Shown piece by piece: positions 1 through 64,000 of a stretch of DNA of 64,000 bases. Source of the DNA: Allobosea sp. (GTDB lineage Bacteria > Pseudomonadota > Alphaproteobacteria > Rhizobiales > Beijerinckiaceae); NCBI RefSeq assembly GCF_017308015.1, contig NZ_JAFKFW010000018.1, positions 1-64,000 of the forward strand, given 5' to 3'. The notes beneath the pieces were generated by a model. It worked only from the letters and a program-made list of their open reading frames with translations, was not told the origin of the DNA and did not search any database. Position 1 is the stretch's first letter; every line of letters begins with the position of its first letter. A program made the translations under genes and the position numbers.

Positions 1-144
1 ATCCGCGGCGCGCGCTCGACCATGGAGCAGGCGCCGCTCCTGCTGCTCTGGCCCTGCGCCGTGCTGACACTCACCATCCTCGCCATGAACCTGCTCTGCG
101 ACGCGCTGCGCGACCTGCTCGATCCGCGCACCAGCGAACGCTGA
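1..144 (+). CDS. ABC transporter permease, C-terminal fragment
   Basis: Only the last 47 codons are inside the window. The reading frame enters at base 1 and stops at the TGA at 142-144. The fragment has a hydrophobic membrane segment and then the sequence LLCDALRDLLDPRTSER. The 'gDaLRDlLDPR' ending is typical of the DppC/OppC class of dipeptide/oligopeptide permeases, and the permease ending at 12885 finishes the same way (LLGDALRDASDPRSR). It therefore belongs to a second peptide/opine-type importer lying mostly to the left of the window. Its substrate cannot be judged from this piece. Confidence 0.8.
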   Translation: MRGARSTMEQAPLLLLWPCAVLTLTILAMNLLCDALRDLLDPRTSER

Positions 145-750
145 AAAACATGCCTATTGAGGAGGATAGCCTGTTGCGGCATGGCGAGCCTCGGGCAACG
201 GGCCGTGGCGCGTCGATGACGATACGGATCACGGCTTTGGCGGGCTAGTATCTGGTCGCCCGCGAGGTCGGGCTGACGACGGCCCGTCTCTGGCTTTGGG
301 CTGGCGTAGGCCGCTCCCGTCTTGTGAGGCGGATCGCTGCAATGGAAGCGATACCGGCGCATCCGCCGCTTTGGAGCGGCAGTATGACAATGTGCCGGCA
401 GCATTCAGAAATAGCTGATCGCTCGAATTTCTGAGAATTTCTGGATATTATTGGATATAACTTTTTAGAATATCGTGGATCCAAATTGGAATTTGACGCC
501 AATAGGAGGTTTGCGTGATCGTGTTCGAGGTAGCATTCGGATTCAATTGAGATTCATGTCGAAAGATTGTTCTGATAATTATATTCAGATTTACAGTATG
601 ATTGTCTCTTTCTTATCTTGGATGGCGCCTGCTGCGGAGCGAGTTCGCAATGTTTCGTCAGGTCGATAAATCCTGTCAGTCAGAATTCCTGTCTTGGTTC
701 CAGCGACTCCAGACCTGCACACTGTACTCTTCAGTTTCTAGGATTTCTCT
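145..750 (+). other. 606-base gap without a convincing gene
   Basis: No reading frame here looks like a protein; the short open stretches have no recognisable content. Bases 400-620 are clearly more AT-rich than the surroundings, so this is the probable promoter/control region for the cluster that starts at 751. It contains two short direct repeats with a 10-base period at 425-458, listed separately. I cannot assign a promoter with confidence. Confidence 0.5.
425..458. repeat. 10-base-phased direct repeats upstream of opine-type cluster
   Basis: GAATTTCTG occurs at 425-433 and again at 435-443, and GGATAT occurs at 443-448 and 453-458. Both pairs have a period of exactly ten bases, about one helical turn. 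Tandem sites spaced like this are typical of regulators that bind one face of the helix. Which protein would bind is unknown, and the distance to the gene at 751 is about 300 bases. Confidence 0.4.
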
Positions 751-1878
751 ATGATTCAAGCAGCCAGAACCTACGCCGTCATCGGCGCGACAGAGCACGC
801 ACTTGCGCTCGCGGCGGAGCTTCGTCTGGCAGGCAATCGGGTCATCGTGGCGGAGCAGGCGGTTCGCAAGGCTGCCCTGGATGCGCTGGCTGCCGCGCCC
901 GGCCTCGACGTCGACTGTCAGGTCGAGAGCGTCGTCGGCGGCAGGCAGCGTACCTTGGTCACCGGCATCGAGGTCGCCTCAGACATCACGGCGGCTGTTG
1001 AGACTGCGGAGGTGCTGATCTTCATGACGCCGCAGACGGCATATGAGGAAATCCTCGCGGCATCCGCAGGAAAACTGCGTAACGATCAGATCATTCTGCT
1101 TTGTCCGGGGGGACTCGGCGGAGCGCTGTTGATCGCGGGGATCGCGGCGAAGGCGGGCGCTCCCGATCTGCTCGTGGCCCAGACCTCGGCGATGCCGTTG
1201 GGCGGCCGCAATGCCGGCCCGAACGCGCTGCGCATCGCGAGCAAGAAGAAGACGCTACCCGTCGGCGTCTTTCCGGCTTCGCGGACGCAGGAACTGCTGG
1301 AGCGGCTCGCCGCGGACTTCCCGCAACTGCTCGCCAACGCCAATGTCCTCGAGACCGGCTTCGCCGGTGCCGCGATGGGGCTCCACCCCATCCCGATGAT
1401 CATGAATGCGGCCCGCATCGAGGCGGACGGCCCCTATATCTACGACAGCTACGAGATCACCCCGAGCATCGCCCGGGTCATCGATGCGGTCGATGCCGAA
1501 CGGCAGCAGATCCTGAAGGCGCTCGGCGCCCCGTTGACGACCTTCGCCGATATTCTGAAGCAATCCTACGACGTTCCCGGCGACAGCTTCTACGAGGTCG
1601 TTCACGCCGTGCCCGGCTACAAGCAGGTCAAGAGTCCCCCGGATCTGCGTTACCGCTATCTCAGCGAGGACATTCCCACTCAGCTCGTCCCGGCCGTCGC
1701 GCTGGCGCGGGCGCTGGGCGTCGCGACACTGATGCTCGACGCGACCGTGAACTACACCAACGCGATGCATGGCTGCGATTACTGGCAGAGCGGCTGGAAC
1801 CTCGAGAAGCTCGGTCTGGACGGGCTCGATGCGGCCGGCATCGCCAAGCTCCTTGCAAGCGGCTTCGGTGCGCGCTGA
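751..1878 (+). CDS. octopine/nopaline dehydrogenase family protein
   Basis: The 375-residue protein has an N-terminal Rossmann fold (residues about 5-160) and a C-terminal octopine-dehydrogenase-like domain. The C-terminal domain carries GLHPIPMIMNAARIE near residue 210 and the TPSIARVIDAVDAER block near residue 235, both typical of the family. Such enzymes interconvert an opine (N-carboxyalkyl amino acid) with an amino acid and a 2-oxo acid using NAD(P)H. The glycine-rich loop is unusual: VIGATEHALA instead of GxGxxG/A. It is the first gene of a cluster with FAD-linked oxidases and a peptide-type ABC importer, so a catabolic role on an opine-like compound is likely. The exact substrate is not known. 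Confidence 0.8.
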   Translation: MIQAARTYAVIGATEHALALAAELRLAGNRVIVAEQAVRKAALDALAAAPGLDVDCQVESVVGGRQRTLVTGIEVASDITAAVETAEVLIFMTPQTAYEEILAASAGKLRNDQIILLCPGGLGGALLIAGIAAKAGAPDLLVAQTSAMPLGGRNAGPNALRIASKKKTLPVGVFPASRTQELLERLAADFPQLLANANVLETGFAGAAMGLHPIPMIMNAARIEADGPYIYDSYEITPSIARVIDAVDAERQQILKALGAPLTTFADILKQSYDVPGDSFYEVVHAVPGYKQVKSPPDLRYRYLSEDIPTQLVPAVALARALGVATLMLDATVNYTNAMHGCDYWQSGWNLEKLGLDGLDAAGIAKLLASGFGAR

Positions 1879-1898
1879 GCGCAATCCTCCCTGACCAG

Positions 1899-3050
1899 AT
1901 GGGCCACCCAGCCGTGAACATTGTCGTGATAGGTGCCGGTATTATCGGCGCGAATGTCGCCTTCCGGCTTGCCGAAGGCGGGGCGAGCGTCACCGTCGTC
2001 GAGGCCGCGCGGGTCGGCGACGGCACCTCGGCGAGGAGCTTCGCCTGGACGAATGCTCATCGCAAGACGCCGCGCGCCTATTACGACCTGAACATTGGCG
2101 GCATGCGGGCCCATCGCGACTTGCGCGAAAGATTTCCGCAGGGCGGTTGGTGGCATGGCGCTGGTACCGTCGAATGGGCTGCGCCCGGCGAGGATCGCGA
2201 CGTCTTTAACGATCGCATCGAACGCCTGCGCGACTGGGGCTACGCGGCGGAGATCATCGACCGCGCGCGGCTGCGGGAGATCGAGCCTGATATCGATCCG
2301 GCCGCCGTGGGCGAGGCGCCGATCGGCTTCTTCCCCGACGAGGGCTGGGTCGATCCGGTCCTGATCACCCATACGCTCCTGCGCGAGGCCGTGCGGCTGG
2401 GCGCCACGCTGCTGACGGAGCAGGGTCCGGCGAGGCTCGTCGTCCGCGGTGACAAGGCTGTCGGCGTCGCCTGCGCGGCAGGTGAGATTCCAGCCGACCT
2501 CGTCGTGAACTGCACCGGGTGCTGGTCGAATTCGGTCACGGACGAGCAACGCCTTCAGGTCCCGCTGGCGCCGACCTCCGGCATGCTCGCCTATACGGCT
2601 CCGGTCGCCGCCAATCTTCGCACGGTCGTGATGGCCGCACAGTGCCACATGCGGGCGGACGGGGCAGGGCGCATCGTAATCCGCCAGGATCACTATGATC
2701 GCACCATCCTCCCGGGAACCCCTGCCGACGTTGCTTGCCGGGAGGCGGACGGCCTGGTCGGGATTGCGGCGCAGGTCGTGCCGTCGATCGGCCGGGCGAA
2801 GGTCGAGGCGGTCCGCATCGGTGTCCGGGCGCTGCCGGCCGACGGCAAGCCGGCGATCGGCCCGATCGGAGATCTGGCGGGCTACTATGTCGCCGTGACG
2901 CATAGCGGCGTCACGCTCGCTCCCTTCCTGGGCGAATTGATCGCGGACGAAATCCTGTCCGGCAAGGAACGTAATGAACTCGCCACGTTCAGGCCTGACC
3001 GGTTTCGCCAGGAGAATGCGCCGGCGGCCGTTGCCTGGCGAGAGGATTGA
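1899..3050 (+). CDS. DadA-type FAD-dependent oxidoreductase
   Basis: A 383-residue flavoprotein of the D-amino-acid/glycine oxidase (DAO) superfamily. It starts with VVIGAGIIGANVAFRLAEGG, an ADP-binding beta-alpha-beta fold for FAD, and ends with the family's ALPADGKPAIGPIG and YVAVTHSGVTLAP blocks, near residues 310-345. Such enzymes oxidise a secondary or primary amine on an amino acid and pass electrons to a quinone, to another subunit or to oxygen. I chose the ATG at 1899, 20 bases after the preceding stop; a GTG at 1914 is also possible. The gene lies between the opine dehydrogenase and the solute-binding protein in one transcription direction, which suggests a joint role in degrading an imported N-substituted amino acid. 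Confidence 0.85.
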   Translation: MGHPAVNIVVIGAGIIGANVAFRLAEGGASVTVVEAARVGDGTSARSFAWTNAHRKTPRAYYDLNIGGMRAHRDLRERFPQGGWWHGAGTVEWAAPGEDRDVFNDRIERLRDWGYAAEIIDRARLREIEPDIDPAAVGEAPIGFFPDEGWVDPVLITHTLLREAVRLGATLLTEQGPARLVVRGDKAVGVACAAGEIPADLVVNCTGCWSNSVTDEQRLQVPLAPTSGMLAYTAPVAANLRTVVMAAQCHMRADGAGRIVIRQDHYDRTILPGTPADVACREADGLVGIAAQVVPSIGRAKVEAVRIGVRALPADGKPAIGPIGDLAGYYVAVTHSGVTLAPFLGELIADEILSGKERNELATFRPDRFRQENAPAAVAWRED

Positions 3051-3201
3051 TCTGGGTGAGACGTACCCTGTCGCCGGGATATTGCTTGGGCGGCAGGCTA
3101 TAACCAATAGGAATAGGGTTGCGGTGATTTCGACTTGGACATCTCCAAGCTGCGCCCGTCATCATTCAGAGCAGAATAATACCATCTTGGAGGATGAGAA
3201 T

Positions 3202-4752
3202 ATGATCAAGGCTGCGTTGCGGCTCTCCTGCCTGGCATTCACCGTTTGCCTGCCAGCACTGGCTACGGCACAGGAGGTGGTGCTGAGGGCGAGTTCGGGA
3301 GCCGGTGACGTGTCGACGCTGGATGCCCATCGCGCCAGCGCCACAAGCGACAAGGCCATGGTTGGCTGGATCTATAACGGCCTCGTCCGCTTCAAGCCCG
3401 GCAGCGCCGATCCCAAGGATCTCGAGGCCGACCTGGCGGAGCGCTGGGAGCGCAGCGCGGATGGCAAGGTCTGGACCTTCTACCTGCGCAAGGGCGTGAA
3501 ATTCCACGGCACCTGGGGCGAGATGAACGCGGATGACGTGGTCTACTCGCTGACCCGGTCGGGCGATCCCAAGCGCTCCACTTTCGCGAACGACTTTCGC
3601 GCCATCGAGAAGATCGAGAAGGTCGACGACTACACCGTTCGCGTCTCGCTGAAGTATCCCGACGTCAACTTCCTCGGTCGCGTTTCGAACTACCATGGCG
3701 GCAACATCGTGAGCCGCAAGGCCGCCGAGGAGCTCGGCGACAAGTTCGGCGCCAATCCGGTCGGCACCGGCCCGTTCCAGTTCGTCGACATGGTGACGCA
3801 GCAATATGTGAAGCTTGCCGCCCACAAGGACTATTTCCGCGGCAAGCCCAAGATCGACACCATCCTGGCCCGCGCCATCGCGTCCGACAGCGCCCGCGAG
3901 CTTGCTTTCAGCTCCGGTGAGATCGATCTGATGTACGGCAAGCGCGAGCAGCGCTGGGTCGACAACGCCCGCAAGCGCGGCGGCTTCAACGTCGATGTTT
4001 TCGCGCCTGGCGAGTTCCGCACGCTGAGCCTGAACCGGACCATGCCGCCGCTGGACAATGTGAAGGTCCGCCAGGCGGTGGCGGCAGCCATCAATGTCGA
4101 CGATCTCGTCCGCTTCGTCGGCAAGGATGTCGGTCCCAAGGGCTGCTCGGTGGTGCCTCCCGGCTATCTCGGCGAGGATTGCTCGGCCGCCTACAAGTTC
4201 GACCTGGCCAGGTCGAAGGCCCTGTTGGCAGAGGCGGGGTTCAAGGACGGTTTCACGATCAAGTCTATCGTCTCGAACATCTCGGCCCAGCAGCCCTTCA
4301 TGGAGATTATCCAGTCGCAACTGGCCAAGGTCGGGATCAAGCTGGACATGCAGGTCGTCGACCACGCCACCTATCAGGCCCAGTCGCGCAAGGACCTGAG
4401 CGGCATGATCTTCTACGGTGCGGCCCGCTTCCCGATCGCCGATACCTATTTGTCGGAATTCTTCCACTCGCGCGCGATCGTCGGCACGCCCACCGGCGTC
4501 ACGAATTTCTCGCACTGTTCCGTGGCGGATGCCGAGATCGACGCTGCCCGCATCGAGGCCGATCCGGCCAAGCAGCTCGCTCTCTGGAAGGAGGCCCAGC
4601 GCAAGATCATGGAGGATGTCTGCGCCATCCCGCTGTTCGAGTTGCGCCAGGTCTGGGCGCATAGCGACCGCCTCGATTTCGGTTACGAGCTCAAGGGCGC
4701 GATGAACCTCGCCCCGCCGATCACCGAGCTCACGACCGTCAAGGCGAAGTGA
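3202..4752 (+). CDS. ABC transporter solute-binding protein, family 5 (peptide/opine type)
   Basis: A 516-residue periplasmic binding protein of the SBP_bac_5 (DppA/OppA) family. The first 23 residues form a Sec signal peptide, with likely cleavage after ATA before QEVVLRA. The mature part has typical blocks: DADLAERWERS-like sequence, VKFHGTWGEMNADDVVYSLTR near residue 100 and GTGPFQF near residue 188. The start ATG has a GGAGG ribosome-binding site at 3189-3193. It would deliver substrate to the permeases encoded at 11084-12885. Some members bind opines or amino-acid conjugates rather than peptides, and the surrounding oxidoreductases favour that here. Confidence 0.88.
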   Translation: MIKAALRLSCLAFTVCLPALATAQEVVLRASSGAGDVSTLDAHRASATSDKAMVGWIYNGLVRFKPGSADPKDLEADLAERWERSADGKVWTFYLRKGVKFHGTWGEMNADDVVYSLTRSGDPKRSTFANDFRAIEKIEKVDDYTVRVSLKYPDVNFLGRVSNYHGGNIVSRKAAEELGDKFGANPVGTGPFQFVDMVTQQYVKLAAHKDYFRGKPKIDTILARAIASDSARELAFSSGEIDLMYGKREQRWVDNARKRGGFNVDVFAPGEFRTLSLNRTMPPLDNVKVRQAVAAAINVDDLVRFVGKDVGPKGCSVVPPGYLGEDCSAAYKFDLARSKALLAEAGFKDGFTIKSIVSNISAQQPFMEIIQSQLAKVGIKLDMQVVDHATYQAQSRKDLSGMIFYGAARFPIADTYLSEFFHSRAIVGTPTGVTNFSHCSVADAEIDAARIEADPAKQLALWKEAQRKIMEDVCAIPLFELRQVWAHSDRLDFGYELKGAMNLAPPITELTTVKAK

Positions 4753-4772
4753 GCCTGGTCGGGCACCGATCG

Positions 4773-6131
4773 ATGACCACCACGATCGAGGCGCTCGCAG
4801 CCCATGTTCATGCGGCGCGCGCGGCGCCGCTCGCGGCGGAAGCGCGCGAGGCTGCCTTGCGGTGTGTTCTCGATCTCGTCGCAGCGGCCGCCTCCGGCGT
4901 CGATGCGCCGGGACCGTGCGCCGCACGTAGTGCCGCGCGCGAGCTGCACGGAACAGGCGACTATTCGATGTGGTTCACCGGGGAGCGGTCCAGTCTCCTC
5001 GGGGCCGTCTGGGCGAACTGCGCCGCCGCGGCGGCGCTCGATATCGACGACGGGCACAGGATCGCCCGAGGCCACCCCGGTGCCGCGATCATTCCCGCGG
5101 CCTTCGCCGTCGCCCAGCAGGTCGGCGCTTCGGCCGATGATCTGCTGAAGGCGATCGTCGTCGGCTATGAGGTGGGAGTCGCGGTCGGTGCCGCGCGGCG
5201 CTTCTATGCCAATACCGGCATGTGGTCAGGCTACGGCGTCGTCGCAGCGGCCGGGCTGTTGAAGGGTACGCCCCCGGAGCAACTTGCCCACGCCTTCGCC
5301 ATTGCGGGCGCCAGCGCGCCGAACCAGCTCCATGCCGGGGCAGGGCCTGCCTTTCCGGCGCTGGAGGGGACTGATGTCAAGGAAGGCATCCCGTGGTCTG
5401 GTGTAACGGCTGTCTCCGCCCTCGCACTCGCCGAGAACGGTCATAGCGGTCCGCTTGCCTTGCTCGATACGGACACCCATTTCCGCAGCGCGGAAATCGT
5501 CGCCGGGCTGGGCGACAAACTCTACATTGCCCGCGGCTATTTCAAATTTCTCTGCTGCTGCAGGCATGTACATGCGCCGGTGGAGGCACTGCTCGAACTG
5601 ATGTCCCGGCACGGCATCGCAGCCGGCGCGATCGAGGCGATCGAGGTCGACAGCTATAGCGGCGCGCTGAGGCTGACCAACCGCCCGGACCCCGAAGGGT
5701 TCACGGAGATCCAGTTCAGCATTCCCTATTGCCTGGGGCTGGTCGCTCTGCATGGCCGCGAGGCATTGCTGCCGCTCACCGGGGTTTTCGTCGAGCGGCC
5801 GGAGATCGTCGCCATCGCGCGCAAGGTTTCGCTGCGGCTCGATCCTGAGATCGAGGCTCGTTTCCCCGCGGAAACGCTGACCCGGGTGACCGTCGAGGCC
5901 GGCGGACAGCGCCATGTCTCCGAGATCACCGGGCCGCGCGGCGAGGCGAGCGCTCCGCCTTCCTGGCAGGAGCTTGAGGAGAAGCTGCGTATCGTCACGC
6001 GCCGCACTGCCGGGGATACGCAGCAAAACCGGCTTCTCGGTGCGGTCGACGGGCTGCGCCGGGGTGACCTTGGCGCACTGGTCGCTGCCTTCCGCGAATT
6101 GCGGCTGGGCGGAGCGGCGCCGCCAGCCTGA
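4773..6131 (+). CDS. MmgE/PrpD family protein
   Basis: A protein of about 452 residues in the MmgE/PrpD family, which includes 2-methylcitrate dehydratase and several dehydratases or epimerase-like enzymes of unknown substrate. Family features include LDIDDGHRIARGHPGAAIIPAA near residue 85 and FKFLCCCRHVHAP near residue 260 (family form FKxYPxCRxxH). The gene could also start at GTG 4749, which overlaps the stop codon of the binding protein gene; the ATG at 4773 gives a more typical N-terminus (MTTTIEALAAHV). Translational coupling to the transporter gene implies a common pathway. The reaction here is unknown. Confidence 0.8.
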   Translation: MTTTIEALAAHVHAARAAPLAAEAREAALRCVLDLVAAAASGVDAPGPCAARSAARELHGTGDYSMWFTGERSSLLGAVWANCAAAAALDIDDGHRIARGHPGAAIIPAAFAVAQQVGASADDLLKAIVVGYEVGVAVGAARRFYANTGMWSGYGVVAAAGLLKGTPPEQLAHAFAIAGASAPNQLHAGAGPAFPALEGTDVKEGIPWSGVTAVSALALAENGHSGPLALLDTDTHFRSAEIVAGLGDKLYIARGYFKFLCCCRHVHAPVEALLELMSRHGIAAGAIEAIEVDSYSGALRLTNRPDPEGFTEIQFSIPYCLGLVALHGREALLPLTGVFVERPEIVAIARKVSLRLDPEIEARFPAETLTRVTVEAGGQRHVSEITGPRGEASAPPSWQELEEKLRIVTRRTAGDTQQNRLLGAVDGLRRGDLGALVAAFRELRLGGAAPPA

Positions 6132-6153
6132 CGGGCCGGCAGGCCACCTCGCT

Positions 6154-7071
6154 TCAATCCATCGCGGGCATGCTGTGGGAAATTTCCGCTGCGACCTCGC
6201 GGGCGGCTTCCAGGAATGCATCGACGAGCCGGGCATTCCGGCTGTCGCGGACGCGGCAGAGATAGAAGTCGAGCTGGATCGCCGGCTCGAAACGGCGGAT
6301 CGCCAGCTTGTCGCGCAGGCCGCCGACGATCAGCGGATGCACGAGCGAGACGCCGGCACCGGCGGCAACGAATTCGCACAAGGTCGGCGAGACGTTCACC
6401 ACCATGACCGTATTGGGGACCACGCCATGTGCTTTGAGCGTGGCGTAGGTACGCAGGCTGGTGTGGCTCTCCGGGTCGAAGGAAATGAATGGCTGGCCGA
6501 TCAGATCCTCCGGCCGAATCACGGACTTTGCCGCGAGAGGATGATCGAGCGGCGCGATGAAGACGACGGGATGGCCCATCATCGGCTCAGTGTCGGTATA
6601 GGGGTTGTCGATCGGCGCGATCACCAGGCCGACATCGAGCTTTCGGTCCACGATCCCTTCCGTGATCCATTGTGAACTGCGCGACTGGATGGAGCAGAAC
6701 ACGCCCGGCTGCCGCGCGAGAAATGCCGTCGTCGAGCGCTCGATGAAGGAGCCGGAAAGGGCCGGCATCACGCCGATGAGCAGGCGGCCCTGCTCGTCGC
6801 GGCGGATGGTCTCGACCGCGTTCTCCACCTGGCGGAGGCCGGCGAAGATGCGATCGACCTCGCTGTAGAGTCGCATGCCATTGGGTGTCGGCGCGAGGCG
6901 GCCCTTTACGCGTTCGAACAGGCGCAGGCCCGTGTCTTCCTCAAGATGCGCGACCAGCTTGCTGATCGCAGGCTGGGAGACGTTCATCACTTCGGCGGCG
7001 CGGCTCACCGTGCCGTGCTCGATCACGGCCTTGAAGGCTTCCACTTGGCGGAGATTGAGCTGGCGCACCAT
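6154..7071 (-). CDS. LysR family transcriptional regulator
   Basis: A 305-residue LysR-type regulator. The N-terminal winged helix (residues 1-60) contains FKAVIEHGTVSRAAEVMNVS and QPAISKLVAHLEEDTG, the classical LysR recognition region. The remaining part is the periplasmic-binding-protein-like effector domain. It is transcribed away from the oxidase operon beginning at 7162. The 90-base intergenic region (7072-7161) is AT-rich and would hold its binding site and both promoters. By position it probably controls the opine/amino acid degradation genes in response to their substrate. Confidence 0.88.
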   Translation of the reverse strand: MVRQLNLRQVEAFKAVIEHGTVSRAAEVMNVSQPAISKLVAHLEEDTGLRLFERVKGRLAPTPNGMRLYSEVDRIFAGLRQVENAVETIRRDEQGRLLIGVMPALSGSFIERSTTAFLARQPGVFCSIQSRSSQWITEGIVDRKLDVGLVIAPIDNPYTDTEPMMGHPVVFIAPLDHPLAAKSVIRPEDLIGQPFISFDPESHTSLRTYATLKAHGVVPNTVMVVNVSPTLCEFVAAGAGVSLVHPLIVGGLRDKLAIRRFEPAIQLDFYLCRVRDSRNARLVDAFLEAAREVAAEISHSMPAMD

Positions 7072-7161
7072 CTCATAACCTTTTGGAATAGAGTATAGAG
7101 AAATTCGACTTTGACGAAATGGCGATTAAGGCTCTAGCTGCGTTTGAGCAAGGGAAATCGC

Positions 7162-8280
7162 ATGCGTCCGGACATCATCGTCATCGGGGGAGGGACTGTC
7201 GGCGCCGCGATCGCCTATGGCCTCACCGGCCTGAAGCAGAGCGTCTTGCTGCTCGACGGCAGCGACGGGGACTATCGCGCCGCGCAGGCAAATTTCGGGC
7301 TGGTCTGGCTGCAGGGCAAGGGCATGGGCCTGCCCGCCTACCAGACGCTGACTCGCGCCAGTGTCGACCTCTGGCGCGACTTCGCCACCGAGGTAGAGGG
7401 CCTCTGCGGGGCGGACCTCGCTTACGAGAACAAGGGCGGCATCGTCTTCTGCATGGGCGAGGACGGCTTCGAGAACCGCCGCGCCCAGCTGCAGCGGCTC
7501 CATAACCAGTGGGATGGCGGCGAGCCCGACTGGGAGATGATCGACCGGGCCGCACTCGAAAGGCTTCTGCCCAAGGCGCGGCTGGGCAAGGCGGTGTCCG
7601 GGGCAAGCTTCGGCCGCCTGGATGGTCATGCCAATCCTCTCCGCCTTCTGATGGCGCTGCATGAGGCGATCGTCCGCCAGGGGGGCGTCGTGCGCAGCAA
7701 TGCGACGGTCCGCAAGATCGAGCGCGCCGGGGCGGATTTCCGCCTGCTGCTCGATGGGGACGAGTTGGTCGCACCGCGCATCGTCATCGCGGCCGGACTG
7801 GGCTCCGCCGCGCTCGCCGCGCAAGTCGGGCTCGACGTGCCGTTGCGTCCGCAGCGGGGCCAGGTGCTGGTGACGGAGCGGTTCGAGCCGTTCCTGCCGC
7901 TGCCGGCGAGCGGGCTGCGCCAGACGGGCGAGGGCACCGTCATGATCGGCGCCACACAGGAAGAGACCGGTTTCGACCTCTCCACGACCAGCGATGCCGC
8001 CGCGCGGCTCAGCCGCAAGACCGTGGACATCATGCCCGCTCTCGCCGGCGCCAAGCTCGTGCGCCAATGGGCGGGCTTACGCGTCATGACGCCCGACAGC
8101 TACCCGATCTACGCGCAGTCGCAGACGCATCCGGGCGCCTTCGTCGCGCTCTGCCATTCCGGCGTGACGCTGGCGGCCATTCATGCACGCGAACTCGCCC
8201 GCGCGATCCGCGACGGCGAGCTGCCCGACTTCCTGACTCCCTTCCACCAGAGACGTTTCGATGTTCCGAAAGCTGCATGA
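7162..8280 (+). CDS. FAD-dependent oxidoreductase (opine-oxidase/HcnC-like subunit)
   Basis: A 372-residue DAO-superfamily flavoprotein starting MRPDIIVIGGGTVGAA, with the FAD-binding glycines in place. C-terminal blocks include RQWAGLRVMTPDSYPIYA and FVALCHSGVTLAAIHARELA. The ATG at 7162 follows an AAGGGA ribosome-binding site, which is better than the upstream TTG at 7144. It is followed with overlaps by a small [2Fe-2S] protein and a large FAD/BFD protein. This is the organisation of multi-subunit opine oxidases, hydrogen cyanide synthases (HcnABC) and D-hydroxyproline dehydrogenases. The subunit probably carries the amine-oxidising site; the substrate is inferred only. Confidence 0.85.
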   Translation: MRPDIIVIGGGTVGAAIAYGLTGLKQSVLLLDGSDGDYRAAQANFGLVWLQGKGMGLPAYQTLTRASVDLWRDFATEVEGLCGADLAYENKGGIVFCMGEDGFENRRAQLQRLHNQWDGGEPDWEMIDRAALERLLPKARLGKAVSGASFGRLDGHANPLRLLMALHEAIVRQGGVVRSNATVRKIERAGADFRLLLDGDELVAPRIVIAAGLGSAALAAQVGLDVPLRPQRGQVLVTERFEPFLPLPASGLRQTGEGTVMIGATQEETGFDLSTTSDAAARLSRKTVDIMPALAGAKLVRQWAGLRVMTPDSYPIYAQSQTHPGAFVALCHSGVTLAAIHARELARAIRDGELPDFLTPFHQRRFDVPKAA

Positions 8281-8557
8281 TCCCGGCCCGTCGGCCGTGA
8301 CGGTCCTGATCGACGGCAAGGCTGTCTCGGCCGAGGCCGGCGAGAACCTCGCGGCGCTCCTGCTGCGGCAGCCCGAGGGCTGGAACCGGACCTCGACGGT
8401 GTCGCAGTCGCCGCGGGCGCCCTATTGCATGATGGGCGTATGCTTCGAATGCCTGGCCGAGGTCGACGGCGTGGGTTCGGTGCAGACCTGCCTCACCACG
8501 GTGCGCGACGGCATGCGCGTGTCGCGTCAGCTCGGACGTCGGATGCTGTCGGCATGA
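8261..8557 (+). CDS. (2Fe-2S)-binding small subunit of multi-subunit dehydrogenase (HcnA-like)
   Basis: A 98-residue ferredoxin-like protein. Its cysteines C56, C61, C64 and C77 match the pattern of the HcnA/SoxA-small-subunit class (YCMMGVCFEC, then QTC), which holds a [2Fe-2S] cluster. The gene overlaps the preceding flavoprotein gene by 20 bases and the following one by 4 bases (ATGA), so the three are translated together. Its likely job is moving electrons between the flavin sites of the two larger subunits. Confidence 0.87.
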   Translation: MFRKLHDPGPSAVTVLIDGKAVSAEAGENLAALLLRQPEGWNRTSTVSQSPRAPYCMMGVCFECLAEVDGVGSVQTCLTTVRDGMRVSRQLGRRMLSA

Positions 8558-9951
8558 GTGCGGTCGATCTTCTCATTGTGGGCGCCGGCCCGGCCGGTAT
8601 GGCGGCAGCCGTCGTCGCCCGCCGCCATGGCCTCGACGTGCTCGTGGTCGACGACCAGCCCGCGCCGGGGGGGCAGATCTGGCGTTCGGTCGAGACCGTC
8701 GCGGCAAGCCCGCGCGGCGCGCGCCTGGGCGATTCCTATCTCGCGGGTGCCTCGCGCGCGGCAGCGTTTCGCAGCGGCGGGGCGGCCTATGAGCCCGGTG
8801 CGCAGCTCTGGCAGATCGAGCCCGGTTTCCGGGCCTTCGTCACCAGCGGCGACAAAGCCCGCACGGTTTCGGCCAGGGCGGTGATCCTGGCGACCGGGGC
8901 GCAGGAGCGCCCGGTGCCGTTTCCGGGTTGGACCCTGCCGGGCGTGTTGACGGTCGGCGCCGGGCAGATCCTGCTGAAGACGGCCGACCAGGTGCCGGAG
9001 AAGCCGGTCTGGATCGCCGGGAGCGGACCGCTGCCGCTGCTCTACATGACACAGCTTCTGGCGGCCGGCGGCAAGGTCGCAGGCTTCCTCGACACCACCC
9101 CGCCAGGACGCCTCGGCGCGGCGCTGCGGCATCTGCCGGCGGCGCTCGGCAAGGCCGGCGATCTCTGGAAGGGCGTTGCCTGGACGCTTGCCCTGAAGCG
9201 TGCGGGGGTGAAGACGGTCAAGCATGTCGCCGAGATCGAGGCCAGGGGCGAGGGCAGGCTGCAGAGCCTGCGCTACCGCAGGCAGGGCGGCGCCTGGCAG
9301 GAGACGCCGGCCGAGGTGCTGCTCGTGCATGAGGGACTGGTTCCCTCGATCCATGCGCCGCTCGCCCTCGACTGCAAGGTCGAATGGCGGCACGATCAGC
9401 GCTGCTATGCGCCGGTTCTCGACGGCTGGGGCGAGAGCTCTCAGCCCGGCCTGTTCGTTGCCGGCGATGGCGCCGGCATTGCCGGCGCCATCGCCGCCGA
9501 GCATCGCGGAACACTCGCGGGGCTGGCAGTCGCCGCCAGGCTCGGCAAGGTCTCGGCCGCCATGGCGGAAGCGGAGGCTGCGCCCGCGCGCAAGGTGCTC
9601 GAGCGCGAACTCGCGTTCCGGCCCTTCCTCGATGCGCTCTACGAACCGCGCCCGCAAGTCTTCGCCCCGCCCGACGAAACCGTCGTCTGCCGCTGCGAGG
9701 AGGTTACGGCGGGGACCTTGCGCGCGCGGGCGGCGGTCGGTCGGCCGGGCACCAATCAGGTGAAGGCTTTCACGCGCGCCGGCATGGGACCCTGCCAGGG
9801 CCGCCAATGCGGCTACACCGTCATGCACATCCTTGGCAGCGCGCAGAACCGCCCGCCGGAGGCTCTGGGCTTCTATCGCATCAGGCCGCCGCTTAAGCCG
9901 GTCACGCTCGGAGAACTCGCCGCGCTAGAGCAGCCGGACAACGCCGCATGA
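8554..9951 (+). CDS. FAD/NAD(P)-binding large subunit with BFD-type Fe-S domain (opine oxidase alpha/HcnB-like)
   Basis: A 465-residue pyridine-nucleotide-disulfide-oxidoreductase-like protein. It starts MSAVDLLIVGAGPAGMAAA and has the ATGAQERPVPFPGWTLPGV block near residue 115. A second nucleotide-binding region lies near residue 150, and an FVAGDGAGIAGA block near residue 300. The C-terminus has a BFD-like [2Fe-2S] motif, CRCEEVTAG followed by CQGRQCG. This layout matches the alpha subunit of octopine/nopaline oxidases and HcnB. The start ATG overlaps the stop codon of the small subunit gene, and its own stop overlaps the start at 9948. It would take electrons from the DAO-type subunit for the respiratory chain. 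Confidence 0.87.
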   Translation: MSAVDLLIVGAGPAGMAAAVVARRHGLDVLVVDDQPAPGGQIWRSVETVAASPRGARLGDSYLAGASRAAAFRSGGAAYEPGAQLWQIEPGFRAFVTSGDKARTVSARAVILATGAQERPVPFPGWTLPGVLTVGAGQILLKTADQVPEKPVWIAGSGPLPLLYMTQLLAAGGKVAGFLDTTPPGRLGAALRHLPAALGKAGDLWKGVAWTLALKRAGVKTVKHVAEIEARGEGRLQSLRYRRQGGAWQETPAEVLLVHEGLVPSIHAPLALDCKVEWRHDQRCYAPVLDGWGESSQPGLFVAGDGAGIAGAIAAEHRGTLAGLAVAARLGKVSAAMAEAEAAPARKVLERELAFRPFLDALYEPRPQVFAPPDETVVCRCEEVTAGTLRARAAVGRPGTNQVKAFTRAGMGPCQGRQCGYTVMHILGSAQNRPPEALGFYRIRPPLKPVTLGELAALEQPDNAA

Positions 9952-11087
9952 CGCCGGTGTCTGCACAAGGCTTCGACGTCGCCGTGATCGGCGGCGGCCT
10001 GCACGGGCTCACGGCGGCGCTGAGCCTGGCTCGCGCCGGCAGGAGCGTCGTCATCCTTGAACGTAACTGGATCGGCCGCCACGCATCGAGCGCGACGGCT
10101 GCCGGCGTGCGCACGCTTGGGCGAGACCTTGCGGAGGTGCCGATCTCGCTCGAGGCCATGGAGATGTGGCATCACATAGCGAGCATCGTCGGAGACGATT
10201 GCGGCTTCCATGCGCATGGCCAGTTCAAGGTCGCCGAATTCGACTCGCATATGCCGGCGCTACAGGAGCGCGAGGTGACGATGCGCAAGCTCGGCTACGG
10301 TCACGAGGAGATGATCGACGCCGCCGAACTGCGGCGGCTGATTCCCTCGCTGAGCCCCCATTGCGTCGGGGCGCTGATCGCCCGCAACGATGGCGCTGCG
10401 GATCCGCATCGCACGATCGCGGCTTTCCGCGGCGCTTGCGAGCGGGCCGGCGTCACCATCGTCGAAGGTTGCGGTGTCGGGGCCGTTGAGCGCCAGGGTG
10501 ACGACTGGCTGCTGGGCTGCGGCGTCCGCAGCTTCCGCGCCCCGGCCGTGGTCAATGCGGCCGGCGCCTGGGCGGGGCGGGTCGCGGCTCTGTTCGGCGA
10601 GTCCATCGAACTGGGCGTGCGCGCTTCGATGATGATGGCCACCGAGCGGCTTGCTCCTTTCCTGGCCCCCGTCGTCAGCGTCGTCGGAAGGGCGCTGTCC
10701 TTCAAGCAATCGGATCAGGGGACGCTGGTGATCGGAGGCGGGCTGCAGGGCGCCGCCGATATCGACCGCCAGCGGAGCACCGTGAACTTCGTGGAGCTGG
10801 CGAAGGGCGCCCGCGCCTCCAGCGACCTGTTCCCTATCGTCCAGGGCGTGCGCATCGCGCGCTGCTGGACGGGCATCGAGGCGCAGACGCGGGACCATAT
10901 TCCCGTGATCGGCGCCTCGCCCCAAACACCCGGCCTGTTTCACAGCTTCGGCTATTCCGGCCACGGCTTCCAACTGGTGCCCGTGCTGGGCGAGATCATG
11001 CGCGACCTCGTGGTGGACCAGAAGACCACGCGCTCGATCGCAGCCTTCGCGCCGGCACGTCTGATGCAAGGCAGACACGCGGCATGA
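9948..11087 (+). CDS. second DAO-type FAD-dependent oxidoreductase of the operon
   Basis: A 379-residue flavoprotein with the N-terminal motif VAVIGGGLHGLTAALSLARAGR and the C-terminal blocks GVRIARCWTGIEAQTRDHIPVIG and FHSFGYSGHGFQL. These are typical of beta subunits of sarcosine/opine/hydroxyproline-type dehydrogenases. It is linked by four-base ATGA overlaps to the genes on both sides. Having two DAO-type subunits (this and 7162-8280) with one Fe-S/FAD pair is noteworthy: either could pair with the large subunit, or each could act on a different step or substrate. Confidence 0.85.
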   Translation: MTPVSAQGFDVAVIGGGLHGLTAALSLARAGRSVVILERNWIGRHASSATAAGVRTLGRDLAEVPISLEAMEMWHHIASIVGDDCGFHAHGQFKVAEFDSHMPALQEREVTMRKLGYGHEEMIDAAELRRLIPSLSPHCVGALIARNDGAADPHRTIAAFRGACERAGVTIVEGCGVGAVERQGDDWLLGCGVRSFRAPAVVNAAGAWAGRVAALFGESIELGVRASMMMATERLAPFLAPVVSVVGRALSFKQSDQGTLVIGGGLQGAADIDRQRSTVNFVELAKGARASSDLFPIVQGVRIARCWTGIEAQTRDHIPVIGASPQTPGLFHSFGYSGHGFQLVPVLGEIMRDLVVDQKTTRSIAAFAPARLMQGRHAA

Positions 11088-12028
11088 TGGCTTACACGAT
11101 AAGACGGCTCATCCTGGCGATGCCGACATTGCTGGTGATGCTGACCGCGATCTTCGTGCTGGTCAGGCTCGTCCCCGGCGACGCGGCTTCGGTGATACTG
11201 GGCGACCAGGCGAGCACCGAGGCCCTGGCGGCGCTGCGGACGAAGCTGGGTCTCGACCGACCCCTCTATGTCCAGTATCTCACCTTCCTCGGCGACGTCT
11301 TCACCGGCAATCTCGGCATGTCGATGAGCACGGGGCGCAGCGTCATCCACGAGATGCTGACGGTGCTGCCCTCGACGATCGAGCTCACTCTGGCGGCAAT
11401 CGCCGTCGGGCTGATCTTCGGCCTGCCGCTGGGCATCGCGGCGGCACTGACCCGCAACGGCTGGATCGACTATGTCTCGCGCATCGTCTCGCTGGTCGGA
11501 CTGTCCTTTCCGGCCTTCGTTTCGGGCATCCTGATGCTGATCGTCTTCGCGATCCAGCTCGGCTGGTTCCCGGTCCTGGGAGGGGCGGCGAGCGGCACCG
11601 ACTTCGCCGACCGCATGCGCCAGCTCGCGCTGCCGGCGTTGAATCTCGGCATCATCATGATGGCCTATGTGATGCGCGTCACCCGCTCGGCGATGCTTGG
11701 CATCCTCACCGAAGATTACATCCGCACCGCGCGCGCCAAGGGCGTCGGCTCGTCGCAGCTCGTGCTGCAGCATGCGCTGCGTAACAGCCTGATCCCGATC
11801 ATCACCATCGTCGGCCTGTATTTCGGCACGCTGATCGGCAATTCGGTGCTCACCGAGATCATCTTCAACCGGCCGGGGCTGGGCAAGCTGATCGTCGGCG
11901 CGCTCAATGCGCGCGACTACACCCTGCTGCAGGGGCTGATGATCATCTTCGCCTTCTGCGTGATCATCGTGAACACGCTCACCGACCTCGCCTATGGCCT
12001 CGTCGATCCCAGGGTGAAATACGAATGA
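11084..12028 (+). CDS. ABC transporter permease, DppB type
   Basis: A 314-residue inner-membrane permease of the peptide/nickel importer family with about six membrane helices. The N-terminal block RLILAMPTLLVMLTAIFVLVRL and the EAA-like loop (YIRTARAKGVGSSQLVLQHALRNSLIPIIT) are characteristic of DppB. It overlaps the flavoprotein gene by four bases and the DppC-type gene by four bases. It would work with the binding protein encoded at 3202-4752. No ATPase gene of this importer lies in the window. Confidence 0.9.
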   Translation: MMAYTIRRLILAMPTLLVMLTAIFVLVRLVPGDAASVILGDQASTEALAALRTKLGLDRPLYVQYLTFLGDVFTGNLGMSMSTGRSVIHEMLTVLPSTIELTLAAIAVGLIFGLPLGIAAALTRNGWIDYVSRIVSLVGLSFPAFVSGILMLIVFAIQLGWFPVLGGAASGTDFADRMRQLALPALNLGIIMMAYVMRVTRSAMLGILTEDYIRTARAKGVGSSQLVLQHALRNSLIPIITIVGLYFGTLIGNSVLTEIIFNRPGLGKLIVGALNARDYTLLQGLMIIFAFCVIIVNTLTDLAYGLVDPRVKYE

Positions 12029-12885
12029 CCGACATCACCGCGACCGAACCGGTGCGGCCGGGCGGGCTCTGGCTCTCCTTCACGCGCAACCGCCTGTCCT
12101 GGGTCGGCCTGCTGCTGCTGGCGGCGATCGTGATCGTCGCGGTCTCGGCGCCCTGGCTGGCGCCCCACGACCCGCTCGAGCAGAACATCGTGGCGCGGCT
12201 CGAGCCGCCTTCCGCGGAATTCCTGCTGGGCACCGATTCCTATGGCCGCGACGTGCTCTCGCGCCTGATCTACGGCGCGCGCATCTCGCTCTTCGTCGGC
12301 TTCGTCGCGATCCTGATCGCGATGGCCGTCGGCACGACGATCGGGGTGATCTCCGGCTATATCGGCGGCGTCTTCGATCAGATCGTGATGGGCGTGCTCG
12401 ACGTCATGCTCTCCTTCCCGACGCTGCTGCTCGGCCTGATGATTGCGGCCATGCTGGGCGCGAGCCTGGAGAACCTGATCATCGCCATCGCGATCACCGA
12501 GGTGGCGCCCTTCGCCCGCGTCGCCCGCGCGCCGACGATCACCCTCAAGCAGCGTGATTTCGTCGAAGCCAGCCGCGCCTATGGCTGCGGGCCGCTGCGC
12601 ATCATGTTCCGCCACATCCTGCCGAACATGCTCTCCGACGTCGTGGTGATGAGCTCGCTCTGGATGGCCTCGGCGATCCGCACAGAAGCCTCGCTCTCCT
12701 TCATCGGCCTCGGTGTCCCGCCGCCGACCGCCACCTGGGGCGGCATGATCCGCGAAGGCTTCGAGAACATCCTCGACGCCTGGTGGCTCGCCGTCTTCCC
12801 CAGCTTCGCCATCCTGCTCACCGTGCTCGCCCTCAACCTCCTTGGCGATGCGCTGCGCGATGCCTCCGACCCCAGGTCGCGCTGA
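12025..12885 (+). CDS. ABC transporter permease, DppC type
   Basis: A 286-residue membrane permease. It has the DppC N-terminal cytoplasmic stretch, HDPLEQNIVARLEPPSAEF and LLGTDSYGRDVLSRLIYGAR near residue 75, and the EAA loop FVEASRAYGCGPLRIMFRHILPN near residue 175. It ends with the family-typical LLGDALRDASDPRSR. It forms the second half of the membrane channel with the product of 11084-12028. Dpp-type operons usually continue with two ATPase genes, but here the next 700 bases contain only a transposase relic, so the ATPase genes are missing, elsewhere, or lie left of the window. Confidence 0.9.
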   Translation: MTDITATEPVRPGGLWLSFTRNRLSWVGLLLLAAIVIVAVSAPWLAPHDPLEQNIVARLEPPSAEFLLGTDSYGRDVLSRLIYGARISLFVGFVAILIAMAVGTTIGVISGYIGGVFDQIVMGVLDVMLSFPTLLLGLMIAAMLGASLENLIIAIAITEVAPFARVARAPTITLKQRDFVEASRAYGCGPLRIMFRHILPNMLSDVVVMSSLWMASAIRTEASLSFIGLGVPPPTATWGGMIREGFENILDAWWLAVFPSFAILLTVLALNLLGDALRDASDPRSR

Positions 12886-13072
12886 TCGCCTCTGGCGTTC
12901 CTTCGAAGGGCTTCGACCGTGTTCGCGGAGACCAGATCAGGTGCTGGCGTATATCGTCTCTGATAGTGCCGGCCGCCGAAAGGTCGAGCCTGACGCTGGC
13001 CGGCGAAGCCCATAGGAGGCAATGCTTTCGCGCAGAAGCTCGCCCGTTACATCTTTCACGAATTACCGCCCC

Positions 13073-13362
13073 GTTCGGAATTATGAGCCGCTTTCGTTCG
13101 CTGCCCGAGCTCGTCGGCGCCAGGTGCATTATCCCGCCATTGGGGTGTGAGACCCTCGAGGGTCTTCAAACGCAGGCCGAAATTGCAGGCGCTGACGAAG
13201 TCTGAGAGATGGCGTTCGGGCTGGTGGTGGCCGTTTTAGTGGCGGCGTTCTACGGTGGCGGCCTTGATCGTGCGGCTCGTTCGCGGGACCTGGGACGATC
13301 GATCCTGATGAGCCGGTGCTCGATGCCGTTCTGGGCCATCAAAGCCCGTGCTCAAACGCCTG
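13073..13362 (-). pseudogene. IS481-type transposase C-terminal relic (broken)
   Basis: Read on the minus strand, the stretch matches the end of IS481/IS3-like integrase-fold transposases. In order I see NGIEHRL (near 13335-13313), RTIKAATVERRH, then an in-frame TAA stop where the family has Tyr, then PERHLSDFVSACNF and GLRLKTLEGLTP (ending near 13143). After that the match fades, with a possible frame change and a TSSGSERKRLIIPN-like remnant of the terminal TSEPERFI block. A one-base shift is also needed just upstream of NGIEH. There is no start, no first catalytic Asp region and no terminal repeat, so this is a dead fragment. It marks past insertion at the edge between the catabolic cluster and the stress island. 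Confidence 0.75.
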
Positions 13363-13527
13363 GGTCGAATGCACAATCATCGCCTTACTCCCTGTAGACT
13401 GAATCCCGGCAGCGAAGCGCAAGGTTGCCGTGGGCGATAGCGTCGAAGGATTGCGCGAGACGTTTCTTTTCGTGACTGATCTCGCCTCCGCGTTGATCCC
13501 GCTGAAAGGGACGGATCAGGAGCGGGT

Positions 13528-13541
13528 TTGATCGGTCTCAA
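13528..13541 (+). promoter_or_regulatory. putative FixK/Fnr site upstream of beta-CASP nuclease gene
   Basis: TTGAT-CGGT-CTCAA, one mismatch from the Fnr/FixK consensus TTGAT-N4-ATCAA. It is centred about 81 bases upstream of the ATG at 13616, which suits an activator site near -41 with a leader of about 40 bases. It is one of six such sites in the island. Confidence 0.5.
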
Positions 13542-13615
13542 GGCGTGGTTCGGCGGACCATGTTCCAAAAGCCTTCGTTGGGCTTCGGGCCTGCGGCTCT
13601 TTTCGGAGATCGACA

Positions 13616-15223
13616 ATGCCAGAGGCGAATATTCAACAGCAAACGGGGATCAGCCTCTGCTTTCACGGGGCGGCCCATGCTGTCACCGGCTCCTGCTTCG
13701 CGCTTCAGACGGACGAGGCTCGCATCCTGGTCGATTGCGGAATGTTCCAAGGGTCGAAGTCTGAAAAGGAACTGAACTACCGGGAGTTTCCTTTCGACCC
13801 CGCATCAATCGACGCAGTCCTCCTGACGCATGCTCATATCGATCACAGCGGATTGTTGCCCAAGCTGGCGAAGGACGGCTTCCAGGGGCCGATATTCGCG
13901 ACTGCGGCGACGATCGATCTCTGCTCGGTGATGTTGCCCGATTCCGGTCATATCCAGGAAATGGAGGTTGAGCAGCTCAACCGAAGAAACGCGCGTCGAG
14001 GCCGGGCGGCGGTAGAAGCGATCTACGGGGCCGAGCAGGCCATCACGACGCTGACGCAGTTTCGTGCCGTTCCGCTCGGCAGGCTGATGGAAATCGCCAA
14101 AGGGATTCGGGCGCGATACTGGGACGCTGGCCATCTGCTCGGTTCGGCCTCCATCGAGGTCGAGATCGACAGACCCGGCCGTGTTCCCCTTCGGATACTT
14201 TTCTCGGGTGATATCGGCTCGAGCCTCAAACCGTTCCACGCCGATCCGGCCAGCCCAGAAGGGGTCGACTACGTCATCTGCGAGACGACTTATGGCGACG
14301 TCGATCGGGAAGACGTTACGCTCGACCAACGCCTGATGTTGCTGCAAGCAGAGGTAACGGCCGCGGCCGGGCTTTCGGGGCCGCTCCTCATTCCCTCCTT
14401 TGCCGTCGAACGGACCCAGGAACTCCTCGTGGATCTTGTCCACCTGATGACGATGGGCCGCATCCCGGCGGCGCCGATCTTCGTCGATTCACCCCTTGCG
14501 ACCAAGGCCAGCGCGATCTTCGAGAAACACGCTGGCGAGATGGCCAATGGCCAAGCCTTGCTGGAGGCGTTGCGGGATCCACGGGTCCGGTTCACGGAAT
14601 CCGTCGAGCAGAGCAAGGCCATCGACCGCATCCGCGGCTTTCACATCGTGATAGCGGCGAGCGGCATGTGCGATGCCGGGCGCATTCGGCATCATTTGAA
14701 GGAATGGCTGTGGCGTGGCGCCGCGACGATCCTGTTCGTCGGCTTCCAGGCGCAGGGGACGCTCGGTCGAATCCTCCTCGACGGCGCCCGCCATGTGCGG
14801 TTGATGGGCGAGGACGTCCAGGTGAAGGCCCGCATTCGCTCGCTCGACCTCTACTCCGGCCATGCTGACGGGCCTCAGCTCGCTGCCTGGATCGCGAAGC
14901 GGCGGCCGATCTCCGGTTCGGTTTTTCTGACGCATGGCGAGGAGCTGGCTCTGCGAGGTTTTGCGGGCAGGTTGAAGAACCTGGACTCCGGGCTGCATGT
15001 CATCGAGCCTGCGCTAGACAGCGTCTTCGCGCTCCCGGGTGGAGCGCCTCGCCAGATCGGCGGGCCGGTCCGCAGCGCGGCAGAAAGCGCAGGGCGGCTC
15101 GATTGGCATAATGAATTGTCCAGCCTGATCCTCGATATCGACGAGCAGATGTCGCTGGCAGCGGACGAACGCGCACGGAAACAGATCGTCAGACGGTTGC
15201 GGAAAGCTCTCGCATCCGAGTGA
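13616..15223 (+). CDS. beta-CASP metallo-beta-lactamase-fold RNA-processing hydrolase
   Basis: A 535-residue protein of the MBL-fold/beta-CASP/RMMBL type (predicted RNA nuclease or mRNA 3'-end-processing-factor relative). The metal-binding motif THAHIDHSG is near residue 70, with the following motifs in order: GDIGSS near residue 200, LIPSFAVERTQELL near 260, the ASGMCDAGRIRHHL block near 345, and the Zn-dependent YSGHADGPQL motif near 415. The C-terminal 60 residues are a charged extension beyond the usual 450-470-residue core. Relatives are often encoded next to phosphoketolase and stress genes in proteobacteria, as here. A possible FixK site lies upstream. The RNA target is unknown. Confidence 0.87.
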   Translation: MPEANIQQQTGISLCFHGAAHAVTGSCFALQTDEARILVDCGMFQGSKSEKELNYREFPFDPASIDAVLLTHAHIDHSGLLPKLAKDGFQGPIFATAATIDLCSVMLPDSGHIQEMEVEQLNRRNARRGRAAVEAIYGAEQAITTLTQFRAVPLGRLMEIAKGIRARYWDAGHLLGSASIEVEIDRPGRVPLRILFSGDIGSSLKPFHADPASPEGVDYVICETTYGDVDREDVTLDQRLMLLQAEVTAAAGLSGPLLIPSFAVERTQELLVDLVHLMTMGRIPAAPIFVDSPLATKASAIFEKHAGEMANGQALLEALRDPRVRFTESVEQSKAIDRIRGFHIVIAASGMCDAGRIRHHLKEWLWRGAATILFVGFQAQGTLGRILLDGARHVRLMGEDVQVKARIRSLDLYSGHADGPQLAAWIAKRRPISGSVFLTHGEELALRGFAGRLKNLDSGLHVIEPALDSVFALPGGAPRQIGGPVRSAAESAGRLDWHNELSSLILDIDEQMSLAADERARKQIVRRLRKALASE

Positions 15224-15265
15224 GGCCTTTCGCGGGGCAACGGGTTGGCGAAGGTCGGGAGTATC

Positions 15266-15439
15266 TCAGCGGGACATGATTTCGCGGACGAGACTGATGA
15301 AGGCCCGCAGATGCAGCAGGAACGCAAAGGCGGGCTTCTGATCCAGCTCGTTTGCGATCTCCAGGGGCGGGCGGCTGCGCCAAGCCCGCCAGGAACGCCT
15401 GATCTTGGCAACCCAGTCGAACACGCCCGCTTCGGACAT
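15266..15439 (-). CDS. small basic protein of 57 residues, unknown function
   Basis: A short reading frame starting MSEAGVFDWVAKIRRSWRAW and ending LVREIMSR. It is rich in Arg and Trp and has no recognised domain, though the amphipathic basic N-terminus resembles small DUF1127-like proteins. Support for it being real comes from position: a near-perfect FixK/Fnr site (15495-15508) is centred 62 bases upstream of its ATG, the same spacing seen at other genes in this island. The ribosome-binding site is weak. It could still be a chance frame. Confidence 0.45.
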   Translation of the reverse strand: MSEAGVFDWVAKIRRSWRAWRSRPPLEIANELDQKPAFAFLLHLRAFISLVREIMSR

Positions 15440-15494
15440 GGCAGAACTCTTTGGCTGAGATCGGCTTTCTGACAGTTGCTCCCGTCGGCTGTCC

Positions 15495-15508
15495 TTGATC
15501 CGCGTCAA
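15495..15508 (-). promoter_or_regulatory. putative FixK/Fnr site upstream of the small 57-residue protein
   Basis: TTGAT-CCGC-GTCAA, matching the FixK consensus TTGA[TC]-N4-[AG]TCAA. It is centred 62 bases upstream of the minus-strand ATG at 15439. A second site lies exactly 100 bases to the right and serves the divergent gene. Confidence 0.6.
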
Positions 15509-15594
15509 GAATGAAGAGCCGTTGGCAAGAGGCGATGTGAGCTCCTCCAACCTAAGCTGATTATCGGCCTGGCAAGGACACCCCGCTGTCGAAT

Positions 15595-15608
15595 TTGATG
15601 AGAATCAA
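15595..15608 (+). promoter_or_regulatory. FixK/Fnr site upstream of APH-like/AAA kinase gene
   Basis: TTGAT-GAGA-ATCAA, a perfect match to the Fnr/FixK consensus. It is centred about 58 bases upstream of the ATG at 15660. Activation from a site near -41 would give a leader of roughly 17-20 bases. Confidence 0.7.
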
Positions 15609-15659
15609 GGTCGCCTCGTGGGATCGGAGAATAGTGGAGCGATCGATCGGAGCCTCGTC

Positions 15660-17246
15660 ATGCCGATGACCAGCCAGAACGAAACGATCTGCTTTCTGGG
15701 GTCGGCAGGCGCTTTCGGGGGCGGGGCTGAGTGGATGGAAATGGTCTCCACCCACATCTCGATCGTTCTGCTGATTGGTTCGCGCGCGCTCAAACTGAAA
15801 CGATCCGTCACGCTGCCCTATGTTGATCTATCGACGCCCGAACGGCGGCTGGCATTGTGCGAGCAAGAACTGATGCTCAACCGCCGGGCGGCTCCGAAAT
15901 TGTATCGCGGGGTTCACCGGATCACCCGGGAGCTGAACGGTGCCCTGACGTTGAATGGCCAGGGCGAGCTGGTCGATGCCGTGCTGGAAATGGAACGCTT
16001 CAACGATAATTTCCTCTTCGATCGAATGGCGGAGAGAGAGCGTCTCTCCGCTTCTGACATGGCCGAGTTGGCCGGCGCGATCGCGCGTCTCCACCAGGTA
16101 GCTCCGGTCTCGACGGATGAAGCGGGGGCTGCGCGGATGAAACGCGTGCTGACCGTCAATGAGAGAGCATTTGCCAATGCGGATATTCTCCCTCGCAGCG
16201 AAGTCGACGCCGTCATCACGGGCTGCCGGGAGGCGCTGGCCCACCATACGGACTTGCTGAACCGGAGGGCGCGCGAGGGAAAGGTTCGGCGCGGACATGG
16301 TGACCTGCACTTGCGCAACATCTGCCTGTTCGACGGCAAGCCGTTGCTCTTCGATTGTCTCGAGTTCGACGAGGACCTGGCGACCGTGGATGTCCTCTAT
16401 GATCTCGCCTTCGTTCTGATGGATCTCTGGCATCGCAAGCTCGAAACGCTCGCGAACATCCTCTTCAATCGCTATCTTGATACCACTGACGATGAGAGGG
16501 GCATCCGCCTGATGCCGTTCTTCATGGCGGTGAGGGCTGCCGTGCGAGCGCATGTCATCGCGGTCGATAGCGGCAGGTCCGAGACTTCCCGCTTGGCCGC
16601 GGCGCGAAGCTATCTGGAGCTCTGCCGCCGCCTTCTGACGACGCAGCTTCCCGTCCTGGTCGCGGTCGGTGGCTATTCGGGTTCGGGGAAATCGACGGTT
16701 GCGGCGAAGCTCGCGCCAACGCTGGGACCTCCCCCGGGCGCCCGCATAGCTGCCAGCGATCGCATTCGGAAGAAACTGTGGGGTGTTTCGGCAGAGACCC
16801 GCCTGCCGATGGAGGCCTATGGCGCGGACGCCGCCGCACGAACCTATGCGGCCATGATGCAGCTTGCGGAACTGATGCTGGCGCAAGGCCATGCTGTTGT
16901 CGCGGATGCCGTCTTCGATCGGCGGGTCGATCGGGAGAGGATCGGGGAGGTGGCGCGGCGCGCAGGCATGCCGTTCTACGGCCTTTGGCTCCAGGCACCG
17001 AAAGATACGCTCGTGCAACGGGTGACAGAGCGTCGTGGCGATCCCTCCGACGCTACCCCCAGCGTCGTGATCGACCAGATTTCGCGGCATGGAGCCGCAA
17101 AGGAGTGGACGCGCATCTCGGCGCAGGAGAACATCGATATCGTCGCCGGATGCGCTCTTGCAGCCATCGGCTCTCAGGCTGGAGCGGCGGCAGTCTGGCC
17201 GAGCCCTCCCTGCGCGCGGCGATGGGCGCCGTCAGTGACGGCATAG
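15660..17246 (+). CDS. aminoglycoside-phosphotransferase-like / AAA-type kinase fusion protein
   Basis: About 528 residues with two halves. The N-terminal half is APH-kinase-like, with the catalytic loop GHGDLHLRNICLFDG and then FDCLEFDEDLATVDVLYDLAF, including the metal-binding Asp. The C-terminal half is a P-loop kinase with GGYSGSGKST and a zeta-toxin/gluconate-kinase-like fold. The family is often labelled a bifunctional aminoglycoside phosphotransferase/ATP-binding protein; its substrate is not known and drug resistance should not be assumed. The ATG at 15660 is chosen because it fits the FixK site at 15595-15608; a GTG at 15618 would begin almost on top of the site. Confidence 0.8.
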   Translation: MPMTSQNETICFLGSAGAFGGGAEWMEMVSTHISIVLLIGSRALKLKRSVTLPYVDLSTPERRLALCEQELMLNRRAAPKLYRGVHRITRELNGALTLNGQGELVDAVLEMERFNDNFLFDRMAERERLSASDMAELAGAIARLHQVAPVSTDEAGAARMKRVLTVNERAFANADILPRSEVDAVITGCREALAHHTDLLNRRAREGKVRRGHGDLHLRNICLFDGKPLLFDCLEFDEDLATVDVLYDLAFVLMDLWHRKLETLANILFNRYLDTTDDERGIRLMPFFMAVRAAVRAHVIAVDSGRSETSRLAAARSYLELCRRLLTTQLPVLVAVGGYSGSGKSTVAAKLAPTLGPPPGARIAASDRIRKKLWGVSAETRLPMEAYGADAAARTYAAMMQLAELMLAQGHAVVADAVFDRRVDRERIGEVARRAGMPFYGLWLQAPKDTLVQRVTERRGDPSDATPSVVIDQISRHGAAKEWTRISAQENIDIVAGCALAAIGSQAGAAAVWPSPPCARRWAPSVTA

Positions 17247-17270
17247 CTGGGGTCGGGTCGGCGCAAAGCC

Positions 17271-19184
17271 TCAATCGAGGAGGCTGCGCAAGCGTGTGGC
17301 CAGCTCCTGCGCAGTGTACGGTTTCTTCAACCAGCTTCCCTCCGCCAGCCCGCGCCCGGCGAGGCTTGGCTCGGCATAGCCGGAGGTGAAGAGAACCTTC
17401 AGGTTCGGGCGAAGACTGCGGGCCTCTCTGGCAAGCTCGTCGCCGAACATGCCGCCCGGCATGATAATATCGGTAAAGAGCAGCCGGATTTCCGGGTGCG
17501 CGGCGATGATCGACAGCGCCTCCCTGCCATCGGCAGCCTGGATGACGCGATACCCTTCCGCTTCGAGGCGCGCGATGACGACCCTCCGCACGCGGGCATC
17601 GTCTTCGACCACGAGGATGCATTCGTCAGCGTGCGGCTTGCTTGAAGGAACAGGGTCGACGTTGTCCGTTTCTTCGCCGGGCTCCGGAGTGGGGGCCGGG
17701 AGAAACAGCCGAACGGTCGTTCCTTCGTCGGGCTCGCTGTAGAGTTGCACATGGCCGCCCGATTGACGTGCGAAACCGTAGACCATGCTGAGGCCGAGCC
17801 CGGTTCCCGCGCCGACACCTTTCGTGGTGAAGAAGGGGTCGAACGCCCGTTGCTGGACCTCTTCCGTCATCCCGACACCGGTATCAGAGACGCTGATAAG
17901 GATATAGTCGCCCAGTCGAACCTGCGGGTACATCTGGACATAATCGCGGTCGAGGTGAATGCGCGCGATTTCGACCTTGAGATGTCCGCCGCGCGGCATG
18001 GCGTCCCGGGCGTTCAGCGCAAGATTCAGCAAAGCATTCTGCAACTGGGTGGTGTCGACGAGCGCCGACAGGGAATGGCCGGTGGCGACGGTCTGCAATT
18101 CGATCGTTTCGCCAAGTGTCCTCCGCAGCAGCTCGGCGAAGGTCGACACGAGCTGTCCTATGTCCGTGAGCTTCGCATTGAGGGCTTGCCGCCGGCCGAA
18201 AGCTAGAAGCTGGCCCGTGAGCTTGGCTCCGTCATCGGCCGCGTCTTGGGCCTCGCGCAACAATTCGCGGAGCCGGCCGTCTTCGAGACGCCGTTCGATC
18301 ATCTCGAGGTTTCCACTGATCACCCCCAGCAGGTTGTTGAAATCATGCGCGATCCCTCCCGTAAGCTGCCCGATGGCCTCCATTTTCTGGGACTGCCGCA
18401 ATTCCTCCTCCATCCGGTGACGACTGGTCAGGTCGCGGATGAAGCCGGTGAAGATGCGCTTGCCGTTTGCGGCGGCCTCGCCAACCGCGAGTTCCATGGG
18501 AAAGGTCGTTCCGTCTTTTCGCCGGCCGGTGACCACGCGCCCGAAGCCGATGATCCGCCGCTCGCCGGTCGCGAGGTAGCGGCCGATATACCCGTCGTGC
18601 CGATCCCGGTCGGGGTTGGGCATGAGGATCTTGACGTTTCGGCCGCAGACCTCGTCGGCGGTATAGCCGAACAGCTTCTCCGCAGCCTTGCTGAACGACA
18701 TCATGATACCGGCTTCGTCGATCACGACCATTGCTTCCGGCACCGTTTCGAGAATCGAGAGCAGGTGTGATTGCCGGGAGGCGAGAGCAGCCTGTGCGTT
18801 CTTCAGGTCGCTGATATCGATATTCGTAGCCAGGACGACCATGTTTTCCGGCGCTTGCCGGCTCACGACGACCCAGCGGCTCATGACGAATATCGACCGT
18901 CCTTCTCTGTGGTGCTGCGTCAGCTCGCCTTTCCAGGTCCCAGCCTGACGCACGGCCCGGATGATGTCGTCGAGTGGCTCCGGAAAATCCGTCTTGAGAA
19001 GTTGGCGGACGTTCTGCTCGAGCGCCTCGCGTGCAGTCCAACCGTAGAGATCCTCGCAGCCCCCGCTCCAGCGAAGAATTCTGCCGTCGAGCTCGAAAAC
19101 GATGATGTTGGCATCGTCGAGAACCTGAACGATCTCGTCCAGGCTTCGCTGGCTGATCGCCCTTGGCCCGCGCGCTGCCGTCAT
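17271..19184 (-). CDS. hybrid histidine kinase with FixL-type heme PAS domain and receiver
   Basis: A 637-residue soluble sensor kinase. The order is PAS (about 15-125), second PAS (about 140-255), HisKA with GGIAHDFNNLLG (phospho-His near 280), HATPase (about 385-500) and a C-terminal receiver whose phospho-acceptor is Asp572 in FTDIIMPG. The second PAS closely resembles the Bradyrhizobium FixL heme domain. It keeps the proximal heme His (H196 in RHDGYIGRY) and the two distal-side arginines at +6 (R202) and +20 (R216), corresponding to FixL H200, R206 and R220. It should therefore bind heme and sense O2. The gene is downstream of, and nearly touching, the FixK-like gene, so the two form an operon. 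A GTG at 19190 is an alternative start. Confidence 0.88.
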   Translation of the reverse strand: MTAARGPRAISQRSLDEIVQVLDDANIIVFELDGRILRWSGGCEDLYGWTAREALEQNVRQLLKTDFPEPLDDIIRAVRQAGTWKGELTQHHREGRSIFVMSRWVVVSRQAPENMVVLATNIDISDLKNAQAALASRQSHLLSILETVPEAMVVIDEAGIMMSFSKAAEKLFGYTADEVCGRNVKILMPNPDRDRHDGYIGRYLATGERRIIGFGRVVTGRRKDGTTFPMELAVGEAAANGKRIFTGFIRDLTSRHRMEEELRQSQKMEAIGQLTGGIAHDFNNLLGVISGNLEMIERRLEDGRLRELLREAQDAADDGAKLTGQLLAFGRRQALNAKLTDIGQLVSTFAELLRRTLGETIELQTVATGHSLSALVDTTQLQNALLNLALNARDAMPRGGHLKVEIARIHLDRDYVQMYPQVRLGDYILISVSDTGVGMTEEVQQRAFDPFFTTKGVGAGTGLGLSMVYGFARQSGGHVQLYSEPDEGTTVRLFLPAPTPEPGEETDNVDPVPSSKPHADECILVVEDDARVRRVVIARLEAEGYRVIQAADGREALSIIAAHPEIRLLFTDIIMPGGMFGDELAREARSLRPNLKVLFTSGYAEPSLAGRGLAEGSWLKKPYTAQELATRLRSLLD

Positions 19185-19193
19185 AGCCACCTG

Positions 19194-19946
19194 TCAATGC
19201 GCTCGCATGGCCTGTCGGCCAGGAGGAGTGCCGCTCGGATCATCGTATTCGTCACCGCTGCCGGCAAGTCTTCTCAAGAGTGCCGGCTTGCGTATCGTGA
19301 AGCGGTAGCGCGCGATGGACTGAATGACGCCCCGCTTGATCAGGTTCGTCATCGTTCTCGACACCGTTTCGATCGTCAGACCCAGATAATCTGCCATGTC
19401 GACGCGACTCATCGGGATTTCGATCTCGGTGGCCGGGCCGCTATCGTCGCCGGCGCGCCGCGCAAGCGCGAGGAGGAGATCGCAAATGCGCTCTTCGGCA
19501 TTCTTGCGCGCGAGCAATACGGTTCTCGCCTGTGCGCTTGCCATTTCGCGGTACAGCCAGTTGACGAATTGCGGGCGCAATTGTTCCGAGCTGTCGACCG
19601 CCTGCTGAAAGCGGTTCCGATGTAATCGGCGGAGCTTGACGTCACCGATGGCCTCGGCGTCACCGAGATAACGTTCGTCTGGAGAAAGACCGAAGATTTC
19701 GTCGGGATAGAAGAACCCGGTGATAACGCGGCTGCCATCGCTGAGGATTTTGGCAATGCGGACGATCCCGGCCACGATCTTGAAGACATGCGTTGCCGGA
19801 TCGCCGTCCCGGCAAACGGTTTGGCCACGCCCGAACGTCTCCAGAGGCTGCTGACTGAAGAGCCCCAGCAATCCGGGTCTTGCTCGATCGTTCGCGATAA
19901 CGGGCAGCGGGGCATGGAAGCTCGACGCCGCGTTGACAGTGAGCAT
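19194..19946 (-). CDS. Crp/Fnr family regulator, FixK-like
   Basis: A 250-residue regulator with an N-terminal cyclic-nucleotide-like beta-barrel (about 30-140) and a C-terminal winged helix. The recognition helix reads GLTIETVSRTMTNL. E193, S196 and R197 correspond to the Fnr/FixK residues that read TTGAT half-sites. The Fnr Fe-S cysteine cluster is absent (I see only one N-terminal Cys), so it is unlikely to sense oxygen itself, and FixK-like is the better label. It is followed by the heme-PAS kinase gene. TTGAT-N4-ATCAA-like sites found around the island are its probable targets. Confidence 0.88.
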   Translation of the reverse strand: MLTVNAASSFHAPLPVIANDRARPGLLGLFSQQPLETFGRGQTVCRDGDPATHVFKIVAGIVRIAKILSDGSRVITGFFYPDEIFGLSPDERYLGDAEAIGDVKLRRLHRNRFQQAVDSSEQLRPQFVNWLYREMASAQARTVLLARKNAEERICDLLLALARRAGDDSGPATEIEIPMSRVDMADYLGLTIETVSRTMTNLIKRGVIQSIARYRFTIRKPALLRRLAGSGDEYDDPSGTPPGRQAMRAH

Positions 19947-20035
19947 GGCGCTATCCTCCGCACCGGTTTGACGCGGAGAGGAAAGCGGCGGTGCATGGCG
20001 CTGCGAAGGTCTGCGTGTTAGCGTCTGTCGAAAAT

Positions 20036-20052
20036 TGTTACCGATTGTAACA
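20036..20052. promoter_or_regulatory. 17-base perfect palindrome between the two regulator genes
   Basis: TGTTAC-CGATT-GTAACA, six-base arms with a five-base spacer. It sits about 90 bases upstream of the FixK-like start (19946, minus) and 33-49 bases upstream of the response-regulator ATG at 20085. It is a strong candidate operator for one of the adjacent regulators; it does not match the TTGAT-type FixK site. Confidence 0.5.
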
Positions 20053-20084
20053 TCTGATCCGTGGCCCGATTGGTGCTTTCTGCC

Positions 20085-20828
20085 ATGGCCGACCCGACAT
20101 CCCGAAGCGCTCATCTTCTGGTCGTGGACGACGATCAGCGCATACGCCAGATGCTGATCCGCTATTTCGAGGAGGAGGGCTACCATGTCAGCGCGGTGGC
20201 CGACGGGCGGGGAATGCGGGACGCGTTGCAGCGCAATGCTATCGACATCGTCCTGCTCGACCTGATCCTCGGTGGCGGCGAGGACGGATTGATGCTGGCC
20301 CGTGAAATTCGTACGGGCTCGGACGTTCCAATCATCATGCTGACCGGGCGGGGCGATGTCGTCGACCGCATCGTCGGACTTGAGATGGGGGCCGATGATT
20401 ATATCGCCAAACCGTTCCATTTGCGCGAGGTGCTGGCGAGGGTGCGCACTGTATTACGTCGGCAGCACCCAGTGCCGGTTCAACTGGTTGGTGGTGAAGG
20501 CGCAGAAGTCATTCGGTTCAATGGATGGACGCTCGACCCTCAGGAGCGCCGGTTGCTCAATCCGGAAGGAACGGATGTCGCGCTGACGACGGGAGAATTC
20601 AATATTCTTTTGGTGATGGCCAAGTATCCAGGTCGCGTTTACTCGCGCGATACGTTGATGAATTTGACGAGGGGCCGAAATTACGAGGCTTTTGATCGAG
20701 CGATCGACGCTCAAATCTCTCGTCTGCGTAAGAAGATTGAAGTGGGCCACAATCCAGCGGCTCTGATCAGATCCGTACGCGGGGTTGGGTACGTCTTCAC
20801 GGGGCACTCCTCTGCACGAACGGGTTGA
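20085..20828 (+). CDS. OmpR-type response regulator
   Basis: A 247-residue two-domain regulator. The receiver (about 5-120) starts HLLVVDDDQRIRQML and has the phospho-acceptor Asp in DIVLLDLILGG and the conserved Lys in DDYIAKPF. The C-terminal domain is a winged helix of the OmpR/PhoB kind (GEFNILLVMAKYPGRVYSRDTL, then RAIDAQISRLRKKIE). The ATG at 20085 is preferred over GTG 20061. It is divergent from the FixK-like/heme-kinase operon and may be the output partner of that hybrid kinase. This would replace the LuxR-type FixJ of classical systems; the pairing is inferred only from position. Confidence 0.85.
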   Translation: MADPTSRSAHLLVVDDDQRIRQMLIRYFEEEGYHVSAVADGRGMRDALQRNAIDIVLLDLILGGGEDGLMLAREIRTGSDVPIIMLTGRGDVVDRIVGLEMGADDYIAKPFHLREVLARVRTVLRRQHPVPVQLVGGEGAEVIRFNGWTLDPQERRLLNPEGTDVALTTGEFNILLVMAKYPGRVYSRDTLMNLTRGRNYEAFDRAIDAQISRLRKKIEVGHNPAALIRSVRGVGYVFTGHSSARTG

Positions 20829-20914
20829 GTCTGGCCCTGGAGTTCGAACGGCAGGTGCGCTTCCGCCCAATCGGCCCATTCCGTGCTGCACCTTGGCAAT
20901 CGCTTGCCCTCTGC

Positions 20915-21460
20915 TCAGGAGTTTTCCTGCGGCGCGAACCACATGCGCCTCAGCAGGCCGTCTCTCCGTACAAATTGATGATAAAGTGCCGCGACGGCGT
21001 GAGCCGCGGCGAGAATGAGTAGCCCGTTGGCGGCAAGCTCATGCCAGCCATTGATGGAGCGGCGCAGAGATCGATCCTCGGGGGCAAAGCCCGGAATCTG
21101 CACGATGCCGAACAGGTCCCAGCCTCTGGCTGCCACATTGACGATACCGAGAACGAGCGTTGTGGCGAGGAGAGCATATAGGAGCCCGTGCGTGATCCGT
21201 TCCGCCAGTCGAAGCACCCCGGCATTGATCGATACAGGGCGTGTCGCGGATGACATCAGCCAGAGCAGGCGGGCGCAATAGACCAGGACCAGGACCGTTC
21301 CGGCCGTGATGTGGAACGACCACATGCCATGGCGCCACTCGCGCGGCAGCAGAGCCTCGCTTTGAGCCATCAGCCACAGCAGCAGGACGAGCGCGGCGGT
21401 CAGCCAATGGAAGACGATGCTGGGTCTGTCATATCGAGCTTGTTCGGGATTGTGCTGCAT
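20915..21460 (-). CDS. cytochrome b561-family membrane protein
   Basis: A 181-residue four-helix membrane protein of the prokaryotic cytochrome b561 family. Candidate heme ligands are H18 (VFHWL), H50 (WSFHITAG), H91 (RITHGLLY) and H154 (AAAHAVAALYH). It would move electrons between a quinol and a partner in the inner membrane. The gene begins 15 bases after the mbfA-like gene in the same direction, so the two form an operon. That raises the possibility that it supplies or accepts electrons during iron storage or release; this is inference. Confidence 0.85.
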   Translation of the reverse strand: MQHNPEQARYDRPSIVFHWLTAALVLLLWLMAQSEALLPREWRHGMWSFHITAGTVLVLVYCARLLWLMSSATRPVSINAGVLRLAERITHGLLYALLATTLVLGIVNVAARGWDLFGIVQIPGFAPEDRSLRRSINGWHELAANGLLILAAAHAVAALYHQFVRRDGLLRRMWFAPQENS

Positions 21461-21475
21461 AAGGACCTCGCTCGG

Positions 21476-22465
21476 TCACGAGCCGCCGATGAGAATGCCT
21501 GTGGCCAGGACGAGAAGTCCTCCCAGGATGATCTGGAACATCGCCCGACCGATGGGAGTCTCCATGAAACGGTTTTGGATCCAGACAATGACCCACAGCT
21601 CGACGAAAACCACGCAGAGCGCGATGGCCGTCGCGGTCCAGAAATGCGGGATGAGGTAGGGGAGTGCGTGTCCCAAACCACCGATCGTCGTCATGACACC
21701 GGAGGCCAGCCCGCGTTTCCAGGGCGGGCCGCGTCCCGACAGCTTGCCATCGTCATGAGCCGCTTCGGTGAACCCCATCGAGATGCCCGCGCCGATCGAA
21801 GCAGACAGGCCGATCAGGAAGGTCGTCCACGGGTTCTGCGTGGCGAAGGCCGTTGCAAAGATCGGTGCCAGGGTCGAAACCGAACCGTCCATCAACCCCG
21901 CGAGGCCGGGCTGAACCCAGGTCAGCACGAACTGGCGCTTGGCCTGCTCCTGCTCGGCCTTTCCTTCGTCGCCGGTTGTCAGTTCACCTTCGAGAGACAA
22001 AGCCTTGCGCTCGTGCTGCGCTTCTGCGGCTGCGAGATCTCCGAGCAATTTCCGCGTTTCCGCATCCGTGCTGCGCGAAGCTGCCAGCCGGTAAAAGGTT
22101 TCCGCCTGACGCTCCATGTCGGCGGCATCCGCCCGGGCACGTTCCAGGGGCAGCGATTTCACCAGCCACAGGGGTTTTCGTGCATAGAACCCTTCGACAT
22201 GCTCCCGGCGAATTGGGATGATGGTTGGACCGAACCGGCGCACATAGAGATCGAGCAAGGCGCTGCGATGCTCATTTTCTTCCGCAGCCATGGCATCGAA
22301 CATCGCGGCCGATGCGGGATAGTCATGGCTCAGGTTGGCTGCATAGGCCGAGTAGATGCGTCCATCCTCTTCCTCCGCCAGGATCGCGAGTGAGAGAACT
22401 TCCTGCGTACTGAGGTCATCGAACCGCCTCCGGGCAGGTCGAAACATCGAGAAGAGAGCGGGCAT
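21476..22465 (-). CDS. mbfA: membrane-bound ferritin-like iron exporter (MbfA, erythrin-VIT1)
   Basis: A protein of about 329 residues. The N-terminal ferritin-like diiron domain (to about residue 165) has Glu/His motifs in ILAEEEDG, AEENEHRSAL and AEAQHERKAL. The C-terminal VIT1/CCC1-like membrane domain (about 175-325) contains PGLAGLMDGSVSTLAP and SMGFTEAAHDDG. This is the architecture of Bradyrhizobium/Agrobacterium MbfA, an inner-membrane iron(II) exporter protecting against iron and peroxide stress. The ATG at 22465 is used; a TTG at 22483 is possible. A perfect ICE-type palindrome is centred about 39 bases upstream of the ATG, predicting repression by Irr under low iron. Confidence 0.88.
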   Translation of the reverse strand: MPALFSMFRPARRRFDDLSTQEVLSLAILAEEEDGRIYSAYAANLSHDYPASAAMFDAMAAEENEHRSALLDLYVRRFGPTIIPIRREHVEGFYARKPLWLVKSLPLERARADAADMERQAETFYRLAASRSTDAETRKLLGDLAAAEAQHERKALSLEGELTTGDEGKAEQEQAKRQFVLTWVQPGLAGLMDGSVSTLAPIFATAFATQNPWTTFLIGLSASIGAGISMGFTEAAHDDGKLSGRGPPWKRGLASGVMTTIGGLGHALPYLIPHFWTATAIALCVVFVELWVIVWIQNRFMETPIGRAMFQIILGGLLVLATGILIGGS

Positions 22466-22495
22466 GGCGATATCCAGGGCCAATTTATGCAGTTC

Positions 22496-22512
22496 TTTAG
22501 AATCAATCTAAA
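22496..22512 (-). promoter_or_regulatory. iron control element (ICE), predicted Irr site of mbfA
   Basis: TTTAGA-ATCAA-TCTAAA, a perfect 17-base palindrome with six-base arms and five-base spacer. It has the same layout as the alphaproteobacterial ICE motif (TTTAGAAC-NN-TTCTAAA). It lies just upstream of the mbfA-like gene, whose homologues in Bradyrhizobium and Agrobacterium are controlled by Irr through such a site. Confidence 0.75.
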
Positions 22513-22569
22513 CTGTAGTCCAGCCCTCGCGTAGCGTGCATTGACCGCCTGCACGGGGCAGCAGCGAAC

Positions 22570-24957
22570 TCATGTCGTGGACCAGCGCCAGTCGCGCACC
22601 TCCGGCATGTCGATGCCGTGCTCGCGGATATGGCGCTTGTGCTCGATCAGCTTGTCGCGGATCGCCTGCTTGGCGTAGGCGGCTCGCTCACCGAGTTTCG
22701 GGACCCGGTCGATGACATCGCCGACCAGGTGGAAGCGGTCGAGCCGATTGCGCACGACCATGTCGAAGGTCGTCGTCGTCGAACCTTCCTCCTCATAGCC
22801 GCGTACATGCATGTTGGCATGGTTGGTGCGCCTGTAGGCGAGCCGATGGATGAGCCAGGGATAGCCGTGATAGGCGAAGATCACCGGCTTGTCGGTTGTG
22901 AACAGGGCGTCGAATTCTGGATCGGCAAGGCCATGTGGGTGCAGCGCCTTCGGTTGCAGCGTCATCAGGTCGACGACGTTGACGACGCGGACCTTGAGAT
23001 CGGGAAGATTTTCGCGCAGCAGTTTGACCGCAGCCAGTGTTTCCAGCGTCGGCACGTCGCCGGCGCAGGCCATCACGACGTCTGGCTCGCTGCCAAGGTC
23101 GTTGCTGGCCCATTCCCAGATGCCGATGCCTTGCGAGCAGTGCTTGATCGCGGCATCCATGTCGAGCCATTGCAGGGAAGGTGCCTTGCCGGCGACGATG
23201 ACATTGATCCGGTCCCAACTCCGCAGGCAGTGATCGGTGACGTGAAGCAGCGTATTGGCATCCGGCGGCAGATAGACCCGCACGATCTCGGCCTTCTTGT
23301 TCACGACATGATCGACGAAGCCGGGGTCCTGATGGCTGAAGCCGTTATGGTCCTGCTGCCAGACATGGGAGGTCAGGAGGTAGTTCAGCGAGGCGATCGG
23401 CCGACGCCAGGGTACTTCCTTAGCGGTCTTCAGCCATTTCGCATGCTGGTTGAACATCGAATCGACGATATGGATGAAGGCCTCGTAACAGGAAAACAGG
23501 CCGTGGCGGCCGGTCAGGAGATAGCCTTCGAGCCAGCCCTGGCAGAGATGCTCGCTCAGGATTTCGGTGACACGACCGTCGCGCGTGAGGTTCTCATCTT
23601 CAGGGAGGATCTCTTCCTGCCAGGCTCGGCCCGTCACCTCGAAGAGGGCCTGCAGGCGGTTCGAGGCCGTCTCGTCCGGGCCGAAGACCCTGAAGTTCCG
23701 GCTAGCCTCGTTTGCCTTCATGACATCGCGCAGGAACGCACCCAGGATCCGGGTTGCTTCGGCCTTGGCGTCGCCTGGACGGTTCACCGGCACAGCGTGG
23801 CGGATGTAGTCCGGCATCCTGAGAGGGCGGCGCAGCGCGCCGCCATTCGCGTGCGGGTTGGCGCTCATCCGCTTCTCGCCCGATGGTGCGAGTGCGGCGA
23901 TCTCGGCATGCAGCCGCCCGGACGCGTCAAACAACTCCTCAGGACGGTAGCTGCGCAGCCAGTCTTCGAGCAGTCGCAGATGGCCGGGCTGCGACATGTC
24001 GCTGAACGGCACCTGATGCGAGCGCCAGAAGCCCTCGGTCTTCAGGCCGTCGACGGTCTTGGGACCGGTCCACCCCTTGGGACTGCGCAGCACGATCATC
24101 GGCCAGCGCGGACGACCGCGTGTTGATCCTGCGCGGGCTTCGCTCTGAATCGAAGCGATGCCGGAGAATGCCATATCGAGCGCTGTTGCCATCGCCTGGT
24201 GCATCGCCTCCGGCTCCTCGCCTTCGACGAAGAGCGGATCGTAGCCGTATCCGCGCAGCAGCGCCTCCAGCTCGGCATGAGGGATGCGGCCCAGCACGGT
24301 CGGGTTGGCGATCTTGTAGCCATTCAGGTGCAGGATCGGTAGGACCGCGCCGTCCTCCACGGGATTGAGAAATTTGTTGGAGTGCCAGGATGCGGCCAGT
24401 GGACCGGTCTCGGCCTCGCCGTCACCGATGACGCAAGCAGCAATCAGGCCGGGATTATCGAGCACGGCGCCGAAGGCGTGCGCGAGGCTATAGCCAAGCT
24501 CGCCGCCTTCGTGGATGGAGCCGGGCGTATCGGGCGCAGCGTGGCTGGGAATGCCGCCCGGGAAGGAGAACTGTCGTACGAAGCGCCGCAAGCCTTCCTG
24601 GTCCTGCGAGATGTCCGGATAGAGCTCGCTATAGGTGCCTTCGAGATAGGTGCTCGCCACCACGCCCGGAGCGCCATGACCCGGCCCGGCGATGAAAAGG
24701 ATGTCGAGATTCCGAGCTCTGATGATGCGATTGAGATGCAGATAAATGAAATTCAGGCCCGGCGCCGTGCCCCAGTGACCGAGCAACCGCGGCTTCACAT
24801 GTTCGATCCGAAGAGGTTCGCGCAACAGTGCATTGTCCAGCAGGTAGATCTGCGCCACGGAGAGGTAATTGGCGGCCCGCCACCAGACCTGCATCAACGT
24901 GATCTCTTCGGAATTCAGAGCCGTCTGCGTCACGGTATCGATGTCCCGAGAGGTCAT
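22570..24957 (-). CDS. xfp: xylulose-5-phosphate/fructose-6-phosphate phosphoketolase
   Basis: A 795-residue thiamine-diphosphate enzyme of full family length. It cleaves xylulose 5-phosphate or fructose 6-phosphate with phosphate to acetyl phosphate plus an aldose phosphate. Seen motifs are [17 protein letters not shown] near residue 60, [11 protein letters not shown] near 88, [14 protein letters not shown] near 145 and the ThDP site [14 protein letters not shown] near 178. Further downstream are [13 protein letters not shown] near 535 and PDANTLL near 560. A FixK-like site lies about 61 bases upstream. The acetyl phosphate would feed the Pta-like and acetate kinase proteins encoded at 40709-43293. 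Confidence 0.95.
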
Positions 24958-25011
24958 TGGTCTGCTCCAGGAAAAGGCTTCGGAAGATAGTTTGCGCCGT
25001 CGTTTCGCGCT

Positions 25012-25025
25012 TTGATCTTCAGCAA
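25012..25025 (-). promoter_or_regulatory. xfp: putative FixK/Fnr site upstream of phosphoketolase gene
   Basis: Read on the plus strand it is TTGAT-CTTC-AGCAA, one mismatch from TTGAT-N4-ATCAA. It is centred 61 bases upstream of the minus-strand start at 24957, the same spacing as at the other sites. Confidence 0.5.
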
Positions 25026-25184
25026 AGCGCTTCCGCCGCTCAGCGAGTACGAACGAGCCGATCCGCGCAGCGATGATCGAACATCATCAAGGCGTCGATC
25101 TGTTCGAGGTCCGCCGGGAACCCTGATGTAGCCGGGTCGGTGGGAACGGTTTTCTCGATTGCGCCGTGATTGGAGGTAAATCTC

Positions 25185-25715
25185 ATGACGACCGACGATG
25201 TGAGCCGTTACCTCAGCACGCGAGCAGGTTTCAGGTTTCTGGTAAGGCCCGCCCGGCCCGACGACGAAGCGGGCCTAGCCGATTTCTTCACGCACGTTAC
25301 GCCTGAGGACCTGCGCTTTCGGTTTCTGACCACTGTGAGGGAAGTCGGGCATGATCGATTGGCGAACATGACAAAGATCCAGGATGGGCAGACCGAAAAT
25401 TTCATCGCCTTTACCGATGACGGCAAGACGATCATCGCCGCCGGCATGCTCGCTTGCGATGCCGCTTTGGAGAAAGGGGAAGTCGCGATCTCGATCCGGC
25501 GCGAGTACAAGCACAGAGGCGTAGGGTGGGAACTGCTCAGGCATATTTGCGAGTTCGCCGAGGGCAAGGGCCTGAAATCCGTTGAATCTCTCGAAGATCG
25601 GCAAAATCACGAAGCAATCGAGATCGAGCGCGAGCAAGGATTCGAGATTGACGAGTGCCCCGATGATGTCCGTCTCGTCGTACTGAGAAAGAGCCTCCGG
25701 CAAACTCGGTTGTGA
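25185..25715 (+). CDS. GNAT family N-acetyltransferase
   Basis: A 176-residue single-domain GNAT protein. The acetyl-CoA-binding region reads AISIRREYKHRGVGWELLRHICEFAEGKG (family pattern R/QxxGxG/A) near residues 105-130. The ATG at 25185 follows a strong GGAGG ribosome-binding site (25172-25176), so it is chosen over TTG 25170. Similar small acetyltransferases, with a TPEDLRFRFL block as here, also occur as the C-terminal domain of CoA-ligase-type protein acetyltransferases. A role in protein acetylation is possible but not shown. Confidence 0.85.
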   Translation: MTTDDVSRYLSTRAGFRFLVRPARPDDEAGLADFFTHVTPEDLRFRFLTTVREVGHDRLANMTKIQDGQTENFIAFTDDGKTIIAAGMLACDAALEKGEVAISIRREYKHRGVGWELLRHICEFAEGKGLKSVESLEDRQNHEAIEIEREQGFEIDECPDDVRLVVLRKSLRQTRL

Positions 25716-25955
25716 GAGGTGCGGCGGCAGGAATCTCGAATTTTATAGCCCTCGACAAGATCAAGGACGAAATCGCGCGTCCCGATGACGTCGGCGATAT
25801 ACCCGATCGCAATCCAAATGAGATGTCGAAGGCCCCTTGGTGCTTGGAGCAGATCGACCGCATCCCCGATGGGGTTACTTGGCCTGGCCGGCCGCCTGTC
25901 GCATGCTGAGCAGATGCCCTGGACCTTGTATCGCCTCATTCGTCGGAGATTTAGA

Positions 25956-26960
25956 ATGCGTCCTGTCGTTGCTGCAACTGCAGCTCTCTTCGCCGCGCTC
26001 GCACTGTCGGCGCCAGGAGTTCAGGCGCAATCCCGCATCAAGGCTCTGATCGAGCGTCTGCGCGGCGACACGATGCCCGAGGGCATCGTCAAGACCAACG
26101 GTCGTATAGAAGCGACGCAGATCGACGTCTCATCCAAATATGCCGGCCGTCTGGCGGAGGTCGCGGTCAAGGAGGGCGACGAGGTCACGGCCGGACAAGT
26201 GGTCGCGCGCATCGCCTCTCCGGAATACGAGGCGCAGTTGCGATCCGCGCAGGCGCAGGTGCTGCGAGCGCGCCAGGCACTTGCCGAGGCGGAAGCGCTG
26301 ATCGCCCAGCGCAAGAGCGACCAGATACTCGCCCGTACCGATGCCGAGCGCGGCAAGGAGCTGGTTGCGAAGGGCTATCTCAGCAAGCAGGTCGATGACC
26401 AGCGCTCGGCCAAGGCCGCCGCCGCCGATGCCGCATTGCGCGCGGCCGAGGCGCAGCGCGACCAGGCTCGGTTCGCGATCCATGCCTCCGAGGCCGATGC
26501 CGAGCAGATCAGGGCGATCCTGGTCGATCTGGTGCTGCTGGCGCCACGCAGCGGTCGCGTGCAGTACCAGCTCGCCCGCACCGGTGAGGTCGTCGCGGCC
26601 GGTACGCGCGTCATCACCATCCTCGACCTTTCGGACGTCTACATGACGATCTATCTCCCGGCCGCGCAGGCTGGGCAGCTCGCGCTGGGCGACGAGGCGC
26701 GCATCATTCTTGATCCCGTGCCGCAATATGTCATCCCCGCGACGGTCAGCTTCGTCGCTGCCGACGCGCAGTTCACGCCCAAGGCGGTCGAAACGGCCGA
26801 GGAGCGCGAGAAGCTGGTCTTCCGCGCCAAGCTTCAGGTCGATCGCGATCTGCTCGCCAGGTACCACCGGCAGGTGAAGACCGGCGTGCGCGGGCTCGGC
26901 TTCGTGCGCACCTCTCCCTCCGCGAAATGGCCCGACTCGCTCGCCGTGAAGCTGCCATGA
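25956..26960 (+). CDS. HlyD-family periplasmic adaptor (YhiI-like)
   Basis: A 334-residue membrane-fusion protein. Residues 1-25 are a signal peptide ([12 protein letters not shown]). It has a biotinyl-lipoyl-like half ([26 protein letters not shown]), a coiled-coil hairpin rich in Ala/Gln/Arg (about 95-180), then the second lipoyl half ([25 protein letters not shown]) and a beta-barrel domain. The start ATG is preceded by GGAG. The stop codon overlaps the ATG of the ABC ATPase gene, forming a YhiI-RbbA(YhiH)-YhhJ type export operon. The cargo is unknown. Confidence 0.88.
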
Positions 26961-29689
26961 CCGAGGCCGGGCCCGCCGCGAGCCTTGCCGGCGTCACGCA
27001 TCGCTACGGCAAGGTGACGGCCCTCGAAGCGCTGACGCTCGACATCCCATCCGGCCGGATGATCGGCGTGATCGGGCCGGACGGCGTCGGCAAGTCGACC
27101 TTGCTTGCCCTCATCGCCGGGGTGCGGGTGATCCAGCAAGGCAGCGTCCATGCGCTCGGCGGCGACCTGGGCGACAAGACCGAGCGCGAGAGCCGGCGCG
27201 GACGCATCGCCTATATGCCGCAGGGGCTGGGACGGAATCTCTACCCGACGCTTTCGGTCTTCGAGAACATCGATTTCCACGCGAGACTGTTCGGGCAGGA
27301 TGCCGTCGAGCGCCGCAGCCGCATCGACGAACTCCTCAAGGCGACGGGGCTGGATCCGTTTGAGGGGCGGCCGGCCGCCAAGCTCTCCGGCGGCATGAAG
27401 CAGAAGCTCTCGCTCTGCTGCGCACTGATCCACGATCCGGACCTGCTGATCCTCGACGAACCCACCACCGGCGTCGACCCGCTCTCGCGCGGGCAGTTCT
27501 GGGACTTGATCGACACGATCCGCGCCCGTCGCCCGGGCATGAGCGTCATCGTCGCCACCGCCTATATGGAGGAGGCCGAGCGCTTCGATTGGCTGGTCGC
27601 GATGGACGATGGCAGGGCGATCGCGACGGGCACGCCCGGAGAATTACGCGAGAAGGCGAACCAATCCACGCTGGAAGATGCCTTCGTTGCATTGCTGCCG
27701 GAGGCCAAGCGCGCGCAGCACAAGGACGTCGTGCTGCGGCAGCGGACGGCGAGCGACGACGCCACGCCCGCGATCGAGGCCGAAGGCCTGACTCGGCGCT
27801 TCGGCGATTTCGTAGCGGTTGACCATGTCAGCTTCCGCATCGGGCGGGGCGAGATCTTCGGCTTCCTCGGCTCGAATGGCTGCGGCAAGTCGACGACGAT
27901 GAAGATGCTGACCGGCCTGCTGCCGGCGAGCGAGGGCACGGCAAAACTCTTCGGCCAGCCGCTCGCGGCCGACGACATGGAGACGCGACGTCATGTCGGT
28001 TACATGTCGCAGGCCTTCTCGCTCTACAGCGAGCTGACGGTCCGCCAGAATCTCGTGCTCCATGCCGAACTCTACCATCTGCCGCCGGCCGATATCCCCG
28101 GTCGCATCGCCGAGCTCCTGACCCGCTTCGACCTCGTGGAGGTCGTCGACGAGCGGCCCGACAGTCTGCCGCTCGGTATCCGCCAGCGGCTGCAACTCGC
28201 CGTCGCCGTCCTGCACCGCCCGGCGATGCTGATCCTGGACGAGCCGACCTCGGGCGTCGACCCGATCGCGCGCGACGCCTTCTGGCGCACGCTGATCGAC
28301 CTTTCGCGCGATGACGGCGTCACCATCTTCCTCTCGACCCATTTCATGAACGAGGCGGAGCGCTGCGACCGCATCTCCTTCATGCATGCCGGCAAGGTCC
28401 TGGCAGTCGGAACGCCGCAGGAACTGGTGGAGAAGCGCGGCGCCGGCACGCTGGAGGAGGCCTTCGTCGCCTATCTCAAGGAGGCCGCCGGCATCGAGGA
28501 TGCAGCTGCGGAACCGGCAGCCGTCCCCGCCGCCGTTCTCCGGTCGGCGCCGGCGGCGCACCTCTTCGATCCGCGCCGACTCTGGGCCTGTGCCCGGCGG
28601 GAGACGATGGAGCTGCTGCGCGACCCGATCCGGCTGAGCTTCGCCTTTCTCGGGCCGGTGCTGTTAATGCTGGCCTTTGGCTTCGGCATCTCCTTCGACG
28701 TCGAGAACCTGAAGTTCGCGGCGTTCGATCAGGACAATTCGATGGAGAGCCGGCAATTGGTCGAGGCTTTCTCCAGCTCGCGCTATTTTTCGGAGCAGGC
28801 GCCGATCCGGTCCACGGCGGAGCTTGATCAGCGCCTGCGAAGCGGTGAGCTCCAGCTCGCGATCGAGATCCCGTCTTCCTTCGGTCGCGATCTGATGAGC
28901 GGGCGCGTGCCGGAATTGTCGGTCTGGCTCGACGGGGCGATGCCGTTCCGGGCCGAGACGACGCGCGGCTACGTCACGGGGCTGGCGACGCAATACGCTC
29001 AGGGCTTCGCCGCCGGCCATGCCGCATCGAGCCATGCGCCGGCGCCCTTCACGATCGAGGCGCGCTTCCGCTACAATCAGGCCTTCAAGAGCGCCAATGC
29101 GATGGTGCCCAGCGTGATCATGCTGATGCTGATCCTGATCCCGGCGATCATGTCGGCGATCGGCGTGGTCCGCGAGAAGGAAACCGGATCGATCGCCAAT
29201 TTCCGCTCGACGCCGATCAGTCGCTTCGAATTCCTGTTCGGCAAGCAACTGCCCTATATCGCGATCGCGATGGGCAGCTTCGCGATGCTGGTCCTGATCG
29301 CGCTGTTCATCTTCCAGGTTCCGATCAAGGGCTCGGCCTGGGTCCTGGCGCTCGCGACCCTGCTCTATGTCTCGGCGACGACCGGTTTCGGCCAGCTCAT
29401 CTCCAGCTTCACGCGCACGCAGGTGGCCGCCGTCTTCGCCACCGCGATCCTGTCGATCATCCCGGCGGTGAATTTCTCCGGCCTGATGGTGCCGGTCGCC
29501 TCGCTTTCGGGCGGTGGCCGCCTCCTCGGGATGAGCCTGCCGCCGGCCTGGTATCAGCCGGTCAGCGTCGGCGTCTTCACCAAGGGGCTGGGCGCGGCCG
29601 AACTCTGGCCCAACCTGCTGGCGCTCGGCGGCTTCTTCCTGCTCTTCCTCGTCGTCGCGCAACTCGCCTTGCGCAAGCAGGAAGCCTGA
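26957..29689 (+). CDS. ABC exporter with two ATPase domains fused to a permease (RbbA/YhiH-like)
   Basis: A 910-residue protein. The first ATPase domain (about 8-235) has Walker [10 protein letters not shown], signature LSGGMKQKL and Walker [14 protein letters not shown]. The second (about 270-500) has GSNGCGKST and [12 protein letters not shown], but a weak signature, [10 protein letters not shown]. The C-terminal part (about 545-905) is an ABC-2 membrane domain with a large extracytoplasmic loop and six helices. This matches the RbbA/YhiH family. It is translationally coupled to the HlyD-like gene and one base apart from the YhhJ-like permease gene, so the three form one export system. Confidence 0.9.
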
Positions 29690-29690
29690 G

Positions 29691-30824
29691 ATGGCGGCAC
29701 TCCTGATCCATCTCCAGAATATCCTGCGCCTCGTCGTGAAGGAGCTGCGCAGCCTCAGGGCCGACCCGATCATGCTGGTGCTGGTGGTCTACACCTTCAG
29801 CATCGCCGTCTACACGGTCGCGACCGGGGTGAAGCTGGAGGCGCGCGACCTCACGATCGGCATCGTCGACGAGGACCAGTCCGAGTTCTCCCGCAGCCTG
29901 CTCGGCGCCTTCGGCCCACCGCTGTTCAAGGTTTCGAAGCGCATCGCGGCGGGCGAGATCGACGCCGAGATGAATTCCGGCCGCCTCGTCTTCGTGCTGG
30001 AAATCCCGCCTCGGTTCCAGGCGGACCTGCTCGCCGGGCGGCAGACGGCGGTGCAGCTCAACATCGACGCCACCGCGATGACCCAGGCCGGCAACGGCAC
30101 CGTCTATATCCAGCAGATCATCGCGCAGGAGATCGCCAACCGGCAGGCCGGGCGCGAGACGACGACTCCGCTGCCGATCAACCTGGTGGTGCGGGCGCGC
30201 TTCAATCCCAATCTCGATTCCGGCTGGTTCTCCTCGGTGATGCAGGTGCTGAACAACGTCACCCTGCTGACCATCATCCTGACCGGCGCGGCGCTGATCC
30301 GCGAGCGCGAGCAGGGCACGGTCGAGCATCTCCTGGTGATGCCGATCACGCCGGTGGAGATCATGCTCGCCAAGATGACGGCGAACGCGCTGGTCATTCT
30401 TGTCGCGGCGGTGGCTTCGCTCGTCTTCGTGGTCGAAGGTGCGCTCGGCGTGCCGATCGCGGGCTCGCTCCTGCTCTTCGTGCTGGGAACGGCGATCTAT
30501 GCCTTCGCGGTGGCGGCGCTCGGCATCCTGCTCGGCACGCTGGCGACGACGATGGGCCAGTTCGGCCTGCTCGCCATCCCGGTTTTCGTGGTCACGCAAC
30601 TGCTCTCCGGCGCGACGACGCCGATGGAGAGCATGCCGATCTGGCTGCAATGGATCATGCGGGTCTTCTCGCCGACGCCGCATTTCGTCACCTTTTCGCA
30701 AGGCGTGCTCTATCGCGGCGCCGGTCTCGACGTGATCTGGCCCGAGATCGCCAAGATCGTCGCGATCGGCGCCGCCTATTTCGCTTTCGCGCTCGCCCGC
30801 TTCCGGAAGGTGATCTTCGCGTGA
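29691..30824 (+). CDS. ABC-2 type permease (YhhJ-like)
   Basis: A 377-residue membrane protein of the ABC-2 family. One N-terminal helix is followed by a periplasmic loop (about 45-175) and then five or so C-terminal helices. The ABC-2 motif region REREQGTVEHLLVMPITPVEIMLAK is near residues 203-227, followed by PMESMPIWLQWIMRVFSPTPHF. It starts one base after the stop of the RbbA-like gene. It likely forms a heterodimeric pore with the permease domain of that protein. Confidence 0.9.
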   Translation: MAALLIHLQNILRLVVKELRSLRADPIMLVLVVYTFSIAVYTVATGVKLEARDLTIGIVDEDQSEFSRSLLGAFGPPLFKVSKRIAAGEIDAEMNSGRLVFVLEIPPRFQADLLAGRQTAVQLNIDATAMTQAGNGTVYIQQIIAQEIANRQAGRETTTPLPINLVVRARFNPNLDSGWFSSVMQVLNNVTLLTIILTGAALIREREQGTVEHLLVMPITPVEIMLAKMTANALVILVAAVASLVFVVEGALGVPIAGSLLLFVLGTAIYAFAVAALGILLGTLATTMGQFGLLAIPVFVVTQLLSGATTPMESMPIWLQWIMRVFSPTPHFVTFSQGVLYRGAGLDVIWPEIAKIVAIGAAYFAFALARFRKVIFA

Positions 30825-31013
30825 AGCCGTCCATGCCGTGGCGCGGCAAATCCGGATCTTGAACTGATCGTTGCGGTTCAAAAGGAGGCCATGTCAGCCA
30901 TGCGGAAGCCCGCCGGCGGAAAATGCCGATCAGCCAAGCCGCCTCGGCCGCGCCAGTGAGCGCGGAACAGCCTCAGATAGGACACGGGACCTGAATTCGG
31001 GATCGACAGCGCG

Positions 31014-31820
31014 TCAGGCAGTGATTTGATCCGCAAAGATGGTCCGGCCCCGCTCGCCGGAGAAATACTGCTTCAGCCAGGGATTCTCGTGCATCAGCAG
31101 ATCCTCCAGCGTGCCGAGGGCGATGATCTTGCCTTTTGCGATAGCCGCGATTCTGTCGCAGGTTGTATGAAGGCTGCTCAGATCATGGGTGATCATCATC
31201 ACCGTGAGGTTCAGGCTCGCCTTGAGGGTCAGCAGAAGCTGATCGAAGGCATCGGCCGCGATCGGGTCGAGCCCCGAGGTCGGCTCGTCGAGAAACAGAA
31301 TTTCTGGATCGAGGGCGAGTGCCCGGGCCAGCGCTGCGCGCTTGGTCATGCCGCCAGAGAGCTCCGCCGGATACTTTTCCGCAGCATCGAGCGGTAGCCC
31401 GACCATATCGAGCTTGAGCATCGCCAGTTCAGTCAGCAGCCTCGGCGACAGATGCAGAATCTCGCGCATCGGAAGCTGGATATTCTCGACGATCGTCAAG
31501 GACGAGAACAGGGCGCCCTGCTGGAACATCACGCCGCAGCGCTGTTCGAGGGCTCGGCGCTCTGCTTCCCGCAGGTCGTCGAGATTCCTGCCGAATATCT
31601 CGATGACGCCGTTCCGCTTGGGCAGAAGGCCAAGAATTGTTCGCGCCAGGACAGACTTGCCGGAGCCGGATGCGCCGATCACGCCGAGAACCTCACCGCG
31701 CATGATGTCGAGGTCGAGATGGTCCAGCACCGCCTTGTTGCCAAAGACCACTTCGAGGTCCCGGACGCGGATGGCGACCTCATCGCTTTGCGGAGCACGC
31801 TCTTGTTCGGTTGAAGCCAT
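31014..31820 (-). CDS. ABC transporter ATP-binding protein, MlaF-like
   Basis: A 268-residue ATPase with Walker A GASGSGKS, Q-loop MFQQGALFSSLTI, signature LSGGMTKRAALARALALDP and Walker B EILFLDEPTSGLDP. The FQQGALFSSLTV-type Q-loop and the SGGM(x)KRxALARA signature are those of MlaF/Ttg2A, the ATPase of lipid-trafficking MCE transporters. No MlaE permease or MlaD MCE protein is encoded nearby, so it is an orphan and its partner must be elsewhere. A GGAGAG ribosome-binding site precedes the ATG. It follows the universal stress protein gene by 94 bases. Confidence 0.85.
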   Translation of the reverse strand: MASTEQERAPQSDEVAIRVRDLEVVFGNKAVLDHLDLDIMRGEVLGVIGASGSGKSVLARTILGLLPKRNGVIEIFGRNLDDLREAERRALEQRCGVMFQQGALFSSLTIVENIQLPMREILHLSPRLLTELAMLKLDMVGLPLDAAEKYPAELSGGMTKRAALARALALDPEILFLDEPTSGLDPIAADAFDQLLLTLKASLNLTVMMITHDLSSLHTTCDRIAAIAKGKIIALGTLEDLLMHENPWLKQYFSGERGRTIFADQITA

Positions 31821-31869
31821 GGGGTAACTCTCCGGCTCCGACCGGCTGCATCATGGGGCAAGGGGCCGA

Positions 31870-31897
31870 GGCCGCCGGCGGGAGAAGCCGGCAGGCC
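31870..31897 (-). other. GC-rich hairpin between stress protein gene and MlaF-like gene
   Basis: GGCC-GCCGGC, seven-base loop, GCCGGC-A-GGCC, giving about ten paired bases with one bulge. There is no T-run on either strand, so it may be a processing or attenuation structure rather than a rho-independent terminator. Confidence 0.3.
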
Positions 31898-31914
31898 GGA
31901 CTGCGTCCACCCCG

Positions 31915-32805
31915 CTAGTGAGCAAGGAAGAGCGGCACGGGAGAGCTGTCGAGCAGGTCCGCGGTCACGCCGCCCAGCACCCATTCCCTGAAGCGCGAAT
32001 GGCCGTAAGCCCCGACGACCATCAGGTCCGCCGAAATTCTGCGCGCTTCGGCAAGGAGAGCGTCGGTCGCGGATATCTCCGTGTTAAGGACGGTTGCCGT
32101 CGTCTCGACGCCGTGCCGGGCGAGATGGGCACTGATATCGGCGAGGACTTCGGCGCCTCCCATCCTCCCATGGGCCTCTTCCCTGACCGTGACGATATGG
32201 ACCTCTGTCGCGCGAGCGATCAGAGGCAGGGCCTCGGCCACGGCTCGGGCGCTCTGCCGCGTATCGGTCCATCCGATCAGCACGGTCTTGATGGGAGACC
32301 GTAACGCGGCGTTTGGCGGCAGAAGGAACAGTCCTCTACCTCCGTCGAACATGACGCTCTCGATCATGGAGCGCCAGCGGCTGTTGCCATCATCGCGCGG
32401 GCAGGTCGCGATGAAGAGGTCGTTCCAACGCGCTTCGCTGGTGACGGCCTGTTCGAGAAGACCGGGGAAACCGTCCAGCCGGCGCAGCTCATGCGTGGGG
32501 TCCAGCCGCGCCAGGCGCTGCCGAAGCCGCTTCTCGCTGACGTCTCCTTCCTCCGTCGCTGCATCAACCAATTGGCCGATCGCGGTGATACCGAAGTCTC
32601 CGGCGAAGAGAGCGGGATCGGGCAGAAGGTTCGTGAAGATGCCGGTGATCCGAGCTCCGAAGCTCGCGGCGAGGGCTTCGGCGTGAGCAAGGCGGGTTTC
32701 GTCTTCGGGAGAACCATCGAGATGGGTGGCGATGTCGCGATAGGCCGTGCCGCGAACGGCATGCGCCTTCGCTACGGTGCTCGAAGAGAGAGTAATGTCG
32801 TTCAT
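31915..32805 (-). CDS. tandem universal stress protein (two UspA domains)
   Basis: A 296-residue protein with two UspA-like domains. The second ends with the ATP-binding-type block DLMVVGAYGHSRFREWVLGGVT (family G-2x-G-9x-G-S/T). The first is more divergent. The ATG at 32805 has a GGAGG ribosome-binding site; upstream in-frame ATGs at 32880 and 32982 are less likely because the first lies on the FixK site. Two-domain Usps are common members of low-oxygen regulons. The predicted role is stress survival under oxygen limitation. Confidence 0.88.
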   Translation of the reverse strand: MNDITLSSSTVAKAHAVRGTAYRDIATHLDGSPEDETRLAHAEALAASFGARITGIFTNLLPDPALFAGDFGITAIGQLVDAATEEGDVSEKRLRQRLARLDPTHELRRLDGFPGLLEQAVTSEARWNDLFIATCPRDDGNSRWRSMIESVMFDGGRGLFLLPPNAALRSPIKTVLIGWTDTRQSARAVAEALPLIARATEVHIVTVREEAHGRMGGAEVLADISAHLARHGVETTATVLNTEISATDALLAEARRISADLMVVGAYGHSRFREWVLGGVTADLLDSSPVPLFLAH

Positions 32806-32869
32806 GCCAACCTCCGCGTCGATGGCAGTTCCCGGTGCGCTATCGAACGACGGAAGCACGTCGGTCACA

Positions 32870-32883
32870 TTGATTTTCATCAA
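32870..32883. promoter_or_regulatory. FixK/Fnr site between Usp and alcohol dehydrogenase genes
   Basis: TTGAT-TTTC-ATCAA, a perfect match to the consensus. It is centred 72 bases upstream of the Usp start (32805, minus) and 104 bases upstream of the alcohol dehydrogenase start (32981, plus). It most likely serves the Usp gene, and possibly both. Confidence 0.7.
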
Positions 32884-32980
32884 ACGCACGCGTGTTTTTT
32901 CGCGGTTTTGCGCTGTGTCAAATCCAACAGCACCGGTTTGCGGCAGGCTGATTTCATCTCGTCGATATCGGAGAGCGATC

Positions 32981-34114
32981 ATGTCGCCAGTTCTTCAATC
33001 TGATGTGAGGCCTTCGCAGGGAAACACGCGAAAGGCCCGGCCCAGGATGATGTGCGCGGCCGTATTCGTGGAGCCCGGCCGCATCGAGATCGAGGAAAAG
33101 CCGGTCCCGGATGTCGGACCGCTCGATGCGTTGCTGCGTATCACCACCACGACGATCTGCGGCACCGACGTCCATATCCTCAAGGGTGAGTATCCTGTCG
33201 CGCGCGGCCTCACCATCGGCCATGAACCGGTCGGCGTTATCGAGAAGCTCGGGTCCGAGGTGAGGGGCTTCCGGGAGGGTCAGCGCGTGATCGCCGGCGC
33301 TATAACGCCTTCCGGGCATAGCGCCGCCTGCCTCTGCGGCTGCGCCTCGCAGGATGGCGCCGACACGCGCCACGGCTTCAAGGCCATGGGCGGCTGGCGC
33401 TTCGGCAACACGATCGATGGCGCCCAGGCCGAGTATCTGCTGGTGCCGGACGCCATGGCCAATCTCGCGCATGTGCCTTCAGGGCTGACGGACGAGCAGG
33501 TCCTGATGTGTCCGGACATCATGTCGACCGGGTTCTCCGGCGCCGAAAGCGGTGGGGTCAGGATCGGCGACTGCGTCGCCATCTTTGCGCAAGGTCCGAT
33601 CGGGCTATGCGCCACGGCCGGCGCCCGGCTGATGGGCGCGACGCGCATCATCGCCGTGGAGAGCGTCCCGGAGCGACAGGCGATGGCTCGCAGGCTCGGC
33701 GCCGACGAGATCGTCGACTTTTCCAAGGGCGACCCGGTCGATGAAATCATGCGGCTCACCGATGGCAGAGGTGTCGACGTGGCGATCGAGGCCCTGGGCC
33801 GCCAGGAGACCTTCTCCGCCGCATTGCGGGTGCTGCGTCCCGGCGGAACGCTGTCGTCGCTCGGTGTCTATTCGAGCGACCTGACGATCCCGCTCGGCGC
33901 CTTCGCCGCAGGGCTTGGCGACCACCGCATCGTCACCACGCTCTGCCCCGGCGGGAAGGAACGCATGCGGCGCCTGATCGACGTCGTCGCCTCCAGCCGG
34001 GTCGATCTGGGCCCACTGGTTACGCATCGTTTCCCGCTGGAACGGATCAAGGATGCCTACGAGTTGTTTTCGCATCAGCGCGATGGTGTCCTGAAGGTCG
34101 CGATCACGCCCTGA
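32981..34114 (+). CDS. zinc-dependent secondary alcohol dehydrogenase
   Basis: A 377-residue medium-chain dehydrogenase. The catalytic zinc residues are in TTICGTDVHILKGEY and GHEPVG. The NAD(P)-binding region reads VAIFAQGPIGLCATAGARLMGA. There is no canonical structural-zinc Cys4 lobe; the block GGWRFGNTIDGAQAEYL resembles the clostridial/Thermoanaerobacter secondary-alcohol dehydrogenase group. The ATG at 32981 has GGAGAG in front; 33047 is an alternative. It probably re-oxidises NAD(P)H on aldehydes or ketones during low-oxygen growth. It is followed after 78 bases by the P-type ATPase gene. Confidence 0.85.
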   Translation: MSPVLQSDVRPSQGNTRKARPRMMCAAVFVEPGRIEIEEKPVPDVGPLDALLRITTTTICGTDVHILKGEYPVARGLTIGHEPVGVIEKLGSEVRGFREGQRVIAGAITPSGHSAACLCGCASQDGADTRHGFKAMGGWRFGNTIDGAQAEYLLVPDAMANLAHVPSGLTDEQVLMCPDIMSTGFSGAESGGVRIGDCVAIFAQGPIGLCATAGARLMGATRIIAVESVPERQAMARRLGADEIVDFSKGDPVDEIMRLTDGRGVDVAIEALGRQETFSAALRVLRPGGTLSSLGVYSSDLTIPLGAFAAGLGDHRIVTTLCPGGKERMRRLIDVVASSRVDLGPLVTHRFPLERIKDAYELFSHQRDGVLKVAITP

Positions 34115-34192
34115 ACGCCAGCAGCGAGGAACCAGCGCGTCACCGCGCCCGGACCATCATCAGGGTCGGCGAGTGCATCGAGGGAAACCGGT

Positions 34193-36790
34193 ATGGCGAC
34201 GGAATCCGCGAAAGCAGCGACGACCGGCGACGGGGAGTTCTGGCGGAATGGGCGGAATGGATTGCTGCAACGTCTCGGGGCAACGCCGGACGGCTTGAGC
34301 GATGTCGAGGCGGCCGAGCGGCTGAAACGCTTCGGCCCCAATCTCGCCGTGACGAGCCTGCGGCGCGGGCTGTTCTTCAAGATCGCCAAAAGGCTCGTCG
34401 AGCCCCTGATCGCGATCTTGCTGATTGCCGCGCTGATCTCGGGAGCGACGGGCGATTGGCAAAGCCTGATCATCATCGTTCTCATCGTGCTGACCTCGAT
34501 CGCCCTCGACGTCTTCCAGGAGACCCAGGCCGAGAATGCCGTCGAGGCACTCCGCCGCGCGGTGGCGGTGCAGGTCACGGTCCTTCGCTGCGGACGGCTC
34601 GTTGAAGTTCCGGTACGGGAGGCGGTTCCTGGTGACGTCGTCGCGCTTCATGCCGGTGATCTCATCCCGGCGGACGGCCTGATCCTTGAGAGCCACGACG
34701 CAATGGCAGACGAAGCGGCTCTCACGGGGGAACCCTTTCCCGTCGAGAAGCTGACAGCTCCGGAGGATTCCGCCGCCGACGGAACCGCCAGCGCCCTTTT
34801 CGGGGGAACCAGCCTCGTTGCCGGAGAGGTCCGGATGCTCGTCGCAGCGACGGGTGCGCAGACACGGCTGGGCTCGATCGCCCGTTCCATGCAGGCGAGT
34901 GAGCCGCCCACCGCCTTCGAGCGCGGGGTTCACGGGCTCGGCATGCTGATCCTGCGCCTCACCGGCTTTCTCGTCCTGTTCGTGCTGCTGACGCAGCTCG
35001 TGCGCCACGGGCTGTCGATCGAGAGCTTCCTGTTCGCCGTCGCGCTGGCCGTCGGGCTGACACCGGAGCTGCTGCCGGTGGTGATGACTGTGACGCTCGC
35101 ACGGGGCGCGATGCGGATGGCGCAACGCCAGGTCGTGGTGAAGCGGCTGTCCGCGATCCATGATCTCGGGGCGATGGACGTTCTCTGCACCGACAAGACC
35201 GGGACGCTGACAGAAGCGCGGATCGCCCATGTCGGAAGCTTCGACTGCGACGGCATCGATAATGCGCGCGTCACCGAGCTCGCTTGCCTCAACAGCCGCT
35301 TTTGCAGCGGGCTGCGCAACAACCTCGACACTGCCTTGCTGGCCAATTCGGAAGACGACGACAGCGCGTGGCGTGCCCTGGCCGATCTGCCGTTCGATTT
35401 CCAGCGGCGGCGCTCCTCCGTCCTCGTAGCGAGGGGCGATGAGCGGGTGATGATCGTCAAAGGTGCTCCCGAAGGCCTGCTCGACCGGTGTGACAGGTTC
35501 GAACGCGAGGATGGGGGAGCTGAAAAGCTCGACGATGCCCGACGAGGCAAGCTCATGGCCCTCTTCGAAGAGAAAGGGGCGCAGGGCTTGCGGCTGCTCG
35601 GTATTGCCCGTCGCGCGATGCCCCCGGGAAGCGATGATCTGTCTCTCGACGACGAAGCCGGTCTCGTTTTCGCGGGCTGTGCCGCCTTCATCGACCCGCC
35701 CAAGGCCTCGGCGGGTGATGCTGCCCGCCGGCTCGCGACGGCCGGCGTCCGCGTCAAGGTGATTTCGGGAGACGCCGCTCCGGTCGTCCGCCACCTCGCC
35801 GAAACCCTGGCGCTTCCGGCGCGGGGCCTGATGACGGGCGAGGAGATCGCAGCATTGGGAGAGGCCGCCCTGTCCGCTCGCGTTCGTGAGGTAGACCTGT
35901 TCGCCCGGGTCGCGCCGGAGCAGAAGGCGCGCCTCGTCCTGGCCCTGCGCAGGGCGGGCCACACGGTGGGCTTCATCGGCGACGGCATCAACGACGCACC
36001 GGCGATCCATGCCGCGGATGTCGGCCTCTCCGTCGAGGGCGGGACCGAAGTCGCCCGCGAGGCCGCGGCGATCGTCCTGCTCGCGCCCGATCTCGGCGTT
36101 CTCGCGCAGGGCATCTCAGAGGGCCGGCGCACCTATGCCAACATCATGAAATATGTCCGCATGGGCACGAGCTCGAATTTCGGCAACATGCTCTCGATGG
36201 CGCTGGCATCGATGGTGCTGCCGTTCCTGCCGCTCAACCCATTGCAGATCCTGATCAACAACATGCTCTACGACCTCTCCGAGGTCGGTATCCCTTTCGA
36301 CGAGGCGGACCCTGCCGACCTTGCGAAGCCGCAGCGCTGGGACATGCATGCAGTGCTGCGCTTCACGCTCGTGATGGGACCACTTTCGTCCGTATTCGAT
36401 GCGGCGACTTTCGCCGTCCTGCTCGGCCTGTTTGGTACAGGCATCGAGATGTTCAGGACGGCCTGGTTCGTCGAGTCGATCCTGACGCAGATCCTGGTGA
36501 TCTTCGTCATCCGTACGGCGGCTCCCTGCTGGCGCAGCCGGCCGCATCGTTTCCTCGTCATCACCTCGTTCGGGGCTCTCGCCCTGGCGCTGATCCTGGC
36601 CCTGACGCCGCTCGGCCATCCCTTCGGCTTCGTCGCGCTGCCGGCTCCGGTCCTGCTCGCCATCCTGATCATCGCCGCCTTCTATCTCGGGTTCGCCGAG
36701 ATGCTGAAACCGTTGGCGATGCACCCTGCGGGGGATCGAGGAACGGTTCGCGATCGTCATTCGGACGTACGCCGTTTCCGGCCCTTTTGA
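34193..36790 (+). CDS. magnesium-translocating-type P-type ATPase (MgtA-like)
   Basis: An 865-residue P-type ATPase of class IIIB length. The phosphorylated Asp is D334 in LCTDKTGTL, with TGEPFPVEK (actuator TGE) near residue 180, VGLTPELLPVV in the membrane near 285 and the hinge GDGINDAPAIHAADVG near 595. It also has the Mg-ATPase-like FGNMLSMALASMVLPFLPLNPLQIL block and a C-terminal set of helices. It would import Mg2+ or a related cation at the inner membrane. Ending immediately before the convergent gene at 36802, it appears to be co-transcribed with the alcohol dehydrogenase. Confidence 0.88.
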   Translation: MATESAKAATTGDGEFWRNGRNGLLQRLGATPDGLSDVEAAERLKRFGPNLAVTSLRRGLFFKIAKRLVEPLIAILLIAALISGATGDWQSLIIIVLIVLTSIALDVFQETQAENAVEALRRAVAVQVTVLRCGRLVEVPVREAVPGDVVALHAGDLIPADGLILESHDAMADEAALTGEPFPVEKLTAPEDSAADGTASALFGGTSLVAGEVRMLVAATGAQTRLGSIARSMQASEPPTAFERGVHGLGMLILRLTGFLVLFVLLTQLVRHGLSIESFLFAVALAVGLTPELLPVVMTVTLARGAMRMAQRQVVVKRLSAIHDLGAMDVLCTDKTGTLTEARIAHVGSFDCDGIDNARVTELACLNSRFCSGLRNNLDTALLANSEDDDSAWRALADLPFDFQRRRSSVLVARGDERVMIVKGAPEGLLDRCDRFEREDGGAEKLDDARRGKLMALFEEKGAQGLRLLGIARRAMPPGSDDLSLDDEAGLVFAGCAAFIDPPKASAGDAARRLATAGVRVKVISGDAAPVVRHLAETLALPARGLMTGEEIAALGEAALSARVREVDLFARVAPEQKARLVLALRRAGHTVGFIGDGINDAPAIHAADVGLSVEGGTEVAREAAAIVLLAPDLGVLAQGISEGRRTYANIMKYVRMGTSSNFGNMLSMALASMVLPFLPLNPLQILINNMLYDLSEVGIPFDEADPADLAKPQRWDMHAVLRFTLVMGPLSSVFDAATFAVLLGLFGTGIEMFRTAWFVESILTQILVIFVIRTAAPCWRSRPHRFLVITSFGALALALILALTPLGHPFGFVALPAPVLLAILIIAAFYLGFAEMLKPLAMHPAGDRGTVRDRHSDVRRFRPF

Positions 36791-36801
36791 GCGTCGTGAC
36801 T

Positions 36802-37806
36802 TCAGCGAGTCGCAGCGGTTGCGAAGGGAGTGCCGTCAGGCGCCGTCTCGAGCGCCCGGATGACGAGATCGTATTTGACGATCGTTATCGCGAAGCCGCG
36901 TGCCCAGTCGACGACGTCGTTCCAGGGATCGACGATCTTCGTCGTGGCCGACAGGAAGGTGACGACAGTGGCGATCTCGGTCTGCCCCTGCACCGCCAGC
37001 ACGCAGCCGATGCCGAGCACCAGCAGGCTGCCCAGGGAATAGGTCAGATTCATCAGGAAATTCAGGGAAAATTTGATCCCGAAGACGCCAATGTCGACCG
37101 CAAAGATCTCGTCTAGCCTGGGGGCGCTCGATTCCGCTTTCGAGGGCGACAGCATTTCGTCGCCGAAACGTCGCAGGAGACGCGTTCGCTGCGCGACGCG
37201 GCGGTTGATCGCTCGCTGCATCAGGGGCACGAACACGAATTGCGGCGTGAGGATCAGGAGGCTGGCGCCCATCATCCTCAGGTCGAGAAAGGCGAGATAG
37301 ACAAAGATGCTCGCCAGAAAGCCGATCTCGACGATGGGAAGGCTGAGGCTCGAGCCGACGAAGGCGCCGATGTCATCCGCTTCCGCGAGGATCATGGCAA
37401 GCCCGGTTCCGTTCGCCAGGCTGGAACCTTCCTTGTCCCCATGTTCGAGGCGCTGCGTCACGACGAGCCGCAGGTCCCGGGTCGCTCCTTCACCGAGCCA
37501 GGCGCGGTAGACGTTCATCGCCAGCTTCGCCAGGCCGTAGGCCAGAACGAGCCCGATTTGCAGTGTGACCAAGGTCAGGATGGCACTGATGCTACCGACA
37601 TGGACAGCGGTGTCGATGATGCGCCGTTGTGTCTCGATCGGCGCGGTGTTGAGCAGGAAAACGGCGACGGACAGAGCGCAGACTGCCGCCTGGTGCCAAC
37701 CGCCGGATAACAGCACGAAGCGTAGAAACGAGGATGGTAGAAACAGGCCCTGCGCATGCGGACGAGGGGGCTCGGATATCGCGGCGACGAGCTTCGAGAA
37801 CTTCAT
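36802..37806 (-). CDS. ABC transporter membrane domain protein lacking an ATPase domain
   Basis: A 334-residue protein with about six membrane helices and the arrangement of a type-1 ABC exporter membrane domain (for example GEGATRDLRLVVTQRLEHGD, then NGTGLAMILAEADDIGAFVG). It ends soon after the last helix, with no Walker A, signature or Walker B. Either the ATPase is encoded elsewhere or the protein acts without one. Its ATG overlaps the stop of the alcohol dehydrogenase gene at 37803-38786, so it is the second gene of a FixK-site-linked operon. Function unknown. Confidence 0.75.
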   Translation of the reverse strand: MKFSKLVAAISEPPRPHAQGLFLPSSFLRFVLLSGGWHQAAVCALSVAVFLLNTAPIETQRRIIDTAVHVGSISAILTLVTLQIGLVLAYGLAKLAMNVYRAWLGEGATRDLRLVVTQRLEHGDKEGSSLANGTGLAMILAEADDIGAFVGSSLSLPIVEIGFLASIFVYLAFLDLRMMGASLLILTPQFVFVPLMQRAINRRVAQRTRLLRRFGDEMLSPSKAESSAPRLDEIFAVDIGVFGIKFSLNFLMNLTYSLGSLLVLGIGCVLAVQGQTEIATVVTFLSATTKIVDPWNDVVDWARGFAITIVKYDLVIRALETAPDGTPFATAATR

Positions 37807-38786
37807 GGCACCAGGACCGCCGCGCCTTGCAGCCGGCCGGCGCGCAGGTCCGACAAGGCCTCGTTCGCCTGTTCCAGCCGGTAGACTGCGGTTTTCGTGG
37901 CAATCCCGGCCTGCCGCGCGACGGCCAGGAATTCATGGCCGTCGGCTCGCGTGAGATTGGCGACAGAGACCAGCTCCCGCTCGTGCCAGAGCAGATCGTA
38001 GCCGAAGCTTGGAATGTCGCTCATATGGATGCCGCCACAGACGACGCGTCCGCCCTTCACGACGGCGCTCAGGGCCAGCGGGATCAGTGTTCCGACAGGC
38101 GCGAAGATCAGTGCCGCGTCGAGCGCCACCGGCGGCTTTTCCGCGGAGCTTCCTGCCCAGCACGCACCGAGCGACCGGGCATGGGCCTGTGCCGCCTCGT
38201 CGTCCGGGCGGGTGAAGGCATAGACCTCGCGTCCCTGCCAATGGCAGATCTGGGCAAGGATGTGCGCCGCCACGCCGAATCCGTAGAGGCCGATCCGCCG
38301 CGCGGCGCCGGCGCTGCGCAGGCTGCGCCATCCGATCAACCCCGCGCACATCAAGGGAGCGGCAGCGACGGGATCGGAGAATTCGTCGAGAGGAAAGACA
38401 TAGGTCGCGTGGGCAATGACATGGTTGGCGAAGCCGCCATCACGCGTGTATCCGGTGAATGCCGGGGAATCGCAGAGATTTTCCCGCAGGGCACGGCAAT
38501 AGGGGCAGTGCCCACATGCATGCCCCAGCCATCCGAGGCCGACGCGTCGACCGATCAGCTCGGGGGCGGCACCCGCCCCGACCAGATCGATCCGGCCGAC
38601 CACCTCATGGCCGGGGACACGCGGGCATTGCAGATCGGGAAGTTCGCCATCGACGACATGCAGATCGGTGCGGCAGATCGCACAAGCCTCGACCCTGATC
38701 CGCAATTCTCCCGGGGCAGGGACGGGATCGGGACGCATCTCTGCGACGAGAGGGCTGCCCGCGGCGTTCAGAACCATCGCCTTCAT
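37803..38786 (-). CDS. zinc-binding alcohol dehydrogenase (AdhA-like)
   Basis: A 327-residue medium-chain dehydrogenase. The catalytic zinc site is ACAICRTDLHVVDGEL with Cys and GHEVVGRI with His/Glu. The structural zinc loop is complete, CGHCPYCRALRENLC. The nucleotide-binding part is GLYGFGVAAHILAQI. This loop and the short length match the AdhA/YjgB-like group of alcohol dehydrogenases, which reduce aldehydes to alcohols. It is transcribed away from phaC, and a shared FixK-like site is centred 62 bases upstream. Confidence 0.87.
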   Translation of the reverse strand: MKAMVLNAAGSPLVAEMRPDPVPAPGELRIRVEACAICRTDLHVVDGELPDLQCPRVPGHEVVGRIDLVGAGAAPELIGRRVGLGWLGHACGHCPYCRALRENLCDSPAFTGYTRDGGFANHVIAHATYVFPLDEFSDPVAAAPLMCAGLIGWRSLRSAGAARRIGLYGFGVAAHILAQICHWQGREVYAFTRPDDEAAQAHARSLGACWAGSSAEKPPVALDAALIFAPVGTLIPLALSAVVKGGRVVCGGIHMSDIPSFGYDLLWHERELVSVANLTRADGHEFLAVARQAGIATKTAVYRLEQANEALSDLRAGRLQGAAVLVP

Positions 38787-38841
38787 GGGCTTCTCCCGCT
38801 CTGCGCGCTGAAGAACCTACCGGGACAATGACATGGCGGCT

Positions 38842-38855
38842 TTGACCAAGCTCAA
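38842..38855. promoter_or_regulatory. putative FixK/Fnr site shared by adhA-like and phaC operons
   Basis: TTGAC-CAAG-CTCAA, close to the FixK consensus TTGA[TC]-N4-[AG]TCAA with one mismatch in the right arm. It is centred 62 bases upstream of the minus-strand start at 38786 and 60 bases upstream of the plus-strand start at 38909, so one site could serve both operons. Confidence 0.5.
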
Positions 38856-38908
38856 GGAACGCATGGCTTTTGGAGTGCATGCTGGCGACGAATTCGAAGG
38901 AAGAAGCC

Positions 38909-40705
38909 ATGCATTCCTCGCCACGAGCCGGTTTGGTTCGGAAGTTTCAGCGGCAGCAATCTTGCAGGGAGGTCACCTCCGGGGAGGAGGCGTTCTCGGC
39001 GATCGACCGTGCCCGCGAAAGCGTGACGGCGAAATTCACGGGCGGCCTGTCGCCAGCATCCCTGATGCTGGCCTATCTCGACTGGGCCATTCATCTGGCC
39101 GGTGCGCCCGGCAAGCAGCTCGAACTCGCCAGCAAGGCCGTGCGCAAGGCTACCCGTCTCGGAGGACATGCCATATCCGGGCGTTTGGAGCCGGATGCTG
39201 CCCCCTGCATCGAGCCGCTGCCTGGCGATTACCGTTTCTCGGCTCCGGAATGGCGTACGCAGCCCTTCAGCTTCATGGCGCAAGCCTTCCTGCTCAATCA
39301 GCAATGGTGGCACAACGTCACGCACGAGGTGCCGGGTGTCGAGCGCCATCATGAGGAGGTCGTCTCCTTCATTGCTCGCCAGATCCTGGATGTCTTCTCT
39401 CCCTCGAACAATCCATTGACCAATCCGGAGGTGATCGAGCGCGCTCGCAAGACGGGCGGTTCCAATTTCATCGAGGGTTGGAGGAACTGGACTGAGGATC
39501 TGCAAAGGCAGCTTGCCGGACGGCCTCCCGTCGGTTCCGAACGCTTCGTCGTCGGTCGGGACGTGGCGGTGACGCCCGGCAAGGTCGTCTTCCGCAACCA
39601 CCTGATCGAGCTGATTCAATACGCGCCGTCGACGCCGACCGTCCATGCCGAGCCGATCCTGATCGTGCCCGCCTGGATCATGAAATATTATATCCTCGAC
39701 CTGTCGCCGGAGAATTCGCTGGTGCGCTACCTCGTCGGCGCAGGGTACACGGTCTTTTGCATCTCCTGGCGCAATCCCGATGCCGACGACCGCGAACTCG
39801 CCCTCGACGACTATCGCCGCAGTGGCGTGATGGCCGCGCTGGATGCCATCGCCGCGATCATGCCTCGTCGCAAGGTGCACGCTGCCGGATACTGTCTGGG
39901 CGGGACGCTTCTGGCCATCGCGGCGGCGGCGATGGTGCGCGACGGCGACGAGCGGCTGGCTTCCCTGACGTTCCTGGCGGCCCAGACCGATTTCAGCGAG
40001 CCGGGTGAGCTCGCGCTGTTCATCGATTCGAGCGAGCTGCGCTTTCTCGACAGCATGATGTGGAACCGGGGCTATCTATCGGCTGACCAGATGGCCGCAG
40101 CCTTTCAGCTCCTGCGCTCGAATGATCTGGTCTGGTCGCGGCTGGTGCACGAATATCTGATGGGAGAACGCTCACCGATGTTCGATCTGATGGCCTGGAA
40201 CGCGGATTCCACGCGCATGCCCTATCGCATGCAGGCGGAATACCTGCGCGGCCTCTATCTCGACAACGATCTGGCGAGCGGCCGATTCATGGTGGAGGGA
40301 CGGCCTGCCGCGCTCCAGAATATCCGAACGCCGACGTTCGCGGTCGCGACCGAGCGCGACCACGTCGCCCCTTGGCGCTCCGTCCACAAGCTGCATCTGC
40401 TGATTGATGCCGATTTGACGTTCGTGCTGACCAATGGAGGTCATAACGCGGGGATCGTCAGCGAGCCGGGCCATCCGGGGCGTCATTATCGGATCATGCC
40501 GAAGAAGCATGGCGACATCTGTCTCGGCCCCGACGAATGGCTCGCCGAGGCCCGGATGCGCGAAGGTTCGTGGTGGGAGGCCTGGACGGAATGGCTCGAT
40601 GGCCTATCGTCGCCCGAGCAGGTCGTGCCTCCCGCGTTTGGTGGTGCAGGAAGTGACCGCGAGCCGCTTTGCGATGCGCCGGGAACCTATGTGATGCAAA
40701 GGTGA
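38909..40705 (+). CDS. phaC: polyhydroxyalkanoate synthase (class I PhaC-like)
   Basis: A 598-residue PHA synthase. It has the N-terminal PhaC domain (GDYRFSAPEWRTQPFSFMAQAF) and an alpha/beta-hydrolase core. The lipase-like box is AAGYCLGGTLLAIA with catalytic Cys329, the Asp is in ATERDHVAPWRSV and the His in TNGGHNAGIV. It polymerises hydroxyacyl-CoA, typically 3-hydroxybutyryl-CoA, into storage granules. The ATG at 38909 follows a GGAAGAA ribosome-binding site; TTG 38870 and ATG 38879 are alternatives. The next gene starts three bases after its stop, linking polymer synthesis with acetyl phosphate metabolism. Confidence 0.93.
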   Translation: MHSSPRAGLVRKFQRQQSCREVTSGEEAFSAIDRARESVTAKFTGGLSPASLMLAYLDWAIHLAGAPGKQLELASKAVRKATRLGGHAISGRLEPDAAPCIEPLPGDYRFSAPEWRTQPFSFMAQAFLLNQQWWHNVTHEVPGVERHHEEVVSFIARQILDVFSPSNNPLTNPEVIERARKTGGSNFIEGWRNWTEDLQRQLAGRPPVGSERFVVGRDVAVTPGKVVFRNHLIELIQYAPSTPTVHAEPILIVPAWIMKYYILDLSPENSLVRYLVGAGYTVFCISWRNPDADDRELALDDYRRSGVMAALDAIAAIMPRRKVHAAGYCLGGTLLAIAAAAMVRDGDERLASLTFLAAQTDFSEPGELALFIDSSELRFLDSMMWNRGYLSADQMAAAFQLLRSNDLVWSRLVHEYLMGERSPMFDLMAWNADSTRMPYRMQAEYLRGLYLDNDLASGRFMVEGRPAALQNIRTPTFAVATERDHVAPWRSVHKLHLLIDADLTFVLTNGGHNAGIVSEPGHPGRHYRIMPKKHGDICLGPDEWLAEARMREGSWWEAWTEWLDGLSSPEQVVPPAFGGAGSDREPLCDAPGTYVMQR

Positions 40706-40708
40706 GCC

Positions 40709-42112
40709 TTGGACCAGGAGCTTCTCACCAACCGGACCTTCGACGAGATCGCGATCGGGGAAAGCGCGTCCGTGGTCCGCATCGTCCGGCCTGACGACAT
40801 CGAGCTGTTCGCTGCCGTCTCGGGGGATGCCAACCCCGCTCACCTGGATGCAGCCTTCGCGGCGAGCGATCTGTTCGGGCATGTCGTCGCACATGGGATG
40901 TGGACGGCGGCGCTGGTTTCGGCGGTGCTCGGTACGAAACTGCCAGGGCCGGGCACGATCTATCTCGGGCAGGATCTCCGCTTTCTGAAACCTGTGACGC
41001 CCGGCGATACCGTAACGGCGACTGTCACGGTCAAAAGCAAGGACGCCGCGAAGCGAACCGTCGTGCTGGATACGGTCTGCTCCAATCAACGCGACGAGAC
41101 GGTACTCTCCGGCGTGGCGACGGTACTTGCGCCTGGGCGGCGCGTGACTTGGCCGCGCCTGCGCCTGCCCGAGGTTACGCTGAAACACTCTGATCGCTAC
41201 GACAGCATCGTGGCGCAGGCCTGCGCCCTGCCGCCCATGAGCGCCGCGATCGTCCATCCCTGCTCGCCGGAAGCCATCCTCGCGGCGATCGAGGTTCGCG
41301 ACGAAGGGCTGCTCGAGCCGATCCTCGTCGGCCCGGAGGCCAGGATACAGGCTGCCGCTGAGAAGGCCGGCGTCTCGCTCGACGGGATCGCGATCGAACA
41401 TGCCCCGCACAGCCATGCCGCCGCGGCGCGCGCCGTCGAGCTCGCGGTAGCGGACCGGGTCGCTACCCTCGTCAAGGGCAGCCTTCATACCGACGAATTG
41501 CTGGGTGCCGTCGTCGCCCCGGGCTCGGGCCTGAAGACGGAGCGTCGCATCAGCCATGTCTATGCCATGAGCCTGCCGGCCTATTCCAAGCCGCTGATCG
41601 TGACGGATGCGGCGGTCAACATCCAGCCGACGCTGATGCACAAGCGCGACATCTGCCAGAACGCGATCGACATGTTGCATGTCCTCGGGCTGGAGGAGCC
41701 GCTGGTGGCGGTCCTCGCAGCGGTGGAGACCGTCAGCGACCGGATGCCTTCGACGCTCGATGCCGCTGCGCTCACTGTGATGGCGGCGCGCGGCCAGATC
41801 ACGGGGGCGAAGGTCGACGGCCCGCTCGCTTTCGATAACGCGATCAGCCCGGAAGCCGCACGGACCAAGGGCATCGTTTCCCCGGTCGCCGGACAGGCCG
41901 ATATCCTGCTCGTGCCCGATCTGGAAGCGGGGAACATGCTGGCCAAGCAACTGATCTATTTCGCCAATGCGGATGCCGCTGGGCTCGTGCTCGGCGCCCG
42001 GGTGCCGATCATCCTGACGAGCCGGGCCGATTCCCTGAAGACGCGCATCGCCTCGGCAGCACTGGCGAAGCTCGTCGCCGCCCATCGCCGGCCACTGACG
42101 GTACCGGCATGA
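40709..42112 (+). CDS. MaoC-like hydratase / phosphate acetyltransferase fusion
   Basis: A 467-residue fusion. Residues about 1-145 are a MaoC-type hot-dog domain (GDANPAHLDAAFAASDLFGHVVAHGMW), and residues about 165-465 are a phosphate acetyl/butyryltransferase domain (YSKPLIVTDAAVNIQPTLMHKRDI, SPVAGQADILLVPDLEAGNML). It probably starts at TTG 40709, with AAAGGTGA in front and only three bases between it and the phaC stop. The C-terminal half would convert acetyl phosphate and CoA to acetyl-CoA and phosphate. The N-terminal half may hydrate an enoyl-CoA to a PHA monomer. It overlaps ackA by four bases. Confidence 0.9.
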   Translation: MDQELLTNRTFDEIAIGESASVVRIVRPDDIELFAAVSGDANPAHLDAAFAASDLFGHVVAHGMWTAALVSAVLGTKLPGPGTIYLGQDLRFLKPVTPGDTVTATVTVKSKDAAKRTVVLDTVCSNQRDETVLSGVATVLAPGRRVTWPRLRLPEVTLKHSDRYDSIVAQACALPPMSAAIVHPCSPEAILAAIEVRDEGLLEPILVGPEARIQAAAEKAGVSLDGIAIEHAPHSHAAAARAVELAVADRVATLVKGSLHTDELLGAVVAPGSGLKTERRISHVYAMSLPAYSKPLIVTDAAVNIQPTLMHKRDICQNAIDMLHVLGLEEPLVAVLAAVETVSDRMPSTLDAAALTVMAARGQITGAKVDGPLAFDNAISPEAARTKGIVSPVAGQADILLVPDLEAGNMLAKQLIYFANADAAGLVLGARVPIILTSRADSLKTRIASAALAKLVAAHRRPLTVPA

Positions 42113-43293
42113 GCGAGCGGCTTCTTGTCACTTTCAACGCCGGTTCTTCGACGGTGAAGATCGGGCTGTTCGCGTTTGGCGAGGCCAGACTGAAGCGGAT
42201 CGGCAAGGGCGTGATCGATTTCCGCGAACCGCCCTTGCGATTTCGGTTGGTCGAGGGTCCCGATACCTTCGATATCGCTCTTGAGGCGAAGCCCGGCGAT
42301 ACGCTCGATATCGTACTGGACGAAGCCTTCCGGCGACTCTCCTGGCATTTCGACCTCGGCACCGTCGTGGCGATGGGCCATCGCATCGTCCATGGCGGCG
42401 ACCGCTTCGACGGCCCCGTCCGGGTCGACGATGCCGTGCTGGAAGCGCTCGATGCGCTGGTGCCGCTGGCGCCGCTCCATCAACCGCAAGGGCTCGGATT
42501 GATCCGGGCGATCCGCAACTTGCGTCCCGATCTGCCGCAGACGGCGTCCTTCGATACGGCTTTTCACCGCACTCATGCCGATATCGTGCGCCGCTTCGCC
42601 ATTCCCCGCGCGATGCACGATCAGGGCATCAAGCGCTACGGCTTTCACGGCCTATCCTATCGCTTCATCGCGGGCGAGCTGGCGCGCCGCGACCCCGTGC
42701 TCGCCAAGGGCCGCGTCGTGGTCGCGCATCTCGGTAGCGGTGCCAGCCTCTGCGGGCTGGAAGGCGGCGTCAGCCGCGATACCTCGATGGGCTTCTCGGC
42801 GCTCGACGGCATCCCGATGGCGACGCGCTGCGGGGCGCTGGACCCTGGCGTCCTGCTGCATCTGCTCGCCGAGGGGGACTATGATGCTGGCCGGCTGGAG
42901 GATCTGCTCTACCGCCGTAGCGGCCTGCTCGGCGTTTCCGGCATCAGCGCCGACAGCCGTGACCTGATCGACAGCGACAGGCCCGAGGCGCGCGAGGCGC
43001 TCGACCTGTTCTGCTTCCGCATCGCAGGGGAGGTCGCCCGGCTCGCGGCAACGCTGGGCGGGCTCGATGCGATCGTTTTCACGGCGGGCATCGGCGAGCA
43101 TCAACCGCCGATCCGCGCGGCCGTGACAAGACGGCTGAAATGGTTGGGTCTCGAACTCGACGAGGCCGCCAACGCCGCCAACGAAGCGCGGGTCAGCAAG
43201 GCCGAAGCCCGCGTGGCGGCTTTCGTGATCCCGACCGACGAGGAAGCAGTCATCGCCGAGGATGCCTTGGCCGTGGTGAGGTCAGCCGGATAG
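42109..43293 (+). CDS. ackA: acetate kinase
   Basis: A 394-residue acetate kinase of normal length. It has the N-terminal TFNAGSSTVKIGLF block, the MGHRIVHGGDRF region near residue 90, the catalytic-Asp region TASFDTAFHRTH near 145 and the VAHLGSGASLCGLEGG phosphate loop near 205. The C-terminal block is FTAGIGEHQPPIR near 325. It makes ATP from acetyl phosphate. Its ATG overlaps the stop of the MaoC/Pta gene. With phosphoketolase at 22570-24957 it would form an ATP-yielding route that does not need respiration. Confidence 0.95.
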   Translation: MSERLLVTFNAGSSTVKIGLFAFGEARLKRIGKGVIDFREPPLRFRLVEGPDTFDIALEAKPGDTLDIVLDEAFRRLSWHFDLGTVVAMGHRIVHGGDRFDGPVRVDDAVLEALDALVPLAPLHQPQGLGLIRAIRNLRPDLPQTASFDTAFHRTHADIVRRFAIPRAMHDQGIKRYGFHGLSYRFIAGELARRDPVLAKGRVVVAHLGSGASLCGLEGGVSRDTSMGFSALDGIPMATRCGALDPGVLLHLLAEGDYDAGRLEDLLYRRSGLLGVSGISADSRDLIDSDRPEAREALDLFCFRIAGEVARLAATLGGLDAIVFTAGIGEHQPPIRAAVTRRLKWLGLELDEAANAANEARVSKAEARVAAFVIPTDEEAVIAEDALAVVRSAG

Positions 43294-43295
43294 CC

Positions 43296-43326
43296 GTCTG
43301 AGCCGAACGCCAATCCCGACTCAGAC
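43296..43326. terminator. hairpin between convergent ackA and phasin genes
   Basis: GTCTGAG, 17-base spacer, CTCAGAC. It sits exactly in the gap between two converging genes and could act as a two-way terminator. The long loop and lack of a T-run make it weak. Confidence 0.3.
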
Positions 43327-43345
43327 AGGTTTCCGGATAGACCCG

Positions 43346-43747
43346 TCAGGCAGCGGCCTTGTGGTCGCCAGTCCAGCCCGACACATACTGGGCGCCGACC
43401 CCGGTCCAGGCATCCATGTTCTTCCGGGCGAGTGTCGACAGCTTCTCGGCCTCGTCGGCATAGGCGCCGCCGACGCCTTTGGCGAAATCCTGCTGGGCGT
43501 CCACCGCCTCGCCGATTTCCTTGCAGCTGCCGAGCCTGGCGCAGAACTCGGCCTGGGCTTGCATGCGGTGGCCCAGGAAGGCCAAGATTTCCGAGGCGAT
43601 CGCGAACTGCGTCTCCCAGATTTTCTGCGGCAGCACGGTTGCCGAAGCGAGCTGCGCTTTGACGATCTGCATGCCTTCGTCGACCATGGCGCTGGGGCCG
43701 ATCTGGTCCGGAGCGAGCGAATTGGAGACAGGCTTCGTCGTAGGCAT
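43346..43747 (-). CDS. phasin family protein
   Basis: A 133-residue predicted helical protein. It matches the phasin family in size and features: ASATVLPQKIWETQFAIASEILAFLGHRMQAQAEF near residues 35-70, then a helical C-terminal part with KLSTLARKNMDAW. Phasins coat PHA granules and influence their number and size. It lies beside the phaC operon and converges on ackA, which supports the assignment. A possible half-good FixK site upstream was judged too weak to list. Confidence 0.83.
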   Translation of the reverse strand: MPTTKPVSNSLAPDQIGPSAMVDEGMQIVKAQLASATVLPQKIWETQFAIASEILAFLGHRMQAQAEFCARLGSCKEIGEAVDAQQDFAKGVGGAYADEAEKLSTLARKNMDAWTGVGAQYVSGWTGDHKAAA

Positions 43748-43862
43748 GTGAACCTCCTGAATTGTCTCGGCTGCCTGAATGGCGGCAATGGAGAGTTTCC
43801 TCCGAGGGCGTCATCCGGTCTTTGACGCAACGCAAAATCCGGAGGCGACGGGAGTTTTTTCG

Positions 43863-44333
43863 ATGACTGCGTCGAGTGCCGGGATTCTCATGTATCGCGT
43901 TGCGGAGGAAGGAACCCAGGTTCTCCTCGTCCACCCCGGTGGCCCGTTCTGGCGGCACAAGGATTTCGGCGCCTGGTCCATCCCGAAGGGCGAGCCATGT
44001 CCGGCGGAGACCGCCGAAGATGCGGCGCGGCGGGAGTTCGCCGAAGAGCTGGGAACCGTGCTCGAGGGGGCTCTCGCTCCGCTCGGATGCATTCGACAAA
44101 GATCCGGGAAAATCGTCGAAGCCTTTGCCGTCGAGGGCGACCTGGACACGGAGCGGATTCGTTCTGGCAGCGAGGTTGAGATGGAATGGCCGCGCGGCAG
44201 CGGTCGGATTCACCGGTTCCCCGAAATCGACCGTGCGGCCTGGTTCTCGCTTCCCGAAGCACGGTTGCGCATCCTGGCGGCGCAAGGCGAGTTCATCGAG
44301 CGTCTCGAGAAAAAGCTGCTCGGCGTGACCTGA
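43863..44333 (+). CDS. NUDIX hydrolase
   Basis: A 156-residue protein with a NUDIX box beginning at GEPCPAETAEDAARREFAEELG (family GX5EX7REUXEEXGU), near residues 42-63. The WRHKDFGAWSIPKGE and LLVHPGGPF flanks are typical of the small predicted (di)nucleoside polyphosphate hydrolases. The ATG at 43863 is preceded by GGGAG. It is divergent from the phasin gene. The actual substrate (ADP-ribose, Ap4A or similar) cannot be read from the sequence. Confidence 0.85.
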   Translation: MTASSAGILMYRVAEEGTQVLLVHPGGPFWRHKDFGAWSIPKGEPCPAETAEDAARREFAEELGTVLEGALAPLGCIRQRSGKIVEAFAVEGDLDTERIRSGSEVEMEWPRGSGRIHRFPEIDRAAWFSLPEARLRILAAQGEFIERLEKKLLGVT

Positions 44334-44649
44334 GACCGAGACCTGCCCGACGCCGATCTCTGCCTCTTCGATGGCTCTGTGAATTCAGCGTTGGCGGCGG
44401 CGTCGACGGCCTGGGGAATATCGTCCCCCGTATCACGGCGCCGAGCCCCAACGGGATCAGCAGCCACCGGCGGGCGACGAAGGATGGGTCTGGGTCCATT
44501 TCGGGCAATCGACGGCTCTCCCGTTCCAAGTCAGCAGCGATTGCAATCGCTGTTGCGGCAGGGGGCGTATGATCGATGTTGGCTGGTCTCGACGCGATGC
44601 ATCTGCCAATTGAGCATCCAAAGCAATATGGCGGCTAGGGAAGCGAACG
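44334..44649 (+). other. 316-base gap, no gene recognised
   Basis: Short open frames here have no recognisable protein content, and no RNA gene or strong repeat was seen. It probably contains the promoter of the solute-binding protein gene that begins at 44650. Confidence 0.4.
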
Positions 44650-45492
44650 ATGATGCGGGCGGGTTGGTTTGGGCTCCTGGGGGCGATGGTCTCGACTGCC
44701 GCTCTGGGGGCAGACACTCTTTTGCGGGCCCGAGAGACAGGAACGCTGCGTCTGGGAGTGCGGGCCGATGCCCCACCGTATTCTTATCGCGGCGCGAGCG
44801 GAGAATACTCCGGCTACATGGTTGATTTGTGCCGCGAGATGGGCAGGGCGGTAAGCACGAAGATCGAAAATCCGCGGCTGAAAATCGAGTACATTGAGGT
44901 TTCGGCGAATGACCGTCTGGATGCGGTCAAAGACGGAAAGATCGACATTCTCTGCGACCCGACGTCTGTTACTTCATCCCGGCGTGAGATGGTGGATTTT
45001 TCTTATCCCACGATGATCGATGGGGTCGGAGCCGTTTATCGTAAAAATGGGCCCACCAGCATCTCTGAATTCAATGGGAAAAATATCGGGGTCCTTCAGG
45101 GGACGACTGCCGAGCAGGCCTTGAAATCAATCTTATGGCAAATGGATATCAAGGCTAATATTGTTCCATCAGTTTCGCATGCTGATGGAATTAGGGATCT
45201 GACAAAAAATAAAATAGACGTCTATTTTGGCGATAGGGGGATTTTGAGCTATTATATCCGCGATAGTAAGGAATCTAAATCGATTCAATTGGAGAATAAT
45301 TACTATACATTTGAAACTTACGCGCTCGCGATACAGAGAGGCGATGGGGCGTTCCGCGCGCTCGTGGATGCCACTCTTGCAGATCTCTATCGCAGTCATG
45401 CCATACAGAAAATTTATACTCGCAGCTTCGGGAGCACCGTACCCGACGAATTCGTTCGGGTTCTTTATGTGATAAATGGCGTGCCAAAATAA
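44650..45492 (+). CDS. orphan amino-acid-type solute-binding protein (SBP_bac_3)
   Basis: A 280-residue periplasmic protein. The signal peptide covers residues about 1-19 (AALGADTLL). Family blocks are GTLRLGVRADAPPYSYRG, YSGYMVDLCREMGRAV and VKDGKIDILCDPTSVTSSRREMVDFSYP, typical of polar amino acid/glutamate-type binding proteins. No permease or ATPase gene lies nearby, so it may serve a distant transporter or a sensor. From about 45060 the DNA is much more AT-rich (many TAT, AAT and AAA codons) than its neighbours, which suggests recent acquisition of at least that part. Confidence 0.8.
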   Translation: MMRAGWFGLLGAMVSTAALGADTLLRARETGTLRLGVRADAPPYSYRGASGEYSGYMVDLCREMGRAVSTKIENPRLKIEYIEVSANDRLDAVKDGKIDILCDPTSVTSSRREMVDFSYPTMIDGVGAVYRKNGPTSISEFNGKNIGVLQGTTAEQALKSILWQMDIKANIVPSVSHADGIRDLTKNKIDVYFGDRGILSYYIRDSKESKSIQLENNYYTFETYALAIQRGDGAFRALVDATLADLYRSHAIQKIYTRSFGSTVPDEFVRVLYVINGVPK

Positions 45493-45675
45493 GACGGACA
45501 TTATCTTCGCCGTCGCCCGAAAGCTCGCGTGACGGCTTGGCCATCACTCCCCGGCAGTATGGTTACGGCTCATCTGAGCCGCCTTTCGTTTCTCCCATCT
45601 TCCTAACCGCCTCTAACACTTTGAACAAAGCATACCATGCATTATCCGATACCTATGTTCAGGAGGGTTTCGGGC

Positions 45676-46023
45676 ATGCAGCGCCTGATCAACGCGTTTT
45701 TCAATTCTGTGCGGGCATTCCGCAGGCTGGCCGCAAGCGAAAAAGCCTTTCAGCAGGAGCTTTTTGTGCTCATCTTATCGCTCCCGATAGGCTGGGTCGT
45801 CGCAAGAAGTTGGAGCAGTTTCGCCTTGCTGATCGGTGCGTTGTTGGCGCTGATCATGGTGGAAGTGCTTAACACCGGTATCGAGGCCGTATGCGATGCG
45901 GTGACCCCCGAGTTCAACAAGAATATCCAGCTGGCCAAGGATTGCGGTTCTCTGGCTGTACTCATTGCCGCGCTGATCGCTGCGGGTGTTTGGGTTGTTG
46001 CCCTGGCGGAATGGCTGATTTGA
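45676..46023 (+). CDS. dgkA: diacylglycerol kinase (DgkA family)
   Basis: A 115-residue protein with three membrane helices. The conserved segment EVLNTGIEAVCDAVTPEF (family ELxNTAIExxvD) contains the catalytic Glu, followed by AKDCGSLAVLIA (family AKDxgSAAV). The ATG at 45676 is preceded by an AGGAGGG ribosome-binding site; upstream ATGs at 45637 and 45655 are less likely. It recycles diacylglycerol from membrane-derived glucan or lipid turnover to phosphatidate. It appears to be a single-gene unit. Confidence 0.88.
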   Translation: MQRLINAFFNSVRAFRRLAASEKAFQQELFVLILSLPIGWVVARSWSSFALLIGALLALIMVEVLNTGIEAVCDAVTPEFNKNIQLAKDCGSLAVLIAALIAAGVWVVALAEWLI

Positions 46024-46079
46024 CACTTTTGGCTGTCCAGCCTGCCGCCGGCTTTCAGAAGCATGTGGAATGAATACTT

Positions 46080-46578
46080 GTAATTCTCGTTCCGTCTCCG
46101 CCAGGATCAGAGCGAAGAGGGCGCCGGGCTTTAGGCAGCAACTTGGTTGAAGGGAGCGGCGCGCCTGAATCAGTTTGGCGATCTCCTCCCCGCCCGCCAT
46201 TTCGGCAGGGGCGTGGTGAGGGGGCATTGGTTCGGCTTCAGCCATGCCATGACCCTCAGGTAGTTTTCGATATCGGGGGGCCTTGTCCCTGGCGATGCGA
46301 CGATCGGGATCGCGATCGACCTGCATGTCCTCGATCATTAGATGCGGATAGCACTTCTCATCGCGCGTGTGGCCGAGGTTGATATCAAGCCATTTGCAAT
46401 GCGGGCAGCCGCCGTTCAGCGGGTCGAAGACTAGAGCCTCAGGCACCGGCGTCGCGGCCGGGAGAGGGAGGCGAATACCTCGGAGATCCTCGGCAGTGTG
46501 CGGATATCCATGCAAGGCTAAGAGATCAGCCGCGTTTTCGGGCGCCAGAGGTATGGCCCGGGCCCGCCGACCTGTCCT
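46080..46578 (-). pseudogene. possible decayed gene with Cys/His-rich segment
   Basis: On the minus strand the frame is open from the TGA at 46579-46581 through the dgkA region. Its first 100 codons read as ordinary protein (ARAIPLAPENAADLLALHG and PLPAATPVPEALVF), with a Cys/His-rich piece CPHCKWLDINLGH...KCYPH. There is no ATG with a ribosome-binding site near the start (only an internal TTG), and the end runs antisense to dgkA. I do not recognise the family. It may be the remains of a gene or a chance frame. Confidence 0.25.
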
Positions 46579-46692
46579 TCAAATTTCCGGAGCCTTGGCC
46601 GGGGTCGCGATTTGCGCCGGGGCCGCTCGCTCGCCCGAGCGGCGTTGGGCCAGCTGCGCTGGAACGGGCAGGACGTCCGCAGCCGCTTTCGG

Positions 46693-47571
46693 TCAGCGCG
46701 CGTCGATGACGTCCTGAACGGTCTCGAAGAAGCTGCGCACCAGCGGCAGGCGCTGGCGCTCGGCCCGGCAGACGATGTATTCGCCGACGTCGAAATCGGC
46801 GCCGGTGATGATGATGCGCTTCAGGCCGTCCTCAGGCCTGAACTCCGCGGCGAAGACCACGCCGATTCCGAAGCCGAAGGCCACGGCCTCGCGAACCGCT
46901 TCGCGCGACTGCACCTCCAGCAGGTTCGCCGGCTTGATCCCGGCGGTGGAGAGCCTGTTCTCGAAGACCTCGCGCGTGATCGACCCGCGCTCGCGCAGTA
47001 CGATATCCTGGCCGGCGAAGGCCTCGATCGGCATGTGGTCATGCTTGGCCAGCTCATGCTGGTCCGAGACGAAGGCGACCAGATCGTCCGAGCGCAATCG
47101 GACGCTGTGGATGCGCGGGTCGGAGTTGGCCCGCGCCGTGATAGCGACATCGGCGGCGAAATCCATGATCTGGTCGACGACCTCCGAGGAGTTTCCGATG
47201 CTCAGCGAGAAGGTCAGGCCGGGATAACGCTCGCGCATGCGCGCCAGGGCCGGCATGACATGGGTGGCGCTGTCGGCCGCGATCCGTAGATGCCCGCGTT
47301 GGAGTGTACGGCTGCCGGCGAGCAGCGATTCCGCCTCGTCCTCCGCCGAGAACAGTTTGGTCGTGATGATGAAGAGGCTCTGCCCGAGCGGGGTCAGCTT
47401 CACCTGCCGCCCGGCGCGGTCGAACAGCCGGACGCCATAGGCGTCCTCCAGCCCGCGCACCTGGGCTGACAGGGTCGGCTGGCTGACATGGCGCGTCTTG
47501 GCCGCGCCGGTGAAGCTCTGCGCCTCGGCGACGGCATGAAAGGCGGCGAGGCCGGAATAGCTGATGGCCAT
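46693..47571 (-). CDS. LysR family regulator of the phosphonate operon
   Basis: A 292-residue LysR-type regulator. The winged helix (1-60) has AFHAVAEAQSFTGAAKTRHVSQPTLSAQVRGLE, and the effector domain follows. It is divergent from phnW. A nested perfect palindrome (47573-47606) begins just two bases upstream of its ATG and is the probable operator for autoregulation and for phnWAY activation. Regulators of this kind next to phnWAY respond to 2-aminoethylphosphonate; that is known from relatives and inferred here. Confidence 0.87.
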   Translation of the reverse strand: MAISYSGLAAFHAVAEAQSFTGAAKTRHVSQPTLSAQVRGLEDAYGVRLFDRAGRQVKLTPLGQSLFIITTKLFSAEDEAESLLAGSRTLQRGHLRIAADSATHVMPALARMRERYPGLTFSLSIGNSSEVVDQIMDFAADVAITARANSDPRIHSVRLRSDDLVAFVSDQHELAKHDHMPIEAFAGQDIVLRERGSITREVFENRLSTAGIKPANLLEVQSREAVREAVAFGFGIGVVFAAEFRPEDGLKRIIITGADFDVGEYIVCRAERQRLPLVRSFFETVQDVIDAR

Positions 47572-47572
47572 A

Positions 47573-47606
47573 TTTCCATAGATCCTATCTATGGGAGATA
47601 TGGAAA
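47573..47606. promoter_or_regulatory. nested palindromic operator between LysR gene and phnW
   Basis: The inner repeat CCATAGAT-CCT-ATCTATGG (47576-47594) is a perfect 8-3-8 inverted repeat. An outer pair, TTTCCATA (47573-47580) and TATGGAAA (47599-47606), is also perfectly inverted and shares its left arm. This pattern of one half-site with two alternative partners suits a LysR protein that can shift between binding positions. Confidence 0.65.
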
Positions 47607-47678
47607 CGATGTATTGGACCTATGTCAATCACGGTCCTAGCGTCCGGTCATCCGCCGCAACACATCGCGAGACCGTTC

Positions 47679-48824
47679 ATGGCCCAGGCCCGCCGCCCTG
47701 CCTCCTCCGAAACCGGTGATCCGCTTCTCCTGACTCCCGGCCCGCTGACCACCAGCAAGGCCATCAAGGAAGCGATGGTGCATGACTGGGGTTCACGCGA
47801 CGCGACCTTCGTCGGCATCAACAAGGCGGTTCTGGAGGAGCTGCCGAAGATCATCCATGGCGGCGAGGACTTCGTCACCGTGCCGATGCAGGGCTCCGGA
47901 ACCTTCGCCGTCGAGGCGATGCTGACCACCTTCGTGCCGCGCGACGGCAAGATCCTGGTCCTGATCAACGGCGCCTATGGCCAGCGCGCCAAGCGCATCG
48001 TCGAGATCGCCGGCCGCGCCGTTGCGGTCCACGAGACCGCCGAGGACACCCCGCCGGACCTCGCCGAGATCGACCGCATGCTCGTGGCCGATACCGCCAT
48101 CACCCATATCTTCACGGTTCATTGCGAGACGACCAGCGGCATCCGCAACCCGGTCGAGGCGATCGCGGCGCTGGCCAAGCGCCATGGCCGCCGCCTGCTG
48201 GTCGACTCGATGAGTGCTTTCGGCGCCCTGCCGCTCGACAGCCGCGAGGTCTATTTCGACGCGGTCGCCGCCTCCTCGAACAAGTGCATCCAGGGCGTTC
48301 CCGGCCTCGGCTTCGTTATCGCCCGCAAGAGCGCGCTGGCGCAGACCCAGGGCAATGCGACCACGCTGGTGCTCGACCTCCACGACCAGAATGCCGGCTT
48401 CGAGCGCACCGGCCAGTACCGCTTCACCCCGCCGATCCATGTCATCGTCGCCTTCCATGCGGCCTTGCAGGAGTTCTGGGCCGAGGGCGGCGTCGCCGGG
48501 CGCGGCGAGCGCTATGCCGAGAACGCCCGTATCCTGATCGAGGGCATGGAAGGGCTCGGCTTCCGCACGCTGCTGCCGGCGGCCCGGCAGGCGCCGATCA
48601 TCGTCACTTTCCACATGCCGGAGGACAAGAACTTCGTCTTCCAGCGCTTCTACGACGCGCTGAAGGATGCCGGCTACGTCATCTATCCCGGCAAGCTGAC
48701 GGTCGCGGACAGCTTCCGCATCGGCTGCATCGGCGCGCTCGGCGCGCAGGACATGCGCGCCTTCGTCGCCACGGTGTCGGATGTGCTTGATGAGATGGGC
48801 GTCGGCCTGAAGTCGGCCGCGTGA
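47679..48824 (+). CDS. phnW: 2-aminoethylphosphonate--pyruvate transaminase
   Basis: A 381-residue PLP enzyme of fold type I. It has the family start DPLLLTPGPLTTSKAIKEAM, the VHCETTSGIRNPVEAIA block near residue 150, the PLP-binding Lys in ASSNKCIQGVPGLGFVIA near 205, and the C-terminal FRIGCIGALG. It transfers the amino group of 2-aminoethylphosphonate to pyruvate, giving phosphonoacetaldehyde and alanine. The ATG at 47679 fits the usual family length; ATG 47622 lies only 16 bases after the operator and is less likely. The phnA gene follows after 11 bases. Confidence 0.93.
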   Translation: MAQARRPASSETGDPLLLTPGPLTTSKAIKEAMVHDWGSRDATFVGINKAVLEELPKIIHGGEDFVTVPMQGSGTFAVEAMLTTFVPRDGKILVLINGAYGQRAKRIVEIAGRAVAVHETAEDTPPDLAEIDRMLVADTAITHIFTVHCETTSGIRNPVEAIAALAKRHGRRLLVDSMSAFGALPLDSREVYFDAVAASSNKCIQGVPGLGFVIARKSALAQTQGNATTLVLDLHDQNAGFERTGQYRFTPPIHVIVAFHAALQEFWAEGGVAGRGERYAENARILIEGMEGLGFRTLLPAARQAPIIVTFHMPEDKNFVFQRFYDALKDAGYVIYPGKLTVADSFRIGCIGALGAQDMRAFVATVSDVLDEMGVGLKSAA

Positions 48825-48835
48825 GGAGCCCTGAG

Positions 48836-50089
48836 ATGACAATGCACACGAAGATCGGCTCGGATGTCGTTGCGAACGGGCGCGAATATGCGCGGCCGCA
48901 GCGCCCGACGGTGGTGATCTGCATGGACGGCTCGGAGCCGGCCTATATCGAGGCCGCCAGCGCCAAGGGCCTGACGCCGAACCTTGACCGGATCATGAAG
49001 ACCGGCGCCAGCACCCATGCCTATTCGGTGATCCCGAGCTTCACCAACCCGAACAACCTCTCGATCATCACCGGCCGCCCGCCGGTCTGGCACGGCATCG
49101 CCGGCAACTTCTTCTATGACCGCGAGGCCAGGGAAGAGGTGATGATGAACGACGCCCGCTTCCTCCGCGCGCCGACCATCCTGGCCGAGTTCCAGAAGGC
49201 CGGCTTCAAGGTCGCGATGGTCACCGCCAAGGACAAGCTGCGCACCCTGCTCGGCAAGGGTCTCGACTTCGCCTCCGGCAGCGCCATCGCCTTCTCCTCG
49301 GAGAAGGCCGACAAGGCCAACAAGGCCGAGAACGGCATCGAGAACGTGCTCGATTTCGTCGGCATGCCCGTGCCATCGGTCTACTCGGCCGATCTCTCCG
49401 AGTTTGTGTTCGCTGCCGGCGTCAAATTGCTGGAGACCTTCAAGCCTGACCTGATGTATCTCTCGACCACCGACTATGTGCAGCACAAGGCCGGGCCGGG
49501 CTCGGAGATGGCCGACTCGTTCTACGCCATGTTCGACGGTTATGTCGGCAAGCTCGACGCGCTCGGCTGCACGCTGGTCATCACCGCCGACCACGGCATG
49601 AACGACAAGCACCTCGCCAATGGCGAGCCGGATGTCGTCTATCTCCAGAGCCTGATGGACGAATGGTACGGCAAGGGCACGATGCGCGTGATCCTGCCGA
49701 TCACCGACCCTTACGTGGTCCATCACGGCGCGCTCGGCTCCTTCGCCACGGTCTATCTACCTGATGGCGCCAGCCAGGAAGAGGTCGCCGCCCGCATCTC
49801 CGGCCTCGACGGTATCGCGCTGGCGGTGACCTCGGCGGAAGCCTGCGAGCGCTTCGAACTGCCGGCTGACCGCATCGGCGATGTCGTGGTCGTCTCGACG
49901 CGCCAGAAGGTCATCGGCACCTCGCCGGACAGGCACGACCTCTCCGGCCTGACCGAGCCTTTGCGCTCGCATGGCGGCATCACCGAGCAGCGCGTGCCGA
50001 TGATCGCCAACCGGCCGATCACGGTGCCGATGGGCCGCACGCTCCGCAATTTCGACGTCTTCGACGTCGCCCTGAACCTGGTGAACTGA
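48836..50089 (+). CDS. phnA: phosphonoacetate hydrolase
   Basis: A 417-residue alkaline-phosphatase-superfamily enzyme. It has a metal-binding Asp in [16 protein letters not shown], the nucleophile Thr in [12 protein letters not shown], a second metal site in [13 protein letters not shown] and a third in [11 protein letters not shown]. It hydrolyses phosphonoacetate to acetate and phosphate. The ATG at 48836 has GAGGAG in front; GTG 48821 is an alternative. It sits between phnW and phnY, the usual phnWAY order in alphaproteobacteria. Confidence 0.93.
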
Positions 50090-50090
50090 G

Positions 50091-51542
50091 ATGAACGCGA
50101 CGGTGAAGCCGCCGGTGCGGCGCGAGGCGATGCGCATCGCCGGCAAGCTGGTCACGACCGACGACATGGTCGAGGTCCATAATCCCTATGACAACAGCGT
50201 CGTCGGCCTGATCCCGGCCGCCCGGCCCGAGCATGTCCGCGAGGCCTTCGCCAAGGCCAAGGCGTTCAAGCCGAAGCTCTCGCGCTACGAGCGCCAGCAG
50301 ATCCTGCAGAAGACGGCGGAACTGCTGCGCGACCGCAAGGAGCTGTTCGCGAAGCTGATCACGGCGGAAGCCGGCCTGTGCTGGAAGGACTCGCTCTATG
50401 AGGCGAGCCGCGCCTATGACGTCTGGTCCTTCGCGGCGCAGCTCACCATCAAGGACGATGGCGAGATGTTCTCCTGCGACATCTCCCCGAACGGCAAGGC
50501 GCGCAAGATCTTCACCACGCGCCAGCCGCTGCTCGGCGTGATCTCGGCGATCACCCCGTTCAACCACCCGCTGAACATGGTCAGCCACAAGCTGGCCCCG
50601 GCGATCGCGACCAATAATCGGCTTGTCCTCAAGCCGACGGAACTCACGCCGCTGACCGCGCTGGCGCTCGCCGATGTGCTCTACGAGGCGGGCCTGCCGC
50701 CGGAGATGCTGTCGGTCGTCACCGGCAACCCCTCGACCATGGGTGACGCCATGATCACCGATCCCGATGCGGATCTGGTGACCTTCACCGGCTCGGTCCG
50801 CGTCGGCAAGCACATCGCCGACAAGGCCGGCTACAAGCGCATCGTGCTCGAGCTCGGCGGCAACGATCCGCTGATCGTCATGGAGGATGCCGATCTTGAT
50901 AAGGCGGCCGAACTTGCGGTCACCGGCGCGACCAAGAACTCCGGCCAGCGCTGCACGGCGGTGAAGCGCATCCTGGTGGTCGAGAGCGTCGCCGACGCCT
51001 TCGCCAAGCTCGTCGTCGAGAAGGCGAAGAAGCTGAAATGCGGCGATCCGATGGACCCCAATACCGATGTCGGCTGCGTCATCAATGCCCGCTCGGCCGC
51101 GCTCTTCCAGGCCCGCGTCGATGATGCGGTGACCAAGGGCGCCGAGGTGCTCCACGGCAAGCGGGCGGAAGGGGCGCTGTTCCACCCGACCGTGGTCGAC
51201 AAGATCCCCTACACCTGCGAGCTGGTGCATGAGGAGACCTTCGGCCCGGTGATCCCGATCATCCGCGTGCCCGACGACATCGCCGAGGTGATCCGGATAT
51301 CGAACTCTACCGCCTATGGTCTCTCTTCCGGCATCTGCACCAACCGCTACGATTACATCCAGCGCTTTGTTGCCGATCTGGAGGTCGGCACGGTCAATCT
51401 CTGGGAGGTGCCGGGCTACCGGATCGAGATGTCCCCCTTCGGCGGCATCAAGGATTCCGGCCTCGGCTACAAGGAGGGTGTCGTCGAGGCCATGAAATCC
51501 TTCACCAACGTCAAGACGTGGTCGATGCCCTGGACCGCGTGA
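50091..51542 (+). CDS. phnY: phosphonoacetaldehyde dehydrogenase
   Basis: A 483-residue aldehyde dehydrogenase. The general-base Glu is in [20 protein letters not shown] and the catalytic Cys in [16 protein letters not shown] near residue 290. The C-terminal part is [21 protein letters not shown]. In the phnWAY context it oxidises phosphonoacetaldehyde to phosphonoacetate with NAD(P)+. It starts one base after the phnA stop. A strong terminator follows immediately, so phnWAY is one transcription unit separate from the transporter genes. Confidence 0.93.
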
Positions 51543-51556
51543 AACAAGAAAAGCCA

Positions 51557-51585
51557 ACGCAGGCGGAGCGATCCGCCTGCGTTTT
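51557..51585 (+). terminator. rho-independent terminator after phnY
   Basis: An 11-base perfect stem, ACGCAGGCGGA / TCCGCCTGCGT, with a GCGA loop followed by a short T-run (TTT). It begins 14 bases after the phnY stop codon. Confidence 0.85.
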
Positions 51586-51650
51586 CGTCTGTCAGGGGAA
51601 GAAAACGTCGCAAGAGCGTTCAAACTACTCACAAAACAGGGGATGAGAAC

Positions 51651-52670
51651 ATGAAGAACTGGCTTGCTTCCTGCGTCATCGGGGCTATCGCGCTGGCGCT
51701 TCCGGGCGTCGCTCATGCGCAGAAGACGAAGGTGACCGTCTACACTGCCCTTGAGAACGATCAGCTCGCGCCCTTCAAGGCTTCGATCGAGAAAGCCGTG
51801 CCCGAGGTGGAGGTTGTCTGGGTCCGCGACTCGACTGGCGTCATCACCGCCCGTTTCCTCGCCGAGAAGGACAATCCCCGCGCCGACATGGTGATGGGGC
51901 TCGCGGCGTCGAGCCTCCTGATGTTCGAGAAGGCGGGGCTTCTCGAAGCCTACAAGCCCGCTGGCGCCGATGCGCTGAAGCCGGCGTTCCGCGACAGCAA
52001 GGAGCCCTATACCTGGACGGGTATGGACGCCTATCTCGGTGTCGTCTGCTACAATACCGTCGAGGCCAAGGGCGTAGCCGTTCCGGGTTCGTGGAAGGAC
52101 CTGCTCAACCCGGCCTTCAAGGGCAAGATCGTGATGCCGCATCCGGCTTCGTCCGGCACCGGGTACCTGATGGTCGCCGGCTGGCTGCAGAGCATGGGCG
52201 AGGCCGAGGGCTGGAGGTTCATGGACGGGCTGCACGAGAATATCGGCGCCTATCTCCATTCGGGCTCGGCGCCTTGCGTCCAGGCCGCCCGCGGCGAGCG
52301 CACAATCGGGCTTGCGCTCGACATGCGCGCGGCTTCCGAGAAGAGCAAGGGCGCGCCGATCGAGGTCGTGATCCCGAAGGAAGGCGTGGGCTGGGAGATG
52401 GAGGCCAGCGCCATCGTCAAGGGCAACAAGAATATGGCCCTCACCAAGAAGATCGCCGACTGGTCGACGACCAAGGCGGCGAACGAGCTCTACTCCAAGA
52501 CCTATGCGATCGTTGCCGCCCCGGGTGTGGGGACCAAGCCCGCCAGCTATCCCGTCAATGCCGAAGCCGGGATGATCAACAACGATCTCGGCTGGATGGC
52601 CGACAACCGCGAGCGCGTGCTCGCCGAATGGTCGAAGCGCTACGAGTCCAAGGCGGCGCCGAAGAACTGA
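51651..52670 (+). CDS. 2-aminoethylphosphonate-type ABC solute-binding protein
   Basis: A 339-residue periplasmic binding protein of the iron(III)/putrescine-like (SBP_bac_6) group. It has a signal peptide of about 23 residues (GVAHAQKT) and blocks such as KVTVYTALENDQLAPFKASIEKAVP and FLAEKDNPRADMVMGLAASSLL. It also has the PHPASSGTGYLMVAGWLQSMGE segment near residue 165. Members next to phnWAY are the binding component of 2-aminoethylphosphonate importers. It is followed by its ATPase and permease genes. Confidence 0.88.
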   Translation: MKNWLASCVIGAIALALPGVAHAQKTKVTVYTALENDQLAPFKASIEKAVPEVEVVWVRDSTGVITARFLAEKDNPRADMVMGLAASSLLMFEKAGLLEAYKPAGADALKPAFRDSKEPYTWTGMDAYLGVVCYNTVEAKGVAVPGSWKDLLNPAFKGKIVMPHPASSGTGYLMVAGWLQSMGEAEGWRFMDGLHENIGAYLHSGSAPCVQAARGERTIGLALDMRAASEKSKGAPIEVVIPKEGVGWEMEASAIVKGNKNMALTKKIADWSTTKAANELYSKTYAIVAAPGVGTKPASYPVNAEAGMINNDLGWMADNRERVLAEWSKRYESKAAPKN

Positions 52671-52791
52671 GCCTCCGCCATGCCGCCAGCCCGCATGAGC
52701 GGCTGGCGGCATGGTCTGTGCAAGACGTCAGGAGAGGCTCCGCCATTGCTTGCGGAGCGGATCTCCGTCCGTTCAGATGAAGGCCGGCCCG

Positions 52792-53883
52792 ATGTCCAAC
52801 GACACGACCCCATTCCTTTCGATCCGCAATCTCGCCAGGAATTTCGGCGCCTTCCGGGCGCTGCGCGACATCGATCTCGATATCCATCGCGGCGAGTTCG
52901 TCTGCTTTCTCGGTCCGTCCGGCTGCGGCAAGACGACCTTGCTGCGTGCGGTCGCTGGTCTCGATCAGCAGGATAGCGGCACCATCCATATGAGCGGGCG
53001 CGACGTTTCGCATGCCAGCCCTTCGGAGCGGGATTTCGGTATCGTTTTCCAGTCCTATGCGCTCTTCCCCAATCTCACCGTCGCCGACAATGTCGGCTAC
53101 GGGCTGGTCAACCGGCGCCGCTCGCGCGACGAGATCGCCCGGCGCGTCGATGAGCTCCTGACGCTCGTCGGCTTGCCGGATCAGGGCAAGAAATATCCGG
53201 TCCAGCTCTCGGGCGGGCAGCAGCAGCGCGTGGCGCTGGCCCGCGCGCTCGCCACCGCGCCGGAGCTGCTGCTGCTCGACGAGCCGCTCTCGGCTCTCGA
53301 CGCCAAGGTCCGCCTGCGCCTGCGCGACGAGATGCGCTCGCTGCAGCAGCGGCTGGGCGTGACCACGATCATGGTGACTCATGACCAGGAGGAGGCGCTG
53401 GCCATGGCCGACCGCATCGTCGTGATGCGGGACGGGGCGGTCGAGCAGGTCGGCTCGCCCGAGGAGATCTACCGGCGCCCGGCGACGCCCTTCGTGGCGG
53501 ATTTTGTTGGGCACATGACCTTCCTCGATGCGGTCGTGACCGGACCGGGCAAGGTCCGCGTCGACGAGCTCGACCTCGTCGTCGCCAATGCCGCGCCCTT
53601 CGCCGTGGGCACGCCGGTCAGGCTGGCGATGCGCCCCGAGGAGGTCCGTACCCGTGGCATCGGCGAGGAGACGCTGAACCGCTTCGAGGCGACGATCGGG
53701 GACCTCGCCTTCCTCGGCTCCTTCTGCCGGGCGCATCTCCAGCCGACCGGATCGCGCGCGACCCGGATCGCCGCCGATTTCTCGACCAATGCGATGCGCG
53801 ATCTCGGCATTGTTCCCGGCCAGGTGCGCGCTGTCGCCTTTCCGCCCGAGGCCTTGCACGTTTTTGCCGGGGAGGGACGATGA
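52792..53883 (+). CDS. 2-aminoethylphosphonate-type ABC transporter ATP-binding protein
   Basis: A 363-residue ATPase of the FbpC/PotA type. The Walker A is GPSGCGKTT, the signature LSGGQQQRVALARALATAP and the Walker B LLLLDEPLSALD. The switch His is in MVTHDQEEAL, and there is a C-terminal TOBE-like regulatory domain (about 250-360). The ATG at 52792 has GAAGG upstream; 52777 is an alternative. Its stop overlaps the ATG of the permease gene. Confidence 0.9.
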   Translation: MSNDTTPFLSIRNLARNFGAFRALRDIDLDIHRGEFVCFLGPSGCGKTTLLRAVAGLDQQDSGTIHMSGRDVSHASPSERDFGIVFQSYALFPNLTVADNVGYGLVNRRRSRDEIARRVDELLTLVGLPDQGKKYPVQLSGGQQQRVALARALATAPELLLLDEPLSALDAKVRLRLRDEMRSLQQRLGVTTIMVTHDQEEALAMADRIVVMRDGAVEQVGSPEEIYRRPATPFVADFVGHMTFLDAVVTGPGKVRVDELDLVVANAAPFAVGTPVRLAMRPEEVRTRGIGEETLNRFEATIGDLAFLGSFCRAHLQPTGSRATRIAADFSTNAMRDLGIVPGQVRAVAFPPEALHVFAGEGR

Positions 53884-55595
53884 GCGACCTCGCACAGCGC
53901 CTGACGATGACCGATGCGTCCGTGAAAGTGTCGCCGCTGCGGATCGGAGAGCGCCATGTCGCAGGCGCGCTGATCCTGGCGCTCTGCACGGTGCTGGTCC
54001 TGATCATCGCACTGCCGCTTTGGGCGCTTCTTTCCAAGAGCCTCGAGGATACGGACGGCAAGTTCGTCGGGCTCGCCAATTTCGTCAGCTATGCGACGAC
54101 GCCCTCCCTGTTCTATTCGCTGCTCAACAGCCTGCTCGTCGCCAGCGTGACGACAGTGATCGTGGTGCCGCTCGCTTTCCTCTATGCCTATGCGCTGCGC
54201 CGCAGCTGCATCCCGGCCAAGGGCGCATTTTACGCCGCGGCGATGATTCCGGTCTTTGCGCCCTCCCTCCTGTCGGGGCTTGCGCTGATCTATCTCTTCG
54301 GCAACCAGGGCATGCTGAAATCCTGGATGATGGGCGCCTCGCTCTACGGCCCGGTGGGCATCATCGCGGCGGAGACGCTCTACAGTTTCCCCCATGCGAT
54401 GCTGATCCTGGTCACGGCGCTGGCGCTCTCCGACGGGCGGTTGCGCGAGGCGGCGGACGCGATGGGCACCTCGCGCTGGCGCATTTTCCGGACGATCACC
54501 CTGCCGGGCGCACGTTATGGCGTGATCAGCGCGACCTTCGTCGTCTTCACGCTGGTCATCACCGATTTCGGCATTCCCAAGGTGATCGGCGGGCAGTTCA
54601 GCGTTCTCGCGACCGACGCCTACAGGCAAGTCGTCGGCCAGCAGAATTTCCCGATGGGCGCTGTCGTCGGCATCATCCTGCTGGTGCCGGCCGTGCTCGC
54701 CTTCTTCGTCGACCGTGTCGTCCAGCGGCGCCAGAGCGCCATGCTCTCCGCCCGCGCCGTGCCTTACGTCCCGCGTGCCGACCGGCAACGCGACCTCGCG
54801 CTTCTCGGCTTCGTCAGCCTGATCGCGCTCGCCATCGTCGGCCCCTATGCGATCGCCTTCTGGGGCTCCTTCGTCAGATACTGGCCCTACAACCTGTCGC
54901 TGACGCTGAGCAACTACGACTTCGCGCAAGTCGAGCCCGACGGCTGGGGCACCTATGCCAACTCGCTCATGCTGGCTTCGCTGACGGCGATGATCGGTAC
55001 CGCGCTGATTTTTACCGGCGCCTACCTGATCGAGAAGGTGAAGCTCTTTCCGCGCCTTCGCGCCTTCGCCCAGTTCCTGGCAATGCTGCCGATGGCGGTG
55101 CCCGGCCTCGTGCTCGGCCTCGGCTACGTCTTCTTCTACAATGCCGGCTGGAACCCGCTCGGCTTCCTTTACGGGACGCTGACGATCCTGGTGATCAACA
55201 CGATCGCGCATTTCTACACGGTCGGGCACATCACGGCGCTGACCAGCCTGAAGCAGCTCGACGGCGAGTTCGAGTCGGTCTCGGCTTCGCTCAAGGTTCC
55301 GTTCTGGTCGACCTTTCGCCGCGTGACCGCGCCGATCTGCCTGCCGGCGATCCTCGACATCGCCGTCTATGTCTTTGTCAACGCGCTGACCACGGTCTCC
55401 GCCGTGATCTTCCTCTATGGCGCCGACACCAAGCTCGCCTCCATCGCGATCGTCCATATGGACGAAGCCGGCGCCATGGCCTCGGCCGCTGGCATGGCGA
55501 GCATCATCATGGCCACGGCCATCGCCGTGAAGCTGCTCCATGTCGGTCTCGACCAGCTGGTCTTCGGCCGCCTGCAGCAATGGCGACAAAGATAA
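53880..55595 (+). CDS. 2-aminoethylphosphonate-type ABC transporter permease (duplicated)
   Basis: A 571-residue permease with two six-helix inner-membrane domains in one chain. The first EAA loop is LREAADAMGTSRWRIFRTITLPG near residue 190 and the second FESVSASLKVPFWSTFRRVTAPI near 465. This duplicated FbpB-like form is the norm in phosphonate/iron-type importers. The gene is coupled to the ATPase gene by a four-base overlap. A hairpin follows at 55605-55632. Confidence 0.9.
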   Translation: MSDLAQRLTMTDASVKVSPLRIGERHVAGALILALCTVLVLIIALPLWALLSKSLEDTDGKFVGLANFVSYATTPSLFYSLLNSLLVASVTTVIVVPLAFLYAYALRRSCIPAKGAFYAAAMIPVFAPSLLSGLALIYLFGNQGMLKSWMMGASLYGPVGIIAAETLYSFPHAMLILVTALALSDGRLREAADAMGTSRWRIFRTITLPGARYGVISATFVVFTLVITDFGIPKVIGGQFSVLATDAYRQVVGQQNFPMGAVVGIILLVPAVLAFFVDRVVQRRQSAMLSARAVPYVPRADRQRDLALLGFVSLIALAIVGPYAIAFWGSFVRYWPYNLSLTLSNYDFAQVEPDGWGTYANSLMLASLTAMIGTALIFTGAYLIEKVKLFPRLRAFAQFLAMLPMAVPGLVLGLGYVFFYNAGWNPLGFLYGTLTILVINTIAHFYTVGHITALTSLKQLDGEFESVSASLKVPFWSTFRRVTAPICLPAILDIAVYVFVNALTTVSAVIFLYGADTKLASIAIVHMDEAGAMASAAGMASIIMATAIAVKLLHVGLDQLVFGRLQQWRQR

Positions 55596-55604
55596 GCGCG
55601 GGTT

Positions 55605-55632
55605 GCGGCAGCAGGCATTGTCCTGCAGCCGC
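55605..55632 (+). terminator. hairpin after the phosphonate transporter operon
   Basis: GCGGC-A-GCAGG, six-base loop, CCTGC-A-GCCGC, giving ten base pairs around one A-A mismatch. No T-run follows, so it may be a weak terminator or a transcript-stabilising structure. Confidence 0.4.
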
Positions 55633-55678
55633 GGCTCGCTAGGCTGTGGAACCGAACCACGAAGGATCGAGTCGCACC

Positions 55679-56410
55679 GTGCGCCTTGGAGTGATCGCCG
55701 ATATCCATGGGAACCTGCCCGCGCTCGAAGCGGTGCTGGCAAAGCTCGACGGCGCGTCCGTCGATCGCCTGATCAATCTCGGCGACTGCGCCTCGGGCCC
55801 GCTTTGGCCGGCCGAGACGGTAACCTTGCTGCGTTCGCGTGAAATCAGCCACGTCCGGGGCAATCACGATCGGGCGCTGGGCGCGGCCTCGGTCCTTGGG
55901 CTGGGCGAGTCGGACAGCTTTGCCTGGCAGGCCCTCGATCCCGAAGTCCGCGCCTGGCTTGCAGGTCTGCCGGTCGAGATCACGCTGGAGGGAACGCTCT
56001 GTTTCCATGCCTGTCCCGGCAACGACACGACCTATCTGATGGAGGAGGTCCAGAACGGCTATCTCGTGCCGTCGCCGATCCCGACGATTGAGCACCGTCT
56101 TGCCGGGCGGAGCGCGCCCTTGATGCTTTGCGGGCACAGCCATCAGCCGCGCGCGGCGCGGTTGAGCTCAGGTGCCGTCGTCCTCAATCCCGGCAGCGTC
56201 GGAAACCCGGCCTATCATGATACGAACGCGGCCCATGTCTCCGAGAGCGGCATGCCCCATGCCCGCTTCGCCATCGTCACGCTCGGCGAGGAAATCGTGA
56301 TCGAGCACCACCTCGTCGCTTACGACTGGGAGCAATCGGCCCGACGTGCCGAGGATAACGGCCGCGCCGAGTGGGCCCATGCGTTGCGGACGGGAAGGGC
56401 GCGGCCCTAG
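55679..56410 (+). CDS. calcineurin-like metallophosphoesterase (YfcE/MJ0936 type)
   Basis: A 243-residue protein with the metallophosphoesterase metal motifs in order: GVIADIHGNLPAL, LGDCASGP, VRGNHDRA, then FHACPG, LCGHSHQPR and VLNPGSVGNPA. It hydrolyses a phosphodiester or phosphomonoester with two metal ions. The GTG at 55679 is used because it gives the usual family length; GTG 55646 is possible. It sits between the phosphonate transporter and the second LysR regulator, so it might act on a phosphonate or phosphate-starvation metabolite. Nothing in its sequence tells which. Confidence 0.83.
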   Translation: MRLGVIADIHGNLPALEAVLAKLDGASVDRLINLGDCASGPLWPAETVTLLRSREISHVRGNHDRALGAASVLGLGESDSFAWQALDPEVRAWLAGLPVEITLEGTLCFHACPGNDTTYLMEEVQNGYLVPSPIPTIEHRLAGRSAPLMLCGHSHQPRAARLSSGAVVLNPGSVGNPAYHDTNAAHVSESGMPHARFAIVTLGEEIVIEHHLVAYDWEQSARRAEDNGRAEWAHALRTGRARP

Positions 56411-56416
56411 CGCTGC

Positions 56417-57286
56417 TTACCTGCGCAGGGATCGCGCCAGCGCGAAGAAGGCTTGGATGACTTTGCTGTTGCGGCGCTCATGCAGGCAGATCAGCTTTTC
56501 GTGCATGAGGAGCGGCGGCCCGTCGAGCGGGATGCGCACCAGCCGCGGATCGTCCTCGCCGAATTCGGCCGCCGAGACGAAGCCGATCCCGCCGCCCGCC
56601 GCCACGATAGCGCGCACCGCCTCGCGCCCTTCGGCCTCGACGGAGTAGCTCAGGGTGACACCCTGTTCCGTCGCCCGCTGCTCCAGCAATTGCCGTGTGC
56701 GCGAACCGCGCTCGCGGATGACCAGCGGCCAGCTCGCGAGGTCCTGCAGTGAAAGCGCTGGACGCGCCGAGCTCGGATGGCCCTTCGCCGCAAAGGCAAT
56801 GATCGGCGAGACATTGAGCGGCAGCACTGCGAAGGGGCGCTCGTCGGCGAGTTCGCCGAGCACCCCGATCTCGGCATCGTAGCCGATCAGCGTCTCGACG
56901 ATGCTGCCGGTATTGCCCTGCGCGATCGAGACCTGGATGCCGGGATGGCGCTCGCGGAAGGCGGCCAGAACATCCAGTACGTGATGGACGGAATCGGCGA
57001 CGATCCTGAGCGCGCCGGTGCGCAACGAGCGCTCCTCCTGCAGCAATTCCAAAGCCTCGCCCTCGGCCCCGAACAGGCGATGCGTGACCGCGAGCAACCT
57101 CTGGCCGGCCGGTGTCAGGACGACTTGTCGGTGGCGGCGGCTGAACAGCGCGACGTCGTATTCCTCCTCCAGCTTGCGGACCTGATCGGAGATCGCCGGC
57201 TGGGTCAGGTTGAGCGCGAGCGCCGCCTTCGAGAAGCCACCGGACAGCGCGACCTGATGGAAGGCACGAAGCTGGACATGACGCAT
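56417..57286 (-). CDS. LysR family regulator beside pbfA
   Basis: A 289-residue LysR-type regulator. The winged helix has AFHQVALSGGFSKAALALNLTQPAISDQVRKLEEEYD, followed by an effector domain. It resembles the product of 46693-47571 in size and layout (both carry a ..GHP/ELAKH and SREAVREAV/GREAVRAIV block), so the two probably sense related phosphonates. It is transcribed away from the pbfA-like gene with 142 AT-rich bases in between, where its operator should lie. Confidence 0.86.
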   Translation of the reverse strand: MRHVQLRAFHQVALSGGFSKAALALNLTQPAISDQVRKLEEEYDVALFSRRHRQVVLTPAGQRLLAVTHRLFGAEGEALELLQEERSLRTGALRIVADSVHHVLDVLAAFRERHPGIQVSIAQGNTGSIVETLIGYDAEIGVLGELADERPFAVLPLNVSPIIAFAAKGHPSSARPALSLQDLASWPLVIRERGSRTRQLLEQRATEQGVTLSYSVEAEGREAVRAIVAAGGGIGFVSAAEFGEDDPRLVRIPLDGPPLLMHEKLICLHERRNSKVIQAFFALARSLRR

Positions 57287-57428
57287 GGCGGAAGAAGCCT
57301 CGAAAAGCTGATCCGGATTGATATCGCCAAAATTTATACTTGGATATGAAATAGCGATTTTTCAGATCGAGAAGGCGCGGGCATTCTGAAACTCGAAGCG
57401 CCTGTCCGGCGCAAACCGAGGCCTTGTC

Positions 57429-58790
57429 ATGCGCGCCGAAACCGCCGCCATCGTCCATACCGAAGGCGAATCCAACACCTCCGCGGCACGCAGCGACTGG
57501 TCGGCGGGAATCGGCGACGCCGGAACGCGCGAACTGCTCGCGCGCGACTCCGCCGCCTTCCTGCACCAGAGCCTGTCGAGCCCCTGCCTGACTGCGATCG
57601 CCAAGGCGGAGGGCATCTGGATCGAGGACACGATGGGGCGCCGTTACATGGATTTCCATGGCAACAGCGTCCACCATATCGGCTATGGTCACCCGCGCCT
57701 GAAGGAGGCGATCAAGGCGCAACTCGACGATCTCTGCTTCGCGCCGCGCCGCTTCACCTGCGAGCCGGCGGTCGAGCTGGCCGAGGCGCTCGCGCGGATG
57801 GCGCCGGGCGATCTCGGCAAGGTGCTTTTCACCACCGGCGGCTCGGATGCGATCGAGGTGGCGCTCAGGCTCGCCCGCGCCGCGACCGGCCGCTTCAAGA
57901 CGCTGTCGTTCTGGGATGCCTTCCATGGCGCCGGCTTCGGTGCTTCCAGCATCGGCGGCGAGGCCACCTTTCGTTCCGGCATAGCCGGCCCTCTGCTGCC
58001 GGGCGCCGAGCATGTCGCGCCCTGGGGCACCCGCAACTGCGCCTATGGCCGTGACAATCTGGAGGATTCGGCCCGCGCCTGCGCCCGCATGATCGCCTAT
58101 GTGCTGGCGCGTGAAGGGGATGTCGCGGCCGTCGTCGCCGAGCCTATGCGCGCGACGCCATACCCGCCGGCACCCGGCTTCTGGAAGAGCGTGCGCGAGG
58201 CCTGCGACCGGCACGGTACGCTCTTGATCTTCGACGAGATCCCGACCGGTCTCGGCAAGACCGGGCGCTTCTTCGCCCATGAGCATGACGAGGTGCAGCC
58301 CGACATGGTGGTGCTGGGCAAGGCGCTGGGCGGCGGCATCCTGCCGATCGCGGCGGTGGTGGCGCGGCGCGATCTCGATGTCGCCGGCGGCTACGCGATC
58401 GGCCACTACACTCATGAGAAGAACCCGGTCACGACCCGCGCGGCGCTGACCACGATCAACATCATCCGCGAGGAGGGGCTGACCGAGCGCGCCGCCGAAC
58501 TCGGGGCCTATGCGATAGAGCGCCTGCGAAATTTCGGCGCGAGTTGCCCGGCCGTCGGCGATGTGCGCGGCCGCGGCCTTCTCTTCGGGATCGAGCTTGT
58601 TTCGGATCGCGATGCCTGGACGCCGGACAATGCCTTGGCCGAGCGGGTCTATTACCGCTGCCTCGAAGCGGGGCTCAGCTTCAAGATCAGCCAGGGCAAT
58701 GTGCTGACTCTGTCGCCGCCGATGATGATCGCGCGGGCCGATCTCGAACGGGCACTCGCCATCGTCGAGCAGGCAATCCTGGCTGGCTGA
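57429..58790 (+). CDS. pbfA: (R)-1-hydroxy-2-aminoethylphosphonate ammonia-lyase (PbfA-like)
   Basis: A 453-residue class III aminotransferase-fold PLP protein. It has YMDFHGNSVHHIGYGHP near residue 78, the FTTGGSDAIEVALRLARAATG block near 138 and the Asp in LLIFDEIPTGLGKTG near 270. The PLP-binding Lys is in MVVLGKALGGGILPIAAVV near 300. The FHGNSVHHIGYGHP and ETLSFWDAFHGAGF-like blocks match the PbfA group that accompanies phnWAY. PbfA converts (R)-1-hydroxy-2-aminoethylphosphonate to phosphonoacetaldehyde and ammonia, giving phnY and phnA a second substrate. General aminotransferase activity is the alternative. Confidence 0.83.
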   Translation: MRAETAAIVHTEGESNTSAARSDWSAGIGDAGTRELLARDSAAFLHQSLSSPCLTAIAKAEGIWIEDTMGRRYMDFHGNSVHHIGYGHPRLKEAIKAQLDDLCFAPRRFTCEPAVELAEALARMAPGDLGKVLFTTGGSDAIEVALRLARAATGRFKTLSFWDAFHGAGFGASSIGGEATFRSGIAGPLLPGAEHVAPWGTRNCAYGRDNLEDSARACARMIAYVLAREGDVAAVVAEPMRATPYPPAPGFWKSVREACDRHGTLLIFDEIPTGLGKTGRFFAHEHDEVQPDMVVLGKALGGGILPIAAVVARRDLDVAGGYAIGHYTHEKNPVTTRAALTTINIIREEGLTERAAELGAYAIERLRNFGASCPAVGDVRGRGLLFGIELVSDRDAWTPDNALAERVYYRCLEAGLSFKISQGNVLTLSPPMMIARADLERALAIVEQAILAG

Positions 58791-58797
58791 GGGGGCG

Positions 58798-59811
58798 ATG
58801 ATGAAGGCCGTCCGTACAGACCGGGAGCTGGAATGCCCGGAGATCGACGCAGGGCTGCGCGCCCGCGGCGTCGAACTCGTCACGCTCCCCGATGGAATTT
58901 CCGAGGAGGCGCTGATGCGGGAGGTCGCCGACGCCGACCTGCTGCTGATGTGCTACCAGCCGGTCACGGCGCGCGTGATCGCGGCGGCGCCCAAGCTCAA
59001 AGGCATCGTCAAATACGGCGTCGGCATCGACGCGATCGATATTCCCGCTGCGATTGCGCGCGGCATCCCTGTGGTCAATGTGCCCGAATACGCCGAGCAG
59101 ACGGTCGCGGAAGGCGCCTTCGCCCTGATGATCGCGCTGGCGAAGCGTATGCCCGAGATCGGCCGGACGATGGAAGGCAAGGGCTGGATCTGGCCGGCAC
59201 AGCACTGGATCGGCCGCGACATCGCCGGCGCGACGCTGGGCCTGGTCGGTACGGGCAAGATCGGCCGCAGCATGGCACGGATGGCGGGGCAGGGATTCCG
59301 CGCGCGGATCCTCGGCTATGATCCGCATGTCGATGCTAAGACGATGGCTGCCGCCGGGATCGAGAAGGTCGACGACCTCCATGCGATGCTCAGGCAATGC
59401 GATCTGGTCTCGCTGCACAGCGTCCTGAACGACGCGACCCGCCATGTCATCGGCCGGGCGGAGTTAGCCTGCCTCAACCGAAATGCCATCCTCGTGAACG
59501 TCTCGCGCGGCGCGCTGATCGACGAGGCCGCGCTGGTCGAGGCGGTGCTGGCGGGCAAGCTCGGAGGCGTCGGGCTCGATGTCTACAGCCAGGAGCCGCT
59601 CGCCCGATACGGGCATCCGCTTAGCCCCCTGTTCGGCCGCAACGACGTCATCCTGTTCCCGCACCTGACCTTCTTCACGGTGGAAGCGATGCGGCGGCTT
59701 TCGGACGACACGCTGGCGCGCTGCTTTGAGATTCTGGACGGCAGGCCGGTGCAAATCCGCTCGCAGGACCCGCGCCTGCGGGCGCAGACGCGGAATGTCG
59801 CGTTGGCCTGA
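58798..59811 (+). CDS. D-isomer-specific 2-hydroxyacid dehydrogenase (phosphoglycerate dehydrogenase-like)
   Basis: A 337-residue NAD-dependent dehydrogenase. It has the nucleotide-binding motif LGLVGTGKIGRSMARMAG near residue 145 and the active-site Arg in NVSRGALIDE near 238. The Glu is in VGLDVYSQEPL near 265 and the His in FPHLTFFTVE near 285. It would interconvert a 2-hydroxy acid and a 2-oxo acid. It begins seven bases after the pbfA-like gene and is probably co-transcribed. Its role in phosphonate breakdown is not established; it could process the carbon skeleton of a related compound. Confidence 0.87.
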   Translation: MMKAVRTDRELECPEIDAGLRARGVELVTLPDGISEEALMREVADADLLLMCYQPVTARVIAAAPKLKGIVKYGVGIDAIDIPAAIARGIPVVNVPEYAEQTVAEGAFALMIALAKRMPEIGRTMEGKGWIWPAQHWIGRDIAGATLGLVGTGKIGRSMARMAGQGFRARILGYDPHVDAKTMAAAGIEKVDDLHAMLRQCDLVSLHSVLNDATRHVIGRAELACLNRNAILVNVSRGALIDEAALVEAVLAGKLGGVGLDVYSQEPLARYGHPLSPLFGRNDVILFPHLTFFTVEAMRRLSDDTLARCFEILDGRPVQIRSQDPRLRAQTRNVALA

Positions 59812-59822
59812 GCTGGTTCAGC

Positions 59823-59845
59823 AGAGCGTCAGGACTTGACGCTCT
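59823..59845. terminator. hairpin between convergent genes (possible two-way terminator)
   Basis: AGAGCGTCA-GGACT-TGACGCTCT, a nine-base perfect stem with a five-base loop. It overlaps the last codons of the minus-strand flavoprotein gene and lies 12 bases after the hydroxyacid dehydrogenase stop. T-runs are short on both strands. Confidence 0.4.
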
Positions 59846-62255
59846 TGCGGTCGAGCGGAGCCGCGAGGCTGGCACTGACCGGAACGCTGGTGCCGGCAAG
59901 GTCGATCGTCCAGCTTCGGGCATCGAGCCAGGCCTGGTCGATCGGCTGGTCGCTCGAGGCCCAGCCCAGCGCCACGATGCCATCGAGACTTGCGCCGAAA
60001 GCGGCCGAGGTGATCTCGCCGACCGGCTTGCCATCAGCCAGGATCGCTTCGCCGCCCCAGGCCATTTGCCCGTTCGGGCGTGGCCCGACAAGAGCGATCA
60101 GCCGTTTCATGCGCGGCGCGGCCTTGGCGGCGACGAGCGCCTCGCGGCCAAGGAAATCGCCCTTGTCGAGTTTCACCGCGAAGCCGAGCCCGGCCTCGTA
60201 GGGATTGACGTCCGGCGTCAGCTCGCGGCCCCAGGCACGGAAGCCCTTCTCGATGCGCAGTGAGTCGACGGCGTAATAGCCGACATCGACCATCCCGAGA
60301 TCGGCCCCGGCCTCGTGCAGCGCATCGTAGATCGCGGCGGTGAACTCGACGGGGGCATAGAGCTCGAACCCATCACCGAGATAGGAGCGGCGGCAGGCCC
60401 AGGTCGTGGCATAGCCGATCGTGATCTTGCGGATCGCGTTGGCCGGGAAGTCCGCCAGCTCGAAGGAGGTCGGCGAGAGGCGGGCCAGAAGCTCGGGGAC
60501 CTTCGGCCCGGCCAGCGAGAGCACGGCATAGGACGAGGTCACGTCCGTCAGCGTCACGCTTTCTGGGAGTTGACGCCGGATCCAGTGCGCGTCGCGCGTC
60601 GCCTGCGCCGTGCCGGTGAGCAGGAGGTAGGTATCTGGCGCAATCCGGGCGGCGGTGAGATCGCTCTCGAAGGTGCCGCGCGCATTGAGCAGCGCCGTGT
60701 AAACGGAGGTGCCGACCGGCACGGCGACATCGTTTGCGGCGAGGCGCTGCAGGGCAGCCTCGGCCTGCGGGCCCTGAAGCAGGAACTTGGCGAAGCTCGA
60801 CATGTCGACGAGGCCGGCAGCCTCGCGGCAGGCGCGATGTTCAGCTGCGACGGTTTCGAGCCAGTTCTGCGGGCCGAAGGAATAGCCGATCGTGCGCTCG
60901 CCCTGGGAGCGGGCGAAATAATTCGCGCGCTCCCAGCCCATTTTCGAGCCGAAGACGGCGCCCTTTGCCGCCAGCCGGTCATAGAGCGGCGAGCGCCGGA
61001 AGGGGCGGGCGGTGTCGAGCTCGCGGTTCGGCCACGGCATGGCATAATGCAGGCCGAGCGTTTCCTTGATGCGATCCTTCAGCCAGGCCGGGTTGTTGTT
61101 GAAATCGGCGAAGCGCCGGATGTCGACGGGCCAGAGATCGCTGGTCGCCTCGCCCTCGACAATCCATTCGGCCAGCGCCCGTCCGGCGCCGCCGGCCGAG
61201 GCGATGCCCATCGAGTTGAAGCCGGCGCCGACATAGACGCCTCCCACCTCCGGCGCCTCGCCGAGCAGGAAGTTGTTGTCCGGCGTGAAGCTCTCGGGGC
61301 CGTTGAGGAAGGTCTTGATCTCGGCCGTCTCCAGCGCGGGCACGCGCTGCAGCGCGTTCTCCATCAGGATGCCGAACTGGTCCCAGTCGTCGGGCAGGAG
61401 CTGGAACTCGAACGGGTAGGGGATGCCGTCCATGCCCCAGGGTTTTGCGTCCGGCTCGAAGCCGCCCATGACGAGCCCGCCGACCTCCTCCTTGAAGTAG
61501 ATATAGCCGTCGGGGTCGCGCATCACCGGCAGGTCGGGTGAGACACCTGCGATCTTGCCGGTGACGATGTACATATGCTCGGCCGAATGCAACGGCACCG
61601 AGACGCCGCACATCTGGCCGATGGTGCGCGACCATTGACCGGCGCAGATGACCAGCACCTCGCATTCGATCCGGCCCTGGTCGGTCTGGACCGCCTTGAC
61701 CCGGCCCTTCTCCGTTTCGATCCCGGTGACGCGGATGCCTTCGCGCACGGTCGCGCCGCCGCTGCGGGCGCCGCGTGCCAGGGCCTGCGTGATGTCGGAA
61801 GGGTTGGCCTTGCCGTCGCCGGGCAGCCAGACGCCGCCGACGAGGTCGTCGGTGCGCATCACCGGCCATTTGTCGCCGGCTTCCTGTGGGCTCAGCTCCT
61901 CGATCTCGACACCCTGTGCACGCGCAGCCGAGATCGTCCGGCGGAGCTGCGTCATCCGCTCCTCAGTACGCGCGACCGAGACCGAACCGCAGCGCTTCCA
62001 GCCGGTGGCGAGCCCGGTTTCGTTCTCCAGCGAGGCGTAGAGCTCCGTCGAGTAGCGGATCAACCGCGTAATGCTGGACTGGCTGCGCAATTGCCCCACA
62101 AGGCCCGCCGCATGCCAGGTGGTGCCGGAGGAGAGGCGCCCCTGTTCCAGCAGCAGCACGTCACGCCAGCCGAGCTTGGTCAGGTGATAGGCGACCGAGC
62201 AGCCGATGATGCCGCCGCCGATGATGACGACACGGGATTGGGTGGGAATGGACAT
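59829..62255 (-). CDS. dimethylglycine/sarcosine-dehydrogenase-like flavoprotein with GcvT domain
   Basis: An 808-residue two-domain protein. The N-terminal DAO-type flavoprotein (about 5-400) starts VVIIGGGIIGCSVAYHLTKLGW and carries GTTWHAAGLVGQLR, where the His may hold FAD covalently as in related enzymes. The C-terminal half (about 430-800) is a GcvT-like folate-binding domain (GLVDMSSFAKFLLQGPQAE, RIEKGFRAWGRELT, GEITSAAFGASLDG). Such enzymes demethylate N-methylated glycines and hand the C1 unit to tetrahydrofolate. On the same strand upstream are a DeoR regulator and a semialdehyde dehydrogenase gene. The true substrate is unknown. Confidence 0.87.
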   Translation of the reverse strand: MSIPTQSRVVIIGGGIIGCSVAYHLTKLGWRDVLLLEQGRLSSGTTWHAAGLVGQLRSQSSITRLIRYSTELYASLENETGLATGWKRCGSVSVARTEERMTQLRRTISAARAQGVEIEELSPQEAGDKWPVMRTDDLVGGVWLPGDGKANPSDITQALARGARSGGATVREGIRVTGIETEKGRVKAVQTDQGRIECEVLVICAGQWSRTIGQMCGVSVPLHSAEHMYIVTGKIAGVSPDLPVMRDPDGYIYFKEEVGGLVMGGFEPDAKPWGMDGIPYPFEFQLLPDDWDQFGILMENALQRVPALETAEIKTFLNGPESFTPDNNFLLGEAPEVGGVYVGAGFNSMGIASAGGAGRALAEWIVEGEATSDLWPVDIRRFADFNNNPAWLKDRIKETLGLHYAMPWPNRELDTARPFRRSPLYDRLAAKGAVFGSKMGWERANYFARSQGERTIGYSFGPQNWLETVAAEHRACREAAGLVDMSSFAKFLLQGPQAEAALQRLAANDVAVPVGTSVYTALLNARGTFESDLTAARIAPDTYLLLTGTAQATRDAHWIRRQLPESVTLTDVTSSYAVLSLAGPKVPELLARLSPTSFELADFPANAIRKITIGYATTWACRRSYLGDGFELYAPVEFTAAIYDALHEAGADLGMVDVGYYAVDSLRIEKGFRAWGRELTPDVNPYEAGLGFAVKLDKGDFLGREALVAAKAAPRMKRLIALVGPRPNGQMAWGGEAILADGKPVGEITSAAFGASLDGIVALGWASSDQPIDQAWLDARSWTIDLAGTSVPVSASLAAPLDRKSVKS

Positions 62256-62329
62256 GAGCGCCTCCGCGATGGAAGGAAGCTTAGCCGGTCATCTCCAGAA
62301 AACAACAAAAAACCACAAAAACAGTCAAA

Positions 62330-63100
62330 TCAGCCAGCGCGAATCCGGACCCCTTGCGTGGCCAGTTTCGCTGCGAGCGGGGCGGGGGGAGCCACGTCGA
62401 CCAGAAGCCCGGCGCAAGGCCGGTCCCCGCCGATGCGGCTCGGCAGAACGAGTCCGAACTTGCCGCTGTCGGCCATCAGGAAGCCCTGCTCTGCCGCGTT
62501 CAGCAGCGCGGTTCGGGTTGCGGCGCCGGCGCGGGTATAGTCGGTGAGGTGCCCGTCCGGATCGACGCCGCCGACGCTGACGAAGGCGAAATCGGCCGAG
62601 AGCCGCGCGATTGCGCGCAGCGTCTCCGGGCCGGTGGTCGCATCCTCGTTGCGATCGAACTCGCCGCCGATCAGGAGGACGCGGGCGCCGGCCAGCCGGC
62701 TGACGAGCCGGGCATTCTCCAGCGAGGTCGTGTGCACGATCAGGCGCTTGCGGTCCGATCGGGCCAGGGCGCGTGCCAAGGCCTCGGTCGTCGTGCCGGA
62801 ATCGAGCAGGACGGTCATGCCGTCGCCGAGCAGCGAGACGGCGAGATCGGCGATCCTCTCCTTGCCGGCGCGGTTCACGTTGCGACGGCTGGCGAAGGAA
62901 GCTTCCGAGCGCTCGTTGCGGATGGCCCCGCCATGGACGATCGAGAGCAGGCTGCCAGCCGACAGGGCCTTGAGATCGCGCCTCACCGTCTCGCGCGAGA
63001 CATCGAGCGCCTGCGCCAGCTCCTCCACCGTGACGGAGCCCGTCTCGTCGAGTTTCGCCAGGATGGCGTTGTGCCGCCGCGCTGCGATGTCGCGTGTCAT
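62330..63100 (-). CDS. DeoR family transcriptional regulator
   Basis: A 256-residue regulator. The N-terminal helix-turn-helix contains the DeoR signature (RHNAILAKLDETGSVTVEELAQALDVSRETVRRDLKAL), followed by IVHGGAI. A C-terminal sugar-phosphate-sensor-like domain follows, with LLDSGTTTEALARAL near residue 95. Its gene starts 14 bases after the stop of the semialdehyde dehydrogenase gene and precedes the dimethylglycine-dehydrogenase-like gene by 74 bases, so it probably regulates this unit. The inducer is unknown. Confidence 0.87.
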   Translation of the reverse strand: MTRDIAARRHNAILAKLDETGSVTVEELAQALDVSRETVRRDLKALSAGSLLSIVHGGAIRNERSEASFASRRNVNRAGKERIADLAVSLLGDGMTVLLDSGTTTEALARALARSDRKRLIVHTTSLENARLVSRLAGARVLLIGGEFDRNEDATTGPETLRAIARLSADFAFVSVGGVDPDGHLTDYTRAGAATRTALLNAAEQGFLMADSGKFGLVLPSRIGGDRPCAGLLVDVAPPAPLAAKLATQGVRIRAG

Positions 63101-63114
63101 GGAAGCGGAGCCGG

Positions 63115-64000
63115 TTACGCCGTGGCCCCGGCGCCGATCCCGCCGATGCAGGTGTACTTCACGTCGAGATAGTCCTGCAGGCCGTATTTCGAGCCTTCCG
63201 AGCCGAGGCCGGATTCCTTGACGCCGCCGAAGGGCGCGACCTCGGTGGTCACGAGGCCCTCGTTCACGCCGACGATGCCGTATTGCAGCGCCTCCGAGAC
63301 GCGGAAGGTGCGGCCGAGGTCGCGCGTGTAGAAATAGCAGGCGAGCCCGTATTCGGTGTCGTTGGCGAGGCGCAGCGCCTCTTCCTCGGTCTCGAAGCGG
63401 AAGACCGGGGCGACCGGCCCGAAGATCTCCTCGCGCGCGAACTGCATGGCGCCGGTCGCGCCGGCGATCACGGTCGGCTCGTAGAAGCTGAGGCCCAGCT
63501 CCGAGCGCTTGCCGCCGGTCGCGACGGTGCCGCCCTTGGCCTTGGCGTCGGCCACCATCTCCTCGACCTTGGCGAGCGCCTTCTCGTCGATCAGCGGGCC
63601 TTGCGTCACGCCGGCCTCGAGACCGGAGCCCAGCTTGAGCTTGCGGGTCGCGGCCGCCAGCTTCTCGACGAAGGCGTCGTAGATGCCGGCCTGCGCGTAG
63701 AAGCGGTTGGTGCAGACGCAGGTCTGTCCGGAATTGCGGAACTTGGCGGCGATCGCCCCTTCGACCGCGCGGTCGAGATCGGCATCGTCGAAGATGATGA
63801 AGGGCGCGTTGCCGCCGAGCTCCATCGAGACCTTCTTCACCGTCTCGGCTGCCTGCTTCAGCAGCACCTTGCCGACCGGGGTCGAGCCGGTGAAGGTGAT
63901 CTTGCGAACCAGCGGATTGCCGGTGAGCTCGCCGCCGACGGTGCGGGCGTCACCCGTCACGACATTGACGACGCCGGCCGGAATGCCGGCCTTCTCGGCA
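63115..64000 (-). CDS. succinate-semialdehyde-dehydrogenase-like aldehyde dehydrogenase, N-terminus outside window
   Basis: The frame is open to the right edge of the window, so only the last 295 or so codons are seen. The catalytic Glu is in KVSMELGGNAPFIIFDDADLD and the Cys in NSGQTCVCTNRFY. The C-terminal block APFGGVKESGLGSEGSKYGL and the CxC-type catalytic loop resemble NAD(P)-dependent succinate-semialdehyde dehydrogenases (GabD). Closely related enzymes act on glutarate or other semialdehydes. It is followed by the DeoR regulator gene after 14 bases. Confidence 0.87.
   Translation of the reverse strand, partial: AEKAGIPAGVVNVVTGDARTVGGELTGNPLVRKITFTGSTPVGKVLLKQAAETVKKVSMELGGNAPFIIFDDADLDRAVEGAIAAKFRNSGQTCVCTNRFYAQAGIYDAFVEKLAAATRKLKLGSGLEAGVTQGPLIDEKALAKVEEMVADAKAKGGTVATGGKRSELGLSFYEPTVIAGATGAMQFAREEIFGPVAPVFRFETEEEALRLANDTEYGLACYFYTRDLGRTFRVSEALQYGIVGVNEGLVTTEVAPFGGVKESGLGSEGSKYGLQDYLDVKYTCIGGIGAGATA

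Follow-up and report, generated by a model that had tools for sequence, protein, structure and literature searches.

Does a kinase that carries a FixL-type heme PAS domain, but stands beside a response regulator of a class other than FixJ, belong to the FixLJ pathway or to a different one? The question is raised by hfixL, a gene on the minus strand (17271-19190) of the 64-kb window, the whole stretch of DNA analyzed here. The ORF starts with a GTG codon at 19190 and encodes 639 amino acids arranged as PAS1-PAS2(heme)-HisKA-HATPase-receiver. Pfam identifies a PAS domain (PAS2, residues 142-253; 18432-18767, minus strand), HisKA, HATPase_c and a C-terminal Response_reg (residues 525-634; 17289-17618, minus strand); the match to PAS1 is weaker (PAS_3 at residues 39-111), lying above the cut-off for the protein while no individual stretch passes alone. 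Residues 139-266 match FixL heme-PAS chains in the PDB (e.g., 1dp6, E 4.9e-44), and the heme histidine (His198) is present together with both arginines, Arg204 at +6 and Arg218 at +20. The initial annotation had singled out these three residues, as well as a receiver of the kinase's own and an AHDFNN-type histidine box, and all are found in the protein, the receiver with Asp574 and the box with the DHp residue His282. In its heme-PAS sequence and residues the protein resembles FixL of the FixL-FixJ pair of Sinorhizobium meliloti 1021 pSymA. The latter, however, lacks a receiver, has the H-box AHELNQ and is directly followed by FixJ, which has a LuxR-type output. With a receiver in its kinase and an OmpR-type neighbor, the window locus is not a classical FixLJ pair.

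The gene ahead of hfixL, fixK(f) (19194-19946, minus strand), runs from ATG to TGA and encodes a CRP/FNR-type regulator with cNMP-binding and Crp HTH domains (Pfam). Inspection of its translation by eye revealed no N-terminal cysteine cluster, in contrast to FnrN and FNR, whose Fe-S cysteine cluster lies at that end. Since only 3 nt separate the fixK stop codon from the hfixL GTG, the two genes likely form one operon, as the initial annotation had it; the FixK-like protein without Fnr cysteines is also as previously described. Divergent from this pair, across a 138-bp intergenic stretch (19947-20084), lies fxkR (20085-20828, plus strand). Pfam and similarity assign its product to the OmpR/PhoB-type response regulators (receiver plus Trans_reg_C), in agreement with the initial annotation. 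The ORF can open at 20061; the start at 20085, the one given in the initial annotation, is favored by an alignment of five sequences in which M9 is invariant.

A cascade made of these parts, hFixL-FxkR-FixK(f), has already been worked out in Rhizobium, according to the portions of PMC4999443 and PMC7888657 used here; the Rhizobium etli CFN42 work of Zamorano-Sanchez 2012 is taken via the same two sources. With 99% of its length aligned, the window hFixL shares 62.1% identity with a PAS kinase of R. etli CFN42 plasmid p42f (RHE_RS29080), which comes after a CRP-type gene and beside ccoO/Q/P. FxkR is 63.1% identical to the p42f response regulator RHE_RS29195, which by similarity and plasmid location is probably the published R. 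etli FxkR. Both systems combine a receiver-bearing hybrid FixL, an OmpR-type FxkR and a FixK without Fnr cysteines, and in both a K-box lies upstream of fixK and fixK lies immediately ahead of hfixL. They differ in that the FxkR-like regulator adjoins hfixL in the window but is about 19 kb from it on p42f, in that R. etli hFixL has His at +6 where the window protein has Arg, and in their neighbors, which are cco genes in R. etli and phosphoketolase and stress genes here. The same three genes are clustered in the chromosomal fxkRc-fixKc-hfixLc locus of Rhizobium leguminosarum 3841. Compared by description, that locus differs in that, as reported in the part of PMC7888657 drawn upon, neither a K-box nor an anaerobox separates its genes, whereas the window has a K-box. 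The third comparison is with plasmid pDG3-1g of Agrobacterium salinitolerans (NZ_CP074400.1). Like the window, it has divergent fxkR and fixK-hfixL with a K-box, and a phosphoketolase gene and an APH/ATP-binding gene alongside, with anaeroboxes before the latter; this cluster is plasmid-borne, and its products are 64% (hFixL), 58% (FxkR) and 44% (FixK) identical to those of the window.

The domain layout, the critical residues, the similarity to described parts, the operator and the gene linkage, all of which can be read from the DNA, make it very probable that the locus encodes a low-oxygen cascade of the hFixL-FxkR-FixK(f) type. The binding of heme and O2, the phosphotransfer, the activation step and the targets are proposed by analogy with the relatives. 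In air, O2 bound to the PAS2 heme would keep the hFixL kinase off. As O2 falls, hFixL would autophosphorylate at His282, and the phosphate would pass to the neighboring FxkR, its presumed partner, either directly or via Asp574 of the receiver. Phosphorylated FxkR would then bind the K-box and activate the fixK-hfixL operon; judging from the position of the box, it may also repress fxkR itself. FixK, in turn, would act at TTGAT-N4-ATCAA boxes, several of which precede genes of the same cluster. The locus had originally been interpreted as a possibly rewired oxygen-sensing pathway. Comparison gives good support to a path that leads from the hybrid kinase through the OmpR-type regulator to FixK, but not to its novelty, the same parts and operator having been described in Rhizobium.

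One could argue that the three genes belong to this family by descent but that PAS2 no longer senses O2, having lost heme or turned to NO or redox signals. Two distant kinases near FxkR-like regulators do carry other residues at +6 and +20 (T/Q in L042, H/L in L048). Asn is found at +6 in a further hFixL-like kinase from the genus Bosea (genome G015, locus L127), which is less closely related and lacks a close FxkR. However, His198, Arg204 and Arg218 are kept in the window protein and their counterparts in 17/17 aligned close hFixL rows from the genus, PAS2 aligns along its length with FixL heme-PAS chains, and anaeroboxes cluster around the locus; loss of O2 sensing is thus very unlikely, and control of the hFixL kinase by heme-bound O2 is predicted for this organism from its relatives. 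In a tree, the window hFixL groups with Rhizobiaceae hFixL rows, separate from two FixL rows. The node uniting the 17 close Bosea rows has a support of 83/96, under the tool's mark, with long branches present, and the 18th row of the genus (L127) is placed away from them.

The choice of partner bears on a second alternative, namely that hFixL works with, or crosstalks to, the genome's FixJ while the adjacent OmpR-type regulator serves another kinase. The initial annotation had stated that no FixJ was nearby. This holds for the 64-kb window, where a search for a FixJ-like receiver-LuxR protein found none, but not for the genome, in which such a gene lies directly behind a classical FixL gene on contig C40 (14256-14873). 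Crosstalk is therefore conceivable, the more so as the heme PAS of hFixL is close to that of FixL. Against this, FixL comes with a FixJ of its own next to it, and its H-box reads AHEIN, unlike the AHDFNN of hFixL. Furthermore, the survey of co-occurrence proposed initially was carried out in 61 genomes of the genus, this one included (FxkR at E <= 1e-80, FixJ at E <= 1e-60), and placed hFixL beside FxkR at 17/17 FxkR loci found, with FixJ present or absent. Among 37 genomes searched for both, hFixL (at 60% identity or more) and FxkR (at the same E-value limit) occur together in 11 and are both missing from 26. FixJ is found in 6/16 FxkR-bearing genomes, the two not being associated (Fisher p 0.16). 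Linkage to FxkR and the lack of association between FxkR and FixJ make FixJ a highly improbable partner of hFixL.

The putative FxkR operator, TGTTACCGATTGTAACA (20036-20052), lies 89 bp before fixK and 32 bp before fxkR. Read towards fixK, it has a single mismatch to the K-box consensus GTTACA-N4-GTTACA (PMC4999443 and PMC7888657, as far as drawn upon); it is a perfect palindrome, unlike the R. etli form, which is a direct repeat. Mononucleotide shuffling of the 138-bp intergenic stretch produced a match of this quality in 1/5000 trials. Since 11/100 shuffles of the whole window contain a match within two mismatches somewhere, and since a relaxed palindromic pattern run against the genome recovered the K-box once but its reversed control yielded 6 + 8 matches, the argument rests on position and conservation, not on rarity. 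A box with 0-2 mismatches, oriented towards fixK, precedes fixK at 25/25 loci examined in which fixK is next to hfixL and/or fxkR. This set includes the window and counts L035 and L123, 100% identical across 4914 bp, as one locus; at L010, L012 and L126, fxkR falls outside the sequence stretch examined. The set used for linkage of fixK leaves out L145, L146 and L148-L150, and L151-L153 are covered by L123-L125. The box adjoins fxkR at 16/16 loci of congeners. That FixK chiefly responds to another input and that the K-box match, with its mismatch and its palindromic rather than directly repeated form, is coincidental seems exceedingly improbable given the shuffling result and the same orientation at all 25 loci.

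Boxes of the FixK/FNR type (anaeroboxes) are found around the locus. An exact one (15595-15608) lies 51 bp before the ATG chosen as the start of an APH/AAA gene (15660; the ORF opens at 15618), with a second, one-mismatch site further upstream (15495-15508); boxes are also found before this gene in relatives. Other one-mismatch sites lie 74 bp upstream of a beta-CASP metallo-hydrolase gene (box 13528-13541, gene 13616-15223) and 54 bp upstream of a phosphoketolase gene (box 25012-25025, gene 22570-24957, minus strand). An exact box (32870-32883) precedes by about 64 bp the likely start of a universal stress protein gene on the minus strand, placed at about 32805 in an ORF that opens at 32982. 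The five boxes with at most one mismatch compare with 0.95 expected in the window, and 0/100 shuffles reached five. These motifs suggest that the beta-CASP hydrolase, APH/AAA, phosphoketolase and universal stress protein genes are FixK targets.

In the part of PMC4999443 used here, the origin of the hFixL-FxkR-FixK wiring is placed in an ancestor of the Rhizobiaceae. The present data, from a soil bacterium of the Bosea group and its congeners, extend the cascade to a second group, in which it forms a linked module of patchy occurrence that has retained its operator. The additions are modest, consisting of the occurrence outside the Rhizobiaceae and the clustering of FixK-type boxes at the locus; the pathway itself is known. 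A search of the genome for NifH gave no full-length match and four partial ones, each covering 36-105 profile positions and one of them just above the Pfam cut-off (27.9 vs 25 bits); these are presumably other P-loop ATPases. The genome also encodes, on contig C31, a Cys-rich FnrN-like regulator. We tentatively suggest, as a possibility somewhat short of even, that the cascade is in non-symbiotic use here, running a local module for energy and stress functions under low oxygen in parallel with FixLJ and the FnrN-like regulator, three oxygen sensors sharing the work in one free-living cell. A Bosea genome with both hFixL and a separate FixLJ would be a handy system for studying the insulation of two kinases with nearly alike heme-PAS sensors. 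The genes proposed for the module are those for phosphoketolase, the universal stress protein and the beta-CASP hydrolase; the rubrerythrin-VIT1 and cytochrome b561 genes, which follow the phosphoketolase gene, may also belong to it.

The kinase gene lies on the minus strand (17271-19190; 639 residues, GTG start) and begins 3 nt beyond the stop codon of the upstream CRP/FNR-type gene, fixK (19194-19946, minus strand). The regulator gene, fxkR, is divergent from both (20085-20828, plus strand; 20085 being the favoured start). Domain searches identified in the kinase, hFixL, a weak PAS1 (PAS_3), PAS, HisKA, HATPase_c and C-terminal Response_reg domains, and matched PAS2 to FixL heme-PAS domains of known structure, among them 1dp6 (E 4.9e-44). 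His198, Arg204 (+6 from this heme histidine), Arg218 (+20), DHp His282 and receiver Asp574 are all in place. Inspection of ORFs, domains and residues thus bore out the coordinates and features that the initial annotation had assigned to the trio: the FixL heme histidine with arginines at +6 and +20, a receiver on the kinase, a FixK-like neighbour devoid of the Fnr cysteine cluster and, by domain search, an adjacent OmpR/PhoB-type regulator.

According to PMC4999443, neither Rhizobium etli nor R. leguminosarum has FixJ; their pathway consists of the hybrid kinase hFixL, the regulator FxkR and FixKf, the FxkR site ahead of fixKf being GTTACA-N4-GTTACA. Two further papers give the same hFixL-FxkR-FixK pathway again for R. 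leguminosarum 3841, with a chromosomal fxkRc-fixKc-hfixLc cluster (PMC7888657), and class FxkR with OmpR-type regulators (PMC7769827). Over 99% of its length, the window's kinase shares 62.1% identity with the R. etli p42f kinase, which comes after a CRP-type gene and beside cco genes; for FxkR, identity to a p42f regulator is 63.1%. Agrobacterium salinitolerans pDG3-1g resembles the window in having a divergent trio with phosphoketolase and APH/ATP-binding genes. Comparison thus supports the wiring in the earlier suggestion of a rewired oxygen pathway well, as it matches the described parts, but the wiring is not new, since these papers already describe it. Judged from its sequence, the locus is a well-formed copy of the described cascade, outside the Rhizobiaceae. 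Among the first 10 of 24 papers matched by a literature search, none of the three that use FxkR or hFixL mentions Bosea, which does not prove its absence from print.

The 138-bp fixK-fxkR intergenic stretch contains TGTTACCGATTGTAACA (20036-20052), which, read towards fixK, has one mismatch to the K-box, the FxkR operator. Among 5000 mononucleotide shuffles of this stretch, one equalled the window's K-box and 20 came within two mismatches. The 4.89 Mb genome has no second match to TGTTAC-N5-GTWACA with at most one mismatch; however, the reversed control pattern was matched 6 times forward and 8 times in reverse, which makes position, not rarity alone, the argument for a K-box. The putative operator lies 89 bp ahead of fixK. 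K-boxes with 0-2 mismatches were found in the same orientation in 25 of 25 loci, the window included (L035 and L123 being one locus; all three genes fall within the stretch in 22, one with a cut hFixL). Estimated from protein alignment, the gap between box and FixK start is about 73-89 bp in every one of 24 loci, L119 having a second candidate at 98, whereas the distant locus L128 has a gap of 27. The box adjoins fxkR in all 16 congener loci examined.

Searching 37 genomes of the genus (Bosea) with both queries (hFixL, at least 60% identity; FxkR, E <= 1e-80) found the two together in 11 and neither in 26. A more distant kinase (50%, partial) occurs in genome G015 without a close FxkR. In a set of 61 genomes of the genus, the window's own included, FxkR was found in 16 (17 loci), FixJ (E <= 1e-60) in 14 and both in 6, without association (p 0.16). 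Since hFixL adjoins FxkR at 17 of 17 loci and FxkR and FixJ are unassociated, these comparisons favour FxkR as the partner of hFixL. In the tree, all 17 close hFixL rows from the genus formed one group (support 83/96), the G015 kinase (L127) fell among more distant kinases, and two FixL rows stood apart from all hFixL-like rows. One genome, G017, has two diverged hFixL-FxkR loci (kinases 87% and 72% identical to the window's), and the FxkR matches of G013 and G018 each have one stop codon within the matched or open frame. More distant hFixL-like and FxkR-like pairs occur in L128, L041 and L047 (Devosia and Nitratireductor included). The L128 pair has an exact K-box; the family may therefore reach beyond Rhizobiaceae and Bosea.

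Across all 36 aligned rows, His198 is present in 36, the +20 arginine in 34 and the +6 arginine in 27, including 17 of 17 close hFixL rows of the genus. The +6 residue is Arg in the window, His in R. etli and Asn in Sinorhizobium meliloti GR4. R200 variants of S. meliloti FixL have been studied (PMC10765370); we take R200 to be this position. The O2 affinity of the window's hFixL could possibly differ from that of R. etli. In two hFixL-like kinases near FxkR-like regulators, the +6/+20 residues are T/Q (L042) and H/L (L048), and their heme pocket may therefore be lost or changed.

The initial remark that no FixJ lies nearby is correct for the neighbourhood but not for the genome, since contig C40 carries, at L031 4257-6414 on the minus strand, a classical FixL (heme PAS, H-box AHEIN) followed by FixJ. 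The two systems, FixLJ and hFixL-FxkR, are reported to occur side by side in S. meliloti, and coexist here too. Contig C31 (L032 5775-8429) has an FnrN-like regulator, with N-terminal cysteines seen by eye, ahead of ccoN. An exact anaerobox (5817-5830) near its 5' end falls within the listed ORF, upstream of the cysteine-rich part; the true start is therefore probably later. Two ccoN genes passed the cut-off in this genome, and no full-length NifH was found in it.

Exact anaeroboxes (TTGAT-N4-ATCAA) number 9 in the genome, 2 of them in the window (reversed control, 0); at a tolerance of one mismatch, the window's count rises to 5, where 0.95 would be expected. They precede genes for a beta-CASP protein, an APH/AAA protein (two boxes), phosphoketolase and a universal stress protein. 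Close congeners (L138, L139, L145, L146) have boxes ahead of the same genes, so far as these lie within each stretch. Some boxes also precede beta-CASP or APH genes in the more distant L141, L142, L144 and L147 and in A. salinitolerans; none was seen in other loci such as L143. We infer that FixK would control the box-bearing genes; FnrN could use the same anaeroboxes. Beyond fxkR, cytochrome b561, rubrerythrin-VIT1 and phosphoketolase genes lie close together on the minus strand (20915-24957), and all three are present in L145.
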